Positions 1-64,000 of a stretch of 64,000 nucleotides of DNA are shown here, piece after piece. Below the pieces are notes generated by a model. The model saw only the letters and a program-made list of their open reading frames with translations, searched no databases and had not been told where the DNA came from. Both the position numbers and the translations under genes were made by a program. The DNA is from Gammaproteobacteria bacterium (GTDB lineage Bacteria; Pseudomonadota; Gammaproteobacteria; Enterobacterales; Neiellaceae). The stretch is taken from NCBI GenBank assembly GCA_017425245.1, contig JAFOOX010000040.1:1-64000 (forward strand). Reading direction: 5' to 3'. Each line of letters begins with the position of its first letter. Within the stretch, counting starts at the first letter, position 1.

Positions 1-1
1 C

Positions 2-211
2 CAGTCGATGGCATTTCTCATCAAAGAGTTGATGCTGATGCCGCTGGTATCACCGGGCAAACTGCCGAGCGTTGTGAAAGGGCTGAGTCTGATGGCGGAG
101 GCCTTTGTGCTGCCGCCCCGACGCGAGCGCCACTATCCCCGAGCGGTAAAGAAAAGGCCGCAACGCTATGCGGTGCGGCCTCCTAGACAACATGCCAAAT
201 CTCTTAACTGA
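2..211 (+). pseudogene. C-terminal end of an IS4-type transposase, cut by the window edge
   Basis: The reading frame is open from the window edge to a TAA/TGA-type stop at 211 (TGA). The visible 69 residues match the usual tail of IS4-family transposases: a short helix with S-P-G-K-L-P, then a basic L-P-P-R-R-E-R-H-Y-P-R-A-V-K-K-R block. That basic block is the part I recognise. The catalytic DDE residues would lie upstream, outside the window, so I cannot say whether the element is intact. A hairpin that could terminate the opposite-strand gene lies inside the last third. It could alternatively be a chance frame, but the basic tail is distinctive. Confidence 0.6.
148..181 (-). terminator. 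Rho-independent terminator for the PEP-CTERM gene
   Basis: Read on the minus strand, AGGCCGCA (181-174) and TGCGGCCT (162-155) form a perfect 8-bp stem followed by TTTTCTTT. It lies about 80 bases beyond the stop of the minus-strand gene at 261-851, and overlaps the end of the transposase remnant on the other strand. Confidence 0.5.
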
Positions 212-260
212 CAGGCATTAGGCCGCAGGCCTGCTTGTTCAACGCTCGGAAGACTTGGTT

Positions 261-851
261 TTAGCCGCGACGGCGAGCAGCAACGAGGCTGGCGAGGGCA
301 AAGCCCAGCAGGGCCAGCGGTGCGGTGACCGGCACTTCGGTGTCCGGGCCGCCAGCGCTGTCAACGCCATCCAGCCAGACGCTCCAGTAGGAGCCCATGC
401 CAAGGTGGCTGGCCGGCTGGCTCCAGTCAGCCAGGGCGATTGGTGTCTGGCCGTCAAAGGAGAAGCCGTCGCTCAGGGTAGAGCCAGCTGCGAAGTTGTT
501 ATAGGTGGCGACGCTGAAGATGTAGTCGCCAGCTGTCAGTGAAGCCAGTGAGAAACCTGAATCGAACCAGGTCTGGGTAGCCGGGTTGATGGTGGCGTTG
601 TCGTCATTCTGGGCGATCAGGGAGCCATCGGCGCGCCACAGGGCAGTGATCGGGTCAAAGTTGGTGGCGCTCATGAACGAGTCGGTCCACACGCGAACGT
701 TTTCGGCATCAGCGTTCAGCGAGAAGTTGATGAACACTACGTCGTTATGGTTCTGGATGTTGCCAGTGAAATTGAACAGGGCGGCATGAGCCGAGCCAGC
801 AGCCAGTACCGATGCGGCAACGGCCAACTTGCAGATCTTCTTGATTTTCAC
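261..851 (-). CDS. PEP-CTERM-type surface protein, DVUA0089-like
   Basis: Predicted secreted protein of 196 residues, a likely substrate of the exosortase encoded at 31851. A Sec signal peptide spans residues 1-23 (A-H-A cleavage site). The body is a beta-rich domain resembling the DVUA0089 family. The tail from residue 173 has the tripartite sorting layout: V-P-V-T-A-P, a hydrophobic helix (LALLGFALASLV) and a final A-A-R-R-R-G. The canonical P-E-P is replaced by a T-A-P-like variant. Start is GTG at 851, with AAGGA nine bases upstream. A near-consensus sigma54 promoter lies about 100 bases upstream. It is separated from the exosortase locus by more than 20 kb of housekeeping genes, which is normal for PEP-CTERM substrates. 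Confidence 0.8.
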   Translation of the reverse strand: MKIKKICKLAVAASVLAAGSAHAALFNFTGNIQNHNDVVFINFSLNADAENVRVWTDSFMSATNFDPITALWRADGSLIAQNDDNATINPATQTWFDSGFSLASLTAGDYIFSVATYNNFAAGSTLSDGFSFDGQTPIALADWSQPASHLGMGSYWSVWLDGVDSAGGPDTEVPVTAPLALLGFALASLVAARRRG

Positions 852-946
852 GGATTTTCGTCCTTGTTAAGGCTGCAGCTGTCTGATCTATGTGACATCT
901 GCTTCGGTTTATCGGGTTACATGTGCCATGGTGGCGGCACTTGTAG

Positions 947-961
947 GCAAAAATCGGGCCG
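947..961 (-). promoter_or_regulatory. Predicted sigma54 (RpoN) promoter of the PEP-CTERM gene
   Basis: On the minus strand the sequence reads CGGCCCG-ATTT-TTGC, against the consensus TGGCACG-N4-TTGC. The invariant GG and GC are exactly ten bases apart, and 9 of 11 fixed positions match. Transcription would start near 935 and give a leader of about 85 bases before the GTG at 851. PrsK/PrsR, a sigma54-type regulatory pair, is encoded at 24558-28075. Confidence 0.6.
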
Positions 962-979
962 CATGCCTTATCTATTTAA

Positions 980-992
980 AATCATTAGGTTG
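980..992 (+). promoter_or_regulatory. Possible IHF site upstream of the sigma54 promoter
   Basis: AATCATTAGGTTG matches the IHF consensus WATCAANNNNTTR at all but one fixed position. It lies in an AT-rich patch between the sigma54 promoter (947-961) and the palindrome at 1032. That is where DNA bending would be needed for an enhancer-binding protein to reach RNA polymerase. Confidence 0.35.
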
Positions 993-1031
993 CGTTTTTT
1001 TGGCGTGGTTCATCCCGGCGCGGGTGGCAAA

Positions 1032-1041
1032 TGTCCTGACA
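1032..1041. promoter_or_regulatory. Palindrome, candidate activator-binding site
   Basis: TGTCCTGACA is a perfect palindrome with 4-bp arms, about 75 bases upstream of the predicted sigma54 promoter. Its position fits an upstream activating sequence for PrsR. The sequence alone does not identify the protein. Confidence 0.25.
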
Positions 1042-1050
1042 ATTGCAACA

Positions 1051-1074
1051 GCCGCTGCCGCTGCCGCTGCCGCT
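1051..1074. repeat. Short tandem repeat (GCCGCT)x4
   Basis: Four exact copies of a hexamer lie between the end of fre and the upstream control region of the PEP-CTERM gene, outside any coding region. Copy-number change here could move upstream elements relative to the promoter. Confidence 0.7.
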
Positions 1075-1086
1075 TCTGCCACTGCT

Positions 1087-1785
1087 CTAAATAAACGCGT
1101 AAGCGTCGCCAAACAGCTGACTGGCCGGCAGGCCGGTGGCGAACAGGGCGGTGCGGGCAGCGGCGGCCATATCGAAGGGGCCGGCGACGTAGATGTCACA
1201 GCCGGCCAGCTGCGGTTCGTGGCGGATCAGCACCTCATGCACCCGCCCCTGAAGGCCAGGCCAGCCCTGCGGCGCTTCATCCAGTACCGGCTGATAGCGA
1301 AACTGCGGATGGTTGCGTGCCCAGCTCTCGGCCAGATCGTTGAGGTAGAGGGCGTCGCGGTGACGGCCACCCCAATAGAGCACCATCTGGCGCTGCGGCT
1401 GATGGACCAGCGCTTGCTCGATGATCGATTTGGCGTAAGCAAAGCCGGTGCCGCCCACCAGCAGCAGCAAGGGACGTTCGCTGTCACGCAGGAACGCGTT
1501 ACCCAGCGGCAGTTCCAGCGTCAGTTGCGGGTGAACCTGCAAGTAATGGATCACCTCCATCGCCTTGCTATCGCGCGCGCTGGCGCCGATATGCAGCTCC
1601 AGCCGCTGGCTGCCCGGGGCGCAGGCAATAGAAAAGGGGCGGCGCATCTGGTTGGTCAGACAGATCTGCAGATACTGGCCGGCGGCAAAGGGCACGGCCT
1701 CGTCCAGCTGCAGCTCGATCCGGAACACGGTTTCGGTCAGCGGCTGAATGCTGGTGACGCTGGCGCTAACAAGGGGACTGGTCAA
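1087..1785 (-). CDS. fre: NAD(P)H-flavin reductase
   Basis: Cytosolic oxidoreductase of 232 residues that reduces free flavins (FMN, FAD, riboflavin) with NAD(P)H. It has the ferredoxin-NADP reductase fold without bound flavin. Visible motifs are R-P-F-S at residues 49-52 (flavin contact), G-G-T-G-F-A at 111-116 (nucleotide binding), Y-W-G-G-R in the second half and the family's L-F-G-D-A-x-A-F-I end. It follows ubiD on the same strand after a 34-base gap, the arrangement known from E. coli. The gene pair therefore links flavin reduction with the prenyl-FMN-dependent UbiD enzyme. Confidence 0.95.
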   Translation of the reverse strand: MTSPLVSASVTSIQPLTETVFRIELQLDEAVPFAAGQYLQICLTNQMRRPFSIACAPGSQRLELHIGASARDSKAMEVIHYLQVHPQLTLELPLGNAFLRDSERPLLLLVGGTGFAYAKSIIEQALVHQPQRQMVLYWGGRHRDALYLNDLAESWARNHPQFRYQPVLDEAPQGWPGLQGRVHEVLIRHEPQLAGCDIYVAGPFDMAAAARTALFATGLPASQLFGDAYAFI

Positions 1786-1819
1786 AGCGGTTCTCCGGCG
1801 GCGCAGGCCGCTCTTGTGG

Positions 1820-3286
1820 TTAGTCGATACCGAGCTGCGACCACAGCTCGTCTACCCGTGCCTTGACGGCCGGATCCATGCTGATGGCGCTGCCCCATTC
1901 GCGGCTGGTTTCGCCCGGCCACTTGTGGGTGGCGTCCAGCCCCATCTTGGAGCCGAGGCCGGCGACCGGCGAGGCGAAGTCGAGATAGTCGATGGGGGTA
2001 TTGTCGATCATCAGGGTGTCGCGCGCCGGGTCCATGCGCGTAGTGATCGCCCAGATCACATCCTGCCAGTTGCGCGCATCGATATCGTCGTCGCAGACGA
2101 TGACGAACTTGGTGTACATGAACTGGCGCAGGAACGACCACACCCCCATCATCACCCGCTTGGCGTGGCCGGGGTATTGCTTGCGCATGGTGACGATGGC
2201 CATGCGGTAGCTGCAACCCTCCGGCGGCAGGTAAAAGTCGGTGATCTCCGGAAACTGCTTTTGCAGGATCGGTACAAACACCTCGTTGAGGGCGACGCCG
2301 AGGATGGCTGGCTCATCGGGTGGGCGGCCGGTGTAGGTGCTGTGGTAGATGGCATCACGGCGCATGGTCACATGGGTGACGGTAAACACCGGGAAGGATT
2401 CCACCTCGTTGTAATAACCGGTGTGGTCGCCGAATGGCCCTTCGGGCGCCATCTCGCCGGGGGCGATGTAACCCTCAAGGATGATCTCGCTGTGAGCTGG
2501 CACTTCCAGATCGCAGGACAGCGCCTTGGTCACCTCGGTGTTGTCGCCGCGCAGCAGCCCGGCAAAGGCGTATTCCGACAGGCTGTCGGGCACCGGCGTC
2601 ACGGCGCCCAGGGTGGTCGCCGGATCGGCGCCGATGGCTACCGCCAGCGGGAAGTTCTCGCCGGGGTGAGCCTGCTGCCAGTCGCGCAGATCCAGCGCCC
2701 CACCGCGATGGCTGAGCCAGCGCATGATCAGCTTGTTCTTGCCGATCAGCTGCTGGCGGTAGATGCCGAGATTCTGCCGCTTCTGGCGCGGGCCACGGGT
2801 GATGGTCAGCCCCCAGGTGAGCAGCGGCGCCACATCGCCCGGCCAGCAGTGCTGAATCGGCAGCCGGGTCAAGTCCACCTCGTCACCCTGCAGCACGATC
2901 TCCTGGCAGGGTGGTTTGCGGATGGTCTTGGTCGGCATGTTCAGCACTTGGCGGAACACCGGCAGCTTTTCCCACAGTTCGCGCCAGCCCTTGGGCGGCT
3001 CAGGTTCTTTGAGATAGGCGAGCAGCCGGCCGACATCGCGCAGGGCGCTGGCGTCGTTCTGGCCCATGGCCAGCGCCACCCGCTCGACGGTGCCGAACAG
3101 GTTGGCCAGCACCGGCATCTGGTGGCCGGTGGGGTTTTCAAACAGCAGTGCCGGGCCGCCTGCGCGCAGGGTGCGGTCGCAGATCTCGGTCATCTCCAGA
3201 TGGGGGCTGACCGGCACACTGATGCGCTTGAGCAGCTGGCGCTGTTCAAGTCCGGCCATGAACTCCCGCAGATCGCGATATTTCAT
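1820..3286 (-). CDS. ubiD: 3-octaprenyl-4-hydroxybenzoate carboxy-lyase
   Basis: Decarboxylates 3-polyprenyl-4-hydroxybenzoate in ubiquinone synthesis, using prenylated FMN made by UbiX. The 488-residue protein is close to the E. coli enzyme (497). The start chosen is the ATG at 3286 (M-K-Y-R-D-L), preceded by GGGGAGTG and matching the usual UbiD N-terminus. An upstream in-frame start would add 21 unusual residues. The [11 protein letters not shown] motif typical of UbiD decarboxylases is present near the middle. It is probably cotranscribed with fre. Its promoter must lie in the 140 bases shared with the divergent antiporter gene. Confidence 0.95.
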
Positions 3287-3425
3287 CCACTCACTCCCCG
3301 TTTTGAGGCGCGTCATTATAACGATGGTTTTGCCGCCGTCCCGCGACACATGCCACAGCTGCTGTGGTCAATGGCGACCACACTCAATGTCAGTAGCGAC
3401 AGACTGATACGCACGGAGGCTGAGA

Positions 3426-5843
3426 ATGGCTCCTGAGCTGCAACTGGTGGTGGCGGCCAGTGGCGCGCTGGTGATCGGCGCCCTGGTGCGGCCGATGCTC
3501 AAGTGGCTGCGCCTGCCCTACAGCGTGGTGCTGCTGCTGATCGGGCTGGTGCTGGGGCTGATTAGCCGCAGCGGCGTGGGCGGTGAGTCGGCCGGTGTGC
3601 TGGCGGCCCTGGTGAACTATCTGACCGGCCTGGATCCGCACCTGATCCTGGCGCTATTTCTGCCGATCCTGATCTTTCAGTCGGCGCTGTCGTTCGAGAG
3701 CCATCTGTTTCGCCAGTTGCTTAAGCCAATGCTGTGGTTGGCCATTCCCGGCATTGTTATCGCCACCCTGATCACCGCGTTGCTCTGCTGGTGGTGGCTG
3801 CCTTACGGCTGGGGCTGGCGTGAAGCGCTGCTGTTTGGTGCCCTGATCAGCGCCACTGACCCGGTGGCGGTGGTGGCGCTGCTGCGTGAACTGGGGGCGC
3901 GCGCCGGGCTGGAGACCATCATCGAGGGCGAATCGCTGCTCAACGACGGCACCGCCATTGTCCTGTTTGTTTTGGTGCTGCAGCTGTTTGGCGGCGGCGT
4001 GGAGTGGGCGCTGGTACCGCTGCAGTTCCTGTGGGTAGTGATGGGCGGCGCGGCCATTGGTGTGGTGCTGGCGCTGCTGTTGCGCTGGGCGATGGCGGCC
4101 ATGAATGATGATCCCAGCGCCCAGATCGGGCTGACGCTGGCGGCTGCGTTTGGCTGCTATCTGCTGGCCGAGCATTTGGGTCTGTCGGGGGTGGTGGCGC
4201 TGGTGGCCCTTGGCGTGCTGCTGGGGCGGCGGTTGCGCTCGACCTTAAGTGAATCGGGCCGGCTGTTTCTGCGCCAGCTTTGGGAGTTTTTGGCCAGCAG
4301 CGCCAACACCCTGATTTTTTTGATTGTCGGCCTGATCATCGGGGCGCTGACGCCGTTGTCGGGGGCGACCCCCTGGGCCGCCTTGCTGCTCGCCTATCTG
4401 ATCATCCATATCGCCCGTGGCGCCATGCTGCTACTGCTTTGGCCGGTGCTGAAGCGCCAGATCCCCTGGCTCGATGGTGCTAATGGCCTGGTGCTGTGGT
4501 GGGGCGGGCTGCGCGGCGCCGTCGGTCTGGTGCTGGCGCTCTCCTTGCTGCATCGCCAGCTGCCGGCCGGGGTGGCCGATGCCCTGCTGTTTCTGACCGC
4601 CGGCATAGTGCTGATGACCCTGCTTATCAATGCGCCCCTGACCCCGCGGTTGCTGGCCCGCTTCGGCCTCGATCAACCCTCGCCCGAGCGGTTGGCGGCG
4701 CTGGCTGCTCGGCGCGAAACCCTGCACAGCAACCTGCAACAGGCGCTGGCAGAGGGGGTGCCCGCGCTCGGGTTGCCGGCGGCCGAATGGCCCCGACTGG
4801 AGGAGGCGCTGGCTGGCTGCTGGCACAGCTTTCAGTTGCCCGAGCCCTTTATCGCCGCCGAGTTGATTGAACTGGAACGTCAGGCCTATGAGCGGCTGTA
4901 TGCCGAGGGCTGGCTGGCGGCCACCACCCTGGAGCGGTTGCTGGAGCGGCTGGAGGAGGCGCGTGAGCACGCCGATCTGGATCGCACCCGTTTGCTGCGC
5001 GCCCATGGCGGCCTCAGCCGACCCCACTGGTGGCGGCCACTGCTGCGCTTCCTGCATGGTCAGTATATGGCCCGCTTTGGCCATCATCTGGTGGCGGAGT
5101 ATGGCGAGCTGCTGGCCTTTGAGCAGACCCAGCGTCAGCTGCTGGCGGCCGCCGGTGAGCATGAGGCGCCAGTGCTGCGCGCCAATCTGACCGTGATCAA
5201 CCGTCGTCTGCAGCAGTGGCGGCAGCAGTTTCCGGAGCTGGTGGTGGCCAGCGAAACGGCGCTGGCGGCCCAGCTGCTGCTGGTGCGCCAGTTGCGCCAG
5301 ATTGAACAGTGGCAGGTGGATGGGGTGCTCAGTGACAGCGAAGGCCTGCAGTTACGCCAGGAGGGGGAGGCGCGGCTGGCCCGTTGTCAGCAGTGGTTGC
5401 GTCATCTGGCCCCTAGCCTGCGTGATGAGCTAAGCCAGTGGCCGGCGCTGGCAACGCTGGGTGGTCACGGCCTGGAGCCGCTGCTGCAGGGGCTGCATCG
5501 GCGCTGGCTGGCAGAGGGGGAACTGGTCGGCCGCCAAGGCGAGGCGGCACCCGCATTGTTGTTGCTGTGGCGCGGCGAGGTGCAGCTGATCCGCGCCAGC
5601 AACGGCCAGATCGAAGATGTGCGGCTGTTGGCCGCCGGCAGCCGGCTGGGGCCGGAAAGCCTGAGCCAGCGGCAGTGGGCGGCAACCACCAAGGCGGTCA
5701 GCGATCTGCTGGTGCTGGAACTGCCCTGGTCACAGGTGGCCTACTGGCGCGATCACAACCCGGCACTGTGGCAAGCCCTTAACCAGCTGCCGGGGCCACT
5801 GCTTGCCGGGCAGCGCGATGCTGACGCCACAGATCCAGAGTGA
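3426..5843 (+). CDS. Na+/H+ (cation/proton) antiporter, CPA1 family, with cyclic-nucleotide-binding-like tail
   Basis: Inner-membrane cation/proton antiporter of 805 residues. About twelve membrane segments fill residues 1-410. They include A-T-D-P (143-146) and G-E-S-L-L-N-D-G-T-A (168-177), the CPA1 signature with the N-D pair. A long helical cytoplasmic region (about 420-670) is followed by a domain at about 690-790 that reads like a cNMP-binding beta-roll, suggesting allosteric control. Exact cNMP contact residues are not obvious, so ligand binding is uncertain. The gene is divergent from ubiD. Its last 65 bases overlap the end of rarD on the opposite strand. Confidence 0.85.
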   Translation: MAPELQLVVAASGALVIGALVRPMLKWLRLPYSVVLLLIGLVLGLISRSGVGGESAGVLAALVNYLTGLDPHLILALFLPILIFQSALSFESHLFRQLLKPMLWLAIPGIVIATLITALLCWWWLPYGWGWREALLFGALISATDPVAVVALLRELGARAGLETIIEGESLLNDGTAIVLFVLVLQLFGGGVEWALVPLQFLWVVMGGAAIGVVLALLLRWAMAAMNDDPSAQIGLTLAAAFGCYLLAEHLGLSGVVALVALGVLLGRRLRSTLSESGRLFLRQLWEFLASSANTLIFLIVGLIIGALTPLSGATPWAALLLAYLIIHIARGAMLLLLWPVLKRQIPWLDGANGLVLWWGGLRGAVGLVLALSLLHRQLPAGVADALLFLTAGIVLMTLLINAPLTPRLLARFGLDQPSPERLAALAARRETLHSNLQQALAEGVPALGLPAAEWPRLEEALAGCWHSFQLPEPFIAAELIELERQAYERLYAEGWLAATTLERLLERLEEAREHADLDRTRLLRAHGGLSRPHWWRPLLRFLHGQYMARFGHHLVAEYGELLAFEQTQRQLLAAAGEHEAPVLRANLTVINRRLQQWRQQFPELVVASETALAAQLLLVRQLRQIEQWQVDGVLSDSEGLQLRQEGEARLARCQQWLRHLAPSLRDELSQWPALATLGGHGLEPLLQGLHRRWLAEGELVGRQGEAAPALLLLWRGEVQLIRASNGQIEDVRLLAAGSRLGPESLSQRQWAATTKAVSDLLVLELPWSQVAYWRDHNPALWQALNQLPGPLLAGQRDADATDPE

Positions 5844-6687
5844 TCAGGGCCAATCCACTCCAGATCAAGGCGAAGGTGAGCAGCCGGCTGCTGGTCAACG
5901 GCTCGCCATAGACCAGAGTGGCCAGCAGAAAGGTGGTGGTGGGGCCGATGTACTGGAAAAAGCCGAGGGTCGACAGCCGCAGATGCTGGGCGGCAGTGCC
6001 GAACAGCACCAGTGGCACGGCGGTGATCACCCCGACCCCGATCAGCAGCAGCTGGGTGGTGCCATCTACCGCCTGCCACTGGCCACCCGGAAAGATCCCG
6101 GCCCACCAGCCGTAGAGCAGGGCAAAAGGCAGCAGCAGCAGGGTTTCCAGCAGCAGGCCGCTGATGCTGTCCACCGCCACCTGTTTGCGCAGCAGGCCAT
6201 AGGCGGCAAAGGTGCCGGCCAGCGCCAGCGATACCCAGGGGATCTGACCGAGGCCCAGCAGCGGGATGGCCACGCCAATGGCGGCCAGACCTATGGCCAA
6301 CCACTGGCGCCGGCTCAGCCGCTCGCCCAGCAGCAAAAAGCCGAGGCCAATGTTGAGTAGCGGGTTGATGTAGTAGCCGAGGCTGGCTTCGAGCAATCGG
6401 TCATGGTGAATGGCCCAGACATAGATCAGCCAGTTGATGGTGATCAGCAGGGCGGTGGCGGTCAGGGTCAGCAGCTGGCGGCGGTTGGCGATCACCGCTT
6501 TGAGGATCGCCAGCCGCTGGCGCAGCAGCAGGATCAGGGCCAGCAGTAGCACGCTCCATACCACCCGGTGCACCAGCACGGCATCGGCGCCGATGGCGGT
6601 CAACTGCTTGAAGTAGACCGGCATCAGTCCCCAGATGGTGTAGGCGCCGGCCGCTGCCAGCAGCCCCTTGCGTGAGGCGTTGTGCAT
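5779..6687 (-). CDS. rarD: RarD-type EamA transporter
   Basis: Predicted inner-membrane transporter of the drug/metabolite (EamA) superfamily, 302 residues with about ten membrane helices. The N-terminus G-A-Y-T-I-W-G-L-M-P-V-Y-F-K is diagnostic for RarD, named for chloramphenicol sensitivity in Pseudomonas; the natural substrate is unknown. It shares one base with yigI upstream (6687), so the two are translationally coupled. It ends 65 bases inside the convergent antiporter gene. The rarD-yigI-recQ neighbourhood is the same as in E. coli. Confidence 0.9.
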   Translation of the reverse strand: MHNASRKGLLAAAGAYTIWGLMPVYFKQLTAIGADAVLVHRVVWSVLLLALILLLRQRLAILKAVIANRRQLLTLTATALLITINWLIYVWAIHHDRLLEASLGYYINPLLNIGLGFLLLGERLSRRQWLAIGLAAIGVAIPLLGLGQIPWVSLALAGTFAAYGLLRKQVAVDSISGLLLETLLLLPFALLYGWWAGIFPGGQWQAVDGTTQLLLIGVGVITAVPLVLFGTAAQHLRLSTLGFFQYIGPTTTFLLATLVYGEPLTSSRLLTFALIWSGLALITLDLWRQHRAARQAVAPAAG

Positions 6688-7148
6688 CAGCCCACCATGT
6701 AGGTGCCGGTGCCATAGGCAATGTGCACCCGCTGTTCGTTGTGAAGCTCCATGCGGCAGACCGCGACCCGCGAGCCGGAACGGATGATCTCGGCACTGGC
6801 AGTGAACTGCTGGCCATGGCCCGGGCGCAGGTAGTCGATGCGTAGATCGATGGTGCTGATGCGCGCCAGCCGTTTGCTCATCTCGGCTGGTTCCAGCCGC
6901 TTCAGCCGTTCGGCGGCACCGGCGATGGCCATCAGCCCGCCGGCCACATCCAGCACCGCCGCCGTCACTCCGCCATGCAGGATGCCGCTGGCCGGGTTGC
7001 CGATCAGCTTGTCATCCATGGCAAAGCAGACCTCGACGCCATCGAGATCGAAACGGGGGATGGAGAGGCCGAGCAGACGGTTGAACGGCATGCGCTCGAC
7101 AAACAGGTGGGCAACCTGGGCCAGCAGGGGATCGGCGCTGATGCTCAT
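6687..7148 (-). CDS. yigI: YigI, hotdog-fold acyl-CoA thioesterase
   Basis: Cytosolic hotdog-fold protein of 153 residues in the PaaI/YigI thioesterase group, expected to hydrolyse acyl-CoA thioesters. Visible features are the L-H-G-G-V segment near residue 60 (hotdog active-site loop), T-I-D-L-R-I-D-Y-L-R-P-G in the second half and the family ending T-Y-M-V-G. It is close to E. coli YigI along its whole length. It is divergent from recQ across a 134-base gap and stop-start coupled to rarD. Confidence 0.88.
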   Translation of the reverse strand: MSISADPLLAQVAHLFVERMPFNRLLGLSIPRFDLDGVEVCFAMDDKLIGNPASGILHGGVTAAVLDVAGGLMAIAGAAERLKRLEPAEMSKRLARISTIDLRIDYLRPGHGQQFTASAEIIRSGSRVAVCRMELHNEQRVHIAYGTGTYMVG

Positions 7149-7282
7149 GGCGGGGGGCTTGGTAACGGCGGCGCGCAGAGTATAACCCTGTTGCCGCCGT
7201 CAGGCGCCATGGCTTAGCTGGGCCGGCGGTCGGATCTGCCATAACCCCTCACTATTCGTCAGCAGCCGTTGTCACCGCTAGA

Positions 7283-9112
7283 ATGGCCGCCATGCACAGC
7301 ACACCCTTGTCCCCGGTTGAAACGGATCGCGCGCAGCAGCTGCTGCGCGACGTGTTCGGTTACGGCCAGTTCCGCCCCGGTCAGCGCGACATCATTGATG
7401 CCGTAGTGGCTGGCCGTGATGCGCTGGTGGTGATGCCGACAGGCGCCGGCAAGTCGATCTGCTACCAGCTGCCGGCGCTGCTGCGTGATGGTCTGGCCAT
7501 TGTCGTATCGCCGCTGGTGGCCTTGATGAAAGATCAGGTGGATCAGCTGGCGGCCTGCGGGGTTGCAGCGGCCGCGCTGCACAGTGGCCTGAGCCGCGAG
7601 GAGCAGCTGGCGATTCTGCAGGGGTTGTGGCGAGGTGACATCAAGCTGCTGTTTGCCGCCCCCGAGCGGTTGCTGCTGCCCAGTTTCCGCGAACGCCTGC
7701 AGCAACTGCCGCTGGCCCTGTTTGCCATCGACGAGGCGCACTGTATCTGCCAGTGGGGGTACGACTTCCGCCCCGAATATGCCGGCCTCGGCGAGCTCAA
7801 GCGGCTGCGCCCCGAGGTGCCGGTGATCGCCCTGACCGCCACCGCCGATGGTGCCGCCCGTCAGGAGATTGAGCACGCGTTGGCATTGCACCAGCCGCTG
7901 CGCCACCTTGGCAGTTTTAATCGCCCCAACCTGCGTTATCACATCGTCGAGAAATTCGAGCCGATCAAGCAGCTGGAGCGGTTGCTGCAGGGGCGTGATG
8001 GCCACAGCGGCATCATCTACTGCGGCAGCCGGGCGCGCACCGAGCAGCTGGCCGAGCGCCTCAACCGCCGTGGCATTCGCTGTGGCGCCTACCACGCCGG
8101 GCTGGCGATGGAGGAGCGCTCACGGGTGCAGGAGGCGTTCCGCCGTGATGAGCTGACGGTGGTGGTGGCCACCGTGGCCTTCGGCATGGGCATCAACAAG
8201 CCCAATGTGCGCTTTGTCCTCCATTACGATCTGCCGCGCAGCATCGAGGCCTATTATCAGGAGACCGGCCGCGCCGGGCGTGATGGGCTGCCGGCCGAGA
8301 CCTGGATGTTCTATGACCCGGCCGACAAGAACCGCCTGCTCAGTTATATCGACAGCAGCTCGACGCCGCAGTGGCAGCAGCTGGAACGTCACCGCATCGA
8401 AGCCATGGGCGCGCTGTGCGAGGCGCAGACCTGCCGCCGGGTGGTGTTGCTCAGCTACTTTGGTGAGACCAGTGCCCCCTGTGGCAACTGCGACATCTGC
8501 CTCGATCCGCCGGTGCAGTTTGATGCCACCATCGCCGCTCAGCAGGTGCTCTCCTGTATCTACCGCATGGGCCAACGCCACGGCCTGACCGCCGTGGTTG
8601 AGGTGCTGCGCGGCAGCGAGGCGCCACGGCTCAAGGAGCTTGGCTTTGACCGCCTGTCGACCCACGGCATTGGCCGTGACAAGCCGAGCTGGTACTGGGT
8701 CAGCATCATCCGCCAGCTGATCCATCGCGGGCTGGTCGAGCAGCGGCTGGCGGATAACGCCCTGCTGCGCCTGACCGAGGCGGCGCGGCCGGTGTTGCGT
8801 GGTGATGAGCCGCTGCTGCTGGCTACCCCCCGCCCGCCGCTGACTGGAGACAAACGGGAGCGGGCCAAAGCCGAGGTGGCGTTGCCGGATCGCGGCCTGT
8901 TTCAGCAGCTGCGCAGTTTGCGCCGCGAACTGGCGGAACGCGACGAGGTGCCGCCTTACGTAGTATTTAACGATGCTACCTTGCAGGAGATGGCACGGCT
9001 CAAACCACAGTCAGCGGATGAGCTGCGCCAGATCAGCGGTGTCGGCACCGTCAAGCTCGGGCGTTACGGTGCCGACTTCCTCACGCTGCTGCGCTCAGCC
9101 GGGCGGGAGTGA
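7283..9112 (+). CDS. recQ: ATP-dependent DNA helicase RecQ
   Basis: 3'-5' DNA helicase acting in RecF-pathway recombination and fork repair. At 609 residues it equals the E. coli length. Walker A is G-A-G-K-S at 54-58, and the Walker B box reads D-E-A-H near residue 150 with the aromatic-rich Q-W-G-Y-D-F after it. Motif VI is [10 protein letters not shown], the zinc site uses C-G-N-C-D-I-C, and an RQC winged helix and C-terminal HRDC domain (about 530-605) follow. A second in-frame ATG at 7292 is equally possible as the start. The end overlaps the convergent cytochrome c gene by 18 bases. Confidence 0.97.
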
Positions 9113-9400
9113 GGCGTAGTAGGCCGCCAGATTGGCGATGTCGGCATCGCTCAGCGGCTTCGCCATGGCCTCCATCACCGGGTTCGGGCGTGCCCCATCG
9201 CGATAGGCCTTGAGCGACAGCTCCAGATAGTCGGCGCGCTGGCCGGCCAGGTTGGGGTGGTTGGCCAAAGTGGCCTTGCCGTCGGCGCCGTGGCAGGCGG
9301 CACAGGTGGCGGCTTTGGCCTTGCCAGCGGCAGCATCACCGGCTTGAACGGTGGGGATCAGTAGCAGGGTGGTGGTCAAGGCCAGCATCAGGGTACGCAT
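9095..9400 (-). CDS. Small periplasmic class I cytochrome c
   Basis: Periplasmic electron carrier of 101 residues, one covalent haem. The signal peptide ends after residue 20 (V-Q-A). The haem-binding C-A-A-C-H is at 33-37, and a distal Met at 76 or 79 could be the sixth ligand. It resembles c4/c553-type monohaem cytochromes. I chose the ATG at 9400 because it gives a normal signal peptide; an earlier in-frame start would add five residues. It is convergent with recQ (18-base overlap). The redox partner cannot be told from context. Confidence 0.85.
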
Positions 9401-9536
9401 CGTTGTCTCCGCCAAGGTATCAATTGATCAGAACTATAGCCGTTGCCGTTCCTGTGTCCCTATACCCATATCACAGTCACGGATTTCCGACCGCAACAGT
9501 CGGATATACTCTGGTGAATAGTCCGGGAGTAGTGCC

Positions 9537-10964
9537 ATGCCGTTCGTTCACAGCTATCGCGATCAACTGCCCGGCAGCTATACCCGGCTGGCGCCAACGC
9601 CGCTGGCTGAGCCGCAGCTGGTGGTGCTCAACCGGCCGCTGCTGGCCGAGCTGGGGTTGCCCGGTGATGAGTCGGACTGGACAGTCTGGGGGAGTGGCAA
9701 CGGCCTCCCGGCGGGCGCCGATCCGCTGGCCCAGGTCTATGCCGGCCACCAGTTTGGTGGCTGGGTGCCGCGCCTCGGAGATGGCCGGGGGCTGCTGTTG
9801 GGAGAATGGCAGGGACCTGCAGGGCGCCACGATCTGCACCTCAAAGGCGCGGGCCAGACGCCCTATTCGCGCTTTGGTGATGGCCGGGCGGTGCTGCGCT
9901 CGACCATCCGCGAGTTTCTGGCCAGCGAGGCGCTGCACGCCCTTGGCTGTCCCACCAGCCGGGCGCTGACCCTGGTGAGCTCCAGCGAGCCGGTACGACG
10001 CGAGACGTTTGAGCCGGGTGCGGCGCTGATCCGGGTGGCTGAAAGTCACATCCGTTTTGGCCATTTCGAGTATTTCAGCCATGGCGGCGACCACCGCCAG
10101 CTGCGCCAGCTGCTCGATTACTGCATTGGCCACCACTTCCCGGAGGTCGCTGGCTTGCCCGCCGGCGAGCGCGAGGCGCAGTTTTTCCGCCGGGTGTGCG
10201 AGCGCACCGGCGAATTGCTTGGTTGGTGGCAGGCTTATGGCTTTGCCCATGGGGTGATGAACACCGACAATATGTCGATCCTTGGTATCACCTTTGATTT
10301 TGGGCCTTACGCGTTTCTCGATGGCTATGAGCCTGGCTTTATCTGCAACCACTCCGACAGCGGTGGCCGCTACGCCTTCCACCGCCAGCCGACCATCGCC
10401 CTGTGGAATTTGCAGTGTCTGGGGCTGGCGCTGGCGCCACTGCTGCCTGAGGCGGCGATCCGCGATGGCCTGACCGCCTTTGAGCCGGCGTTGCTGTCCT
10501 GCTATCGGCGACTGATGCAGGCACGGCTGGGGCTGCCGGCCTGGACCGACGAGAGCGGCCCGCTGCTGTCTGCGCTGCTTGGGCTGCTGGCTGCCGAGCA
10601 AGCCGATTACAGCCTGAGTTTCAGTCGCCTGACACAGCTGACAGATGGGGCAGATGCGCGTTGGTGCGATGAGTTTGTTGACCGTGCTGCGGCCCGCCAG
10701 TGGCTGCAGCGCTACCGCCAGCAGTTCACGGCAGCGGAATGGCAGGCGCGGCAGGTCACCATGATGGCGGCCAATCCGGAGCGGGTGTTGCGTAACTATC
10801 TGGCCGAGATCGCCATTCGCCGCGCTTATGAAGGTGACTTCAGCGAGGTGCGCCAGCTGTTTGCGGCCTTGACCCAGCCCTTTACCGTGCACCAGGAGTG
10901 GGCTGCTTACAGCGAACCGCCCCCGGATTGGGGGCGGCACCTAGAGATCTCCTGCAGCAGCTGA
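9537..10964 (+). CDS. selO: SelO protein adenylyltransferase (YdiU family)
   Basis: Pseudokinase-fold enzyme that transfers AMP from ATP to Ser/Thr/Tyr of target proteins, linked in E. coli to oxidative stress. It has 475 residues. Family motifs seen are Y-A-G-H-Q-F-G near residue 75, L-K-G-A-G-Q-T-P-Y-S-R-x-G-D-G-R, H-G-V-M-N-T-D-N-M-S near 238 and F-D-F-G-P. The C-terminus S-C-S-S has the conserved cysteine where some eukaryotic homologues carry selenocysteine. GGGAG lies seven bases before the ATG. The stop is six bases from the end of the convergent barrel gene. Confidence 0.95.
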   Translation: MPFVHSYRDQLPGSYTRLAPTPLAEPQLVVLNRPLLAELGLPGDESDWTVWGSGNGLPAGADPLAQVYAGHQFGGWVPRLGDGRGLLLGEWQGPAGRHDLHLKGAGQTPYSRFGDGRAVLRSTIREFLASEALHALGCPTSRALTLVSSSEPVRRETFEPGAALIRVAESHIRFGHFEYFSHGGDHRQLRQLLDYCIGHHFPEVAGLPAGEREAQFFRRVCERTGELLGWWQAYGFAHGVMNTDNMSILGITFDFGPYAFLDGYEPGFICNHSDSGGRYAFHRQPTIALWNLQCLGLALAPLLPEAAIRDGLTAFEPALLSCYRRLMQARLGLPAWTDESGPLLSALLGLLAAEQADYSLSFSRLTQLTDGADARWCDEFVDRAAARQWLQRYRQQFTAAEWQARQVTMMAANPERVLRNYLAEIAIRRAYEGDFSEVRQLFAALTQPFTVHQEWAAYSEPPPDWGRHLEISCSS

Positions 10965-10970
10965 GCAAGA

Positions 10971-11576
10971 TCAGAAGCGGATGCTGAGACCGCCGCTGAC
11001 CATCGATTGCCACCACAGATCACCGTGAATACCGGCCACGCAGCCTTCGCCACAAATGATGGCTGTGTTGGCGTCATACAGGGTGCCGAAGCCACGGGCA
11101 TCAAGGCGCAACCCCAGCCATCGCGTTGGGTACCACTTGAGACCGGCACCAAAGCTGAGCGACCAGTCGTTGTGGTCGCTATTGCCCTCGGCCTTGAGGT
11201 TGGTCATACCGATACTGGCGGCAATGTAAGGGCGAAAATCGGCGTCGCTAAATTCGTAGGTGCCGCCAAAATGGAGGTAGCGGGCGCGCAGGTTGTACTC
11301 CTCGTCCACGTCGCCGGTCAGCTGCACCTGGTTCTCCAACTGGCCGACGAAAAGCTCGTATTGCAGCAGTGCGGCTTTCTTGAGTCCTTCCCGCATGTTG
11401 AGAATCACCGCATAAGCACCGTCGTCGCTGACACTGGTGCTTACACTGTCGGTCAGGGGATCGACATCACCCCCCACGGTTTGTCCGGCCAGTGCCGCCA
11501 GCTCGAAATCATAGCGAGGCGGTTCAGCCGCCAGCACAGCAACGGGGAGCAGGACGAGCAGCACCAGAGCGCGCAT
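10971..11576 (-). CDS. Predicted outer-membrane beta-barrel protein
   Basis: Exported protein of 201 residues. The signal peptide (residues 1-17, ending V-L-A) is followed by alternating hydrophobic/polar strands such as Y-L-H-F-G-G-T-Y-E-F, R-P-Y-I-A-A-S-I-G and L-G-L-R-L-D-A-R-G-F. The C-terminus ends with an aromatic residue (L-S-I-R-F), as barrel-assembly substrates do. The layout resembles small eight-strand barrels of the OmpW/OmpA-like group, but I do not recognise the family. Two cysteines in the I-I-C-G-E-G-C loop could form a disulfide. The start is the ATG at 11576 because it directly precedes the signal peptide. Confidence 0.7.
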   Translation of the reverse strand: MRALVLLVLLPVAVLAAEPPRYDFELAALAGQTVGGDVDPLTDSVSTSVSDDGAYAVILNMREGLKKAALLQYELFVGQLENQVQLTGDVDEEYNLRARYLHFGGTYEFSDADFRPYIAASIGMTNLKAEGNSDHNDWSLSFGAGLKWYPTRWLGLRLDARGFGTLYDANTAIICGEGCVAGIHGDLWWQSMVSGGLSIRF

Positions 11577-11698
11577 GGCGTGGGATTCCGCAGGGACAGA
11601 GGCCAAGGTTAGATCAAAGGCTGGGCCGCCGCCACAGCGCGACCCTTGAGGTCAGGGGGAGCCTTTCATATAGTGCTGCTCCCGCAGTTGCCGAGCAG

Positions 11699-12583
11699 AT
11701 GGACACCATGGAACAGCTTGAGGCCGGTCAGGAGACCGCCACCCTGTTGATCAATTGCCCTGACCAGAAAGGGCTGATCCACAATATTACCCAGTTCATC
11801 TATACCAACGGTGGCAACGTCGTCGATCTGGAGCAGCATGTCGATGCCAGCGAGTCGCGCTTTTTCATGCGCATCAGCTGGGACATGCGTGATTTCGTGA
11901 TCCCGCGCGAGGCGCTGGCTGTGGCCTTCCAGAGAGCGCTGGCAACCCCGTTTCAGATGGACTGGCAGCTGTTTTTCGATGATCAGCGGCCGCGCATGGC
12001 GGTGTTTGTCTCCCAGCATAGCCACTGCATGCATGACATTCTGGCGCGCTACCAGAGTGGCGAATGGCCGGTGGAGATCCCGCTGGTGATCAGCAACCAC
12101 CGGGTGATGGAAGAGGCGGTCACGGCAGCGGGCATCCCGTTCCATTACCTGCCGATGACCAAAGACAACAAGGCCGAGGTGGAAGTGGCGCAGCTGGCGT
12201 TGCTGCGTGACGCCAACATCGACGTGATCGTGCTGGCGCGCTACATGCAGATCCTGTCACCGGCCTTTATCGAGGTCTATCCGCACCGCATCATCAACAT
12301 CCACCACTCGTTCCTGCCCGCTTTTCCGGGGGCCAAGCCCTACCACTCGGCTCATGCCCGCGGCGTCAAGATCATCGGTGCCACCAGCCACTATGTGACC
12401 GCCGAGCTGGATGCTGGCCCGATCATCGAGCAGGACGTGGCCCATGTGCGCCACAGCGATGACGTTGAGGATCTGGTGCGCAAGGGACGCGACGTGGAAA
12501 AGCTGGTGCTGTCGCGTGCCATCTGGAACCACCTCAACCATAAGGTGTTGGTGTACAAGAACCGCACCGTGGTCTTCGAATAA
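11699..12583 (+). CDS. purU: Formyltetrahydrofolate deformylase
   Basis: Hydrolyses 10-formyl-THF to formate and THF, balancing one-carbon pools and supplying formate for purine synthesis. The protein has 294 residues. An ACT domain is at the N-terminus (about 10-85; C-P-D-Q-K-G-L-I at its start). A formyltransferase-type catalytic domain follows with N-I-H-H-S-F-L-P-A-F-x-G, K-P-Y-H-S-A and D-A-G-P-I-I-E-Q-D. The reading frame extends far upstream, but the ATG at 11699 places the ACT domain at the normal distance from the N-terminus. A second ATG at 11708 is possible. Confidence 0.95.
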   Translation: MDTMEQLEAGQETATLLINCPDQKGLIHNITQFIYTNGGNVVDLEQHVDASESRFFMRISWDMRDFVIPREALAVAFQRALATPFQMDWQLFFDDQRPRMAVFVSQHSHCMHDILARYQSGEWPVEIPLVISNHRVMEEAVTAAGIPFHYLPMTKDNKAEVEVAQLALLRDANIDVIVLARYMQILSPAFIEVYPHRIINIHHSFLPAFPGAKPYHSAHARGVKIIGATSHYVTAELDAGPIIEQDVAHVRHSDDVEDLVRKGRDVEKLVLSRAIWNHLNHKVLVYKNRTVVFE

Positions 12584-13016
12584 TAGCGAATGTTGGCACG
12601 CCTAGAGCGTGCCAGTTGCTCAGATCGGTGCGATCCAATTCAGATCAAAAAAGCAGCAACGTAGGCGGTGGACGGTCTCGGCGATTGTGGTAGGCTCTGC
12701 CACTTCCATGGACGCGGCCCAATTGCAGCGGCCCATGGAACCTCGGGCAACAGGGGCAGGATGATCACTCATCCACAGCTGGCAGCTAACTCGGCCAGCT
12801 TTCCCCAACGCCCCTGATACAAGCATAAAAGCGATACACATCAATGTGTTTTGATGTCGTCAGGCGGTCTGAAGGATGATCTTCAGACGGCCCCTCAGCC
12901 GTATCTGTGCACAAGGTTATCCACAGCTTGTGCCCAACAACGGGGCAGCCGCAGCGGTGGGCGCCATGGCGCCCCTGTGGCACACTCTGGCTTTACTCCC
13001 GCTTCCGGATCTGACG
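12584..13016. promoter_or_regulatory. purU-polA intergenic region with DnaA boxes and hairpins
   Basis: This 433-base gap has no convincing gene. TGGCACGC/GCGTGCCA just after purU (from 12593) forms a stem without a T run. TTCCATGG (12704-12711) and CCATGGAA (12733-12740) are inverted repeats. TCATCCACA (12769-12777) is a one-mismatch DnaA box and TTATCCACA (12917-12925) a perfect one. The perfect box lies in the loop between GCACAAG (12909-12915) and CTTGTGC (12927-12933). ACACATCAATGTGT (12836-12849) is a palindrome. GTCTGAAG/CTTCAGAC (12867-12888) forms a hairpin. The region probably holds the polA promoter. Confidence 0.55.
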
Positions 13017-15803
13017 ATGACTGCCGACCTCACCCCATTGGTACTGGTGGATGGTTCTTCCTACCTCTACCGCGCCTATCACGCCACCCCCAACCTGACC
13101 AACAGCGCCGGTGAACCGACCGGTGCCGTCTATGGCGTGATCAATATGTTGAAGGCGCTACTCAAGGAGTACCGTCCCAGCCATCTGGCGGTGGTGTTTG
13201 ATGCCCCCGGCAAGACTTTCCGCGATGAGCTGTTTGCCGATTACAAGGCGCACCGGCCGCCGATGCCCGATGAGCTGCGCTGCCAGATCGAGCCGCTGCA
13301 TCAGGCCATTCGCGCCATGGGGTTGCCGCTGCTTTGTATCAGCGGAGTGGAGGCGGATGACGTGATCGGCTCGCTGGCGCGGCAGGCGGCGGCCCAGGGG
13401 CGCCATGTGGTGATCAGCACCGGCGACAAGGATATGGCCCAGCTGGTCGACGAGCATGTCACCCTGGTTAACACCATGACCAACACCCGCCTCGACGAGG
13501 CCGGAGTACTGGCCAAATATGGCATTCCACCGGCACTGATGATCGACTTGCTGGCGCTGATGGGTGACGCCGTCGACAACATTCCGGGAGTACCCGGTAT
13601 AGGCGAAAAAACCGCGCTGGGATTGCTGCAGGGAGCTGGTTCGCTGGCGACCATGCTCGACCACCCTGAGGCGGTGGCCAGCTTGCCCATTCGCGGTGCC
13701 AAAACCCTGCCCGAGAAGTTGCGCCAATACCGCCAGCAGGCCGAGCTGAGTTACCAGCTGGCGACCATCAAGACCGATCTGGAGCTGGGGGTCAGCCACG
13801 GCGATCTGGCGCTGCAGCCAGCCGACAATGGCGCCCTGATTGCGCTCTACCAGCGCCTGGGCTTTAAGCGCTGGCTGGCCGAGGCGAGCGGGGCAGTGGC
13901 TGGTGAGGTTGAGTCGACCGCCGTCAGCAGCGTTGCAGTTACCGCCGCCGTTGCGCCAGAACCCGCAGTGGTCGCCGCGAGTGGCATCGACAGCAGCGAT
14001 TATCAGCTGATCCTCGATCCGACCACGCTTGATGACTGGTGCGCAGCCATCCGAGCCGCCGGGTTGATGGCTATCGACACTGAGACCGACGGACTGGATA
14101 CCCTGACGGCGCGGCTGGTGGGCATCAGTCTCGCCATTGATGGCCGCGCGCCAGCCTATCTGCCACTGGCCCATGATTATCTGGATGCGCCCGAGCAGCT
14201 GAGCCTGAGCGACGTTCAGCTGCGCCTTGGCCCGCTATTGGCCAACACGGCCGTTACCAAGGTCGGCCAGAATCTCAAGTTTGATAGCGTGATCCTGGCT
14301 CGTCATGGCCTGCCGCTGGCGGGGCCCTGGCACGACACCATGCTCCAGTCCTATGTGCTGGATGCCTCGGCTGGCGGCCACGACCTCGACAGCCTGGCGC
14401 TGCGCCATCTCGGTCATCACAACATCAGTTACGAGAGTGTGGCGGGCAAAGGGGCCAAGGCCCAGACCTTCAACCATGTGGCGCTGGAGCAGGCCGGCCC
14501 CTACGCTGCCGAAGACGCGCTGGTCACCCTGCGCCTGCATCAGTCCCTTTACCAGCGGCTGCAGGCAGAGCCGCAGCTGCTCAACCTTTACCAGCAGCTG
14601 GAGATGCCGCTGGTGGCAGTGCTGGCCACTATTGAACAGACCGGCGTGCTGATCGAGCCGCGCCTGCTGGAGCGGCAGAGCATCGCCTTCGGCGAACGGA
14701 TCGTGGAGCTGGAGCGCGAGGCCCACCAGTTGGCGGGCGCACCTTTCAACTTGAGTTCGCCCAAGCAGCTGCAGCAGATCCTGTTCGAACAGATGAAACT
14801 GCCGGTGGTGCAGAAGACGCCGACCGGCCAGCCCTCGACGGCCGAAGAGGTATTGCAGGAGCTGGCGTTGGATTACCCGCTGCCCAAGCTGCTGCTGGAA
14901 CATCGTGGTCTGGCGAAGCTCAAGTCGACTTACACCGACAAGCTACCACGCATGATCAACCCGCTCAGTGGCCGTGTTCATACCAGCTTTCATCAAGCGG
15001 TCACCGCTACCGGCCGGCTATCATCGAGCGACCCTAACCTGCAGAACATTCCGATCCGCACGGCCGAAGGACGACGGGTGCGCCAAGCGTTTATCGCGCC
15101 GCCAGGCTGGTCGTTGCTGGCGGCGGATTACTCCCAGATTGAGTTGCGCATCATGGCCCACCTGTCAGGCGATGCGGCGCTGGTACGGGCTTTTGCCGCC
15201 GGTGCCGACGTGCACCGGGCCACAGCCGCCGAAGTGTTTGGGGTGGCGCCGGAGACGGTCAACAACGAGCAGCGGCGGCGGGCCAAGGCGATCAACTTTG
15301 GCCTGATCTACGGCATGTCTGCCTTCGGTTTGGCCCGTCAGCTGGATATCGAGCGGGGCGAAGCACAGCGTTACGTTGACACCTACTTTGAGCGTTACCC
15401 TGGGGTTAAGGCCTACATGGAGCGCAGCCGCCAGCAGGCGGAACAGCAGGGTTATGTGTCCACCCTGTTTGGTCGCCGACTCTATCTGCCCGAGATCCGC
15501 TCGCGCAATGCCGGGCGGCGCAAGGCGGCCGAGCGTGCCGCCATCAACGCCCCGATGCAGGGTAGCGCCGCCGATATCATCAAGCGGGCGATGCTGGCGG
15601 TGCAGCAGTGGATCGATGATGAAGGCGGCGAAAAGGTACGGATGATCCTGCAGGTCCACGATGAACTGGTGTTCGAAGTACGCGATGACGTCGTTGACTG
15701 GGCGCGCTCGGCCATCGTCAGCCGTATGCAGGCGGCGGCTGAACTTGCGGTACCGCTGCTGGTAGAAGCAGGGGTTGGCGTCAACTGGGATGATGCCCAT
15801 TGA
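13017..15803 (+). CDS. polA: DNA polymerase I
   Basis: Repair and Okazaki-fragment polymerase of 928 residues, the same length as E. coli Pol I. Three domains are visible. The 5'-3' nuclease (1 to about 290) has [19 protein letters not shown] and G-V-P-G-I-G-E-K-T. The 3'-5' exonuclease (about 330-520) retains I-D-T-E-T-D, so proofreading should be active. The polymerase domain has [22 protein letters not shown] and V-H-D-E-L. The ATG at 13017 gives the conserved N-terminus. The frame is open 141 bases further upstream, but that part looks non-coding. Spot 42 RNA follows. Confidence 0.97.
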
Positions 15804-15859
15804 TCAGTGGTCGGATCTCGATGCGCCTTTGGTGCTCAGTTACCTAACCGGCTTTCATT

Positions 15860-15881
15860 TGAGACATAGATCACGTATTGT
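15860..15881 (+). promoter_or_regulatory. spf promoter with CRP-cAMP site
   Basis: TGAGA-CATAGA-TCACG (15860-15875) matches the CRP consensus TGTGA-N6-TCACA at 8 of 10 positions. A -10-like TATTGT (15876-15881) lies seven bases before the Spot 42 start. In E. coli CRP-cAMP represses spf from a site overlapping its promoter, and this arrangement would do the same. Confidence 0.6.
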
Positions 15882-15887
15882 TGCCGC

Positions 15888-15981
15888 GTAGGGTACAGAG
15901 GCTTGATGTTCTATCTCGCCTTCCTTTGGCGGCGCTTTTTCGCTGTCAACCGACCCCGGAGCCATGCTTCGGGGTTTTTTT
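15888..15981 (+). ncRNA. spf: Spot 42 small RNA
   Basis: The first bases, GTAGGGTACAGAGG, are identical to E. coli Spot 42, and GATGTTCTATCT follows as in the known 5' region. The RNA ends in a rho-independent terminator with a 10-bp stem (ACCCCGGAGC/GCTTCGGGGT, loop CAT) and seven T's. It lies 85 bases after polA, the conserved position. Spot 42 is an Hfq-dependent RNA that represses catabolic genes when glucose is present. The middle is shorter and different from E. coli, which is usual outside the conserved 5' part. Confidence 0.93.
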
Positions 15982-16160
15982 ATGGCAGCCTTCCGCGAAC
16001 TTGAGCCATATCAACCAAGCCCCATTTATCAAGGCCTGCCGCTTGGTGGCGACAGGCGACCGCCGTATAGTCAGGGCGTACCGAACATCCATGGTCGGTG
16101 CTCAACGGGTCCGAGAGGGTCCGGGATTAGCTTCTCCCCATAGCTATTTGCTTGTTTTTC

Positions 16161-16194
16161 GACCGGCGGCTGACCAGCCACCGGTCTTTTTTTT
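16161..16194 (+). terminator. Orphan rho-independent terminator
   Basis: GACCGGcGGCT-gacc-AGCCaCCGGTC forms an 11-position stem with one mismatch, followed by eight T's. No coding gene precedes it after spf, which has its own terminator at 15952-15981. The upstream 180 bases could therefore encode another small RNA. Confidence 0.75.
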
Positions 16195-16321
16195 GTCTTT
16201 GTTTGGTAGTTTTATTACAACGAGAAATATTTCTAATGTTTTTGCGAACTTTCGTTGTGTACTGCCGGTCTGACGTTACGTATCGGAAAGTGCTTCTTGA
16301 ACGACTCCCTTTGCGTAAGAC

Positions 16322-16351
16322 GGCCACCCAACTCTCGGGTGGCCTTTTTTT
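16322..16351 (+). terminator. Second orphan rho-independent terminator
   Basis: GGCCACCC-AACTCTC-GGGTGGCC is a perfect 8-bp stem followed by seven T's. It is preceded by about 125 AT-rich bases with no convincing gene, after the terminator at 16161. It is consistent with a short untranslated transcript, but I see no known small RNA. Confidence 0.75.
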
Positions 16352-16388
16352 GGTTCCTCGCCTGTTACTGAGCGGGTGTCCGCATGGC

Positions 16389-16418
16389 AAAAAAGCCCGC
16401 CACCTTGCGGCAGCGGGC
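16389..16418 (-). terminator. Terminator of the GH31 gene
   Basis: On the minus strand GCCCGCTGCC-GCAA-GGTGGCGGGC (two wobble pairs) is followed by six T's, 19 bases after the GH31 stop. Confidence 0.8.
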
Positions 16419-16436
16419 CTGTTATAGCCAACTGCG

Positions 16437-19400
16437 TCAGAGCGGGTTGATGCGCACCACCGCTTCTTTGCCTGAGATATGAATGCTCAGGCGATAGTTG
16501 CCAGGGGGGACGTCGATGATGGCGTTACCCACGCCTGGACGATTCCCCAAGGTCATGCTGTTGGCAGTGGTGAGAACCCGGCCGCCGCCAAAGTTGGCGC
16601 CACGATAATCCTGAGTTGCCAGCTTGTACTCGACGCGGCCATCAAGGGTGCCAGTCCACTCGTAGCTGTTGGGGCCGGTTTGCACTAGGGGTTCAGTGAC
16701 CCCCCAGCCATTCATATTGCTGCGCAGGTAGATGGTCGGACCTGGGGTGAAGGTGGCCGGGGTGATGGTTAGCAGGGGCTTTTTACTGCCCTGGGATACC
16801 AGTGACAACTGATAGTTGCCGGCTGTGCTGACGTTGATGCCTATGCTGCCATCGGCGGCAGGGAAATGTGGCAGCCCGGCACTGATGACCAGATCCTTGT
16901 AGCCAAATGACTGCTTGGTTGGGTCATCTGAGACAATACGGAACTGCTGTTTCCCCGTCTTGAACTGGACAGTGGCGTGATAGGCGCCATCACTGTAGAT
17001 CAGCGCCTGATTGCTGGCGTCCCCACCCGCGAAACTGGCGTATTGCCCCAAGGCTGCGATGACTGTGCCGCCAGCAACCACGGGCGCAGTTGGAGTGGCG
17101 CCGGTTTGGGCCGTAGCGCTACTACTTACTGATGTCGCAACGCGGCTGGAGGAGGCGGGGATGAAATCGATCGCCTTGACGTCGCTAATGCGTATCGCTG
17201 GCGTTTTTACCAATACCCGGGTCGGGCTCTTGTACCACCCCGATTCACTATTGTTAAGCGCGCTTTCGCTGCTCATCTCCGGCAGTGGTCTGCCGTTGAG
17301 GGTTACGTTGTTGATCGGGGCTTGGGTGACCAGCACCACGCGGTTGACGCGACTGACCGGCATGCGGTTAAAGCGGCCACGGGGATTGTGGATCACCAGT
17401 TCGGTGCGCCCATCCTTCTGTTTCACGTCGATGTCGGTCTCCATCGATTCCTGCTTCTGGTAATCGGTGGTTTCGCCGTCGTCCTCGATCATGGTCATCT
17501 TGTGCTTGCCATCCTGCGGATAGATGCGCAGCAGCAGGTTGGACTCGAGGGTGCCATTGGGTTTCTGGCCATCGACCGTCAGCGTCTGGTCGTCGACATA
17601 CTGGGACGGAATCATGGCGCCTTGGCGGGCAAACAGTGGCAGACGGTAGATGCCGTCACGATAGAGCGGAATGGGGCCAATCCACTCACCTGCGCTCTTG
17701 TAGCGCTGGTCATTGTGATAGTCGTACCACTCACCCTCGGGCAGGTAGACCATGGTGTCACGGGCGTTGGCTTTGGCCACAACCGCCACCAGCAGATCTT
17801 TGCCGATCATCTTCTGGCTACCAAGGGCGCGAGTGCCCGGGTCACTCTGGAAGTGATAGACCAATGGCGAGACCACAGCTTCGCCATTACGCCAGGCCAT
17901 GTGGGCCAAGGAATAGTAGTAGGGGGCCAGTTCATAGCGTAGGCGCAGGTTGGCCAGATTGCTGGCCAGATTGCCAACCTTGTCTGGTGCTGACTGGTTG
18001 CTGTTGCTCAGATTTTCAACGTGGGGACGCAGCGGGATATCGAGCATGGCGCTGGCGGCAAACCACTGGGTGTAGGTGTCATTGAGATCGCCCTTGAGGG
18101 CTTCGCGGCGGAAGCCGCCAACATCTGAGCCGAAGTAGTCGATACCGGACAGGCTCATGTGCATCTGGGCATTCAGATGAGAGGCGAGGTTACTGAGATC
18201 ACTGCCAATCTCACCGGACCACATGGCTACCCCATAACGCTGGGAACCCGCAGTACCGGAACGGCTCAACTGGAAAGAGCGGCTTTTATGACCATTGCGC
18301 TTGTAGCCTTCGGCGATGCTGCGCGACCAGAGCAGGTTGAAAAGGTTGTGCGCCGCTGAATGGCTGTTGGCACTACCGCGGCCAACAGCCACGCCAGCGT
18401 ACCAGCCATTGGTGTCGAACATGGTCGGCTCACCTAGGTCCGTCCAGTGATAATTGATGCCAGCCTTGACCAGAGATTCACGGCGCCAGTCGTGCCAAAA
18501 ATCGGCCCCTTCACGGTTGGTGAAATCAAGCATGCTGCCTTTTCCCCACCAGGCGTTGTCCTGCAGATAGATTGGATCGCAGGGATAGGGGCACTGCCGG
18601 ACCAGATAACCTTTGGTGCTGAGGGTCAGATATTCCGGGAGACGGCGGCCGATGTAAGGCTGTTCAATAAGGCCGATGGCAAGACCATTTTTGTCGCGCA
18701 GCTGCTTAACCTTGGCTTCAGCGTTGGCAAAATTGCTATTGTCCCAGCGCATCGCACCCATCTTGGTGTTGTCGGAGTTGGCGGTTACCCCGCCGAACCA
18801 TTGCAGGTCGAGAAAAGCGCCATCGACGGGAAATTTGTTACGGCGCAGGCTGTTGATCTTGTCTTCCAACTCCTGCCAATTGTCAAAGCCATACTCTGAC
18901 AGCCACATACCAAAAGCTTTTTTTGGCGGAACCGGTGGCCGACCGGTCAGATCCAGATAGGTGCTGCGCAGGCTGGGCAAGCTCTCGCCACCGATCAGGT
19001 AGACGCGTAATGCCTCACCAGCGGCCTTGACTGAATAGGGGTCGCGGCTCAGATCCCACGTCTGGGCGTAGGGACTGTCGACGAACAGAGCATAGTTCTG
19101 GCTGCCTTGGCCCAGCATGTAAGCGATTGGAATTTGGGTATTGCCGACGGCACCACCTCCTTGGGCAACCAAGGCGTTACCGAAATTATTGCCGGGTGTG
19201 CGAGTTTTGCCGCGCCAGTCACCATCGATAGTGCCCGGCGCCGGATGCTGCTGACCAAGACCATAAATGTGGTGAAAGGACTCGCGGCTAAATGTGAGGG
19301 TCATCTCTCTGCTGGCGAGATCGGCAGGGCACAGACGAGTCAAACGAAAAGCAGGCTGTTTGCGGATGTCTGACACATCGATACACAGACTGGCGCTATC

Positions 19401-19673
19401 GACCTGAAGGTTGAGAGTCTTGGTTTTGAGAACATTGCCACTGGTCGGAGTGGTGATGCCGGGATAGTCGGTGCGCGCCACCATGGGGGTGCTGGGGATC
19501 AATGGCTGCTGGCTAGCGCTAATGGCCGACCATTCGATATGGATCAGGTCGTCCTGTAGCAGTTGGACGGCGAGCGCATTGTTACCGTTGCTGATTCGAT
19601 ATGTGGAAGCGGCTTGGGCGCTCAGGCTGGCGGCGGCCACGACCATAAAAACGGGCAGGGTTGTTAGTTTCAC
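16437..19673 (-). CDS. Secreted glycoside hydrolase family 31 with C-terminal carbohydrate-binding-like domain
   Basis: Exported alpha-glycosidase or transglycosidase of 1078 residues. The start is GTG at 19673, because GAAGGAG lies seven bases before it and it begins a clean signal peptide (cleavage near S-A-Q-A, about residue 21). The catalytic barrel spans about 235-620. W-T-D-L-G-E-P carries the expected nucleophile Asp412. The position of the acid/base, normally Asp in W-T/S-G-D, reads W-S-G-E (Glu488). A GH31 beta-sandwich follows. After a Ser/Ala/Thr linker there is a Tyr-Leu-Arg-x-x-Met-Asn-Gly-Trp-Gly domain like those that bind starch in pullulanases. The substrate is unknown; starch-type glucans are a guess. 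Confidence 0.88.
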   Translation of the reverse strand: MKLTTLPVFMVVAAASLSAQAASTYRISNGNNALAVQLLQDDLIHIEWSAISASQQPLIPSTPMVARTDYPGITTPTSGNVLKTKTLNLQVDSASLCIDVSDIRKQPAFRLTRLCPADLASREMTLTFSRESFHHIYGLGQQHPAPGTIDGDWRGKTRTPGNNFGNALVAQGGGAVGNTQIPIAYMLGQGSQNYALFVDSPYAQTWDLSRDPYSVKAAGEALRVYLIGGESLPSLRSTYLDLTGRPPVPPKKAFGMWLSEYGFDNWQELEDKINSLRRNKFPVDGAFLDLQWFGGVTANSDNTKMGAMRWDNSNFANAEAKVKQLRDKNGLAIGLIEQPYIGRRLPEYLTLSTKGYLVRQCPYPCDPIYLQDNAWWGKGSMLDFTNREGADFWHDWRRESLVKAGINYHWTDLGEPTMFDTNGWYAGVAVGRGSANSHSAAHNLFNLLWSRSIAEGYKRNGHKSRSFQLSRSGTAGSQRYGVAMWSGEIGSDLSNLASHLNAQMHMSLSGIDYFGSDVGGFRREALKGDLNDTYTQWFAASAMLDIPLRPHVENLSNSNQSAPDKVGNLASNLANLRLRYELAPYYYSLAHMAWRNGEAVVSPLVYHFQSDPGTRALGSQKMIGKDLLVAVVAKANARDTMVYLPEGEWYDYHNDQRYKSAGEWIGPIPLYRDGIYRLPLFARQGAMIPSQYVDDQTLTVDGQKPNGTLESNLLLRIYPQDGKHKMTMIEDDGETTDYQKQESMETDIDVKQKDGRTELVIHNPRGRFNRMPVSRVNRVVLVTQAPINNVTLNGRPLPEMSSESALNNSESGWYKSPTRVLVKTPAIRISDVKAIDFIPASSSRVATSVSSSATAQTGATPTAPVVAGGTVIAALGQYASFAGGDASNQALIYSDGAYHATVQFKTGKQQFRIVSDDPTKQSFGYKDLVISAGLPHFPAADGSIGINVSTAGNYQLSLVSQGSKKPLLTITPATFTPGPTIYLRSNMNGWGVTEPLVQTGPNSYEWTGTLDGRVEYKLATQDYRGANFGGGRVLTTANSMTLGNRPGVGNAIIDVPPGNYRLSIHISGKEAVVRINPL

Positions 19674-19873
19674 AACAGGACTCCTTCGCAACACCCGGGA
19701 TGGTCTGCGTTTTCTTCGATTTTACTAGAAGGTGACTGCTGGACGCAGGAAAGGCGCTGAACGCCGCCGCAATCTTGAAGTACATCGCACTTTACACAAG
19801 CACTGTTGATGATCCGCGCCTTGTCCCTGTGTCACCATGTCAACCCATTGGCAACGTCGATGGATTAGCAAGA

Positions 19874-20296
19874 ATGAGACCAGTCTGCATCAGCCTGCTG
19901 CTGATGTCCTTATCTTTATCGGTATGGGCGGTGCCGTACGAGGGGCAGGTGATCGATCGCACCTTGGCCGTGTGTCTTGATCGTTCCTCCAGTGACAACA
20001 AGCGTCTGGACTGTCTCGATGGTGCACGTGATGACTGGGAGGAGTTGGTGGAAGACCTGACCGACAGTGTCGATGATGCGCTGGTGGCGCGTGGGCTAAC
20101 CGAACAGCGGCAATGGCATGCCAGGTTGGCGGCTCAGTGGCAGGGTTATAGAGCCGCCACTCTTGCCGGCATCAATGAAGCCTGTGGCCAGCGCTGCCTG
20201 CGTAACCAGCTGGAGACGGACCTGAGCCTGCTACGGACCAGGGCCAAGCGGCTGGATGCTGACTTGGCTGGGTTAGTTCCCGCCTCGGCACGATGA
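19874..20296 (+). CDS. Small secreted protein, LprI/DUF1311-like
   Basis: Predicted periplasmic protein of 140 residues with a signal peptide ending near V-W-A (residue 20). Four cysteines in two pairs (C-L-D...C-L-D near the start, C-G-Q-R-C near residue 108) and a W-x-x-Y-R helix recall the DUF1311/LprI lysozyme-inhibitor-like fold, but the match is loose. Helical and acidic. The ATG at 19874 directly precedes the signal peptide; the frame opens earlier without a leader-like sequence. It overlaps the frame of the next lipoprotein by only a few bases upstream of that gene's start, so the two are probably cotranscribed. Confidence 0.6.
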   Translation: MRPVCISLLLMSLSLSVWAVPYEGQVIDRTLAVCLDRSSSDNKRLDCLDGARDDWEELVEDLTDSVDDALVARGLTEQRQWHARLAAQWQGYRAATLAGINEACGQRCLRNQLETDLSLLRTRAKRLDADLAGLVPASAR

Positions 20297-20307
20297 TGGG
20301 AGCTTAC

Positions 20308-20700
20308 ATGGCCGGCACAGTTGAGTTGCCAGAAAACGCGACTTTCAGTCGTCAACGCTGGCTGCGCTGCCCGTTGTTGATTCTGGCACTGGCGGGTTGT
20401 GGCGGCGGAGGTGGTAGTGGCGAGCCGCCATCGCGGGAGGTGCCCGCACTGGAGTGGCAACTGCCCCAAGCGCGCATGGATGGTACCCCCATGGATGCTG
20501 CTGAGATTGCTGAAATCGAAATCTGGTATCAGCAGGAGGGAGGTGACAAGCCCCTGCTGTTGACTCTGGTGGCCGGGGATGCCACCCGCTACGTCCCGGA
20601 TGAATTGAGCGCGGGCCGTTATCGCTTTCATCTGGTCGCCATTGACATGAATTGGCTACGTAGCGAGCCTTCTGCCCAGCGGGAGCTGGTTGTGCCGTGA
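20308..20700 (+). CDS. Lipoprotein with a single fibronectin III-like module
   Basis: Predicted lipoprotein of 130 residues. The lipobox L-A-G-C ends at Cys31 and is followed by a flexible Gly/Ser stretch. One beta-sandwich module fills the rest, with L-E-W-Q-L-P, R-M-D-G-T near its start and G-R-Y-R-F-H-L-V-A-I-D near its end. I chose the ATG at 20308, which has GGGAG six bases upstream, over the ATGs at 20293/20296. The module is clearly related to the C-terminal part of the next gene. Function unknown; a surface or matrix role is suggested by the neighbours. Confidence 0.65.
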   Translation: MAGTVELPENATFSRQRWLRCPLLILALAGCGGGGGSGEPPSREVPALEWQLPQARMDGTPMDAAEIAEIEIWYQQEGGDKPLLLTLVAGDATRYVPDELSAGRYRFHLVAIDMNWLRSEPSAQRELVVP

Positions 20701-20846
20701 TCTGTTGCGCAAGGTCAAAGCGGATCAGCAGTTAGGGGTTGCTGTCGGGCGCTTAACTCGTTTAGCCTCTTGAGCCGCAAGATCTGCCGCGGTATGAGTG
20801 GGTCGGCGCTGCAACTTCCAACTTTTTTCCTTTGGAGTGCACACGG

Positions 20847-21791
20847 ATGTCGACAGAGATTACGACATTACCGCTCGCTACCGCGGTGCGCGGACTCTTG
20901 GCCGCGCTTTTGTTGTCGTTCACCTTGGCCGCCTGTGGCGGCAGTGGCGAGACAGAGCAGCCCTCCTTGCCTGCCGAGCAGGCACCCATCGATGCCCCGA
21001 GCGTTGATGGCGGCCAGACCGCAGTGGGCCAAGAACAACCTGCGGGTGAAACCGAGAGCGCTGCCCCGAATGATAGCTCGTCTACGACGGGTGGTCAGGT
21101 TGTGGCGGAAGAGCAATCCCCCTCGACGACAGGCCCGTCCATGCCCGGTGAGGGCTCCGATCCGGTTATCGCCGTTCCTGATGATGCGGCGTCTTCTGTA
21201 GTCGACATCGATACACCCTTGCAGGTGGTCGATGATCCCGGCACCTCAGCTGCGGGAGAGTTACCGACTGGTGACTTTGGTCCGGTACCTGGGGCGCCTG
21301 CGAGCGACAATCTCGACGAGCTGTTCGGCGATGAAACCGCGGGTAGCCGACGGGATGAAGAAGAGGTGGTCGACCTCGAAGAACCGCTCGTTATCGGCGG
21401 CGATCCGATTAGCGATCCTGAACCCGAGCTAATTGCCGAAAACCCCACGACACCAACCCCGGGCGATCTCGATGGATTGTTTGGCGATGGAACTGAGTCA
21501 GCAGGCATCGATCAGGATCAGAACCATTCCAGTTCCCGGGAGCTTCGTTGGGAGCTGCCATCCCAGCGCGTGGACGGTTCGCAGCTCAGTCGCCAGGAGG
21601 TCAAGGCGATTGAGTTGTGGGGCGGCAGGTCTGAACAGCAGCTGCAAAGATGGGCAACATTGCCGCCGGCGAGCCAGTCTTTCAGCTTGGCCGAGACTGC
21701 CAATGGGCTCTATCACTTCACACTGGTGACCGTCGATCAAGATGGTTTGCGCAGCGATCCTTCGGCCCCTGTGATCCGTGACCTGCGCTAA
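20847..21791 (+). CDS. Lipoprotein with long acidic linker and fibronectin III-like module
   Basis: Predicted lipoprotein of 314 residues. The lipobox L-A-A-C ends at Cys30. Residues about 35-230 are a low-complexity linker rich in Pro, Ser, Thr, Asp and Glu. It includes two L-D-x-L-F-G-D copies (N-L-D-E-L-F-G-D and D-L-D-G-L-F-G-D). The last 85 residues repeat the module of the previous gene (L-R-W-E-L-P, R-V-D-G-S, V-D-Q-D-G-L-R-S). GGAG lies nine bases before the ATG. The linker could let the module reach from the membrane through the periplasm or cell surface. Function unknown. Confidence 0.65.
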   Translation: MSTEITTLPLATAVRGLLAALLLSFTLAACGGSGETEQPSLPAEQAPIDAPSVDGGQTAVGQEQPAGETESAAPNDSSSTTGGQVVAEEQSPSTTGPSMPGEGSDPVIAVPDDAASSVVDIDTPLQVVDDPGTSAAGELPTGDFGPVPGAPASDNLDELFGDETAGSRRDEEEVVDLEEPLVIGGDPISDPEPELIAENPTTPTPGDLDGLFGDGTESAGIDQDQNHSSSRELRWELPSQRVDGSQLSRQEVKAIELWGGRSEQQLQRWATLPPASQSFSLAETANGLYHFTLVTVDQDGLRSDPSAPVIRDLR

Positions 21792-21847
21792 GCTGGTGGC
21801 GCTGACCTTAGCTACACTGCAGCCGAGGCACCCGTCGTTGGCCATTC

Positions 21848-22510
21848 ATGCACCCATTTCGCGCTCCACCGCTGCTGGCCATACTGCTGCTATTGCTGGC
21901 GACGGCACTGGCAGTAGCCGATTTGACCATCACCAGCGAGCTGCTGGCCAAGGTGGAGCAGCGTTATGGCGTTGCCGCCAGACAACGGCTCGGCGCGCTT
22001 CATAACGAATTGCAACAGCTTGGTAACAGCAGCACGCTGGTTCAGCTGAAGGCGGTCAATGCTCACTTCAACAGTTATATCTTCCGCTCCGATCAAGAGC
22101 AGTGGGGGCGCGTTGAATATTGGGCCACCCCCTTTGAACTGATGGCAGCAGGCGCCGGTGACTGCGAGGATTTTGCCATCGCCAAGTATTTCGCCCTGCG
22201 TAGTCTCGGTATCGATGACGACCATTTGCGGCTGATGTATGTAAGGGCGCGCACTGGCAATCTTAATCAGGCGCACATGGTGCTGGCCTACTATCCCCTT
22301 GCAGATGCCGAGCCTCTGGTGCTTGATAATCTGGTGCCAGAAATTTTGCCTGCCTCGGCCCGCAGTGATCTGCAGCCGGTTTACAGCTTTAACGGCCGCG
22401 GTTTGTGGCAGGCCAAGGCCCGTGGCCTCGGCAACAAGTTGGTTGATAGTGGCGAGGGCGGCGTGCCCCAGTGGCAGGATCTGCTCACGCGCATCGAGCG
22501 CGGCGAGTAG
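21848..22510 (+). CDS. lapG: LapG-type periplasmic cysteine protease
   Basis: Bacterial transglutaminase-like cysteine protease of 220 residues with a signal peptide (about 1-24). The catalytic triad is visible: Cys106 in G-A-G-D-C-E-D-F, His143 in N-Q-A-H-M-V and Asp160 in L-V-L-D-N. In Pseudomonas fluorescens LapG cleaves the N-terminus of the giant adhesin LapA unless it is held by LapD. lapD follows after 21 bases. No LapA-like adhesin is encoded in this window, so the target here is either elsewhere or different. Confidence 0.9.
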   Translation: MHPFRAPPLLAILLLLLATALAVADLTITSELLAKVEQRYGVAARQRLGALHNELQQLGNSSTLVQLKAVNAHFNSYIFRSDQEQWGRVEYWATPFELMAAGAGDCEDFAIAKYFALRSLGIDDDHLRLMYVRARTGNLNQAHMVLAYYPLADAEPLVLDNLVPEILPASARSDLQPVYSFNGRGLWQAKARGLGNKLVDSGEGGVPQWQDLLTRIERGE

Positions 22511-22531
22511 GCGTTTGGCATAGGAGAGAAC

Positions 22532-24463
22532 ATGACTTTTAAGTTCCGCGTCTTTCTGATTTTGGTGGTGGTGGTGGTGATCAGCGGCGGTTTGCATCTG
22601 CAGCAGCAACTGGAAAGCACCCGTAGCTATCTCGAATCACAGTTGGGGCAGAGTGCCCAAGACGCTGCTCACCACGTCGGCATGTGGTTGCAGGACCCGC
22701 TGGCCGCCGATGATCTAGTGCTGGTGGAGACGCGGTTGGCAGCCTTTTTCGATTCAGGTTACTACCAGACTGTGCGTCTCAGTCGCCTAGATGGCAGCGT
22801 ACTGTTTGAGCGACAAGCCACCCAGGCACTGGATAGTACCCCCGACTGGTTTGTAAGCCTGTGGCCTATCACGCCGGCGCTACAGAGCAGCGAAATCAGT
22901 GATGGCTGGCGCCGGATTGCGGTTATTGAAGTGCGTGGCAACGCTGGTTTGGCCTATGCCCACTTGTGGCGGGCGGCCTTAGACACCATCTCTACCACCA
23001 CTCTGGTTGCCTTTATGGCGCTGATGCTTGGGTTGTTCATGCTCACATGGGTGCTGCGGCCACTGCGGGAAATGGCGTTGCAGGCTGAAGCGATTGGGCG
23101 AGGCGAGTTTCCGCTGATCGCTGATGGTCATCGGCCGCCGGAATTTGCCGCTGTGGTTAATGCTATGAATCGTATGACCCAGACGGTGCAACGTACCTTT
23201 GCCAACCTCAGCCAGCAGGCGGAGCGTTTTCGCGAAGAGGCTTACCATGACGCTGAAACCGGTCTTGGTAACCGAAGATCGTTCGAGGCTGCGCTGGAGC
23301 GTGAGTTGCTTGATGATCAAAGTCCCAACGGTTCGTTGCTGCTCGTTAATCTGGTGCAATTGGAAGCCTGGCGTCAGCAGCGCGGTGGTGGTGCGGTAGT
23401 AGCAGCGATCCGTCAGGTGTCCGAACTGGTGGCAACCCTGGCACGCGACCAGCATGGGCGCGCGTTCCGTCCCAATATGGGGGAGTTTGCCGTCATCCTC
23501 GAACTGGATGATTGCGCCCGTCTTGAGGGTCTGGCGGATCAACTGGCGGCCCGTTGTGCGGCGGTACTGGGCGCCGATGATGTGGCGGTGGTGGGCACCA
23601 ACTACATCACCGGCGAACAGCGTGGTGCGGTGATGATGCGCCTTGACAGTGCTCTGCGGCACCGCGGTGACGGCCAGGGCGGGCGCATTGTGGCTGCTGG
23701 TGTACAGCGCACGGTCAGTGATGGCACTCCTAATCGGCGTGAGCAGATTCGGGCATTGCTGGCCGACGATCTGCTGTCGCTGCAGGCCCAACCGATTGTT
23801 CACCCTAAGGCCCGTTTGCACCCGCTGATGCACGAAGTGTTGTTGCGCTTTGCGGGTGGCGGAGAGGGACTAACTCTGGTCGATCTGTTATCAGAGGTGC
23901 ACCGTTTTGGTCTTGCCGCTGAGCTGGATCGCAGAGTCATCGGTATGGCCATGCAGCAGCTGACTACGCTAGCTGACAACGTCCGCCTAGCGATTAATCT
24001 GATGCCGGCATCCCTTGCCGATGATCAGTTTCTGGTGTGGCTTGATTCGACCTTGCAGCGTCAACCAATGCTGGCTCGCCGCTTGGCATTCGAGATTCCG
24101 GAAGTGGCGGTGGCACGCAGCAAGCCGCTGGTGATGCAATTGGCTCAAGTACTTGCAGCACACCATAGCGGGTTGACCATTGAACATGTTGGCGTGGCGG
24201 CAGCGCCCTTTATCTATCTGCGTGATCTTAAACCTCAGCAGATCAAGATTGATGGACGCTATCTGCGCGCGATTCCGGATGAGAAAGAAAAGTGGCAGTT
24301 TATCCGGGCGTTGATTCAGATGGGGCAGGGGTTGGGTATCGCTGTCTTTGCTGAGCAAGTTGAAAGCGAAGCGGAGCTGCTCGAGCTGGCGGCGCTGGGA
24401 ATTGACGGGGTGCAGGGGTACGGTGTCGCGCGACCAGCCCCGTTGGGGTCGGTGAATGAATGA
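22532..24463 (+). CDS. lapD: LapD-type c-di-GMP receptor with degenerate GGDEF and EAL domains
   Basis: Inner-membrane receptor of 643 residues. In order: membrane helix (about 5-22), periplasmic LapD/MoxY-type domain (about 25-150), second helix (about 152-176), HAMP (about 177-230), GGDEF (about 240-390) and EAL (about 405-640). The GGDEF signature has decayed to P-N-M-G-E-F (314-319) and the EAL triplet to E-V-L (435-437), so the protein should bind rather than make or cleave c-di-GMP. In the known system, c-di-GMP-bound LapD sequesters LapG through its periplasmic domain and so stabilises the adhesin. Confidence 0.9.
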   Translation: MTFKFRVFLILVVVVVISGGLHLQQQLESTRSYLESQLGQSAQDAAHHVGMWLQDPLAADDLVLVETRLAAFFDSGYYQTVRLSRLDGSVLFERQATQALDSTPDWFVSLWPITPALQSSEISDGWRRIAVIEVRGNAGLAYAHLWRAALDTISTTTLVAFMALMLGLFMLTWVLRPLREMALQAEAIGRGEFPLIADGHRPPEFAAVVNAMNRMTQTVQRTFANLSQQAERFREEAYHDAETGLGNRRSFEAALERELLDDQSPNGSLLLVNLVQLEAWRQQRGGGAVVAAIRQVSELVATLARDQHGRAFRPNMGEFAVILELDDCARLEGLADQLAARCAAVLGADDVAVVGTNYITGEQRGAVMMRLDSALRHRGDGQGGRIVAAGVQRTVSDGTPNRREQIRALLADDLLSLQAQPIVHPKARLHPLMHEVLLRFAGGGEGLTLVDLLSEVHRFGLAAELDRRVIGMAMQQLTTLADNVRLAINLMPASLADDQFLVWLDSTLQRQPMLARRLAFEIPEVAVARSKPLVMQLAQVLAAHHSGLTIEHVGVAAAPFIYLRDLKPQQIKIDGRYLRAIPDEKEKWQFIRALIQMGQGLGIAVFAEQVESEAELLELAALGIDGVQGYGVARPAPLGSVNE

Positions 24464-24557
24464 GGCTCCGTAGTGCAGGTCTCTAGCAGGTGGCGACAAT
24501 TCCGGGTGACAAGGTTAGGCTTTAGCCCATTTCGATGGGCGGCCGCAGGCGTTTGCC

Positions 24558-26591
24558 ATGACCTTGGGTGAAGTTGGCTACTGGCTGGCAACAGCAGCCT
24601 TTGTGCTGCTGACAGCTCTATTGTTCACTGCACCCCTTAACAACCTGTCGGCGCGTCTGATCCGAGTTTTTTCTGCCTGCGTGGCGATCTGGGCCTTGAT
24701 CAATGCGTTGATGTTGGGGACCACGCAGGGTTCCTTACCGCTGATTCTCGGCATCGAAATGTGGCGCAATCTTGCGCTGCAACTGGCATTGCTGGCGCTG
24801 CTACGCGGCTCCAGAAACTGGCGAGAGTTGCTGCGCGAACGCTTGCTGCAGCTGGCATTGCTGCTGTGGTTGTTACCACAACTGGCGCTGTTTCTGCCTC
24901 TCGGCGGCGCCGAGTGGTTGCGCGGTCTGGTGTTTGGTGGCCTGCTTGGCCAGACCTTGTTGACCTTGTTTCTGGTGGAGCAGAATTTCCGCCTGTTGCC
25001 TGATCATGCCCGTCGTCCCTTCCTGCCCTTCATGCTGGGTGTCGGCGCCGTGCTAGTGTTCGATTTTGTTCTCTATGCCGAAGGGTTGCTGTTGCTGCAA
25101 CTCAACGCCAACTTCTGGGATGCGCGAGGCTTTGTCTGGGCCGGCGCCATGCCAGCGCTGTTACTGACCACTCGTCGTTTACCCGGCTTGGCGGTGCGGG
25201 TGTTCGTATCACGTCAGGTGGTGTACCACTCAACGCTGCTGATGGCAGCTGGTGCCTACCTGTTGGTGATGGCCGGGGCTGGTTATTACATCCGTTATTT
25301 TGGCGGCGACTGGGGCCACGTGATGCAGATTGCCTTTATGGCTTTGGCATCCCTGCTGCTGGCCGCCATCTTCTTTTCAGATGCGTTCCGCCGGAAGGTA
25401 AAGGTGTTTATTTTCAAACACTTTTACGCAAATCGTTACGACTATCGGGTGGAGTGGTTGAAGCTCAACCGGCAGTTGCATGAACGTAAGGCCGATGAAG
25501 CCCTGCCATTGACAGTGCTACGGGCGATGGCCATGGTGGCCCATGCCCCCTGCGCCTTCCTCTACCAATGCCAGAGTGAGAAGATTAGCCAGACGGCAGC
25601 GTGGCCGGATGACTCGCCGGTGACCTTGGCGCATGACCAGTTAGCCGGGCTTTTTGCCTTTTGTGAAAGTGAGAGCTGGATTGTCGATGTGGGTGAATAT
25701 TCTCGCCATCGTCAGCGTTATGGAACCCTTAAACTCGATGTGGAGACCTGCCAGCAGTTAGGCGTTGCCTTGTGGGTCCCGGTTTATGAGGGGGAACGGG
25801 TTACCGGACTGTTCGCTTTGGGGCGGCATGCGGAAGACCCACCGATCAACTTCGAAGACCGCGATCTGCTCAACACCGTTTCCAGCCAGCTGGCCACCTA
25901 TCTGGCGCTGCAGCAGGCCAACGAGGCGCTGACCGAAGCCCGCCAGTTCGACGCCTTCAACCGGATGAGCGCTTTCTTGCTGCATGATCTCAAGAACATC
26001 GTTGCTCAGCTCAACCTAATTGTGATCAATGCTCGCAAGCACAAGCACAATCCAGAGTTCATTGATGACAGCCTTGAAACCTTGGCCAACGCGGTGGCTA
26101 AGATGCAGCGCATCATGCAGCAGCTGAAAAAAAGTGATGGCGCAGCGCTGGAAACCACCCATCTGGTGGACTTGGCCGATGTGATCGAGCTGGCTGTCAC
26201 TCGCCAGCAACAGCTGTCCCCTCTGCCTCAGCTGGTGCTCGGCGGGCGAGTGCTGGTGCGTGGTGACGGCGAGCGCCTGCAAGCGGTGCTGGCCAACCTG
26301 ATCCAAAATGCCCAAGAGGCCACAGCGGATGGCGGTGTTGTCAGGGTCAGCTTGAGCAGCAGTGATGGTTGGGCAGTGGTGACCGTGGAGGATGATGGGT
26401 GCGGTATGTCGGAGCAGTTTGTCCGTGAGCGCTTGTTTCGGCCGTTTGATACCACCAAGGGTAACGCCGGCATGGGCATTGGCGCTTATGAAGCTCGTCA
26501 GCTGATCCTGGCGCTCGGCGGCCAATTCGATGTTGCCAGCCGTGAAGGTGAGGGGACGCGGATCAGCTTGCGCCTGCCTGTGCAGGGCTGA
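24558..26591 (+). CDS. prsK: PrsK, histidine kinase of the XrtA/PEP-CTERM system
   Basis: Sensor kinase of 677 residues. About eight membrane helices fill 1-275, followed by a GAF domain (about 315-455). The phosphorylated His476 lies in F-L-L-H-D-L-K-N, and the ATPase domain has N-L-I-Q-N-A-Q-E-A and D-D-G-C-G-M. The architecture is that of PrsK, which accompanies exosortase A. It should phosphorylate PrsR, encoded 98 bases downstream. The signal sensed is unknown. A GCCCAT-TTCG-ATGGGC hairpin lies just upstream, between lapD and this gene. Confidence 0.92.
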   Translation: MTLGEVGYWLATAAFVLLTALLFTAPLNNLSARLIRVFSACVAIWALINALMLGTTQGSLPLILGIEMWRNLALQLALLALLRGSRNWRELLRERLLQLALLLWLLPQLALFLPLGGAEWLRGLVFGGLLGQTLLTLFLVEQNFRLLPDHARRPFLPFMLGVGAVLVFDFVLYAEGLLLLQLNANFWDARGFVWAGAMPALLLTTRRLPGLAVRVFVSRQVVYHSTLLMAAGAYLLVMAGAGYYIRYFGGDWGHVMQIAFMALASLLLAAIFFSDAFRRKVKVFIFKHFYANRYDYRVEWLKLNRQLHERKADEALPLTVLRAMAMVAHAPCAFLYQCQSEKISQTAAWPDDSPVTLAHDQLAGLFAFCESESWIVDVGEYSRHRQRYGTLKLDVETCQQLGVALWVPVYEGERVTGLFALGRHAEDPPINFEDRDLLNTVSSQLATYLALQQANEALTEARQFDAFNRMSAFLLHDLKNIVAQLNLIVINARKHKHNPEFIDDSLETLANAVAKMQRIMQQLKKSDGAALETTHLVDLADVIELAVTRQQQLSPLPQLVLGGRVLVRGDGERLQAVLANLIQNAQEATADGGVVRVSLSSSDGWAVVTVEDDGCGMSEQFVRERLFRPFDTTKGNAGMGIGAYEARQLILALGGQFDVASREGEGTRISLRLPVQG

Positions 26592-26689
26592 TCGCCTTCT
26601 GTCATACTAGGCGCCGGTTGTCAGCCGTTGTCCGTGGGTCTTCCTGACTTGCGGAGGCCGGCACTGAGCTACAGGGAGCGGTTGCGGGC

Positions 26690-28075
26690 GTGGCCATCAA
26701 AAAAGAACACTTGCTGATTGTCGATGACGATCCGGGAATCCAGAAGCAGCTGAAATGGAGCCTTGAAGGCTATGATCTCGTCTTTGCCGAAGATCGTGAG
26801 TCTGCGCTGGTCCAGTTGCGACGCTTTGAACCACCGGTAGTGACGCTGGATCTGGGGCTTCCCCCCGATCCGGCCAACGCCAGCGAAGGCTTGCGCACGC
26901 TGACCGAGATTCTGGCGCTGTCGCCCTCGACCAAAGTCATAGTGGTTACCGGCAACGACGACCGTGATTGTGCCTTGCGTGCCGTCGGCGAGGGTGCCTA
27001 CGACTACTACCAGAAGCCGATCGACCCTGATGTACTCAAAGTGATCATCGATCGCGCTTTCCACCTCTATCGGCTGGAGCAAGATAACCAGCGTTTGCTG
27101 GTCGGTCGTGGTGATGGCCCGCTGGCGGGCATCATCGGCAACAGCCCGCAGATGGTTAAACTGGGGCGGTTGGTTGAGCGTATCGCGCCAACTGAAGTGA
27201 CTGCTCTGCTGCTCGGCGAGAGCGGCACCGGCAAGGAACTGCTGGCCCGTGCAGTGCACAACCTGAGCCCGCGTCGCAATGCCGCGTACATCGCCATCAA
27301 TTGCGCCTCCATTCCAGAAAATCTGCTGGAGAGCGAGCTGTTCGGTTTCGAGAAGGGGGCCTTTACCGGCGCCATCAAGAAGACCAAGGGCAAGATTGAA
27401 TGTGCTCAGGGCGGTACCCTGTTCCTCGACGAGATCGGCGATATGCCGCTGCCGTTGCAGGCCAAGATCCTGCGCTTCCTGCAGGAGAAGACCATCGAGC
27501 CGGTGGGGGGGCGTACCGACATTCTGGTTGATGTGCGGGTGGTGTGCGCCACCAACCGTGACCTGCAGGCGATGGTCGCAGAGGGCAGCTTCCGCGAAGA
27601 TCTCTATTACCGCATCTCCGAAGTGACCCTCAATATCCCGCCGCTGCGCAAGCGTGATGGTGACGCCGTATTGCTGGCTCGCGCCTTCCTCACGGCCTAT
27701 GGCCGCGAGTTTGGCCGTAACCTGATTGGCTTTAATGAGGCGGCGCTGGCGGCCATCTGCAGTTACTCCTGGCCCGGCAACATCCGCGAGCTGCAAAACA
27801 AGGTCAAATCTGCCGTCATTCTGGCTGAAGGCAAGATGGTCACGGCAGAGGATCTGCAGCTTGACGGTGGCAATGTCGATGATCTGGCGTTCAACCTGCG
27901 GGCCGTACGCGAAGAGGCTGAAAAGCGGCTGATTACCCGGGTGCTGGCCTACACTGACGCCAATATCTCGCGCTCGGCAGAACTGCTTGGGGTAACCCGC
28001 CCGACGCTCTATGCGCTGATGGACAAGTACGCCATCATCGAAGAACGCAACCGTCGTCAGAACGTCACTGGCTAA
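26690..28075 (+). CDS. prsR: PrsR, sigma54-dependent response regulator of the XrtA system
   Basis: Enhancer-binding transcription factor of 461 residues. The receiver domain (about 1-125) has phospho-acceptor Asp54. The AAA+ domain (about 145-375) has Walker A G-E-S-G-T-G-K and the sigma54-contacting loop G-A-F-T-G-A (223-228). A Fis-type helix-turn-helix is at the end ([15 protein letters not shown]). The start is GTG at 26690 with AGGGAG upstream. It should activate sigma54 promoters of PEP-CTERM genes; a good candidate target is at 947-961 in this window. Confidence 0.92.
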
Positions 28076-28094
28076 CAGCAACAAGGAACGCGAC

Positions 28095-30869
28095 ATGTCT
28101 ACCCTGACTCTGCAACTGCGTCGTCATCTGCTGGCCTGTGCCGTGGTCGCGGCCATCGTCGGCTGCGGCGGTGAACGGACGGAAGCCGAATATCTGAGTT
28201 CGGCGTCTACCTATGCAGCCGACAATAAACACGCTGCAGCTATCATCGAGTACAAGAACGCGTTGCAGCAGAATCCGCGCAACGTCGATAGCCGGCTGGC
28301 GCTGGCTGCGAGCTATCTGGTGGTTGGTGATGCGGCCAGCGCCGAGAAGGAACTGCGGCGGGCGGCGGAACTGGGTGCCAGCAGCGAGCAGGTACTGCCG
28401 TCGCTGGTGCGGGCGCTCAACCTGCAGCAACAGCATGAAGCGATTATCAAGGAGACGGCGCGGCTCGACAGCCTACCGCCAGCAACGCGCATCATGCTCC
28501 ATATCGCCCGTGGCCAGGCCTTTGTCAGCCTGGATCGTGAGGCTGAGGCCCGCGCTGAGTTCGAATTGGCCAACGAGCTCGACCCGCAGGCGCCCTTGGC
28601 TCGGCTTGGCGACGCCTATGTCAAGGTGTTTAACGATCAGGCCGAAGAAGCGCTGGCTGCCCTCGACACCTTGCTGGCCGATGCGCCGGCGCTGGAGGAG
28701 GCCTGGCTGCTGAAGGCCCGGCTGCAGCTGGCGCGGCGTGATGTCAGTGGTGCTATCGACTCTTTTGCCACCCTGATCAAGCTGGCACCGCAGGTGCTGG
28801 GTTATCGCCTGCTCTATGCCGAGGCCTTGCTGCAGGGAGAGCGTTATGACGAGGCGCGCACGGAACTGGCCAGCCTGCGCAAACAGATCCCCAAACATCC
28901 GGTGCCGCTCTACTACGAAGCGGTGATCGCCTTTTACGACAAGGACTGTGACAAGACTTTGGAGCGTGCCGGTGCGGTACTGCAGCAGCTGCCGCAGCAC
29001 GTCAACAGTCGCCTGTTGACCGGCTATTGTCACTATCTCAAGGGCAATCCTGAGCTGGCTTATGAGTTTTTGCGTGGCAGTGCCGCCCAGATGCCGCCCG
29101 AACATATGGCTCGCAAGGTGTTGGCACTGACCGAGTTCAAGCTCGGCTATCACGATCAGGCGGCCCAGACCCTCGAAGACTATCAGGGCTCCAGCGCGGC
29201 GGACGCCGAGCTGTTCTCCAACATCGGTGGCGCCCTGATCCGAGAGGGGCGGGCCGAGGATGCCAAGACCTTGCTGGAGCGTGCGGCGGCACAAGGCGGT
29301 AGCGACGCGGTGACGCGTGCTCGTCTCGGCATGGCCAAACTGGCACTGGATGACGAGTCGGGGCTGACCGATCTGCAGCAGGTGCTGGCGACTGACCCCG
29401 ACAACCAGCAAACCAAGGTGCTGCTCGGTCTTAACTTGCTGCAGCGCAACAAGAATGATGAGGCCAAGAAACTGGCCGACGAATGGCTGGCGGCCGAACC
29501 CAAGAATGTCGATGCCATCAATCTGTCGGCCCTGGTGGCCCGCGCTGTGGGTGACAATGCTCGCGCCCAGACCCTGCTGGATGAGGCCCTGACCCTTGAC
29601 CCGGTCAACCGTAACAGCCACACCCAGCTGATGCAGATGGCGTTGCTGGCCAAAGATATCGTCAAGGCTCGCGAGCACATTCGTGCCGTGCTTGATCCGG
29701 GCGAAGTGTCGTTGCCGCTGGTGGAACTGTGGTTCGGCGCTGAACAGGCGCTTGGTGACACCGCCAAGGTGGGGGACTATCTGGCTGCGCGGGTGGCCGT
29801 TAAGCCGGATGATGCCAGTGCACGCTTGGCCTTGGCCCGTTATCGCCTCTATCAGGGGCAACCCGCTGATGTGGAGGCTCTGCTCAGCCCGCTCAAGCCC
29901 GATGCGGGCCAGTATGCCGATGGTCAGTTGCTGCGGGCCCGTGCATTGCTGGCCAGCGACAAGGTGACCGAGGCCGAGAAGCTGCTGCGCGCCTGGCGCG
30001 ACGCCCAACCCAAGGATGCCCGTAGTTACCTGGCATTGGCTGAGTTTTATCTGAGTCAGCGTCAACTCGACAAGGCCGCGGCCGAGGCTCGCAGTGGTCT
30101 TAACGAGTACCCCAAGGGCAGCGCCTTGTTGATGATGATGGCGAGTATCGAGCTGCAGCGTGGCGATCTCGGTGCTGCCGCCGAGCAGATCAAGATCCTC
30201 GATCGTGAGCAGGTCGATAACCCCCAGGCGGATGAGTTGCGGGCCCGTCTGGCCTTGGCACAAGGGCGTGCCGACGAAGCGCTGACCTTTGCTCAGCGCT
30301 CGGCGGATGGCCAGCTCAGCGCGACCCGCGCCGCTCTGCTGGGCCAGACACTGGTTGCCGCCGGTTACAAGGACAAGGCGCGCGAATACCTGGAACAGCA
30401 TCTGCTGACGTCACCGAACAATGCGGCAGCGCGCAATGTACTTGCGGATCTCTATCTGCAGACGGAGCCCGACAAGGCGATTGCCAGTTACCGTGATGTG
30501 CTCAGGGTGCAACCGGACAATGTGCTGGCCCTCAACAATCTGGCCTGGTTACTGGGTGAGCGTGGCGAGGTGAAGGAGGCGATCCCCCTGGCTGAGCGTG
30601 CCAACAGCCTGTTCGCAGGTAATGCTATGGTTCAGGACACGCTGGGCGCCCTTTATCTCAAGGATGGTGATGGCGCCCGGGCATTGCCACTGATCGAAAA
30701 AGCCTCAGCAGCCATGCCCAAGGATCCGACGATCCGTCTCCATCTGGCCGAGGCGCTGGTCGCCACTGGCGATAAAGCGCAGGCCCAACAGATTTTGACC
30801 GAGCTGAAGGCCGGTCCCGATTTCGGCCACAAGGCTAAGATAGACGCACTGCTGGAAAAGAGCCGATGA
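28095..30869 (+). CDS. prsT: PrsT, TPR lipoprotein of the XrtA system
   Basis: Predicted periplasmic lipoprotein of 924 residues (lipobox I-V-G-C, Cys24). Almost all of it is tetratricopeptide repeats, for example [13 protein letters not shown] near the start and [13 protein letters not shown] near the end. This is the usual third member of prsK-prsR-prsT. A role as a scaffold for polysaccharide or protein secretion is likely but not proven. It begins 19 bases after prsR, and its stop overlaps the next start (ATGA). Confidence 0.9.
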
Positions 30870-31762
30870 CCACCGCCCAGCCCGGATACATGACGGTTGA
30901 TGTCGAGGAGTATTTTCAGGTAGCGGCCTTTGCCGGCACCCTGGACAAGGCGCAGTGGGACCAACTGCCGTCACGTCTCGACTGGTGCATGGACCGGGTG
31001 TTGGCCGGCTTTGATGACGCCGGTATCAAGGCCACCTTTTTTGTGCTGGGCTGGATCGCTGAACGCCACCCGGCGGTGATTCGCCGGCTAGTGGCAGAGG
31101 GGCATGAGCTTGGCAGCCATGGCTATGGCCACGACAAGCTGGAAAACTTGACCCGGGCCAGTTTTGTTGAGGATATCCGCAAGGCCAAGGCGATTCTGGA
31201 ACAGGTGGGCGGTGTTGAAGTGAAGGGCTATCGCGCCCCCTGCTTCTCGATCACCCCTGACAACAACTGGGCCCACGATGAGATCCTGGCCGCCGGGCAT
31301 AGCTACAGCTCCAGCGTCTTTCCCATCCGTCATGACCTGTATGGGGCGCCACTGGCGCCCAGAACGCCATTCCAGCTGGCCAATGGTCTGGTCGAGATTC
31401 CGGCAACCACGGCCCGCCATTTGGGTCGCAACTGGCCGGCTGCAGGCGGCGGCTTCTTCCGACTGCTGCCTTTTACCCTGTTTCATCAGCTGTGGCAAAG
31501 CGCCCGCAAGCAGGGGGTGCCAAGTATCTTTTACTTCCATCCGTGGGAAGTCGACCCGCAGCAGCCGCGGGTTGAGGGGGCGCCACTGCGCTCCCGTTTT
31601 CGCCATTACCTTAATCTCCATCAGACGGAACCGCGTTTGCGTCAGCTGCTGGCCCGTTACCAGTGGCAGCGGCTGGACAGCCTGGCGGTTGCCGGCCCAT
31701 GGCCACAGGTCAGCTCCTGGCCGGATGTCGCTCAGGGGCTGACGGGGTGTGGTTGCCGCTGA
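30866..31762 (+). CDS. XrtA-associated polysaccharide deacetylase
   Basis: NodB-fold deacetylase of 298 residues with the DUF3473-type C-terminus found in exosortase loci. Metal and catalytic residues are visible: T-V-D-V-E-E-Y-F near the N-terminus (Asp12), S-H-G-Y-G-H with His85 and His89, and [14 protein letters not shown] in the second half is typical of this subfamily. No signal peptide is seen, so it probably acts on a cytoplasmic or membrane-bound glycan intermediate. It is coupled to prsT by an ATGA overlap. Confidence 0.9.
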
Positions 31763-31850
31763 CGGTCATCGTGTTGGCATGAAGCGGTTGCTATGATGCT
31801 CGCCACAACGACAGTCGTGGTAGCAGCAGGGTGACGATGAGGGGGCATGG

Positions 31851-33344
31851 ATGGTGATGCAGCAGGAGCCGCTGGTGGCTGGTTGGTGGTCGCAGTGGCG
31901 CGCCACTTTGGTCGTTGTATTGGTGGGGGCCGTGGTGTGCGCCGTGCTCTGGCCGACCACGCTCAGCCTCTATGCCCGCTGGATCCGCATGGACGAAGCC
32001 TACAGCCATGGCTTCCTGTTACTGGCAGCGGTGCTGGTGCTCATTGCCCAGCAGCCTTGGCCTGCCATGCAGACCGGGCGGCGTTGGCCTTGGCTACTGG
32101 CAATGCTCCCGGTTGCCATGCTGTGGTGGGTCGGTCATCTGGCGGACATCATCCTGTTCGAACAGCTTTGCCTACCCCTCTTGTGGTTGTGTGGGGTGGG
32201 GGCCATTTGGTCGAGCTCAGCGTTGCGCGCCTTTGCTTTCCCGATCCTGTTTCTCTATTTCGCCATTCCCATCTGGGACCATCTGGTACCGGTGTTGGTG
32301 GATACTGCGGTCCATGTGGTCTCCTTTTTGGTGGCCCGTACCGATATTCCAGTGATGATGCAGGGCGATCAGATCGAAATCCCCAGTGGCATTATCACCG
32401 TTGCCGATGGTTGCTCTGGCGAGCGCTATCTGGTTGTCGGCTTGGCTTTCGGTACCCTGGCTGCCCGTCTTTATTTCAGTCGCGCCGGTTGGCGGGCGCT
32501 GATCATCGTGCTGGCGCTGGTTTTGGGGCTGGTAACCAACTGGGTGCGTATTTACCTGCTGGTGCTGATCGGCTACGCCACCGAGATGCGCAGCAGCCTG
32601 ATGCATGATCACGAGCTCTTTGGATTCGTACTCTTTGCTATCATCTTTGCCTTTCTGGTGTGGCTGATCCGCGCCCACAGTGATCAACAGTCGCCGCCAG
32701 CACCGACGGCGCCGCCACGGCGTCTGAACGGCAGCTGGATGGCCGGCGGTGGCTGGTTGCTACTGTTGGCCCTGCCTCATGTCAGCGCCACTCTGCTGAC
32801 CAGTGGTCCTGGAATCAGCCCGCTGCCGCTGCCGGAATTGGCAGCGACCAAGGTTGACTGGCCGTTGGGACGGCCGCTGTTTCGGCAGCGCAATGAAGCC
32901 CGCCTAGAGCAAAGCTGGCAGTTGAGCGAGCAACCTGCGGCGTGGATCAACCTCACCCATACTGGCTTTGGTGATGCACCAGACCTCTTTCCCTACAGCA
33001 CGCTGCTGCTGCGCGACGACTGGGTGATTCTCGGTCAGCGGGTGATCCGCGACGACGATGGCCACCAGGGGCGGGAGCTGGAACTACGCGGCCGCTATGG
33101 CGGCGAGCGCTATCTTGTGCGCTACTTTCTGGCGGTGGGTGATATGGTGACCACCAACCCCTATCTGGCCAAGCTGGCTGAGATCCCGGCACGTCTCAGT
33201 GGCCGGCCTACCGGCACCCGCTTGGCACTTATTGCTCATTGTCTGCTGCAGGATTGCGCTGCCGCCCGGTTGAAGCTCGAGCAGTTGAGCGCAGAGGATC
33301 CCCGTGTGATCCTGTCCACCTATCTCAATGGTGATTGGCCATGA
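31851..33344 (+). CDS. xrtA: Exosortase A fused to EpsI domain
   Basis: Integral membrane transpeptidase-like enzyme of 497 residues that processes and anchors PEP-CTERM proteins. Residues 1-275 form the multi-helix exosortase domain with the catalytic triad: Cys188 in V-A-D-G-C-S-G, Arg233 in N-W-V-R-I-Y and His254 in D-H-E-L-F-G. Residues about 290-497 are the EpsI domain, a periplasmic module often encoded separately. GAGGGG precedes the ATG. There is an 88-base gap after the deacetylase, with no terminator. The stop overlaps the next start (ATGA). Confidence 0.93.
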   Translation: MVMQQEPLVAGWWSQWRATLVVVLVGAVVCAVLWPTTLSLYARWIRMDEAYSHGFLLLAAVLVLIAQQPWPAMQTGRRWPWLLAMLPVAMLWWVGHLADIILFEQLCLPLLWLCGVGAIWSSSALRAFAFPILFLYFAIPIWDHLVPVLVDTAVHVVSFLVARTDIPVMMQGDQIEIPSGIITVADGCSGERYLVVGLAFGTLAARLYFSRAGWRALIIVLALVLGLVTNWVRIYLLVLIGYATEMRSSLMHDHELFGFVLFAIIFAFLVWLIRAHSDQQSPPAPTAPPRRLNGSWMAGGGWLLLLALPHVSATLLTSGPGISPLPLPELAATKVDWPLGRPLFRQRNEARLEQSWQLSEQPAAWINLTHTGFGDAPDLFPYSTLLLRDDWVILGQRVIRDDDGHQGRELELRGRYGGERYLVRYFLAVGDMVTTNPYLAKLAEIPARLSGRPTGTRLALIAHCLLQDCAAARLKLEQLSAEDPRVILSTYLNGDWP

Positions 33345-34483
33345 CCCTGTTGTTCTGGTTTTTTGCCCTGCTGCTGCTCTACATCTACATCGGTTACCCG
33401 CTGCTAGCCCGCCATTTGGCCACCAGCCGGCCACGGCCAATCGCTCGCAGCGAGGCGCTGCCCAAAGTCACCATCCTTACCGCCGCCTTCAACGAGGCCA
33501 AGGAGATCGAACAGACCATCCGCAATAAGATGGCGCTCGACTATCCGGCAGAGCTGCTGGAGATGATTGTCATCTCCGACGAATCTGAAGATGGCACTGA
33601 TGAGATCGTGCAGCGGCTGGCCGCTGAATCACCGATTGCCCTGCGCCTGATCCGCCAGAGCCCGCGCCAGGGCAAGACTGCTGCGCTCAATCTGGCGGTG
33701 CCTGAGGCCAGCGGCGAGATCCTGCTGTTTGCCGATGCCAACTCGCTGTATGCGCCAGATGCGCTGCGCCGGCTGGTGGCCAACTTCGGCGATCCTCACG
33801 TGGGTTATGTCACTGGCCAGATGCTCTACACCAACCCGGATGGTTCACTGGTCGGCGATGGCTGCAGTGGCTATATGCGCTTTGAGAACAAGCTGCGCAG
33901 CTGGGAGAGTGCCTTTGGCTCCATCGTCGGCGTTGATGGCGGCGTTGATGCGATGCGCCGGGCCATCTATCGGCCGATGCGGGCCGACCAGCTGCCCGAT
34001 TTCGTTCAGCCATTGCAGGTGGTCGCCCAGGGGTACCGGGTGGTGTACGAGCCGCAGGCGGTACTGCAGGAGCACACCCTGACTGACGCTGGCCGCGAGT
34101 ACCGGATGCGGGTGCGGGTGGCGCTGCGCGCCCTGTGGGCCATGTGGGATATGCGCGAACTATTCAATCCGCTGCGCCACGGCCTCTTTGCCTGGCAACT
34201 GCTGTCGCACAAGCTGCTGCGCTATCTGGCTTTTGTGCCGCTTATCGGGGTGTTGTTGAGCAATCTGGCGCTGCTGGCCGCCCCCTTCTACAAACTGACC
34301 CTGGCCTGCCAGTTGCTGTTTTACATCGCCGCCTATCTGGGCTGGCGCAAGGGCAGCGCCGAGGCCCCGGCGCTGGTCACCGTTCCCTACTATTTCACCC
34401 TGATCAACTGGGCCTGTGCCGAGGCGGCGTGGATGTTTGTGCAGGGCAAGAAGATCGCATTGTGGAAACCGCGGGAAGGCTGA
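33341..34483 (+). CDS. Membrane-anchored family 2 glycosyltransferase
   Basis: Processive-type GT2 enzyme of 380 residues. An N-terminal membrane helix (about 2-22) is followed by the GT-A domain with V-T-I-L-T-A-A-F-N-E and the metal-binding F-A-D-A-N-S. Further helices at the C-terminus (about 285-345) anchor it in the inner membrane. It probably adds a sugar to a lipid-linked intermediate or polymerises a glycan at the cytoplasmic face; the sugar is unknown. The start is the ATG at 33341, overlapping the xrtA stop. Confidence 0.85.
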   Translation: MTLLFWFFALLLLYIYIGYPLLARHLATSRPRPIARSEALPKVTILTAAFNEAKEIEQTIRNKMALDYPAELLEMIVISDESEDGTDEIVQRLAAESPIALRLIRQSPRQGKTAALNLAVPEASGEILLFADANSLYAPDALRRLVANFGDPHVGYVTGQMLYTNPDGSLVGDGCSGYMRFENKLRSWESAFGSIVGVDGGVDAMRRAIYRPMRADQLPDFVQPLQVVAQGYRVVYEPQAVLQEHTLTDAGREYRMRVRVALRALWAMWDMRELFNPLRHGLFAWQLLSHKLLRYLAFVPLIGVLLSNLALLAAPFYKLTLACQLLFYIAAYLGWRKGSAEAPALVTVPYYFTLINWACAEAAWMFVQGKKIALWKPREG

Positions 34484-35604
34484 TGCGAGTTATCCACCTG
34501 ATCGACAGTGGCGGTTATTACGGCGCCGAGCGCATGCTGCTGGAACTGATCACTGCTCAGCGCGCAGCCGGCATTGATGCCAGCCTGATCAGCCACGGCG
34601 ATGGCGGTTGTGACCCCAAGGCGATAGAGCAGGAAGCACAGCGGCGCGGGTTGCCATTGGAATGCTGGCGCGGCGACTTCTTCGCTCGCCTGCGCGGGCT
34701 GCTGGGCCGTTGCGATCAGCAGGCGGTGCTGCACAGCCACGGCTACAAGTTCAACGTGCCCTTGGCCCTGCTGCCGCGGCGTTGCACGGTGGTAGCGACA
34801 GTCCATGGTTTTACCGAGCTGCGCCTGAGCCGCAAGATGGGGATCTATGCCCTGCTCGACCGGCTGGCGCTGCGCCGTTTGGATGGTGCGGCCTTTGTCG
34901 CTGCCAAGGTCGCGGCCGATGCCCGCATCACCCTGGATGGCCGCCGTTATCAGCAAATCGCCAACGGCATTGATGCTGCGTTGCCGGTCCTGCAGCCGTT
35001 ACCTGACTCTTTGGCTAGCGTGATTGCGGGTCGGGACGTTGTACTGTCCTTAGGTCGGCTGAGCCCGGAAAAGGGGCTGGATCTCCTTCTCCGTGCCTTT
35101 GCCAGAGTTAGTCCCACCTATCCTCAAGCACTATTGGTGATTGCGGGTGAAGGTGGCTTGGGCCCTTCGTTAAGAGAGTTGGCAGCGCAGCTTGGTATTG
35201 CCCCCAAAGTGCATTTTGCCGGGTATGTCGCTGCGGCCGACAGCCTGTTAGCGGCGGTTCGGGTGCTGGCGCAGCCGTCGTGGACTGAGGGGATGCCGAT
35301 GACGGTGCTGGAGGCAATGCGCAGGGGGACGCCCGTCATTGCGACCAGAGTGGGATCTTTGCCTCAACTACTTGATGCGCGGGAGGGTGAACCTGCGGCT
35401 GGCTTGTTATTGGCGCCAGGTGATGAGGAGGCTCTGGCGGCAGCAATCGATCAGATGCTGGGATCGCCACAGCAGGCGGTCATGCTGGGCCAACAAGCAC
35501 AACAGCGCTTTAAGGCCTACTACAGCGCTACTGCCATGGCGGAGCGTTATTTGGCCTTTTATCATCAGTGCCGCAATCGTGGCCGCCGCAAGGTATCGAC
35601 ATGA
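34483..35604 (+). CDS. Family 4 glycosyltransferase
   Basis: Cytoplasmic retaining GT-B glycosyltransferase of 373 residues. The N-terminal acceptor half begins V-I-H-L-I-D-S-G-G-Y-Y-G-A-E-R. The donor half has L-S-L-G-R-L-S-P-E-K-G and the sugar-nucleotide motif E-G-M-P-M-T-V-L-E-A-M. The start ATG overlaps the stop of the previous gene by one base. Donor and acceptor are unknown. Part of the coupled glycosyltransferase run from 33341 to 42566. Confidence 0.87.
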   Translation: MRVIHLIDSGGYYGAERMLLELITAQRAAGIDASLISHGDGGCDPKAIEQEAQRRGLPLECWRGDFFARLRGLLGRCDQQAVLHSHGYKFNVPLALLPRRCTVVATVHGFTELRLSRKMGIYALLDRLALRRLDGAAFVAAKVAADARITLDGRRYQQIANGIDAALPVLQPLPDSLASVIAGRDVVLSLGRLSPEKGLDLLLRAFARVSPTYPQALLVIAGEGGLGPSLRELAAQLGIAPKVHFAGYVAAADSLLAAVRVLAQPSWTEGMPMTVLEAMRRGTPVIATRVGSLPQLLDAREGEPAAGLLLAPGDEEALAAAIDQMLGSPQQAVMLGQQAQQRFKAYYSATAMAERYLAFYHQCRNRGRRKVST

Positions 35605-36500
35605 GCAACAGCAGTAGCAGCCGGCCGTCGCTGAGCCGCGTGTCGGTGATCATTCCGCTTTATAACCGGGCAGACTACATCGAGCAGACGGTTCGCTCGG
35701 TACTGGCCCAGACCCTGCCGGTGGCGGAGCTGATCGTGGTCGACGATGGCTCGACCGATGATGGCGCGGCCAAAGTCGCGGCCATCGCCGGGGTCACTCT
35801 GCTGCGCCATGAGGGTGGGGCCAACAAGGGCCAGGCGGCCTCTATCAACCTTGGCCTGAGACAGGCAAGCGGTGAGGTGATCGCCATTCTCGACAGTGAT
35901 GACTACTGGCACCCCCAGTTTATCGAGACGCTGCTGGCTCGCCTCAACGCTCCCGATCAGCCTGATCTGGTCTATGCCAATGGCAGCGCGGTGGATGGCG
36001 ACGGCGGTTACCTCTATCCGCTGTTTGGCGCCGGCCATATTGAACGCAACGAAGCGTGGCGGCTGCTGGTTGATTGCTACATTGCCAGTCCGGGCCTTTA
36101 TCTCGCCCGCCGCAGCCTCTATCAGCGCGTCGGCGAGGTCGACGAAAGTCTGCGCGCTGCCCAGGACCACGACATGCTGCTGCGGCTGGCAGAGCAGGGA
36201 CGGCTCGCCTATGTCGACCAGCCACTGTTCTATTACCGCAAGCATGGTGACTCGATCAGCGCTCGCGGTCAGGAGCGACGCTGGCGCAACGGCTTTGTCA
36301 TTCTCGCCAAAGCCCGTTGCCGTTATCCCTATCCGCCACGGGCCCTGCGCAAACGGCAGGCGGTACTGCACTATCGCTTGGGGCAGGTACTGCGCCAACA
36401 GGGGCAGGGGATGCGTGGCGGGCTGCATCTGCTGGCGGCACTGCTGCTTGACCCGCAGCGGGCGCTGGCGGTGGCGACCGGCCGGGAGCGCAAGGCATGA
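35601..36500 (+). CDS. Family 2 glycosyltransferase
   Basis: GT-A glycosyltransferase of 299 residues. V-S-V-I-I-P-L-Y-N-R-A at the start, V-D-D-G-S-T-D-D and the metal-binding D-S-D-D-Y-W are the family hallmarks. Soluble or peripheral; no membrane helices are seen. It probably adds one sugar to the repeat unit. Start ATG at 35601 overlaps the previous stop (ATGA), which argues for translational coupling. Confidence 0.87.
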   Translation: MSNSSSSRPSLSRVSVIIPLYNRADYIEQTVRSVLAQTLPVAELIVVDDGSTDDGAAKVAAIAGVTLLRHEGGANKGQAASINLGLRQASGEVIAILDSDDYWHPQFIETLLARLNAPDQPDLVYANGSAVDGDGGYLYPLFGAGHIERNEAWRLLVDCYIASPGLYLARRSLYQRVGEVDESLRAAQDHDMLLRLAEQGRLAYVDQPLFYYRKHGDSISARGQERRWRNGFVILAKARCRYPYPPRALRKRQAVLHYRLGQVLRQQGQGMRGGLHLLAALLLDPQRALAVATGRERKA

Positions 36501-37600
36501 TTGTGGTGACGGCAGATACCCGCCATCTGGTGTTTGTGCTGGACATGTTCAGCACCGCTCATGCCGGCACCGAGAGCCAGTTTCTCAAGCTGGCGCGCGG
36601 CTTGATTGCGCGTGGCCATACGGTCACGGTCGGCTTGCTGCGTGACAGCGCCTTGCTGCGCCAACAACTGCCCGAGGCAGAGATTGTCGATCTGCGCGCC
36701 GGCCGCATCGCCGCTATCGGCTCTTGGTGGCGGATCTTCTGCTTCTTGCGCCAGCAACGGCGGGCCGGTGGGCGGGTGGTGCAGGTGATGTTCAATGATG
36801 CATCGCTGATGGTGCCGCCGCTGGCAGCACTGCAGGGCATGAAGTGCATCATCACTCGTCTCGACATGGGGTTCTGGTATACCCCCATGCTGGTAAGGCT
36901 GCTGCGTCTGACCCGCTATTTTGTCAGCTGCGCCCTCTCCAACAGCAAGGCGGTAGACGAGGTGACGCGCCGGGTCGAGGGCTTTGCCCCCGAGCGTACG
37001 GCAGTGATCTACAACGGCTACCAGCCGCCTGCAGCGGTAACGCCTCAGCCACGTGGCCCCGGCGTACGCCTTGGGCTGGTGGCCAATATCCGGCCGATCA
37101 AACGGATGCAGGACGCCATCGCGGCGCTGGCGCAGCTGGTGCCCGATTGTCCGGAACTGGAACTGGTGATCGTCGGTGGAGGCGACAGCAGTACGCTACG
37201 TGCCCAAGCGGAACAACTTGGGGTGGGCGATAAGGTAGTGTTCACGGGCGCCCGCCACGATCCGGAATCCTGGATCGCCAGTTTTGATATTGCGCTGCTC
37301 TGTTCGGAGTCCGAAGGCTTCTCCAATGCCATTGTCGAGTACCTGCAGCAGGGCAAACCGGTGGTCTGCACCCGCACTGGCGGCAATCCGGAGGCGGTGG
37401 TGGATGGCGTGAATGGCTATCTTTATCCGGTGGCTGATGTCGACGCGCTGGTGGCCTGCCTCAAACCGTTGGTAGCCGATGCGTCCCTGCGTCAGCGGCT
37501 GGGTGAAGCGGCGCGGCACAGCGTCGCTCATTTGACCCTCGACCATCTGATCGATGAACATCAGCGCCTGTATGCCCGGTTGGTGGGGGCGAATCTATGA
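36497..37600 (+). CDS. Family 4 glycosyltransferase
   Basis: GT-B glycosyltransferase of 367 residues. The N-terminal half opens with L-V-F-V-L-D-M-F-S-T-A-H-A-G-T-E. The donor half contains L-V-A-N-I-R-P-I-K and S-E-S-E-G-F-S-N-A-I-V-E-Y, the nucleotide-sugar motif. Cytoplasmic, acting on a lipid-linked sugar chain. Coupled to its neighbours by ATGA overlaps at both ends. Substrate unknown. Confidence 0.87.
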   Translation: MIVVTADTRHLVFVLDMFSTAHAGTESQFLKLARGLIARGHTVTVGLLRDSALLRQQLPEAEIVDLRAGRIAAIGSWWRIFCFLRQQRRAGGRVVQVMFNDASLMVPPLAALQGMKCIITRLDMGFWYTPMLVRLLRLTRYFVSCALSNSKAVDEVTRRVEGFAPERTAVIYNGYQPPAAVTPQPRGPGVRLGLVANIRPIKRMQDAIAALAQLVPDCPELELVIVGGGDSSTLRAQAEQLGVGDKVVFTGARHDPESWIASFDIALLCSESEGFSNAIVEYLQQGKPVVCTRTGGNPEAVVDGVNGYLYPVADVDALVACLKPLVADASLRQRLGEAARHSVAHLTLDHLIDEHQRLYARLVGANL

Positions 37601-38604
37601 ACCTGCGCGCGCTTAAATCCCGTTTGGTGCGGTTGGCGGCGGCCTGCGGCGGCTATGCGCTGGCCCGAGTGCTGACGGCCCGTCAGCCCAAGATCCTGAT
37701 GTATCACCGCTTCAGCGAGCAGCCTGAGCCAGGTCATGTCGACCGGCTGAGCTGGCGCCAGCAGCTGGCCTATCTCAAGCGCCACCATCAGGTGATGAAC
37801 ATGGCCCAGTTCATCGCGTTACGTGCGCGTAATGCGGTGCCACCCCACACGGTGGTGCTGACCATTGACGATGGTTACGGCGATTTTTACAGCGTGGCCT
37901 TTCCCGAGCTGCAGCGAGCGGGGCTGTCGGCCACCTTGTTTGTCAGCACGGCGTTCATCGATGAACAGCTGTGGCTGTGGCCAGACCGGCTGGCCACCAT
38001 CATTGATCAGTTGCCGGAGGGCGAGCTGGCGCTGGCTGTGGTTGGCGAACCCCGCCGTTACCGGCTGCCGGCAGAGCGGCCGCGACTGGCGGCTGATCTC
38101 AAGGCCCAGCTGGTGCCATTGGCGCTGGCGCAAAAATATCAGCTGCTGAGTGCCTTGGCAGCGCCCTTTGGCATCGTGGTCGAGGGGCCGGTACCGGAGG
38201 CGTTTGCCCCCTGCAGCTGGGCTCAGCTACGAGAATTGCAGGCCGCCGGTATCGAGATTGGCGGCCACTCGGTTCATCATCCGATCCTCAGTGCCGAGGC
38301 GGATGAGCAGGTAAGGCGTGAGATCATCGACTGCAAACTGAAACTCGATGCTGAGCTACCACAGCCGGTGATCTCGTTCTGTTATCCCAATGGCGAAGCC
38401 GCGGACTATGACCAGCGCGCCAAGGCAGCCTGTCGTGACGCCGGCTTTACCAGCGCCGTGGCAGCCCACCACGATCACCTTGGTTTTGATGATAATTATG
38501 ATCTGCCCCGCTATTCCGGCAACCATGACATGTTCCATGTGGCTAAGGTGGCCAGTGGCATTGATTATCTGGGCCGGCGCTTAATGCAATGGGGCAAGGT
38601 ATGA
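37597..38604 (+). CDS. Polysaccharide deacetylase (NodB fold)
   Basis: Second deacetylase of the locus, 335 residues. T-I-D-D-G-Y-G-D carries the catalytic and metal-binding aspartates, and G-G-H-S-V-H-H-P provides the metal-binding histidines. The N-terminus has K-I-L-M-Y-H-R-F, usual for this group. No clear signal peptide. It differs from the XrtA-type deacetylase at 30866 and belongs to a more general carbohydrate esterase 4 group. It suggests an N-acetylated sugar in the repeat unit that is partly deacetylated. Confidence 0.85.
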   Translation: MNLRALKSRLVRLAAACGGYALARVLTARQPKILMYHRFSEQPEPGHVDRLSWRQQLAYLKRHHQVMNMAQFIALRARNAVPPHTVVLTIDDGYGDFYSVAFPELQRAGLSATLFVSTAFIDEQLWLWPDRLATIIDQLPEGELALAVVGEPRRYRLPAERPRLAADLKAQLVPLALAQKYQLLSALAAPFGIVVEGPVPEAFAPCSWAQLRELQAAGIEIGGHSVHHPILSAEADEQVRREIIDCKLKLDAELPQPVISFCYPNGEAADYDQRAKAACRDAGFTSAVAAHHDHLGFDDNYDLPRYSGNHDMFHVAKVASGIDYLGRRLMQWGKV

Positions 38605-39974
38605 CGGTGCTACATTCCGCCTGGCAAAAGGTTCGCGCGAATACCGAAACGGCACTGGTTAGCAACGCCACCTTCTATTTGTACTTGCTTTACGTCATCG
38701 ACTATTTCATTCGTATTCATGCCCGTATTCCCGGGGTCGGGGTAATCCGGCCAACGCTGCTAATGGCGATATTGATTATATTGCTGCTAGTGATTCAAGC
38801 TGAAAAGTTAAAAGACCGTTGGCAGCATGAGAGTGCCAAAGTAATAAAGGTCCTGATCATTTACGTCTTTATAACGCTGCCATTGGTCGCTTGGCCGGGT
38901 AGCGTGATAAAAAACAATCTGCCTGAATTTGTTAAAGCGGTACTGTTCTTCTTTTTTACGGTCTGCATTGTGGACTCGCAGAAAAGACTGAAGACATTTT
39001 TGGTCATTTTTGTGGGATGTCAACTATTTCGTGTGCTTGAGCCTCTTTATCTTAATGCCACTGAAGGATATTGGGGAAGCAAGACCCATTTAGGAGGGGG
39101 CGAGTTTGCCCTGCGTCTGGCTGGTGGTCCTTATGACGTGATTAACGGTAATGAGTTAGGATTCGTTATTGCCACGGTTGTCCCGTTTTTGCATTACCTT
39201 GTTTTTCCGCGTGGTATCTTGGGTAAGATAGTATATTTTGGATTGTTGCCGTTATTATTGTATGCAATGGTCTTGACCATGTCCCGTGGCGCATTTTTGG
39301 CCTTGCTGGTGGTCCTCTTCTTTATCTTTATTCGATCGAATAATAAGTTACTGCTGGTCGGGGTTGCAGTGATGGCCATGATCTTTGCATGGGGGAAAAT
39401 GTCAGATGTGCAACGTGAGCGCTACCTGTCCTTAACGGGTGCGGATGTCAGAGGTGCAGAAACTGCTGCAGGTCGTGTAGCTGGCGTTGGTCATGAATTT
39501 GAATTGGCTATGGAGATGCCGATCTTTGGTCATGGTATTGGTACGACTCCAGAAGCAAAATTTCACCGAACAGGGCGAACCCAGGCTGCCCATAGCTTTC
39601 CAGCTGAGTTAATAATTGAAATCGGTATCATCGGACTCGTAATCTTTGCCAAGTTTATTTTGACCGCATGGCGAAACCTAAAGGCGCTGACTGGAGCAAT
39701 CGGGGCTAGTGCGGCGACCTCGGCAGAGCAGCTATGGCGGCGTGATCTCATATATACATTACAGTGCGTGTTCTGGATGTATGCGTTTTATAGCCTGAAT
39801 TATTGGGGGCTGTCCCAGTACTATTGGTATCTATTCTGTGGTTTGACGGTGGTTATAGGGCGGCTGCTGAACGATGATTTTGAAAACGCAGTGGTAAAGA
39901 CAAGCGAGCCAGACAATGAAAAACATTCTCCTCGTCGTTCGGTGGCCCGTCGGCGGCATTCGCACGTATCTTAA
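38601..39974 (+). CDS. O-antigen ligase/polymerase-type membrane protein (Wzy-like)
   Basis: Inner-membrane protein of 457 residues with about ten to twelve helices and a large periplasmic loop (about 280-340; G-A-E-T-A-A-G-R-V and G-H-G-I-G-T-T-P). This is the layout of the Wzy_C/WaaL family. In this context it most likely polymerises lipid-linked repeat units. AT content is visibly higher than in upstream genes. Start ATG overlaps the previous stop (ATGA). The last 59 bases overlap the next gene, and the tail encoded there is basic and unusual. Confidence 0.8.
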   Translation: MTVLHSAWQKVRANTETALVSNATFYLYLLYVIDYFIRIHARIPGVGVIRPTLLMAILIILLLVIQAEKLKDRWQHESAKVIKVLIIYVFITLPLVAWPGSVIKNNLPEFVKAVLFFFFTVCIVDSQKRLKTFLVIFVGCQLFRVLEPLYLNATEGYWGSKTHLGGGEFALRLAGGPYDVINGNELGFVIATVVPFLHYLVFPRGILGKIVYFGLLPLLLYAMVLTMSRGAFLALLVVLFFIFIRSNNKLLLVGVAVMAMIFAWGKMSDVQRERYLSLTGADVRGAETAAGRVAGVGHEFELAMEMPIFGHGIGTTPEAKFHRTGRTQAAHSFPAELIIEIGIIGLVIFAKFILTAWRNLKALTGAIGASAATSAEQLWRRDLIYTLQCVFWMYAFYSLNYWGLSQYYWYLFCGLTVVIGRLLNDDFENAVVKTSEPDNEKHSPRRSVARRRHSHVS

Positions 39975-41049
39975 ATACGTATTTTCGGGGCCAGAGTTTG
40001 ACAACTATCGAATTAGGGTGGTCGCTCCTGACGTGGCAGGCTTTGGCGCACAATTCGGTACTGTATTTGCGACGGATCGCTTTGAGTACGTTCCTTGTGA
40101 AGATTCGCCAAAAGACTTGTTAAGAGTAACTTGGCGAGAGTTGCGGCGGACCAAATTTGACCTGATTAATGCGCAAGGTTTTACTTCCGCGATTGCGGCA
40201 TTGCTGCCCAGTGTTGTTCAATGTGCAAATGTGCCGCGTGTGCTGACTGTGCATGATGTGCTTCACGAAGTACAATTTAACGGTTGGAAGGGACGAGTCA
40301 AGCGCTGGTTAATGGCGCAAGTTTTCAAGCGCTATCACTGCATTATTCCGGTCAGCAATGATTGTCGTGACAACATGGTCAGTTTCTTGCCAGAAGTGAT
40401 CGAAACCCGGATTAATACTATTCTCAACGGCGTTAGTGTTGAGCGACTGGCTACCAGCAAACCACTAGGCCTGCGTGGCCAGTTGGGCATTGATGACCAT
40501 ACCTTACTGGTTGGCTTTATGGGCCGTTTCATGGCACAAAAGGGCTTTCGCTACTTGGTTGATGCAGTGGAGAAGCTAATTGGTGAGGCGTCGTTGAGGC
40601 GCCGGCCACTGGTGCTGTGTTTTGGCATCGGGGGATTTTATCGTGAAGAAATGGCCGACATAAAAGCACGGGGCCTGAGTGAGCATTTTAAGTTGTTTGA
40701 CCACATAGAGGATGTTGGGGCCGCTATGAAGGCGCTGGATGTGGTGGTCATGCCATCGCTGTGGGAGGCCTGTCCATTGCTGCCGATGGAGGTACTGATC
40801 TGCGGTACGCCACTTATCGCCAGCAATTGCATCGGTCTGCGTGAAGTGGTAGCTGATACGCCAGCGTGGGTGGTACCCCAGGCCGATGGCGAGGCACTGG
40901 CAAATGCACTGCGTGAGGTCGCCAGAGACAGTCGGCGCGCGGTCTTTGAGAATTACGCGCCCAAGGCTGCACAGCGTTTCGATGTAACTACGACCCGCTC
41001 TGGACTGGCGGCGCTTTATACTGAATTACTGCAAGAGCGGGGCAGATGA
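39916..41049 (+). CDS. Family 4 glycosyltransferase
   Basis: GT-B glycosyltransferase of 377 residues. The acceptor half starts N-I-L-L-V-V-R-W-P-V-G-G-I-R-T-Y. The donor half has V-G-F-M-G-R-F-M-A-Q-K-G-F and L-W-E-A-C-P-L-L-P-M-E-V-L. Cytoplasmic; sugar unknown. It begins 59 bases inside the polymerase gene in another frame, and its own start matches the family N-terminus, so the overlap looks genuine. It is coupled to the flippase by ATGA. Confidence 0.87.
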   Translation: MKNILLVVRWPVGGIRTYLKYVFSGPEFDNYRIRVVAPDVAGFGAQFGTVFATDRFEYVPCEDSPKDLLRVTWRELRRTKFDLINAQGFTSAIAALLPSVVQCANVPRVLTVHDVLHEVQFNGWKGRVKRWLMAQVFKRYHCIIPVSNDCRDNMVSFLPEVIETRINTILNGVSVERLATSKPLGLRGQLGIDDHTLLVGFMGRFMAQKGFRYLVDAVEKLIGEASLRRRPLVLCFGIGGFYREEMADIKARGLSEHFKLFDHIEDVGAAMKALDVVVMPSLWEACPLLPMEVLICGTPLIASNCIGLREVVADTPAWVVPQADGEALANALREVARDSRRAVFENYAPKAAQRFDVTTTRSGLAALYTELLQERGR

Positions 41050-42566
41050 GTACCAAGCGCCTATTGACCAACAGTGGCTCTAATCTGCTGGTGATGTTTC
41101 TCAAGATTGCTATCACTTTTGTGATGACTCCGATTTTTGTTCACAACCTCGGCGCCTACGACTACGGGGTATGGGAAATCACCCTGTCGGTAATTGGCTA
41201 CATGGGCATTCTCGATCTCGGCATGTTGCCGACCATGGCCCGTTTTGCTGCCCACCACCGGGCGCGTGCCGAGGAGGAACAGCTGTTCCAGACGTTTGCA
41301 TCAAGCGTTGTGTTTATGGGCGCGGTGGGGATGGTACTCAGCTTGGTGTTTCTGGTGTGGGCGGTGGCTTTTCCCCATACGCTAGCTGATGAGGGCCAAG
41401 AGACTACTCGCTATACGATATTTCTGTTGATCATTGGCGCCCAGATTCTGGTGAGTTTTCCAGGCTATGTCGCTACCAGTTTTCTTGAAGGATTTCAGCA
41501 TTTTGCGGCCAAGAACAACATTGTCTTGGTCAATACGGTGGTCAGTTCCATTATTACCATAGTTTTTATAACGCCGGAAAATGCGCTGATTTTGGTGGCC
41601 GCCCTTAATGCCATCGGCACCATCATCAAGCATCTCTATTATTTCTATTTGCTGCGCACCGAACGCTATGGCAATGTTCAGTTTCGGTTGCGTGATTTTT
41701 TTTGGCCAAAACTGCATGAGCTGTTGGTTTTCGGTTCCAAGAGTTTTATTCAGGGGGCCTCTTATCGTATCGCCAACTTCTCCGACAACGTAGTCATCGG
41801 CTTCTTTCTGGGGCCGGCACAAGTGATGCTGTTTTCTTTACCTAACGCCATTGTGCGCAATATTCGTATGGTGGTGGCCAATGTCACCCAGGTGTTCCTG
41901 CCATTCTTTACCGAGCTTAACGCCACGGGTGACCATGAGCAGGCACGCCATTACTACATCAGCGCATCACGTTATGTGACCAGTGTGGTGATGTTGATCA
42001 CGGCGGTGACGGTGGTGACCGGGGCCGATTTCATCAGTGTCTGGATTGATCCGGTCACTGGTGCGAAGAGTGAAATTGTGCTCTATGTGCTACTGGCTTA
42101 CACCAGCGTCACCCTGATCAACCCGTTCTATTCCCGTTATCTGACGGCCATCGGCAAGCATGGCCTGTTTGCCTATTGGGAGCCCCCGATGGCATTGGCC
42201 AACATTGCGATCAGCCTGGTGCTGGTGCATTGGCTGGGCTTGGTCGGGGTCGCACTGGGCACCCTGATCCCCAATGTCGTCCTCCACATTGTCTATCTGC
42301 GGGCCAGCATGCATCACCTGGGGGTACCGGTAAGTCGTTTCCTGTGGTCATCGCTGGCGCCCAACCTTGTCCCGTCGTTGCTGACCGTCCTTTATCTACT
42401 GTGGTTTGAATGGCAGTGGCCATTGACAGGCTGGGGGCCATTACTACTAGCCATGACCAGTGGTTCGGTGCTCTACTTGCTGCTCTATCTCGGCGTGGGT
42501 GCGCCCGCGGACCGGCGAGCCTTGGTGCAGTTGCTCAGACATCGGCGCGGGTGGATCCAGAGATGA
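41046..42566 (+). CDS. Wzx-like polysaccharide flippase
   Basis: Inner-membrane protein of 506 residues with about fourteen helices, of the MATE-like polysaccharide export family. The N-terminus (N-S-G-S-N-L-L-V-M-F-L-K) and the G-V-W-E-I-T-L-S-V-I-G-Y-M-G-I-L-D-L-G segment are typical. It should move lipid-linked repeat units across the inner membrane for polymerisation. It ends the tightly coupled run that starts at 30866; base composition falls after it. Confidence 0.87.
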   Translation: MSTKRLLTNSGSNLLVMFLKIAITFVMTPIFVHNLGAYDYGVWEITLSVIGYMGILDLGMLPTMARFAAHHRARAEEEQLFQTFASSVVFMGAVGMVLSLVFLVWAVAFPHTLADEGQETTRYTIFLLIIGAQILVSFPGYVATSFLEGFQHFAAKNNIVLVNTVVSSIITIVFITPENALILVAALNAIGTIIKHLYYFYLLRTERYGNVQFRLRDFFWPKLHELLVFGSKSFIQGASYRIANFSDNVVIGFFLGPAQVMLFSLPNAIVRNIRMVVANVTQVFLPFFTELNATGDHEQARHYYISASRYVTSVVMLITAVTVVTGADFISVWIDPVTGAKSEIVLYVLLAYTSVTLINPFYSRYLTAIGKHGLFAYWEPPMALANIAISLVLVHWLGLVGVALGTLIPNVVLHIVYLRASMHHLGVPVSRFLWSSLAPNLVPSLLTVLYLLWFEWQWPLTGWGPLLLAMTSGSVLYLLLYLGVGAPADRRALVQLLRHRRGWIQR

Positions 42567-42599
42567 TGAGCGGACGGTTATTGCATGAGTAAGGACGCC

Positions 42600-44726
42600 A
42601 TGCCGGAGTATCAGTTGAGCCCTTATCGCCCCGAGCATCGCGAAGGGATCTTGACGCTGCTTGGTAATGAGCCGCACAAACGCCTGCTGTGGGATTGGCA
42701 GTTTGCCGCAGCAAGTGCCGCTGATAATGCCCTAGTAGTTGCTATCTGCGACAATGAAGTAGTTGGATTTAATGGAGCGATGCCAGTTACGCTGTCTAGC
42801 CAAGGTGAAGTAATTGATGCAGTTTGGAGCTGTGACTTTTACGTCGATGCAAGGGTGCGCGGAACAGGTGTTGGCAAACAAATAAAGAAGGAGCTTCATC
42901 AACGTAGCTCCCATCTTATGTCGCTCGGAATTAGCGACCAGGCCGAGATTGTGTTGGGCAAAAGTGGATGGAAAGCCATATCGAACGTAAGAGTATTAAG
43001 AAGATATAACGGGCCATTCATGGATAGGCGTGGAGTTCTTCGCCTCTGGCAGTTTGGCTCTGCACACCGGCATCGCATGTCCCAATATGAACCACAGCCC
43101 TATTCAGCGAGCGTTGGATGGACGCTACCGGATGTCGAAGTGCTTGAAAGGTTGTGGGCTCTAATGAGTCGGTCGGAAGAAACCATGGTAGCCAGAACTC
43201 CGAGCTATCTCCGTTGGCGTTATCAAACTCACCCAACGGCCCATTATCAGTACATGCTAGTACATCTCGAGGGTGAGCCTATTGCCTTGGCCATCTTCAC
43301 ATGCAAGACGGAATCTTCCACCTTTGTTGACTATGTTGGGCCATTGTCCGATGTGACTCTAAAACAGTTTGTACTTGGGTCTTGGCTGGCTCATAGCAGT
43401 AGATCTCGCTATCAAACGTTGACTACCGGCGATGGCGAGTTTCACGCATTGGCACTTTCGATGGGCATGCGGAATACAGGTCTACAGCGATTTATGATAA
43501 AGAGCGATAGACTCGCCTCACAGCCTTGGTTCGTTATGGCAGGAGACAGTGATGGCGAATTCTTGCAGCATGCGAAGCGCGAAGTGTCTGTTATTGATAA
43601 TGGACATTTTTACATTGCAAGAGTGGGTCATGAGCGCTTCATGGCAATGCGAAGTGAGTGGGACAGATTATTAGAACACTCCGATGCTGACCCGTTGTTC
43701 TTGGGGTGGGCGTGGCAAAGTGCATGGTGGGAAACGTGGGGCAAGAGATTTAATCTGGAGCTCTTTTTATTCGAAATTAGACGCGCTGATGGTACGCTAG
43801 TGGCCCTACTTCCATTGAATAGGCGCTTTGCGGGAAATAAATCAAGTGGAATGAGTCGTATCGCATTTGTTGGTACGGTCTACGGCGCAAATACTGTGCG
43901 GACGGAACTATGTGATATTATTGTACGCAAGGAGTTTGACTGCGTATTGAATGGCATTCTTTCATTCATTACTTGTCGCCATTGGGATGAGTGGTTCATC
44001 AGAGACATAAAAAAGTCACATCGATTGCACTTGGCATTGGAGCAATGGAGGAAGACTAACGGCTTTTCTTGGTGGCGAGTTGCGAGCGACCCAATTTATT
44101 CTATAGATTTGACTAAAGGTTATGAAAGCTATAAGGCCGGAATTAGTGCCAGTACACGACTTAAGATGTTCAATCGACGCAATAGGTTAAGCAAGAATGG
44201 TGCCGTAACGTTGAATAGGCACGTGGAGGATAAAAGAGCCTTTTTTAATTCATTGAACCAATTTCATGAACCTCGGTGGGGTAAAGCGTGTTTTGATCAG
44301 AGTGCGATGCTATTTCATCTGCGCTTCATTAGTAGACTTCCATCTAATGCATTTCAGGCGAGTGAGTTGAAGTTAAGCGATTGTGCCATTTCGGTGTTGT
44401 ATGATGTACGAATTGGATACCGAATTTATAATATCCAACAGGGGTATGATCAGAACTATTCGACCGGTCTGTCTCTGGGAACTTTGCATATGGGCTATGT
44501 GCTTGAGGCCTATTTTAGTGAGGGCCTTGCCAAGAGCTATGAATTACTCGCTGGCAATGGGAAGAAGACAAACTACAAGTCGAGCATTTCTGAACAAGCC
44601 GGGGAGCTTTATACTGGAACTATCGTCAGAAGTAGAGTGCATGTGGTTTCGCTGTTGATCGCGCGGATTGCGGGCTGGATTAAAAGACAAGTTCAGCAAT
44701 GCTTATGGCGGAATCCTCCTGTTTGA
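42600..44726 (+). CDS. Double GNAT-fold acyltransferase (N-terminal GNAT plus CelD/BcsL-like domain)
   Basis: Cytoplasmic protein of 708 residues made of two acyltransferase-like parts. The first (about 1-330) has a GNAT core with V-V-G-F-N-G-A-M-P and V-R-G-T-G-V-G-K-Q-I-K, the acyl-CoA pyrophosphate loop. The second (about 340-690) resembles the CelD/BcsL or FemAB-like group (W-A-W-Q-S-A-W-W-E-T-W and N-I-Q-Q-G-Y-D near the end). A role in acylating a sugar or adding an amino-acid-like group to the glycan is plausible. The ATG at 42600 has AAGGA directly upstream; the ATG at 42585 is the alternative. Base composition is lower in GC than before. Confidence 0.7.
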   Translation: MPEYQLSPYRPEHREGILTLLGNEPHKRLLWDWQFAAASAADNALVVAICDNEVVGFNGAMPVTLSSQGEVIDAVWSCDFYVDARVRGTGVGKQIKKELHQRSSHLMSLGISDQAEIVLGKSGWKAISNVRVLRRYNGPFMDRRGVLRLWQFGSAHRHRMSQYEPQPYSASVGWTLPDVEVLERLWALMSRSEETMVARTPSYLRWRYQTHPTAHYQYMLVHLEGEPIALAIFTCKTESSTFVDYVGPLSDVTLKQFVLGSWLAHSSRSRYQTLTTGDGEFHALALSMGMRNTGLQRFMIKSDRLASQPWFVMAGDSDGEFLQHAKREVSVIDNGHFYIARVGHERFMAMRSEWDRLLEHSDADPLFLGWAWQSAWWETWGKRFNLELFLFEIRRADGTLVALLPLNRRFAGNKSSGMSRIAFVGTVYGANTVRTELCDIIVRKEFDCVLNGILSFITCRHWDEWFIRDIKKSHRLHLALEQWRKTNGFSWWRVASDPIYSIDLTKGYESYKAGISASTRLKMFNRRNRLSKNGAVTLNRHVEDKRAFFNSLNQFHEPRWGKACFDQSAMLFHLRFISRLPSNAFQASELKLSDCAISVLYDVRIGYRIYNIQQGYDQNYSTGLSLGTLHMGYVLEAYFSEGLAKSYELLAGNGKKTNYKSSISEQAGELYTGTIVRSRVHVVSLLIARIAGWIKRQVQQCLWRNPPV

Positions 44727-44795
44727 GCGTGCTTGGCTCCCTTGCGATGTTTAGGTTTCAAAGGTTTCGAGTGTTTAACTATTGAGGATCTATAT

Positions 44796-45731
44796 ATGGG
44801 GATGGTAAAAAACTATTTGCGGAAGCATGAACGGCTCGAATTCATTCTCAAGAAACTATATTTTGGAATGCACGATAAGCTTGAGAGATTTATACCTTCC
44901 CCCCTGTTCCTGCAGTGTCAGTATTTTCTGAAAACGGGGGAGCGGCTAAATCTTAACAACCCACAAACGTTTAATGAGAAAATTCAATGGCTAAAACTAC
45001 ACTATCATGATCCACTTCTTAACCGGTGTGTTGATAAGTGGGAGGTCCGTGACTTTGTTCGTGAACGAGGTCTTCAGCATATCCTTATTCCTGCATGGGG
45101 TCCATTTGATACTGTTGACCAGATGAATGCCGAGATGCTGCCGAACGCATTCATTCTGAAATTGACAAACGGGTCGAGCTTCAATTTTATCTGTAAGAAT
45201 AGGCGTGACTTCAATCACTCATTGGCCAAAGAAAAGTTCGACAGCTGGATGCGCGTAAACTTCTATGCGGCTCGCAGGGAGTGGGCGTACAAAGACGTCA
45301 AAAATAGAATCATGTGTGAGCAGTTACTCTGTACGCAGGAGGGAGGGCTGCCCTCAGACATACGATTCTTTTGCTTCAACGGTGAACCGCGGGTGATTGC
45401 CGTTGACCTAGATTCCGTTGTTGATGGGGTCAAGACGAGCAATTATTTTAGGCACTTGTATACCTGTCAATGGGAACCGATTGAGGCAACAATCCAGTAT
45501 CCCAAAAAATCAAACTACGAAGTTGAGCGCCCCGAAAACCTTGAAGACTTGCTGATGATCGCAAAAACGCTTTCTGCAGGATTTCCATTTGTCCGAGTTG
45601 ACCTCTACAACGTGAGTGGAAAGCCATATTTTGGTGAACTTACTTTCTATCATGCCTCAGGTTACCAAAAAATTATGCCAGTGTCCTTTCGAATAGAACT
45701 CGGCAATAGTATTTCGCTAAGGAAGTGTTGA
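44796..45731 (+). CDS. ATP-grasp, TupA-like protein of polysaccharide loci
   Basis: Predicted cytoplasmic ATP-grasp enzyme of 311 residues like the TupA-type proteins found in capsule and exopolysaccharide clusters. F-N-E-K-I-Q-W-L-K near residue 55 and P-S-D-I-R-F-F-C-F-N-G-E-P in the second half are characteristic. Such proteins are thought to form amide links with ATP, for example adding amino acids to sugar acids. The exact reaction here is unknown. The ATG at 44796 has GAGG eight bases upstream. An AT-richer gene than the backbone. Confidence 0.75.
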   Translation: MGMVKNYLRKHERLEFILKKLYFGMHDKLERFIPSPLFLQCQYFLKTGERLNLNNPQTFNEKIQWLKLHYHDPLLNRCVDKWEVRDFVRERGLQHILIPAWGPFDTVDQMNAEMLPNAFILKLTNGSSFNFICKNRRDFNHSLAKEKFDSWMRVNFYAARREWAYKDVKNRIMCEQLLCTQEGGLPSDIRFFCFNGEPRVIAVDLDSVVDGVKTSNYFRHLYTCQWEPIEATIQYPKKSNYEVERPENLEDLLMIAKTLSAGFPFVRVDLYNVSGKPYFGELTFYHASGYQKIMPVSFRIELGNSISLRKC

Positions 45732-45732
45732 T

Positions 45733-46908
45733 ATGAAGAATATTTTGTTTGTTTACAAGGAAGAATATCCTTGGGATATTAGAGTCGAGAAGATTGTAAA
45801 CACATTGAAGGGCCAGCATCGCGTTACGTTGCTTGCGAGAAACAATGATGATCGTAGGGACAGTGAACAAGCCGACGGTTACTTGATTAAACGGTTGCCA
45901 TATTTCAGGTTTTTGCCGAGAACCATCAACAGGGTTATTCAAATGAGCTTTTGGTTCAATCCTTTGTGGATTGTTCTGATGGTTAAGATGTTGCGGCACA
46001 TGTCCGTAGATGTGTTGATCATTCGTGATTTGCCATTGATGCCTTTAGCAGTAATTTTAAAGAAATTTTTTAAGATGCGCGTGATATTTGATATGGCAGA
46101 GTGTTACCCCTTGATGTATGAATCATATGCTCAGTTCAGACAGCAGAGTATTGGCGAGAAAATGCTAAAAAGCAGTTATCTGGCTGCGAGGGCTGAGCGC
46201 TTTTCTTTAAATCGCTGCGATCATGTATGGGTCATGATTGAAGAAAGTCGGGACCGCCTATTGGAAATGGGGCTAAATGGCGAAAAGATATCTATCGTTA
46301 GCAATACTCCACTTCTTCCTGCCAATCTAGTCAGAAAAATTCATCATGGCTGTGAATTGCGTATTGCTTACGTAGGCTTCCTTACTCCGCTAAGGGGTCT
46401 TGATTATCTGATAGAGGCCATCGGGGTTTTTGTCAATCACCCACTAGGCGGGTCTGACATACGCTTAGACATTGTCGGTAAGGGCGAGTCCAAAGCCGAG
46501 CTTCAGTTACTTGTAGATCAGTTGGGTCTCAGTCGCTATATTTTTATTCATGGTTGGTTAGATAATGATGCTGTCCATAGAATTCTTGATGCGGCAAATG
46601 TTGGAACGCTTACTTATCGAATTTGTAGCCACTGGAACAATACCATTCCCAACAAACTATTTGACTATATGCTAAACGGATTGCCGGTAATGGCTACTGA
46701 AGTGAAACCTATAAAAAGAATACTTGGGGAGACCGGAGCCGGTATAACTTCTGTCCCGGATTCGAGCGCTCTCGCCGATGTTCTAATTGAGCTTAAATCG
46801 GCAGCCTTGAGAAACGCTATGGGAGAAAAAGGAATGCTGGCAGTCCAAAATCGCTACAATTGGAATTACGAAGAACGGGTGCTCAACGAAACTGTTGAAC
46901 GATGGTAG
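45733..46908 (+). CDS. Family 4 glycosyltransferase
   Basis: GT-B glycosyltransferase of 391 residues. It starts N-I-L-F-V-Y-K-E-E-Y-P-W-D-I-R-V-E-K, typical of WbuB-like enzymes. The donor half has Y-V-G-F-L-T-P-L-R-G-L-D-Y and N-K-L-F-D-Y-M-L-N-G-L-P-V. It starts one base after the ATP-grasp stop. Sugar unknown. AT-rich relative to the GT genes at 33-38 kb, consistent with separate acquisition. Confidence 0.85.
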   Translation: MKNILFVYKEEYPWDIRVEKIVNTLKGQHRVTLLARNNDDRRDSEQADGYLIKRLPYFRFLPRTINRVIQMSFWFNPLWIVLMVKMLRHMSVDVLIIRDLPLMPLAVILKKFFKMRVIFDMAECYPLMYESYAQFRQQSIGEKMLKSSYLAARAERFSLNRCDHVWVMIEESRDRLLEMGLNGEKISIVSNTPLLPANLVRKIHHGCELRIAYVGFLTPLRGLDYLIEAIGVFVNHPLGGSDIRLDIVGKGESKAELQLLVDQLGLSRYIFIHGWLDNDAVHRILDAANVGTLTYRICSHWNNTIPNKLFDYMLNGLPVMATEVKPIKRILGETGAGITSVPDSSALADVLIELKSAALRNAMGEKGMLAVQNRYNWNYEERVLNETVERW

Positions 46909-47410
46909 ATTCGTTCACAGGGTTGTTTAAAGGAGCCATGGCGGGTAGGCGTTTATTCCCGTTCTTCGGCGGATTTCAATGTCCCGCATCTAGCAAAGTG
47001 CTTGTCTACAAAGACTATTTTGCTGACAGTAAGTCATCGCTATCCACTTTTTAGGCCGGTTCGCATTGCAAGATCTCCAGCGTAAGCTAAGCTGAGATGT
47101 GGTAGGGCGCTACGCGCGGTTGGGAAGTGGTAGAAGTGGTAAGTGTTTGATTTTTATTATTTCATTAGGGTGTCGACGTTATGAGTTGCGATGGCTGACG
47201 GTTTTTCGGGCCTTAGTCATCGCACGAGGGTGTAGCTGTAACGAAGTCACATTATAATCTAATGATTAAGGTTTATGTAGGCGAGCGTTCAGAGTTTTAG
47301 AAAGTCGGACTCGTTGAGCGCTCTGGTGAGGTATGATAAATGGCTTTGTGATCTTGCATTGCAGGGTAATAGCGCCGGAAATTTTAATTCGAGTTGAGAG
47401 GTAATTGGCT
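46909..47410. other. Non-coding stretch in the AT-rich block
   Basis: I see no full gene here. A 38-codon frame at 46938-47054 follows AAAGGAG, but the spacing is only two bases. Its middle (K-V-L-V-Y-K-D-Y-F-A-D-S) resembles the N-terminus of GT4 enzymes and may be a decayed fragment. GCGATGGCT and AGTCATCGC (around 47188-47223) form a 9-position hairpin. The region probably contains the promoter of the gene at 47411. Confidence 0.4.
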
Positions 47411-48943
47411 ATGTTCGACCTAAGTATAGTGAGGCCAAATTCCTTTGGCGCTGGAGTGGCTTTGAAGGCCATCTTCGGAGGGGGTTGCGCTTTCGCATTA
47501 GCTTTTATGGTCGGAGCTCAACCGGTAATTGATAGTGTTAGTATCAAAGAACGGCTTGAGGGGGGTTCAAACGGAAGGGCGTTTGAGTCTGCCACAATAG
47601 TAAAAATTGTCGGGGCTGGGTTTGGGGAGAAGCAGAGAGGGGGACCTCCGATTCTTTGGGATCGGGTTGGTTCTTTTCGCGGGATAGATGGTGAATACAG
47701 GCATGGGGATGGTGCGATTGATTCGCCATTTGAAAATGGCACAGCCGTTTCCGGTGCAGATGAACGGCAACCTTGGGCTGAAGCGTCATATGCCGGGTTG
47801 TATGGCAAAGAAGATAATGCGGTATATGTGAAGGAAGATGGGGAAGCATTGGAAGTCAAGACTATCGGCGACGGTATTGTTAGGCGTGTCGTCAAAGAAC
47901 GGACATCTGAAGATCCAGGGCAATATGTAGTGAATGGGCCACAGGGCTTCATTGGTAAACCGCGCGAGTATGGTGGAAAGAATCCGCCGCCGGGCAATGA
48001 TTATTTATACGTTTCTTGGTGGGTAAAGCAAAAATACCACCCAGCCCGAGTGTCGAATTATACGCTTAGTTATGAGGCTGGCAAGTTCCTTCCGGGCGAT
48101 ACTTTTCTGGTAGAGGGTACGAGATACACGGGAAAAGTGCTTGGTTTTCCGAGCGCTGATGGAAATTTTGCTGCTGTAGTGTTTTCTGACAGGGCAATGA
48201 TAGGCGCAAAGGCTCTCGGGAAAAGATTAGTTAAAACTGATTCAAAGGGGGCGTTGATTACCGGCCCTGGCGCTGCTGTGGCGATTCCAGGCTCACCTTA
48301 CAACTCTGATGGTTCAAATAAGTTTCTGAGAGTATGGGATAACCCGAACGGTAAAGGTTTCAGGTTGTCGTGGACGCAGACTACGTTGGGTTTCGGGGTG
48401 GTTCCTGGTGCCACAAAGCCAAACGTTTGGTATACATGGCCTGGAGTGGAAAACGAATGGAATCATGCTGAACTTGAAGTTGACTTAAAGGCGTTGAAAT
48501 TAAGGGCGTGGGTAAATAACGCGCTTTTTGTAAATGTTAGTCTGGAGAGTGCGGCTCGAGACAAGAATTTTAGTCCGACAGTAAGTTTGCTAGGCTGGGA
48601 TGGCCAATATCAATACTATCAGCTGACTGAATTCGGTGACATCTATATAGATAATAGTCTCCAGCGAGTTATTGTTTCTAATAAGGCAACTTGGGCAGAG
48701 GCGTCTGTGGCTCCGGCGGTTGCTTCCTCTGGGGCTAGTCTGGTAGCGCCGAGATTGAAAGAAGTACAGTATCCATTGAAATGGACTGACACGGAGATTG
48801 AGGCCGAGATATATGTCGGCGCGTATGAGCATTGTGCTGTCGATGGGCTTTACCTTTACGTTTCAAACGGCTCAGGGGTGTTCAACGCGGATGGCTATAA
48901 ATTACCAGGTAAGGCGTGTCCTGCGGCACCAAAGATTTTATAA
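47411..48943 (+). CDS. Unrecognised large secreted protein
   Basis: I do not recognise this 510-residue protein. A hydrophobic segment (about 15-36, F-G-G-G-C-A-F-A-L-A-F-M-V-G-A) should act as a signal peptide. The region after it (V-S-I-K-E-R-L...I-V-K-I-V-G-A-G-F-G) looks like an IPT/TIG-type strand pattern. The middle (about 190-430) is rich in Trp, Tyr and Gly (Y-L-Y-V-S-W-W-V-K, F-G-D-I-Y-I-D-N-S) and recalls lectin-like or lyase-like jelly rolls. No sorting tail or lipobox is present. The ATG at 47411 has AGAGG nine bases upstream. A matrix or surface role is suggested only by context. Confidence 0.6.
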   Translation: MFDLSIVRPNSFGAGVALKAIFGGGCAFALAFMVGAQPVIDSVSIKERLEGGSNGRAFESATIVKIVGAGFGEKQRGGPPILWDRVGSFRGIDGEYRHGDGAIDSPFENGTAVSGADERQPWAEASYAGLYGKEDNAVYVKEDGEALEVKTIGDGIVRRVVKERTSEDPGQYVVNGPQGFIGKPREYGGKNPPPGNDYLYVSWWVKQKYHPARVSNYTLSYEAGKFLPGDTFLVEGTRYTGKVLGFPSADGNFAAVVFSDRAMIGAKALGKRLVKTDSKGALITGPGAAVAIPGSPYNSDGSNKFLRVWDNPNGKGFRLSWTQTTLGFGVVPGATKPNVWYTWPGVENEWNHAELEVDLKALKLRAWVNNALFVNVSLESAARDKNFSPTVSLLGWDGQYQYYQLTEFGDIYIDNSLQRVIVSNKATWAEASVAPAVASSGASLVAPRLKEVQYPLKWTDTEIEAEIYVGAYEHCAVDGLYLYVSNGSGVFNADGYKLPGKACPAAPKIL

Positions 48944-49004
48944 CTTCTGGAGTCAGGGTTGATTGTGGCGTTTCGTAGCTCGAAAAGTTCGGGAGGGTAT
49001 ATAG

Positions 49005-50279
49005 ATGTGCCAGAAACTGCTCCAAAAGGCTACTGTGATGCTAGCATTGGTTGTGTCAGGCTGCGCCACTCACACTCAGGTTGAGATTCCTGCCACAGCG
49101 GCAGGAGCGGAGCTGCCGACCGGGGCGCTTATAATGGATGTGTGGCCTGATGTGAATGATCCCTCAGCAGATGCAAATTGGTATGCTGCTACAATGGGCA
49201 CTCCAGCGTTTAGTAGGTTTATAGCTTCTGCTGACGTGGCCTCTATACCTAATCACTTGTTTGTTGGAAAATTGTCGGGGTATTTCATCCCTGAGGTCGA
49301 TGGTTCATACGTATTGGCCATTTCGGGCGAGCAGACGGGGGCATTGTATTTTTCGGGAGTTGGTGGAGATTCGACTCTTGGGTTAGTCGCGTCTTTCTCT
49401 GCGCCGACCGGGCGTAAGGTGTGGACGACGCAGAGCTCTCAGCTCAGCAAGTCGTATTCTTTGAAAGCTGGAGTAAGGTACCCCTTCGATGCGTTCGTGT
49501 GGGACAGGGCTGCCTATGACTACCTTGCTGTGGCGTGGGCGAAAGTTAACGCTGATGGTAGCTTGACCCCTTTTCAGATTGTTGGTGGCAACACTGTCGC
49601 TCCAAGAATTGACACCAAGGACCCTGAGGCCGATCAGAAGTCCTATGAAACCGGCTATCGGGTTGGCTATACAGATGGTCGTTATTCATTTCCGTTTGAC
49701 CTTTCTTTTCCTTTTAGAGACTCAGATGGTGATGGATTGCCTGATAATTGGGAGATCGCTCACGGTCTAAACCCCAATAGTGATGGAGATGCATTGCTAG
49801 ATCACGATGGTGATGGTCTTTATGCGCTTTTGGAGTTCATGATTGGTTCGAATCCGATGGCCGCAGATACTGATGGTGACGGTTTGCCTGACGGATGGGA
49901 GTATGCCCGTGGTTTAGGCGTCTTGGATGCAACAGATGCTGCTTCTTTAGACCCTGTGAGCGGGCTCACATTCTTGGCTCTTTATAAGGCAGAGACCGGA
50001 CCTAAGTATGTTTTGAGCTTCACATGGGCTCCCGTGCTGGTGCGGGAAGACGGTACAGCTATTGCCGAAGATGAAATTGCAACGCTGGTTGTTCAGTATG
50101 GGCTAGATGGCAGCAACCTTGATGCCACCTATGAAATGCCAGCGCCAGCGGCTGGTGCCGTTGATGTACCAGTGACTGAGTTGGGAACCTACTACGTCTC
50201 GTTGCTAGTCAAGGATATCAACGGGATCATGAGTGAGGCATCGGCCTCCATTGAAGTTCGCGCCCGAACATTGGATTGA
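49005..50279 (+). CDS. Lipoprotein with PA14-like domain, calcium-type repeats and fibronectin-like module
   Basis: Predicted lipoprotein of 424 residues (lipobox V-S-G-C, Cys20). Residues about 40-190 resemble a PA14-like beta-sandwich (G-K-L-S-G-Y-F-I-P-E-V-D-G-S-Y). Two or three thrombospondin type 3-like repeats follow: D-S-D-G-D-G-L-P-D-N-W-E, D-H-D-G-D-G-L and D-T-D-G-D-G-L-P-D-G-W-E, which normally bind calcium. The last 90 residues form a fibronectin-like module comparable to those at 20308 and 20847. GGGAGG lies eight bases before the ATG. Probably surface- or matrix-associated; ligand unknown. Confidence 0.7.
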   Translation: MCQKLLQKATVMLALVVSGCATHTQVEIPATAAGAELPTGALIMDVWPDVNDPSADANWYAATMGTPAFSRFIASADVASIPNHLFVGKLSGYFIPEVDGSYVLAISGEQTGALYFSGVGGDSTLGLVASFSAPTGRKVWTTQSSQLSKSYSLKAGVRYPFDAFVWDRAAYDYLAVAWAKVNADGSLTPFQIVGGNTVAPRIDTKDPEADQKSYETGYRVGYTDGRYSFPFDLSFPFRDSDGDGLPDNWEIAHGLNPNSDGDALLDHDGDGLYALLEFMIGSNPMAADTDGDGLPDGWEYARGLGVLDATDAASLDPVSGLTFLALYKAETGPKYVLSFTWAPVLVREDGTAIAEDEIATLVVQYGLDGSNLDATYEMPAPAAGAVDVPVTELGTYYVSLLVKDINGIMSEASASIEVRARTLD

Positions 50280-50320
50280 TGTATGGATGCGGTTCTAAGG
50301 GGGAAACCAGTCGTTGGGCA

Positions 50321-50592
50321 CGTCATTCCGCACCTGATTCTGGATTTTTTTCGGCGACGTTCGCTACACGTTTGACGAAGTTTGCTAGGTTCCGCGATTC
50401 TCACCGTTTGGCTCCAGCCTGCGGTAGGTATGCCGATGATGGTTAAGACATCTGTGATCTGGTCATACCTTGGCAACTTAACCGAGCAACACTAATGCAA
50501 GACACCATTGGTGTCAGGAAGTTATTTATCGGCCTCTTGGTCACGTGACATTCGTCACATAAAGCATTCTCGAAATTAGGTGCGGAATGACG
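50321..50592. repeat. 272-bp element bounded by perfect 15-bp inverted repeats
   Basis: CGTCATTCCGCACCT (50321-50335) and its exact reverse complement (50578-50592) enclose 242 bases with no convincing gene. The interior holds GACACC-ATT-GGTGTC and the 10-bp palindrome GTCACGTGAC. The end sequence resembles widespread short extragenic repeats beginning GTCATTCC. It could be a small non-autonomous element (MITE-like) or two separate extragenic repeats; no target duplication is visible. Confidence 0.55.
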
Positions 50593-50593
50593 G

Positions 50594-50690
50594 TTGGATC
50601 CACGACTACCGCTTGGGGGGCGATCCCGCCCAAGTGACCAACATCAGCATCGTTCAGGAGACCATCATCGAGGTCCGTGCTCGCTGCTGG
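50594..50690 (+). pseudogene. Possible C-terminal remnant of a native gene
   Basis: This sliver is GC-rich, unlike its AT-rich surroundings. In one frame it reads without stops as D-P-A-Q-V-T-N-I-S-I-V-Q-E-T-I-I-E-V-R-A-R. The I-E-V-R-A-R end is shared with the lipoprotein ending at 50279. It directly abuts the inverted-repeat element and runs into the end of the acyltransferase. It may be the tail of a related gene left by rearrangement, but it is short and the match is only six residues. Confidence 0.25.
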
Positions 50691-51762
50691 CAGATTCATT
50701 CATTAATCGGTTACGGAATTTCGGTAATAGAAGTGAGCTTAAATTCTTGGTGAGGGCGGTGGCAATGGGAGCCGTCATCCAGCTTGCGCCTACTACCAAG
50801 GCGATTTTGGTTGCTGCAGTAATAGGAGACTCTTTCACCGACAGCAATCCAAGCCATTTTTCACAAGCAAAGATAAAAAATGAGTGAGTCATGAATATCG
50901 AATAGGCGTGGGTGCTCGTATAGTCTAAGAATAGCCTGATATAAGTTAGCCGATATAAAACGGATAGAATGATGTTACGCATTGCGATTATCGTGGCGAC
51001 AGCAAAAAATGAGCACAGTAAGTAATATATGTCAGGAGCATAGGAATGGCTGGCTAGTCCGATCTCAATTTGGAAGCTGTAAGGCAATGCTGCAGCGCCA
51101 AGGGCGCAAAATAGGGCCGCAGTGAGCGCAGTGCGAAGCATTTTGGGGTGATTTGTGTAGGTTATATATAAAGCTCCTAGAAAGAAGAACCCTGCATTTG
51201 CAATTGGTTGGTACATATTGTGACCCGCTAAAAACAACTCACGATATATTGAAGATGAAAATTCTGCTGCTCCGAGTAGTAGGCTGATGACGATCGGTGG
51301 CAATAGCCATTTTCGAGATGCCTTGCTCAGTATGAAAAATGGTAAGCTAAGGACCACGATCACAATCATGGCGTGTATGAACCAAACTTGACCTATTGGA
51401 AAAAACAGGTCTCCATTTTTTGGGATTATCAAGATTAGTCTCAGGAGACTATCAGGCATGGGCAGAGATGCTTGCTGATTTAACGCCAATCCACCAATCA
51501 CGGCAATAGCTATAATCGCATAGTAAGGGGTAGCGATGCTTATCATTCGTCTATAAAGGTAACTTCCATTTGATGTGGAACGCAAGTAACTTCCGTAAGA
51601 TACGGCCCCCGACACAAAAAATAGTAACGGCAACAAAGCGTGAAAAAATTCGGAGTAGGGTGGAAATAACCAGAAGAGCCCAAGATGCCCCAGGACTACG
51701 CGCAAAATTGATACGCCACGAAGACTATTAAGATAATCGCGCGTTTCTTCTGAAATCTTCAC
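50665..51762 (-). CDS. Membrane acyltransferase (acyltransferase 3 family)
   Basis: Inner-membrane protein of 365 residues with about ten helices. L-R-G-V-S-I-L-R-V-V-L-G-H near the N-terminus contains the conserved Arg and catalytic His of acyltransferase family 3. Such enzymes O-acylate (often acetylate) exopolysaccharide or O-antigen sugars. It is on the opposite strand from most of the locus and AT-rich, suggesting later acquisition together with the hydrolase pseudogene 49 bases upstream. Confidence 0.82.
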   Translation of the reverse strand: MKISEETRDYLNSLRGVSILRVVLGHLGLFWLFPPYSEFFHALLPLLFFVSGAVSYGSYLRSTSNGSYLYRRMISIATPYYAIIAIAVIGGLALNQQASLPMPDSLLRLILIIPKNGDLFFPIGQVWFIHAMIVIVVLSLPFFILSKASRKWLLPPIVISLLLGAAEFSSSIYRELFLAGHNMYQPIANAGFFFLGALYITYTNHPKMLRTALTAALFCALGAAALPYSFQIEIGLASHSYAPDIYYLLCSFFAVATIIAMRNIILSVLYRLTYIRLFLDYTSTHAYSIFMTHSFFIFACEKWLGLLSVKESPITAATKIALVVGASWMTAPIATALTKNLSSLLLPKFRNRLMNESASSEHGPR

Positions 51763-51811
51763 AGCCTAGTCTCCCTAAAGTGGCCCCTGTGTGGGCCGGT
51801 CTGGCTCTTCA

Positions 51812-52582
51812 TTACTTATTGCAACTGGTTGTCAGCGGAGTCATTCGCCGTGCTGCTGCCATGACGTTGCCGGCCCATATCTTGTAAACTTCTGGGCTAA
51901 AGTGAACGCCATCTTCTGCATAATATCGCGGATTGGGCCGGCCGTTGGTATTGAGTAGTCCTTGATTGGCATCGATGAACGTCCATCCGTGAGCGGGTGC
52001 TTGCTGACGCATCCATTCGTTTGCCTGGCGGTAAGCTGGCCAACGATGAAATCTGGCTGGGCTAGGCTTGATGGCGAGCAAAAATAACCTGGCGAGTGGC
52101 AAGTTATGGTGGAATTTATCTGCGAATTGAATTAAAGGCGCGGTGAAGTTACTTAACTTTGCTCCATATGCCAGATCATTGTCCCCTTCGTAAAAAAATA
52201 CTAGTTTAGGGTTGTAACTAAATGCTAGATCATTAGAGAGAATGTTAACATCACGCATCGTGGAGCCACCAAAGCCGCGATTGATGATCAAAACTACCGG
52301 CATCATGTTTGAATGTGTGCCTCATTCTGATAGTGCTGGAGCCAACAAATAGCATGCAGGCGTTACCCCTTTTTAGCTTTTGAGTCTCCTGCTCGAACTG
52401 TGCGAGAGCGGCAGACCAATTTTCTTTTGCTTGCTTGCGCTCGTAGGTTGCTGGTGTTCCTGTTAGTGTTTTTGTGCTTTGATTGGCTTGTGTGGAGAAA
52501 GCCAAGACACACAGGATGATAACCCCAAAAAAACATGTGGCGTAGCTATAAAGCAGAAGCGAGGCATGCGGTTTGTGGTCAT
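51812..52582 (-). pseudogene. Frameshifted SGNH/GDSL hydrolase
   Basis: Remains of a secreted SGNH hydrolase spread over three frames. The best start (ATG at 52582) gives a leader. Restoring one base in a T7 run on the minus strand (52527-52533) joins it to F-F-G-V-I-I-L-C-V-L-A-F-S, a normal signal peptide. The next frame carries L-F-V-G-S-S-T-I-R-M (block I serine). Near 52300 another shift is needed to reach I-N-R-G-F-G-G-S (block II), Y-E-G-D-N-D (block III) and D-G-V-H-F-S (block V). Either a decaying gene or two sequencing errors. Members of this family occur in exopolysaccharide loci. Confidence 0.75.
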
Positions 52583-52706
52583 AGGCTCACGGCTATAGTA
52601 ATGACAGGGGCACGCTACCCAGTTAGATGGCGGTGATTGCAGCATTGTGCGGTGCAGCAGAAGTCGCTATTGTCCTGATTTGCAGGTGGCGAGGGAAGGC
52701 AGAGTT

Positions 52707-53849
52707 GTGATTATTATCTTAGAACCAGTGCGCACGGGGCTAGAACACCAGGCGTTCAACACCGCCCTTATCCAGGCAGCAGTGGTGGCCTTCCCCGGCC
52801 AAGAGATTCAGTTCTGGGCAGATCAGTCCCACTTGGATTCTATTGCCGACATGTTGGGACCAGCGCATGGCGTCAGGTTGATGGCGGTCGCCATTGCTCC
52901 ACGTCGCGCCAGTTTGTGGCAGCGCTTTTGGCCAGACAACATCCTTGCGCGGCAGGCTTTGGCGTGTGCGCAGGAGCCCGGTAGTCGCGTCGTGTTCTCG
53001 TCCATCAGTACCCCATTATTGTGGGCTTGCCGCTTGCGGATGTTTGCCAAGCCCAGTCATCAGGTGGGGGCCGTGCTGCACGGTGGCTTGGCCGAGCTAC
53101 GCTGGCGTCCCAAATTCAACCTGTGGAAGCGCTGGACCGGCTTGCGCTGGGCGTTGGCCAACAGCCCAGACTGGATGAGGTTTTGGGTGCTGGAGCCGAG
53201 TATTGCTGAAGCGCTGGTGCGTTTTGCGCCTGAACTGGTGGCTCGTTTTGCAGTGTTCCCCCATCCGTTGCCGCCTGATCTTGTTGGCGTAGAACACCAA
53301 GCGCCGCAAGCGCCATTGACGATCGGTTTGCTGGGGTTGGCGACGCCACAAAAAGGGTTGCTGCGCTTTCTGGCAATTTCCGAAGCCCTGCAGGGCAAGG
53401 GGGCCGAATATCATCTGGTGGGCAGAATCCATCAGGAGTGGCGGAGTCGAGTGGAAGGCCGACTCGGCGTGTTGGCGCGGAAACCGGAGCAGCAGCCGAT
53501 GGCCCGCGAGCTCTTTGTCAGTCGTGCCCGCCAGTTGAGCTACGCTGCCTTCTTTTTCGATGGTGAGCACTATGCGCTGACGGCATCAGGCGTGTTGCTC
53601 GACTGTATCGCCATGGGTATTCCGCTGCTTGGATGCCGTCACCCGTTATTTACGGCGTTGGAGGCGGAGGTTGGCGAAATTGGTCATTTTTGTCAGCCAG
53701 GCGAAGAGACTGCCATGGTTGATCAGGTGATCACGAGCTTTGATCCGGTGCGTCACCGGCAACAGTGTGAAGCGATGCTACGGCTGCGTGAGCCACGCAT
53801 GATTGCCGCCTTGGCGGCTCGTCTCCAAGGGTTATTGCCGCCCCGTTAG
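52707..53849 (+). CDS. Divergent glycosyltransferase-like protein
   Basis: Protein of 380 residues with a GT-B-like layout, but with weak motifs. The N-terminal half has E-P-V-R-T-G-L-E-H-Q-A-F-N and the donor half T-I-G-L-L-G-L-A-T-P-Q-K-G and L-D-C-I-A-M-G-I-P-L. It lacks the usual E-x7-E. The start is GTG at 52707 with GGAAGG seven bases upstream; an in-frame GTG at 52647 would add an unlikely leader. GC-rich again, marking the return of native composition. It ends 4 bases inside the convergent GT2 gene. Confidence 0.65.
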   Translation: MIIILEPVRTGLEHQAFNTALIQAAVVAFPGQEIQFWADQSHLDSIADMLGPAHGVRLMAVAIAPRRASLWQRFWPDNILARQALACAQEPGSRVVFSSISTPLLWACRLRMFAKPSHQVGAVLHGGLAELRWRPKFNLWKRWTGLRWALANSPDWMRFWVLEPSIAEALVRFAPELVARFAVFPHPLPPDLVGVEHQAPQAPLTIGLLGLATPQKGLLRFLAISEALQGKGAEYHLVGRIHQEWRSRVEGRLGVLARKPEQQPMARELFVSRARQLSYAAFFFDGEHYALTASGVLLDCIAMGIPLLGCRHPLFTALEAEVGEIGHFCQPGEETAMVDQVITSFDPVRHRQQCEAMLRLREPRMIAALAARLQGLLPPR

Positions 53850-54736
53850 CGGGACGCTCGCCATACCAGCAGTGGCGCCACCGCCAGATTACGCCAGCCA
53901 GCCTTTTGCCATGGATAGCAGCGGATGGATTGAATGGCCGCTGCAATTGCCGGCCACAGCTTTCCACCTTTGGCCCGATAGTAGGCCCAGCGGGCATAGA
54001 AGGCAGCCCAGATTTTTTGTTGTTCTGCAACCGGCAGCAGGTTCGGGTTGGCCGTGAAAAATTTGGTCATGGACATCCTGACCGAATTGAAACGGCGTTC
54101 TTTGTCACTCGAGATCTGGTCCGGAAACACCCGATACTTGGCAAAGAATTCGGGCAGATAGTGAAAGGTGCAATGGGGCGAGTAGCGTAACCACATCTCA
54201 AAATCGGCAGCTACGCGCACGGACGCATCAAATGGACCGCAGCGTTCGAGACAATGACGGCGCATCATTGCCGTGTTGCCGGAAACACAGTTGTCCTTCA
54301 GCAGCTCACGATAGATTCGGCCACTGAAACGGGGCATGTTATAGCGGCTGGTTTCCCGTCCTTCGCCGTCAATAGTGATTAGGTCACCATACAAAATATC
54401 GATTTCCGGATGTTCCGCCATGAAGGCTAACTGTCGTTCCAGCTTGCCCGGCAGCCAGATATTGTCGGAATCCAAAAAGCAGATGAAGTCACCGCTGGCG
54501 CGGGTTAGGGCAAGATTCTGGGCTGCGGGCTGGCCCTGATTGGCTTGCTGCAGAAAGATGAAATCGTCGCGTCCGAGCCAGGGCTGAAGTATCTCGAGCG
54601 TATTATCGGTTGAGCCATCATCAACCACGATGAGCTGCAGATCTGGATAGTTTTGGGCGTAGACACTGGCAATGGCTTCCGTAATCAGCTTGGCACGGTT
54701 ATAGGTCGTCATGATCACCGAGATTTTTGCTGCCAT
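53846..54736 (-). CDS. Family 2 glycosyltransferase
   Basis: GT-A enzyme of 296 residues. I-S-V-I-M-T-T-Y-N-R-A, V-D-D-G-S-T-D-N and the metal-binding F-L-D-S-D-N-I-W are clear. The ATG at 54736 has AAGGAG eight bases upstream and is preferred to the ATG at 54745. It lies directly downstream of the sugar-phosphate transferase on the same strand (12 bases), so it may add the second sugar of the repeat unit. Sugar unknown. Confidence 0.85.
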   Translation of the reverse strand: MAAKISVIMTTYNRAKLITEAIASVYAQNYPDLQLIVVDDGSTDNTLEILQPWLGRDDFIFLQQANQGQPAAQNLALTRASGDFICFLDSDNIWLPGKLERQLAFMAEHPEIDILYGDLITIDGEGRETSRYNMPRFSGRIYRELLKDNCVSGNTAMMRRHCLERCGPFDASVRVAADFEMWLRYSPHCTFHYLPEFFAKYRVFPDQISSDKERRFNSVRMSMTKFFTANPNLLPVAEQQKIWAAFYARWAYYRAKGGKLWPAIAAAIQSIRCYPWQKAGWRNLAVAPLLVWRASR

Positions 54737-54748
54737 CAACATCACTCC

Positions 54749-56161
54749 TTAACGCGCGCCTTTCTTCAATAACACCACTTCGGCGGTTTGCACAAAGATG
54801 AACAGATCCAGCAGGAAGCTGCGATGCTTGATGTAGTACAGGTCAAACTTGAGCTTTTCCAAGGCGTCCTCTTCGGTAGCGCCATAGGGATAGCAAAGTT
54901 GGGCCCAGCCGGTCAGTCCGGGCTTTACTGCATGGCGCTCGGCATAGAACGGCAGTTTTTCCTGTAGCTTCTCGACAAACTCTGGCCGCTCAGGCCGCGG
55001 GCCGACGAAGCCCATGTCGCCGCGCAGCACGTTGAGAATCTGTGGCAACTCATCCAGCCGGTACTTGCGAATGAAATGTCCGACGCGGGTGATGCGGTCA
55101 TCGTTGGCCTGGGCCCATTGAGCGCCATGCTTTTCTGCATCGACACGCATTGAACGGAATTTGAGGATTTTGAAGTTCTTGCCGTGCAAGCCAACACGGA
55201 TCTGACGATAGAACAACGGGGCGCCGCGGCGCCCATCTTCTATATATATAGCCAACGCGGTGCCAAGCATCAGCGGCCATACCAGCAGGAACAGTACGGC
55301 GGCGATGGAGAAGTTGAACAGCCAGTCGAGCTGGGTGCGGACGTTATCAGCCGGCCGGAAACCGGTGGAGTAGATCATCCAGCTTGGGTAGACCAGATCA
55401 ACTGCGATTTGACCGGTCTCGCGTTCGATGAATTCAAGCAGATCGGTGATCTCGACGCCGCGCAGTTTGCATTCCAGCAGTTCATACAGCGGCAGATTGC
55501 TGCGCCGCTCATCACAGGCCACCACGATCTCGTCTGCATCGTAGCGATCCACCAGATCGAGCAGCCGGCCAGTGCGGGCGATCTGCAGGTTACGCGGAAT
55601 GGGGTCTGCAGCGTCGCCTGGCGTCGGCAGGTAACCGATGATGGTGAAATTCTGACGGTCAACGCGGCGGCGCATGCGCTGCTCAATGACGGCTGCGCGA
55701 TTGCCAGCGCCAAGAACCAGAATGCGGGTGCGGAACATTTCCAGATCCCGCACCCGTGGTAACACAACGCGAAAGCTGGTGAGCAAGATGGTCGCTGCAA
55801 CAAATGCCGGAACGGACTTGAACGGGCTCATTCCCCACGCTGGGTAAGCCAATAACATCAACGAAATCAGGACGAAGGAAATTGTCAGTCCGAGTGCCAA
55901 ACGCCGCACAACGCCCCGTACTGGCTCGCGCAAACGAGGGTTGTAAAGACCAAGCGCAAACATGCCGAGTAATGACGCACCGACGAAGGTCAGAAGCTGG
56001 CCACCATGACCACTCGCCCAAGCGAAGCGCAACGGCTGGCCGCTGTCGCCGAACAGGCCCGTAAGGACAGTGCCCAAATGGAATGCCGCTATCAAGAGCA
56101 GGGTATCGATGACGGCAATAGTAAAGAAGCTACGTTTCCCGCGTTTCAAGTCCGGCGCCAT
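54749..56161 (-). CDS. XrtA-system sugar-phosphate transferase (initiating glycosyltransferase)
   Basis: Membrane enzyme of 470 residues that should transfer a sugar phosphate to undecaprenyl phosphate and so start repeat-unit synthesis. Four N-terminal helices (to about 130) are followed by a Rossmann-like CoA-binding region (L-V-L-G-A-G-N-R-A). A fifth helix (about 285-310) leads into the bacterial sugar transferase domain, with K-F-R-S-M-R-V-D-A-E, R-K-Y-R-L-D-E-L-P-Q and V-G-P-R-P-E-R. It matches the form found in exosortase A loci. Divergent from the export module. Confidence 0.9.
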   Translation of the reverse strand: MAPDLKRGKRSFFTIAVIDTLLLIAAFHLGTVLTGLFGDSGQPLRFAWASGHGGQLLTFVGASLLGMFALGLYNPRLREPVRGVVRRLALGLTISFVLISLMLLAYPAWGMSPFKSVPAFVAATILLTSFRVVLPRVRDLEMFRTRILVLGAGNRAAVIEQRMRRRVDRQNFTIIGYLPTPGDAADPIPRNLQIARTGRLLDLVDRYDADEIVVACDERRSNLPLYELLECKLRGVEITDLLEFIERETGQIAVDLVYPSWMIYSTGFRPADNVRTQLDWLFNFSIAAVLFLLVWPLMLGTALAIYIEDGRRGAPLFYRQIRVGLHGKNFKILKFRSMRVDAEKHGAQWAQANDDRITRVGHFIRKYRLDELPQILNVLRGDMGFVGPRPERPEFVEKLQEKLPFYAERHAVKPGLTGWAQLCYPYGATEEDALEKLKFDLYYIKHRSFLLDLFIFVQTAEVVLLKKGAR

Positions 56162-56428
56162 CCCATCCGTAGTGCCGCGCGCCGTAACGCGCTTCGAAAG
56201 TGCTGAAGTCTAGCGAAAATCAGGCCTCAGGGCCACCGCTAGCGCCGAGTATCCCAAGCCAAGGAGGCGTATGTAGAATTTCCGGTGGAATCTGAAAAGA
56301 GTGATCCAGCTCATGGATGTTCAACTACTGCCCACCTGAGCTATCCTGTCTGGGAAATCCGGCGCGTGACCTCGGGGAGGCGTGCCTCCGGTCATTGAGT
56401 TAACGGGTATTTGACAGGGAGACAGGCC
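56162..56428. promoter_or_regulatory. Divergent control region of the exopolysaccharide export genes
   Basis: 267 bases between the divergent sugar transferase and Wza-like genes, with no gene seen. CTAGCG (56210-56215) and CGCTAG (56237-56242) enclose GGCC-TCAG-GGCC, giving a nested stem. GGAGGC-GT-GCCTCC lies near 56376-56390. I see no convincing sigma54 site here. Promoters for both directions must lie within it. Confidence 0.4.
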
Positions 56429-57043
56429 ATGGGATTACGGACATTGTGGGCGCTGGTGGTATGTGCGGCGGTGGTTGGGTGTAGCAGCGGCGGTGGTTTG
56501 CCGCCGGCCGCCACTCAGAATTCTACCGATGGCGGCGATTACGCCTACTTGATTGGTGCGGGCGATCAGTTGCAGGTTTTCGTATGGGGTAACCCGGAAG
56601 TGTCGGGCGCCGTTACCGTCCGCCCTGATGGTCGTATCACGACCGCCTTGGTCGAGGATCTGCCTGCCGCTGGTCAGACCCCTTCGGAATTGGCCCGAGC
56701 GCTGGAGGCCAAACTCAAGGCTTACATCCGCGATCCCAAAGTAACGGTCACCGTAACAGGCTTTGTGGGCCCTTACGCTGAGCAGGTGCGGGTGATTGGT
56801 GAAGCCGCGAACCCGCGTGCTATACCTTACCGCCACAACATGACTCTGCTAGACGTGCTAATTGAAGTGGGCGGGCTCACTCCTTATGCTGCTGGCAATC
56901 GTGCTCGCTTGGTGCGTGTGGAAGCTGACGGCCAGCGGTCGTTCAATCTGCGCCTTGATGATCTGCTGCGGGATGGCGACATTGCTGCCAATGTTGACGT
57001 CAAACCGGGCGACGTCATTATTGTTCCGGAAGCTTGGTTCTAA
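56429..57043 (+). CDS. Wza-like polysaccharide export lipoprotein of the XrtA system
   Basis: Outer-membrane lipoprotein of 204 residues (lipobox V-V-G-C, Cys18). The Poly_export/SLBB layout is visible: Y-L-I-G-A-G-D-Q-L-Q-V-F-V-W near residue 40, V-R-P-D-G-R-I-T and, further on, the SLBB part ending D-V-K-P-G-D-V-I-I-V-P. Shorter than E. coli Wza because it lacks the C-terminal barrel helix region, as is usual in exosortase loci. AGGGAG lies seven bases before the ATG. Confidence 0.9.
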   Translation: MGLRTLWALVVCAAVVGCSSGGGLPPAATQNSTDGGDYAYLIGAGDQLQVFVWGNPEVSGAVTVRPDGRITTALVEDLPAAGQTPSELARALEAKLKAYIRDPKVTVTVTGFVGPYAEQVRVIGEAANPRAIPYRHNMTLLDVLIEVGGLTPYAAGNRARLVRVEADGQRSFNLRLDDLLRDGDIAANVDVKPGDVIIVPEAWF

Positions 57044-57081
57044 TGGCCCCTCGCGTTTCTAGTAGTTACGGAAGTTAGTCC

Positions 57082-58662
57082 ATGCAGGATGCGATCGACC
57101 AGCTCCTCGATAAGCTTGTTGGCGTTTGGCAACGGCGGTGGTGGATTGTAGCTGTCGCTTGGGTGGTCAGCCTGGGGGGCTGGCTGGTGGTGCATCAGAT
57201 GGTGGACCGCTATGAAGCCCAGGGCCGCATATTCGTTGACACCGACACGGTCCTTAAGCCGCTGTTGCGCGGTCTGGCACTGCAGCAAGACGGTGTTCAG
57301 GACCAAGTACAGTTGATGTTCAAGTACATCCTTAACCGCAACAATCTGGAGAAGATTGCGCGGTTGTCTGATCTTGATCTGACTGTGACCAATGAGCGTG
57401 AATTCGACGCTCTGATTGCCGAGCTTGAGGATGCCATCAAGACCATCAAGCTCGATAAAAAGCAGAACCTTTATCTGTTGACCTATCAGAGCAGTTCCCC
57501 CCAAGTTGCCAAGCGGGTGCTAGACGCCACCATCAGCGTATTTCAGGAGAACTTCCTTGGCGAATCGCGGACCGAATCCCGGTCGGCTCAGGAGTTCCTA
57601 GACCGCGAAATAGCCGAGTACAGCCGGCGCTTGTTGGAGGAAGACCGCAAGCTGGCCGATTTCAAGCGTGAGAATGCTGGGCTGCTGCCCGGGGAAGCAG
57701 GTAGCTATTACGAGCGCTTGCAGGCCGAGCGCAGGCAGCTAGAGGCGGCATCGCTCGATCTGCGTGAACGTGAGGGTCAGTTGCAAGCCGCTACCGCCAA
57801 GCTGACTGGCAGTCAGGGCCGCGTTCCTGTTCCCAGTGCCGTTATTGCCACTCGTTTTGATGAACGCATTGCCAACCTCCAGGCGCGTTTGGATGACCTC
57901 TCTTTACGCTACACAGAGCAACACCCAGACATTATCGAGCTGCAGCAGCTGATCACTGAACTAGAGCGGCAGCGCAAGCAGGAGCTCGAGCGTGTCAGCA
58001 AGCACTTATTATCGACCGGCCCAGTTACCGCTGATAGTGCGTATTACAACGAGTTGCAGTTGCTGGTGGCGCAAATGGAAGCGGAGGTGGCATCGTTACG
58101 CATCCGAGTCACCACCTTCCAACAGCGGGTCGTTGATCTGGAAGCGGTTATCTCCAAGGTGCCGGAAGTTGAAGCCAATCTGTTGGCACTTCGCCGTGGC
58201 TATGAGATCACTCAGAAAAAGTACGAAGAGCTGCTTAACCGCCGCGAGCAGGCGTCAACTGCCCAACGCGTCGACGAGCAACAGGACGGCCTCAAGTTCC
58301 GCATCATTGATCAGCCGCGAGTATTGCCCAACCCGGTTGGCCCGCCGCGTTTGATGTTGCTTAGCGCAGTGTTGATGGTTGGTATTGGCGGCGGTCTCGG
58401 TGTGCCATTCTTGCTGGGTGAGATGAATCCGCGGATCTTCCGAGGACGCACGCTGGTGCATCTGACCAATATCCCGCTGCTCGGAGAGGTCACAGACAGT
58501 CAGCCGGTGGCTCATAGTTGGGGCGCACGTTTTGGGCTGCTGTTGTTTGTGGCTTTGCTGGGGGCGTTGGTTGCCCTTTATTTGGTGCAGGTCGGACTGT
58601 TGCTGTACGGTGGCGATATGGTGCTCGATAAGGTACGGGGCCTGGCCCGGGGAGGTTTGTGA
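57082..58662 (+). CDS. XrtA-system chain-length determinant (Wzz/GumC-like)
   Basis: Inner-membrane polysaccharide co-polymerase of 526 residues. One membrane helix lies near the N-terminus (about 18-37) and one near the C-terminus (about 480-505). Between them is a periplasmic Wzz domain and a long coiled coil (about 150-360, with many Glu/Gln/Arg heptads). L-R-R-G-Y-E-I-T-Q-K-K-Y-E-E-L-L precedes the C-terminal helix. It controls chain length and links polymerisation to Wza. Its stop overlaps the kinase start. Confidence 0.9.
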   Translation: MQDAIDQLLDKLVGVWQRRWWIVAVAWVVSLGGWLVVHQMVDRYEAQGRIFVDTDTVLKPLLRGLALQQDGVQDQVQLMFKYILNRNNLEKIARLSDLDLTVTNEREFDALIAELEDAIKTIKLDKKQNLYLLTYQSSSPQVAKRVLDATISVFQENFLGESRTESRSAQEFLDREIAEYSRRLLEEDRKLADFKRENAGLLPGEAGSYYERLQAERRQLEAASLDLREREGQLQAATAKLTGSQGRVPVPSAVIATRFDERIANLQARLDDLSLRYTEQHPDIIELQQLITELERQRKQELERVSKHLLSTGPVTADSAYYNELQLLVAQMEAEVASLRIRVTTFQQRVVDLEAVISKVPEVEANLLALRRGYEITQKKYEELLNRREQASTAQRVDEQQDGLKFRIIDQPRVLPNPVGPPRLMLLSAVLMVGIGGGLGVPFLLGEMNPRIFRGRTLVHLTNIPLLGEVTDSQPVAHSWGARFGLLLFVALLGALVALYLVQVGLLLYGGDMVLDKVRGLARGGL

Positions 58663-59576
58663 TGGGCATCATTGATCGTGCGCTGGAAAAGCAGCAAGGT
58701 GCCATAACGCCGCCCCGGCCGGATCCGTTGCCAGCCGATGTGGTGAAGACAGTGGGGGCTTCAGAGGTTGCCGTCACTGAACCTGCCGTCGCCAGCACTC
58801 GTGGCCAGACGCCAGTGGCGGCCGAGGCCACCGCAGACAATGGCGCGCCACAATTCATCATCGATTTTGAGTTGCTTGCCGCTCAGGGCATGCTGGTCCC
58901 GGATGATCGGCGAGCATTGATCAAGGAAGAGTACCGTTACATCAAGCGAAAATTGCTGCACAACGCTTTTTCGCCGGCAGGTGAGCTAGCGCCCAAGGCC
59001 AATCTGGTGATGGTGACGAGCGCCAACCCTCATGAGGGCAAGAGTTTTACGGCCATCAATTTGGCGTTGTCGATTGCCCATGAGCAGGACCGAACGGTGT
59101 TGCTAGTCGACGCGGACGTGGTCAAGCCTTCGCTGGGTGAGCACTTGGGGCTACCACCCCAGCGAGGTCTCGTCGACTACCTGCTGGGTGAGGTGGATGA
59201 CATTGGGGCACTGATTGTCAATACCAATCTGCCTCGCCTCAAGCTGATTCTTGCTGGCCGTCAACATCATTTGACCAGTGAACTGCTGGCATCAGATCGA
59301 ATGAGTCAGCTTGTGGCAGAGCTGGGCAGCCGTTATCCGGACCGGGTGGTGGTTTTTGATTGCCCGCCCTTGCTTGGGGTTTCCGAGTCTCACAGCATGG
59401 CGATGCTGGTAGGGCAAACGGTGTTTGTGGTGGCCCATGGTCAAACGTCACAGAACGATGTGCAAGCGGCGCTGGAGCTGCTCAATCCTGAGGCGGCGGT
59501 GGGCTTTGTCCTTAATCGGGTACCGTCGGGACGGAAGAGGCCTTATGCCTATTATGGTTATTACGGCAAGCGCTAA
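58662..59576 (+). CDS. XrtA-associated tyrosine autokinase
   Basis: Cytoplasmic BY-kinase of 304 residues that works with the Wzz-like protein. Walker A reads T-S-A-N-P-H-E-G-K-S, Walker A' V-L-L-V-D-A-D-V-V-K-P, and Walker B V-V-F-D-C-P-P. A tyrosine-rich C-terminus (Y-A-Y-Y-G-Y-Y) is the autophosphorylation site. The N-terminal G-I-I-D-R-A-L-E-K is typical for this family. GGAGG precedes the ATG at 58662, which overlaps the previous stop. The end overlaps the next gene by 32 bases. Confidence 0.92.
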   Translation: MGIIDRALEKQQGAITPPRPDPLPADVVKTVGASEVAVTEPAVASTRGQTPVAAEATADNGAPQFIIDFELLAAQGMLVPDDRRALIKEEYRYIKRKLLHNAFSPAGELAPKANLVMVTSANPHEGKSFTAINLALSIAHEQDRTVLLVDADVVKPSLGEHLGLPPQRGLVDYLLGEVDDIGALIVNTNLPRLKLILAGRQHHLTSELLASDRMSQLVAELGSRYPDRVVVFDCPPLLGVSESHSMAMLVGQTVFVVAHGQTSQNDVQAALELLNPEAAVGFVLNRVPSGRKRPYAYYGYYGKR

Positions 59577-61110
59577 AGGCGCCAGAACGCTGCTGCTGGT
59601 AACCTTTTTACCGGTGGCGGTCGTTGCGGGTGAAATGCGGTTGAAACCGGCTATTACCTTAGCCCCCTATTACACCAACAACGTGGGGCGCAGTGCTGGC
59701 GCTCAGGAATCGCTGGTGACCCAGCTTGAACCAACCATCACGGTGGTCGGGCTGGGCCGCGATTACCGGGCGGTCGTCGACTACGGCTACACCCACAATT
59801 TTTATTCTGACGACAGTGATGCCAACAGTGGTCATAACACTCTGGCGGCATCTGCTGACTATTTACTCGGGCAGGGCATCTACGCATTTGCCACGGCCGA
59901 CATGACTCAGCAGAGCACCAATCCGGAAGATGGGTTGCTGGTGGATGTCGGTAATCGTGGCGGCAATGTCAGTGATACCGAAAGCTATCGCGCTGGCCTG
60001 CGCGGCAAGCGTGAAGGTTACTGGATGCGCGGTTATGGTGAGGTCGCTGGTCGTTATGTTGACAGCGACAGCAGCAGTTTCGAAACCACAAAGGGTTACG
60101 ATGCCGATCTGCTGTTGCAGCAGGGGGTGGGGAGCGGGCAGTGGTTCTATGATCTGCGCGGAGACGCTAGTCAGGAACGTTCTGACGGCCTGGACGTTTA
60201 TCAGTCAGAGCAGCTGGACATGGTAGGTGGCTATAGCCTGTGGCGGGGATTGGGCCTATATGGTCGCCTCTATCAGGATCAGGCGCGCTTTGGTGAAGAA
60301 CCGCGCAACAAGCTGGCTTCGGCGGGGGGCGGCATCCGTTACAGCCCCGGTCCTCAACTGACCCTTGATGTCGGTTACAACGTGGTCACGAGTGGCGATG
60401 CGGATGATTACATGGATGCCCGGTTGGCGTGGCGGCCATCGGCCCGCAGTAGTGTTGAAGGCAACTATGGCCATCGTTACTTCGGTGATTCTTGGGGGCT
60501 GGCGGCCAGCCACGGCACCCGCAAGCTGCAGCAATCGCTTTCTTACAGTGAAGAGATCTCGACGACCAGCCGCGCCTTGACGCTTGGCTTTCCCTTTTCG
60601 CGTGCCTGTCCGCCGGGGGTGACTGACCCCTTTGACCCGAGTTGTGTCGCGGCCCCGTCCGAAGCGCCCGATAATTACACCCAGATTGATGGCGAGATAC
60701 CGATCGATGCCGTCGACAACAGTGTTTATCTGAGCAAGCTATGGCTTTACAGACTGAGTGCTGATCTCCGCACCCAGCAGTGGAACTTGAGTCTCTATCA
60801 GGACGAGCGCAGTCTGGCTAGCGACCTGTTTGACGGCGATCAGTATCAAGATCGAGGTGTCCGCTTGGACTGGCGGTTGCGGCTCTCTGAGCGCAGCGCC
60901 CTTGAGAGTGGTGGCATGCTGCGTAGCTATCGACGCGACGATGAGGTTGATCGTGACAGCGAGTGGCTGGTGCGGTTGGCGCTGGTGCGCCGCCCCAACA
61001 GCTACAGCCAGTGGACGGTCGACACCCAGTATTTTGAGCGTGATGCTGTTGCAGACAGCTCCAGCTATGACGAGTGGCGGCTGGGCCTCAGTTACACTTA
61101 CTACCTCTGA
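59545..61110 (+). CDS. PEP-CTERM-system outer-membrane beta-barrel protein
   Basis: Exported protein of 521 residues with a signal peptide (ending near V-V-A, residue 27) and many amphipathic strands ending in L-S-Y-T-Y-Y-L. It is of the type found next to the kinase and ATPase in exosortase A loci, thought to assist polysaccharide passage across the outer membrane. The start at 59545 (GAGG four bases upstream) is the earliest giving a proper leader; 59554 is possible. It overlaps the kinase gene by 32 bases. Two cysteines (A-C-P...S-C-V) may form a disulfide in a surface loop. Confidence 0.85.
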   Translation: MPIMVITASAKGARTLLLVTFLPVAVVAGEMRLKPAITLAPYYTNNVGRSAGAQESLVTQLEPTITVVGLGRDYRAVVDYGYTHNFYSDDSDANSGHNTLAASADYLLGQGIYAFATADMTQQSTNPEDGLLVDVGNRGGNVSDTESYRAGLRGKREGYWMRGYGEVAGRYVDSDSSSFETTKGYDADLLLQQGVGSGQWFYDLRGDASQERSDGLDVYQSEQLDMVGGYSLWRGLGLYGRLYQDQARFGEEPRNKLASAGGGIRYSPGPQLTLDVGYNVVTSGDADDYMDARLAWRPSARSSVEGNYGHRYFGDSWGLAASHGTRKLQQSLSYSEEISTTSRALTLGFPFSRACPPGVTDPFDPSCVAAPSEAPDNYTQIDGEIPIDAVDNSVYLSKLWLYRLSADLRTQQWNLSLYQDERSLASDLFDGDQYQDRGVRLDWRLRLSERSALESGGMLRSYRRDDEVDRDSEWLVRLALVRRPNSYSQWTVDTQYFERDAVADSSSYDEWRLGLSYTYYL

Positions 61111-61116
61111 GAACTT

Positions 61117-62244
61117 ATGTACCGTGACTACTATGGCTTCAGTGACAAGCCGTTCCAGCTGACCCCGGACCCGCGCTTCTTTTTCGCGGCCGGCTGTCAT
61201 CAGCGCGCCTTGTCTTATCTGCGCTATGGTCTGACCCAAGCAGAGGGCTACATTGTGGTCACCGGGCCGGTCGGCTCCGGTAAGTCGACGCTGGCCAGAC
61301 ATTTGGTTGGCGAAGTGGGTCAGGCGCCGATTGTGGTGGCGCAACTGGTCTCTACCAACCTACTGCCTGGCGAGCTATTGTTGCTGATCGCCCGCGAATT
61401 TGGGGTGGATGCGCCAACCGCTGATAAGGCGCGTCTGCTGGAGGGGTTGCAGGTGTTTCTGGCGCGCTTGCACCGTCAGGGCAAGCGGGCACTGCTGATT
61501 GTCGATGAGGCCCAGAACCTGCCGGCTGAATCGCTGGAGGAGCTGCGTATGCTCTCCAACTTTCAGGTGGGCAGCAAGCCGTTGCTGCAGAGCTTCCTGC
61601 TCGGTCAGGAGGAGCTGCGCGACATCATCGATAACCCGGCCATGGTACAGTTTCGTCAGCGCATTATTGCCCAATGCCATCTCGAGCCGTTGACCGTCGA
61701 TGAGGTTCAAGCTTATGTGGAGTTCCGCCTGCGCCGGGTTGGCTGGCAGGGCTTTCCCGAGTTCGATGCCACTATCTGGCCGACCATTCATCGTCACACC
61801 AACGGTATTCCACGCCGTCTCAATCTGTTCTGTGATCGCTTGCTATTGCTCGGTTATCTGGAGGAGCGCTCTCGCCTTGATGCAGCCTCGGCCGAGGCCG
61901 TCGCCCAGGATATGGATCCGCCGCCACCACCGCGGCGTGACGCAACTCGTCTGCGCACGGCCACCGCTGTCCCCGCGCCAGTGACAGGGGCTCCTGAGGG
62001 CGCCATCCATCTGTTTTCGCCGGAGGCAGTGCGCAATCAGCAACTGCCCCAGCCCTGGCCGGGATTGCTCCAGGCGGTTCACTATATGGACCGCGCGATC
62101 GAGGAGAAAATTAGATTACTCAGCTACCTGGATGAGCAGATTGCCGCTCGTCAGGAGTTGCTGGCTGCACCAGAGCAGACGCACGACGACAGCGAAGGAG
62201 AAAACAGCAATGTCGCCCAGCCGCTGTTGCGCCCTGTACCTTAA
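61117..62244 (+). CDS. XrtA-associated ExeA-like ATPase
   Basis: AAA-type ATPase of 375 residues like those of general secretion (ExeA) but of the exosortase-associated kind. It starts Y-R-D-Y-Y-G-F-S-D-K-P-F-Q-L-T-P-D-P. Walker A is G-P-V-G-S-G-K-S-T (50-58) and Walker B L-L-I-V-D-E-A-Q-N. The C-terminal 100 residues are proline-rich then helical and are not conserved. Six bases after the outer-membrane protein; last gene of the export operon, followed by a strong terminator. Its partner protein is unknown. Confidence 0.9.
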   Translation: MYRDYYGFSDKPFQLTPDPRFFFAAGCHQRALSYLRYGLTQAEGYIVVTGPVGSGKSTLARHLVGEVGQAPIVVAQLVSTNLLPGELLLLIAREFGVDAPTADKARLLEGLQVFLARLHRQGKRALLIVDEAQNLPAESLEELRMLSNFQVGSKPLLQSFLLGQEELRDIIDNPAMVQFRQRIIAQCHLEPLTVDEVQAYVEFRLRRVGWQGFPEFDATIWPTIHRHTNGIPRRLNLFCDRLLLLGYLEERSRLDAASAEAVAQDMDPPPPPRRDATRLRTATAVPAPVTGAPEGAIHLFSPEAVRNQQLPQPWPGLLQAVHYMDRAIEEKIRLLSYLDEQIAARQELLAAPEQTHDDSEGENSNVAQPLLRPVP

Positions 62245-62257
62245 ACCAGGCAGATAA

Positions 62258-62285
62258 CAAAACGGCGCCCGCGGGCGCCGTTTTG
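62258..62285. terminator. Bidirectional rho-independent terminator
   Basis: CAAAACGGCGCCC-GC-GGGCGCCGTTTTG is a perfect 13-bp stem with A/T tracts on both sides. It ends both the export operon (plus) and the EAL gene (minus, stop at 62304). Confidence 0.92.
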
Positions 62286-62303
62286 TTTGGTCGTTGCCTG
62301 ACC

Positions 62304-64000
62304 TTAGCTGTTGCGTTGAGCCAGGTACTCCTGCAGTTGGCCAATGGGCATGGGTCGGGCGTAGAGAAAACCCTGAATGCCGTCGCAGCCGATCTTGCGC
62401 AGATACTCGACTTGGGCCTCTGTTTCCACACCTTCGCAAATGGTCTCTAGCTGCAGACGCTGGGCCAGGCTGACCACCATCTCAGCAATCACGGCCTCGC
62501 CAATGGTGTCTACTATCGAAATGAAGCTGCGGTCGATCTTGACTCGGTCCACCGGCAGCTGCTGCAGATAGCCGAGTGAGGAGAAGCCGGTACCAAAATC
62601 ATCGATGGCGACGCTCATGCCAGCTTCACGTAGTTTACCAAGAATGGCGATCACTACCTTAGGATCATCCATAACTACGCTTTCGGTGATCTCCAGTTCC
62701 AGTGCTCCGCTGGGCATCTGCAAGCGGCTGACGATCTGGTTAACCGTATCGAGGAAGTCCGGGCTGCGGAACTGCTGCATCGATACATTGACCGAGACTC
62801 TTAGGTCCGGGTGGCGCGGACGCAAGGCGATCAGATCGCGGCAGGACTGCTCCAGTACCCAAGCACCGATGTCGATGATCAGACCCGAGTACTCGGCAAG
62901 TGGAATGAACACTGCTGGCGATGTGAAACCGCCTTTGCCATCAGGCCAGCGCAGCAGCGCCTCCATGCCGCTGACCTTGCCCGTACGCAGGTCAATCTGG
63001 GGTTGGTACCAGACCTGCAGCTTGCGCTCGGAAAAATCCTGGCGAAGCCAGCGAATGGTCTCCAGGCGGCTGCGGGTAGAGTCCTCGAAGCGTGACTCGT
63101 AGAAGGCGAAACGCTGGCTATTGTCCTTCTTGGCCAGATTGAGGGCGATGAATACCTGTTTGAGGATATCGAGTCCACGTCGACCGCGGGCCTGTTCTTG
63201 ATGACAGAGGCCAAGAGTGGCGCGTAGTTGCAGCGAATGCTCGCCAGCGATAAACGGCAGGTTGAATGCGGCCAGCAGCCGCTCAGGGGTGACCACTGCG
63301 GCATCGCCAGTTACCCCGAACACATCCGACCCGACCCGGGCAACCAGTGTCTCAGCACCCAGTGAGGCCACCAGCCGTTCGGCTACGGCACGTAGGGCAA
63401 GATTGCCAACCTCTTGCCCCAGACCGTCGTTAATGTCTGAAAAGTGGTTGATATCGACAATGGCAACTACACCATTGCTGTCCCCCTGTTCGCCAAACAG
63501 ATCAAGCTGGCGAATAAAGTCGGTGCGGTTGGCAAGGTGGGTCAGCTCGTCTAGATAGGCCGCCCGTTGCAGTCGCTGAAACAGGTTGATGTTGGTATAG
63601 CCAACACCGATGTTGGTCAAAAACACTTCGAGCAGGCTGCGATCGAACTGCTCCATTGGCCTTGCCGAATCGACATAGATGGCAGCATCGTTGCCGCTAC
63701 TGTTGATGTAGAGCACCGTTTCCTTGTCGGTAAACAGGTGGCTACGCTGGCTTAGACAACGGTTGACGACATCCTGGATATGGCGGTCGGGCAGGGCATC
63801 AACCGTCTGGTTGATAAAATGGGCGTAGCGTCCGGCGGCACCAAGCACATAGACACCGGGGGGGTCTTCGCCCTCTTGGCTGGGATGGCCGCGGCGAGCA
63901 CAGAGCAACCCTTCGGGGCGCAGGCCGATCACTGCCGCCAGCTGGGTCAGTACCCCTTCGGCGAAGGCAGCCATTGCCTGATGTTCCATCAAGTTGGCCG
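62304..64000 (-). CDS. DUF3369-GGDEF-EAL protein, probable c-di-GMP phosphodiesterase, cut by the window edge
   Basis: The frame is open to the window edge, so the N-terminus is missing. About 130 visible residues match DUF3369 (F-A-E-G-V-L-T-Q-L, L-L-E-V-F-L-T-N-I-G-V-G), a domain normally preceded by a receiver domain. A GGDEF domain follows with the degenerate site G-S-D-V-F. The EAL domain retains M-E-A-L-L-R-W, E-I-T-E-S, D-D-F-G-T-G-F-S-S and E-G-V-E-T, so it should hydrolyse c-di-GMP. Convergent with the export operon. It could lower the signal that LapD reads. Confidence 0.88.
   Translation of the reverse strand, partial: ANLMEHQAMAAFAEGVLTQLAAVIGLRPEGLLCARRGHPSQEGEDPPGVYVLGAAGRYAHFINQTVDALPDRHIQDVVNRCLSQRSHLFTDKETVLYINSSGNDAAIYVDSARPMEQFDRSLLEVFLTNIGVGYTNINLFQRLQRAAYLDELTHLANRTDFIRQLDLFGEQGDSNGVVAIVDINHFSDINDGLGQEVGNLALRAVAERLVASLGAETLVARVGSDVFGVTGDAAVVTPERLLAAFNLPFIAGEHSLQLRATLGLCHQEQARGRRGLDILKQVFIALNLAKKDNSQRFAFYESRFEDSTRSRLETIRWLRQDFSERKLQVWYQPQIDLRTGKVSGMEALLRWPDGKGGFTSPAVFIPLAEYSGLIIDIGAWVLEQSCRDLIALRPRHPDLRVSVNVSMQQFRSPDFLDTVNQIVSRLQMPSGALELEITESVVMDDPKVVIAILGKLREAGMSVAIDDFGTGFSSLGYLQQLPVDRVKIDRSFISIVDTIGEAVIAEMVVSLAQRLQLETICEGVETEAQVEYLRKIGCDGIQGFLYARPMPIGQLQEYLAQRNS

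Follow-up and report, generated by a model that had tools for sequence, protein, structure and literature searches.

The lapG-lapD pair in front of prsK belongs to a LapG/LapD lineage that is associated with exopolysaccharide (EPS) loci and is distinct from the adhesin-linked one, an assignment well supported by the trees of both proteins. It is rather probable that the pair is a c-di-GMP switch of this EPS-locus subfamily, that the target of the switch in relatives is a small exported protein, here named X, and that the LapD of the window probably gates both LapG proteins of its genome. The module of X and the neighboring ligase gene W is the most valuable outcome of the analysis.

The lapG-lapD pair and its genomic neighborhood

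The window is the whole stretch of 64,000 nucleotides that was analyzed. The gene lapG (LapG1, 21848..22510, forward strand) encodes a periplasmic C93 cysteine protease. The protein reached 54.5 bits with the Peptidase_C93 profile (cut-off 27), and the solved LapG chains 4fgo (1.9e-45) and 4u65 (1.7e-43) aligned with most of its length. The residues C106, H143 and D160, which we take to be the Cys-His-Asp triad of LapG, are invariant among the orthologues and aligned with 4fgo, and thus the triad is intact. This assignment agrees with the available part of PMC3032545. With the narrow NCBIfam equivalog NF045674 nearly the full length was aligned, but the score was 202.3 bits and did not reach the cut-off of 320, and, therefore, LapG1 is outside this equivalog and was not filed under it. 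LapG cleaves in a calcium-dependent manner between the two alanines of a TAAG-like site, and LapG1 is predicted to do the same.

The next gene, lapD (22532..24463, forward strand), encodes a c-di-GMP receptor with the full LapD architecture, i.e., LapD_MoxY_N (114.4 bits), HAMP, GGDEF and EAL domains. Sequence and alignment revealed that both catalytic motifs are degenerate: the GGDEF site reads NMGEF, the EAL site reads EVL, and another sequence stands in place of the usual DDFG. The score with the equivalog NF045673 was 344.8 bits, which is below the cut-off of 1020, and, thus, the protein was not filed under it. All genes from lapG and lapD to prsK, prsR and prsT are on the forward strand, with gaps of 21 bp between lapG and lapD and of 94 bp between lapD and prsK. 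Domain scores, motifs and coordinates thus confirmed the original prediction, i.e., an intact LapG and a LapD with degenerate motifs directly before prsK-prsR-prsT.

The downstream genes, all on the forward strand, form an XrtA/prs EPS locus. They encode the XrtA/PEP-CTERM histidine kinase PrsK (24558..26591; TIGR02916, 650.9 bits, cut-off 300), the sigma-54 response regulator PrsR (26690..28075; TIGR02915, 700.5 bits, cut-off 502.6), the TPR lipoprotein PrsT (28095..30869; TIGR02917, 591.2 bits, cut-off 312.2), an XrtA-system polysaccharide deacetylase (30866..31762; TIGR03006, 373.2 bits, cut-off 276.2) and an XrtA-like exosortase (31851..33344; TIGR02602, 133.3 bits, cut-off 105.55; 196 bits with TIGR03109, slightly below the cut-off of 208). 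An O-antigen-ligase-type protein resembling PEP_O_lig_1 follows at 38589..39974 (TIGR03097, 93 bits, below the cut-off of 188.1). The combination of prsK-prsR-prsT and an exosortase is the same as in the PEP-CTERM/EpsH (XrtA) system, but, in contrast to the window, the available part of its description contains no LapG, EAL or GGDEF component (PMC1569441).

Two related lipoprotein genes precede lapG on the forward strand. The first (20293..20700) has a lipobox, a Gly run and one fibronectin-III-like (FN3) domain; its model had a mean pLDDT of 76 and of about 90 in the C-terminal domain, and the Foldseek matches were mostly FN3 domains (best 6.7e-4). The sister species (G113) has an orthologue, and a genome from another genus of the family (G020) encodes a related lipoprotein. 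The second (20832..21791, 319 aa) is also of the FN3 type and has a long acidic linker. In G020, one relative is encoded beyond lapGD, on the other flank of the pair, and all three genomes (that of the window, G113 and G020) have a GH31 gene nearby.

A scan with the sigma-54 -24/-12 consensus found no site at 11/12 in the window and none at 10/12 upstream of lapA; one 10/12 site lies beside PEP-CTERM genes on contig C5. Co-regulation of the lap genes by PrsR and sigma-54 was rejected, because no strong site was found in the window or before lapA.

Two lineages of LapG and LapD and the adjacency to prsK

A classification of the neighborhoods with tblastn divided the 56 LapG loci into T1SS-linked (31), X-W (8), prsK-linked (3) and other (14). 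Seven of the X-W loci had been sampled because of the first LapG tree (40 rows), and the majority of the remaining loci were included later as controls. In the 56-row tree a branch with 98/91 support set apart the eight lapGD-X-W rows, the three prs rows and two others, and all 31 T1SS-linked rows were on the opposite side. The two others are L052 of G020, a member of the EPS clade without evident EPS neighbors, and L199 of G016, in which the start of LapG is covered only by an ORF of 122 aa. All of the 200 bootstrap trees (100%) separated the EPS-side and T1SS labels by one change; the tree has long branches, and the positions of single rows are unsure. The split in the LapD tree (49 rows) matched that of LapG with an SH-aLRT of 96, and the prs trio was grouped with 99. 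The trio was also recovered as a group with 40 LapG rows (90/86), whereas with 56 rows its members were not resolved from the rest of the EPS clade. Both LapG types are present in seven genomes (G000, which is the window's own genome, G113, G031, G478, G012, G057 and G016).

The lineages also differ in the loop by which LapD anchors LapG. In characterized LapDs it reads GWxQ according to the available part of PMC4359373. This motif was found in 21 of 29 T1SS-linked LapD rows versus 0 of 11 X-W and prs rows; three of the T1SS rows (L182, L184 and L200) may hold a neighboring GGDEF/EAL protein rather than LapD. In the X-W and prs rows the Trp is kept in 10 of 11 and the Gln is replaced, and the LapD of the window has GWRR, i.e., Arg in place of Gln. 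The LapGs of family f10 (L187-L193) have DCDD, not DCED, at the catalytic Cys.

Next, the frequency of lapGD beside prsK was determined. The PrsK sample of the order had 53 of 148 genomes over the cut-off, and a draw from the phylum had 44 of 398 genomes at 1e-80, all over the cut-off and 32 of them new, giving 85 genomes in total. A C93 protein over the cut-off was present in 38 of the 53 and in 10 of the 32, respectively, i.e., in 48 genomes. The adjacency was found in three of these (G000, G113 and G020), which all belong to one family with seven sampled genomes, and in none of the other 45, with a neighbor possibly hidden in a few cases in which prsK is at a contig end (G111, G012). A scan of named genomes with LapG1 yielded two loci only. 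In G113 the gene order is the same as in the window, and the contig with lapGD starts inside prsK; in G020 lapGD is divergent from prsK. The predicted recurrence in relatives thus holds for these two genomes, but a general linkage of lapGD and prsK was rejected, as it was seen in 0 of the other 45 genomes. The same is true for the proposed coordination of Lap and exosortase: no general linkage of the two was found, but in other families the subfamily of the pair is linked to EPS loci.

The lapG-lapD-X-W module in relatives

In the EPS clusters of eight relatives lapG and lapD are accompanied by genes for an unnamed small exported protein (X) and a WaaL-like O-antigen ligase (W). The module occurs in several gammaproteobacterial families (L105, 6834-11290, and L096-L102). 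The four genes are on the same strand in all eight loci, the spacing of X and W is at most 181 bp, and that of lapG and lapD is at most 75 bp in seven loci and 1141 bp in L100. X and W were found beside LapG in 8 of 8 X-W loci and in none of the T1SS-linked (31), prs-linked (3) and other (14) loci. Polysaccharide genes, judged by eye, surround the module; galU, wecB and members of the vpsD and vpsF families are nearby in Pseudoalteromonas sp. THAF3 (NZ_CP045419.1), in which X is WP_138548842.1. An X-W pair not beside LapG is present in G020 (L094, 7497-9533) and in Vibrio sp. THAF191d (L104, 9367-11320), and a LapG is encoded about 300 kb away on the same Vibrio replicon. A match of W in Azospirillum was rejected as a further case, because its EPS cluster has no LapG, and a LapD query against plasmids, with 1285 matching records, lacked the specificity to be of use.

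The X ORFs have 159-246 aa and one layout: a start that resembles a signal peptide (by eye), a variable middle, TAAG, and a Gly-rich tail ending with N or Q. TAAG is present near the Gly-rich C-terminus in 9 of 10 X proteins, and the tenth, from L100, has TASG. Among 268 ORFs of 140-260 aa from 53 loci, TAAG was located 15-60 aa before the C-terminus in nine, each of which is an X protein, and in none of the remaining 259. An HMM (X-core) that spans the site in 34 columns was built from X alone. Its best match other than X in the stretches of G000 was the site in the LapA retention module (E 0.0081), followed by the corresponding sites of G064 (0.066) and G082 (0.069). The profile retention_LapA (NF033682, cut-off 50) matched two of four scanned X proteins weakly (20.7 and 21.1 bits) and the other two not at all. 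Judged from these matches, X has only the cleavage region in common with the LapA retention module.

All three W proteins that were scanned matched Wzy_C (71.6, 89.9 and 73.2 bits, cut-off 31.7). The W profile also matched 7tpg, a polysaccharide polymerase/ligase that is presumably WaaL, at 9.4e-5 with the HAHND stretch aligned. By profile and structure match W is, thus, a WaaL-like protein with putative ligase activity.

By homology, LapD would hold LapG at high c-di-GMP and free it to cut at low c-di-GMP. The pair would be a working c-di-GMP switch of a subfamily whose evolution was separate from that of the adhesin-operon type and which resides in EPS loci. The predicted cognate target in the relatives is X, which would be exported by Sec and is encoded between lapD and W, and freed LapG would cut it at TAAG. 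X is predicted to be a new class of LapG substrate that links c-di-GMP to EPS retention. A role of X as an EPS anchor is the most attractive idea, because the ligase W adjoins it, and a regulator of export is the alternative. Only tentatively can a more detailed version be proposed, in which the EPS chain is attached by W to the Gly/Ser/Asn-rich tail of X and is kept at the cell by X. A fall of c-di-GMP would let LapG cut X at TAAG, and the coat would be shed; the pair of the window would be a member that has moved beside the XrtA EPS locus.

No description of X-W with LapG was found in searches of the open-access PMC literature. LapG of Pseudomonas aeruginosa is a partial precedent, since with CdrA it acts on a target other than LapA, with a possible site near the C-terminus, as suggested here for X. 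CdrA, a two-partner adhesin of about 150 kDa according to the available part of PMC4694147, is large, whereas X has 159-246 aa and is linked to a ligase. HvyA of Caulobacter, which controls the surface polysaccharide, is the nearest precedent. It is a cell-cycle-regulated, C93-type protease in a capsule locus, its activity in preventing capsulation depends on the catalytic Cys, His and Asp, and LapG is called its distant relative (PMC4241560). In contrast to lapGD-X-W, the available part of that paper mentions no LapD and does not name the target. X would offer a testable target type for such proteases of capsule loci. LapG is known for cutting giant adhesins. If the proposal is true, a LapG/LapD lineage with a dedicated small substrate beside a polysaccharide ligase would be a direct post-translational handle of c-di-GMP on EPS.

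Targets of LapG in the window genome and alternative explanations

In G000 X-W was not found in 1.19 of 3.45 Mb (35%) searched, which does not prove its absence, and the X-core HMM and a scan with the X pattern gave no credible candidate on the window's contig. This speaks against extending the predicted target of the subfamily from the relatives to the window. The only recognizable LapG target in G000 is the adhesin LapA on other contigs. Contig C61 encodes its N-terminus with the retention module (93.2 bits, cut-off 50), in which the site reads DPTLAFEAAAAG and is of the AAAG type. Contig C63 has the operon lapA(C-terminus)-lapB-lapC-lapE-ompA-like-lapG2, with lapG2 as the last gene and no lapD. 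No LapA-type adhesin is encoded in the window, as had been stated originally, whereas the genome does have one. The neighborhood at prsK is not unique to G000, but a normal LapA and its type I secretion genes are present elsewhere in the genome.

Two C93 proteins of G000 were over the cut-off, LapG1 and LapG2, and a further C93-like match on contig C74 was under it (21.9 bits). The LapD beside prsK is the only one found in this genome, which is 89% complete, so that a second LapD could be missing. The sister species likewise had a single LapD and two LapGs over the cut-off, and its adhesin operon (lapC-lapE-ompA-like-lapG2) has no lapD after lapG2. In four other genomes of the family (G044, G064, G082 and G098) lapG and lapD are together inside the adhesin operon. 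Because the lapA operon has its own LapG and no LapD, one LapD probably serves both LapGs in the genus of G000 and G113, in which the pair is adjacent to the XrtA/prs EPS locus.

These results could also be explained by an ordinary Lap system with a split locus, in which the pair serves LapA only and the adjacency to prsK is a rearrangement without function. LapA with its AAAG site, the T1SS and LapG2 on C61 and C63, where LapD is lacking, are in accordance with this, as are the confinement of the adjacency to one small family and the lack of a shared sigma-54 site. However, both trees place the pair in the EPS-locus lineage and not with the adhesin type, and the proximity of lapGD and prs has been retained across two genera in spite of a changed orientation. 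The split-locus explanation is possible, but we regard it as doubtful. The original suggestion that LapG cuts a component of the exosortase system, for instance a PEP-CTERM protein, is very improbable. Apart from the same-strand adjacency to prsK-prsR-prsT and the XrtA-like exosortase, which would fit it, the results speak against it: none of the eight PEP-CTERM-like proteins, one of which is encoded at 261-851 in the window, contained [TPA]AA[GV], the X-core HMM found nothing credible in the window, and the SAAG of the 319-aa lipoprotein was rejected as a LapG site, because it is not conserved, i.e., it is absent in G113. The protein at 261-851, on the reverse strand, has a short hydrophobic C-terminus that ends with Arg, and it scored below the Pfam cut-off.

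The favored reading, an EPS-locus switch whose LapD probably gates both LapGs, has the protease, the receptor, the catalytic triad and the LapG-binding Trp in common with the Lap system of Pseudomonas fluorescens (LapA/LapD/LapG), and the LapA with retention module and T1SS elsewhere in G000 are a further likeness. In contrast to that system, LapG and LapD of the window are of the other lineage, are located at an EPS locus and have the anchor loop GWRR, and in the relatives the adhesin and the ABC exporter are replaced, as partners of LapGD, by a small exported protein and the ligase W. LapG2 of the genus of G000 and G113 (L005, 840-1754) has a Pro-rich C-terminal extension of about 80-100 residues beyond the LapG domain.
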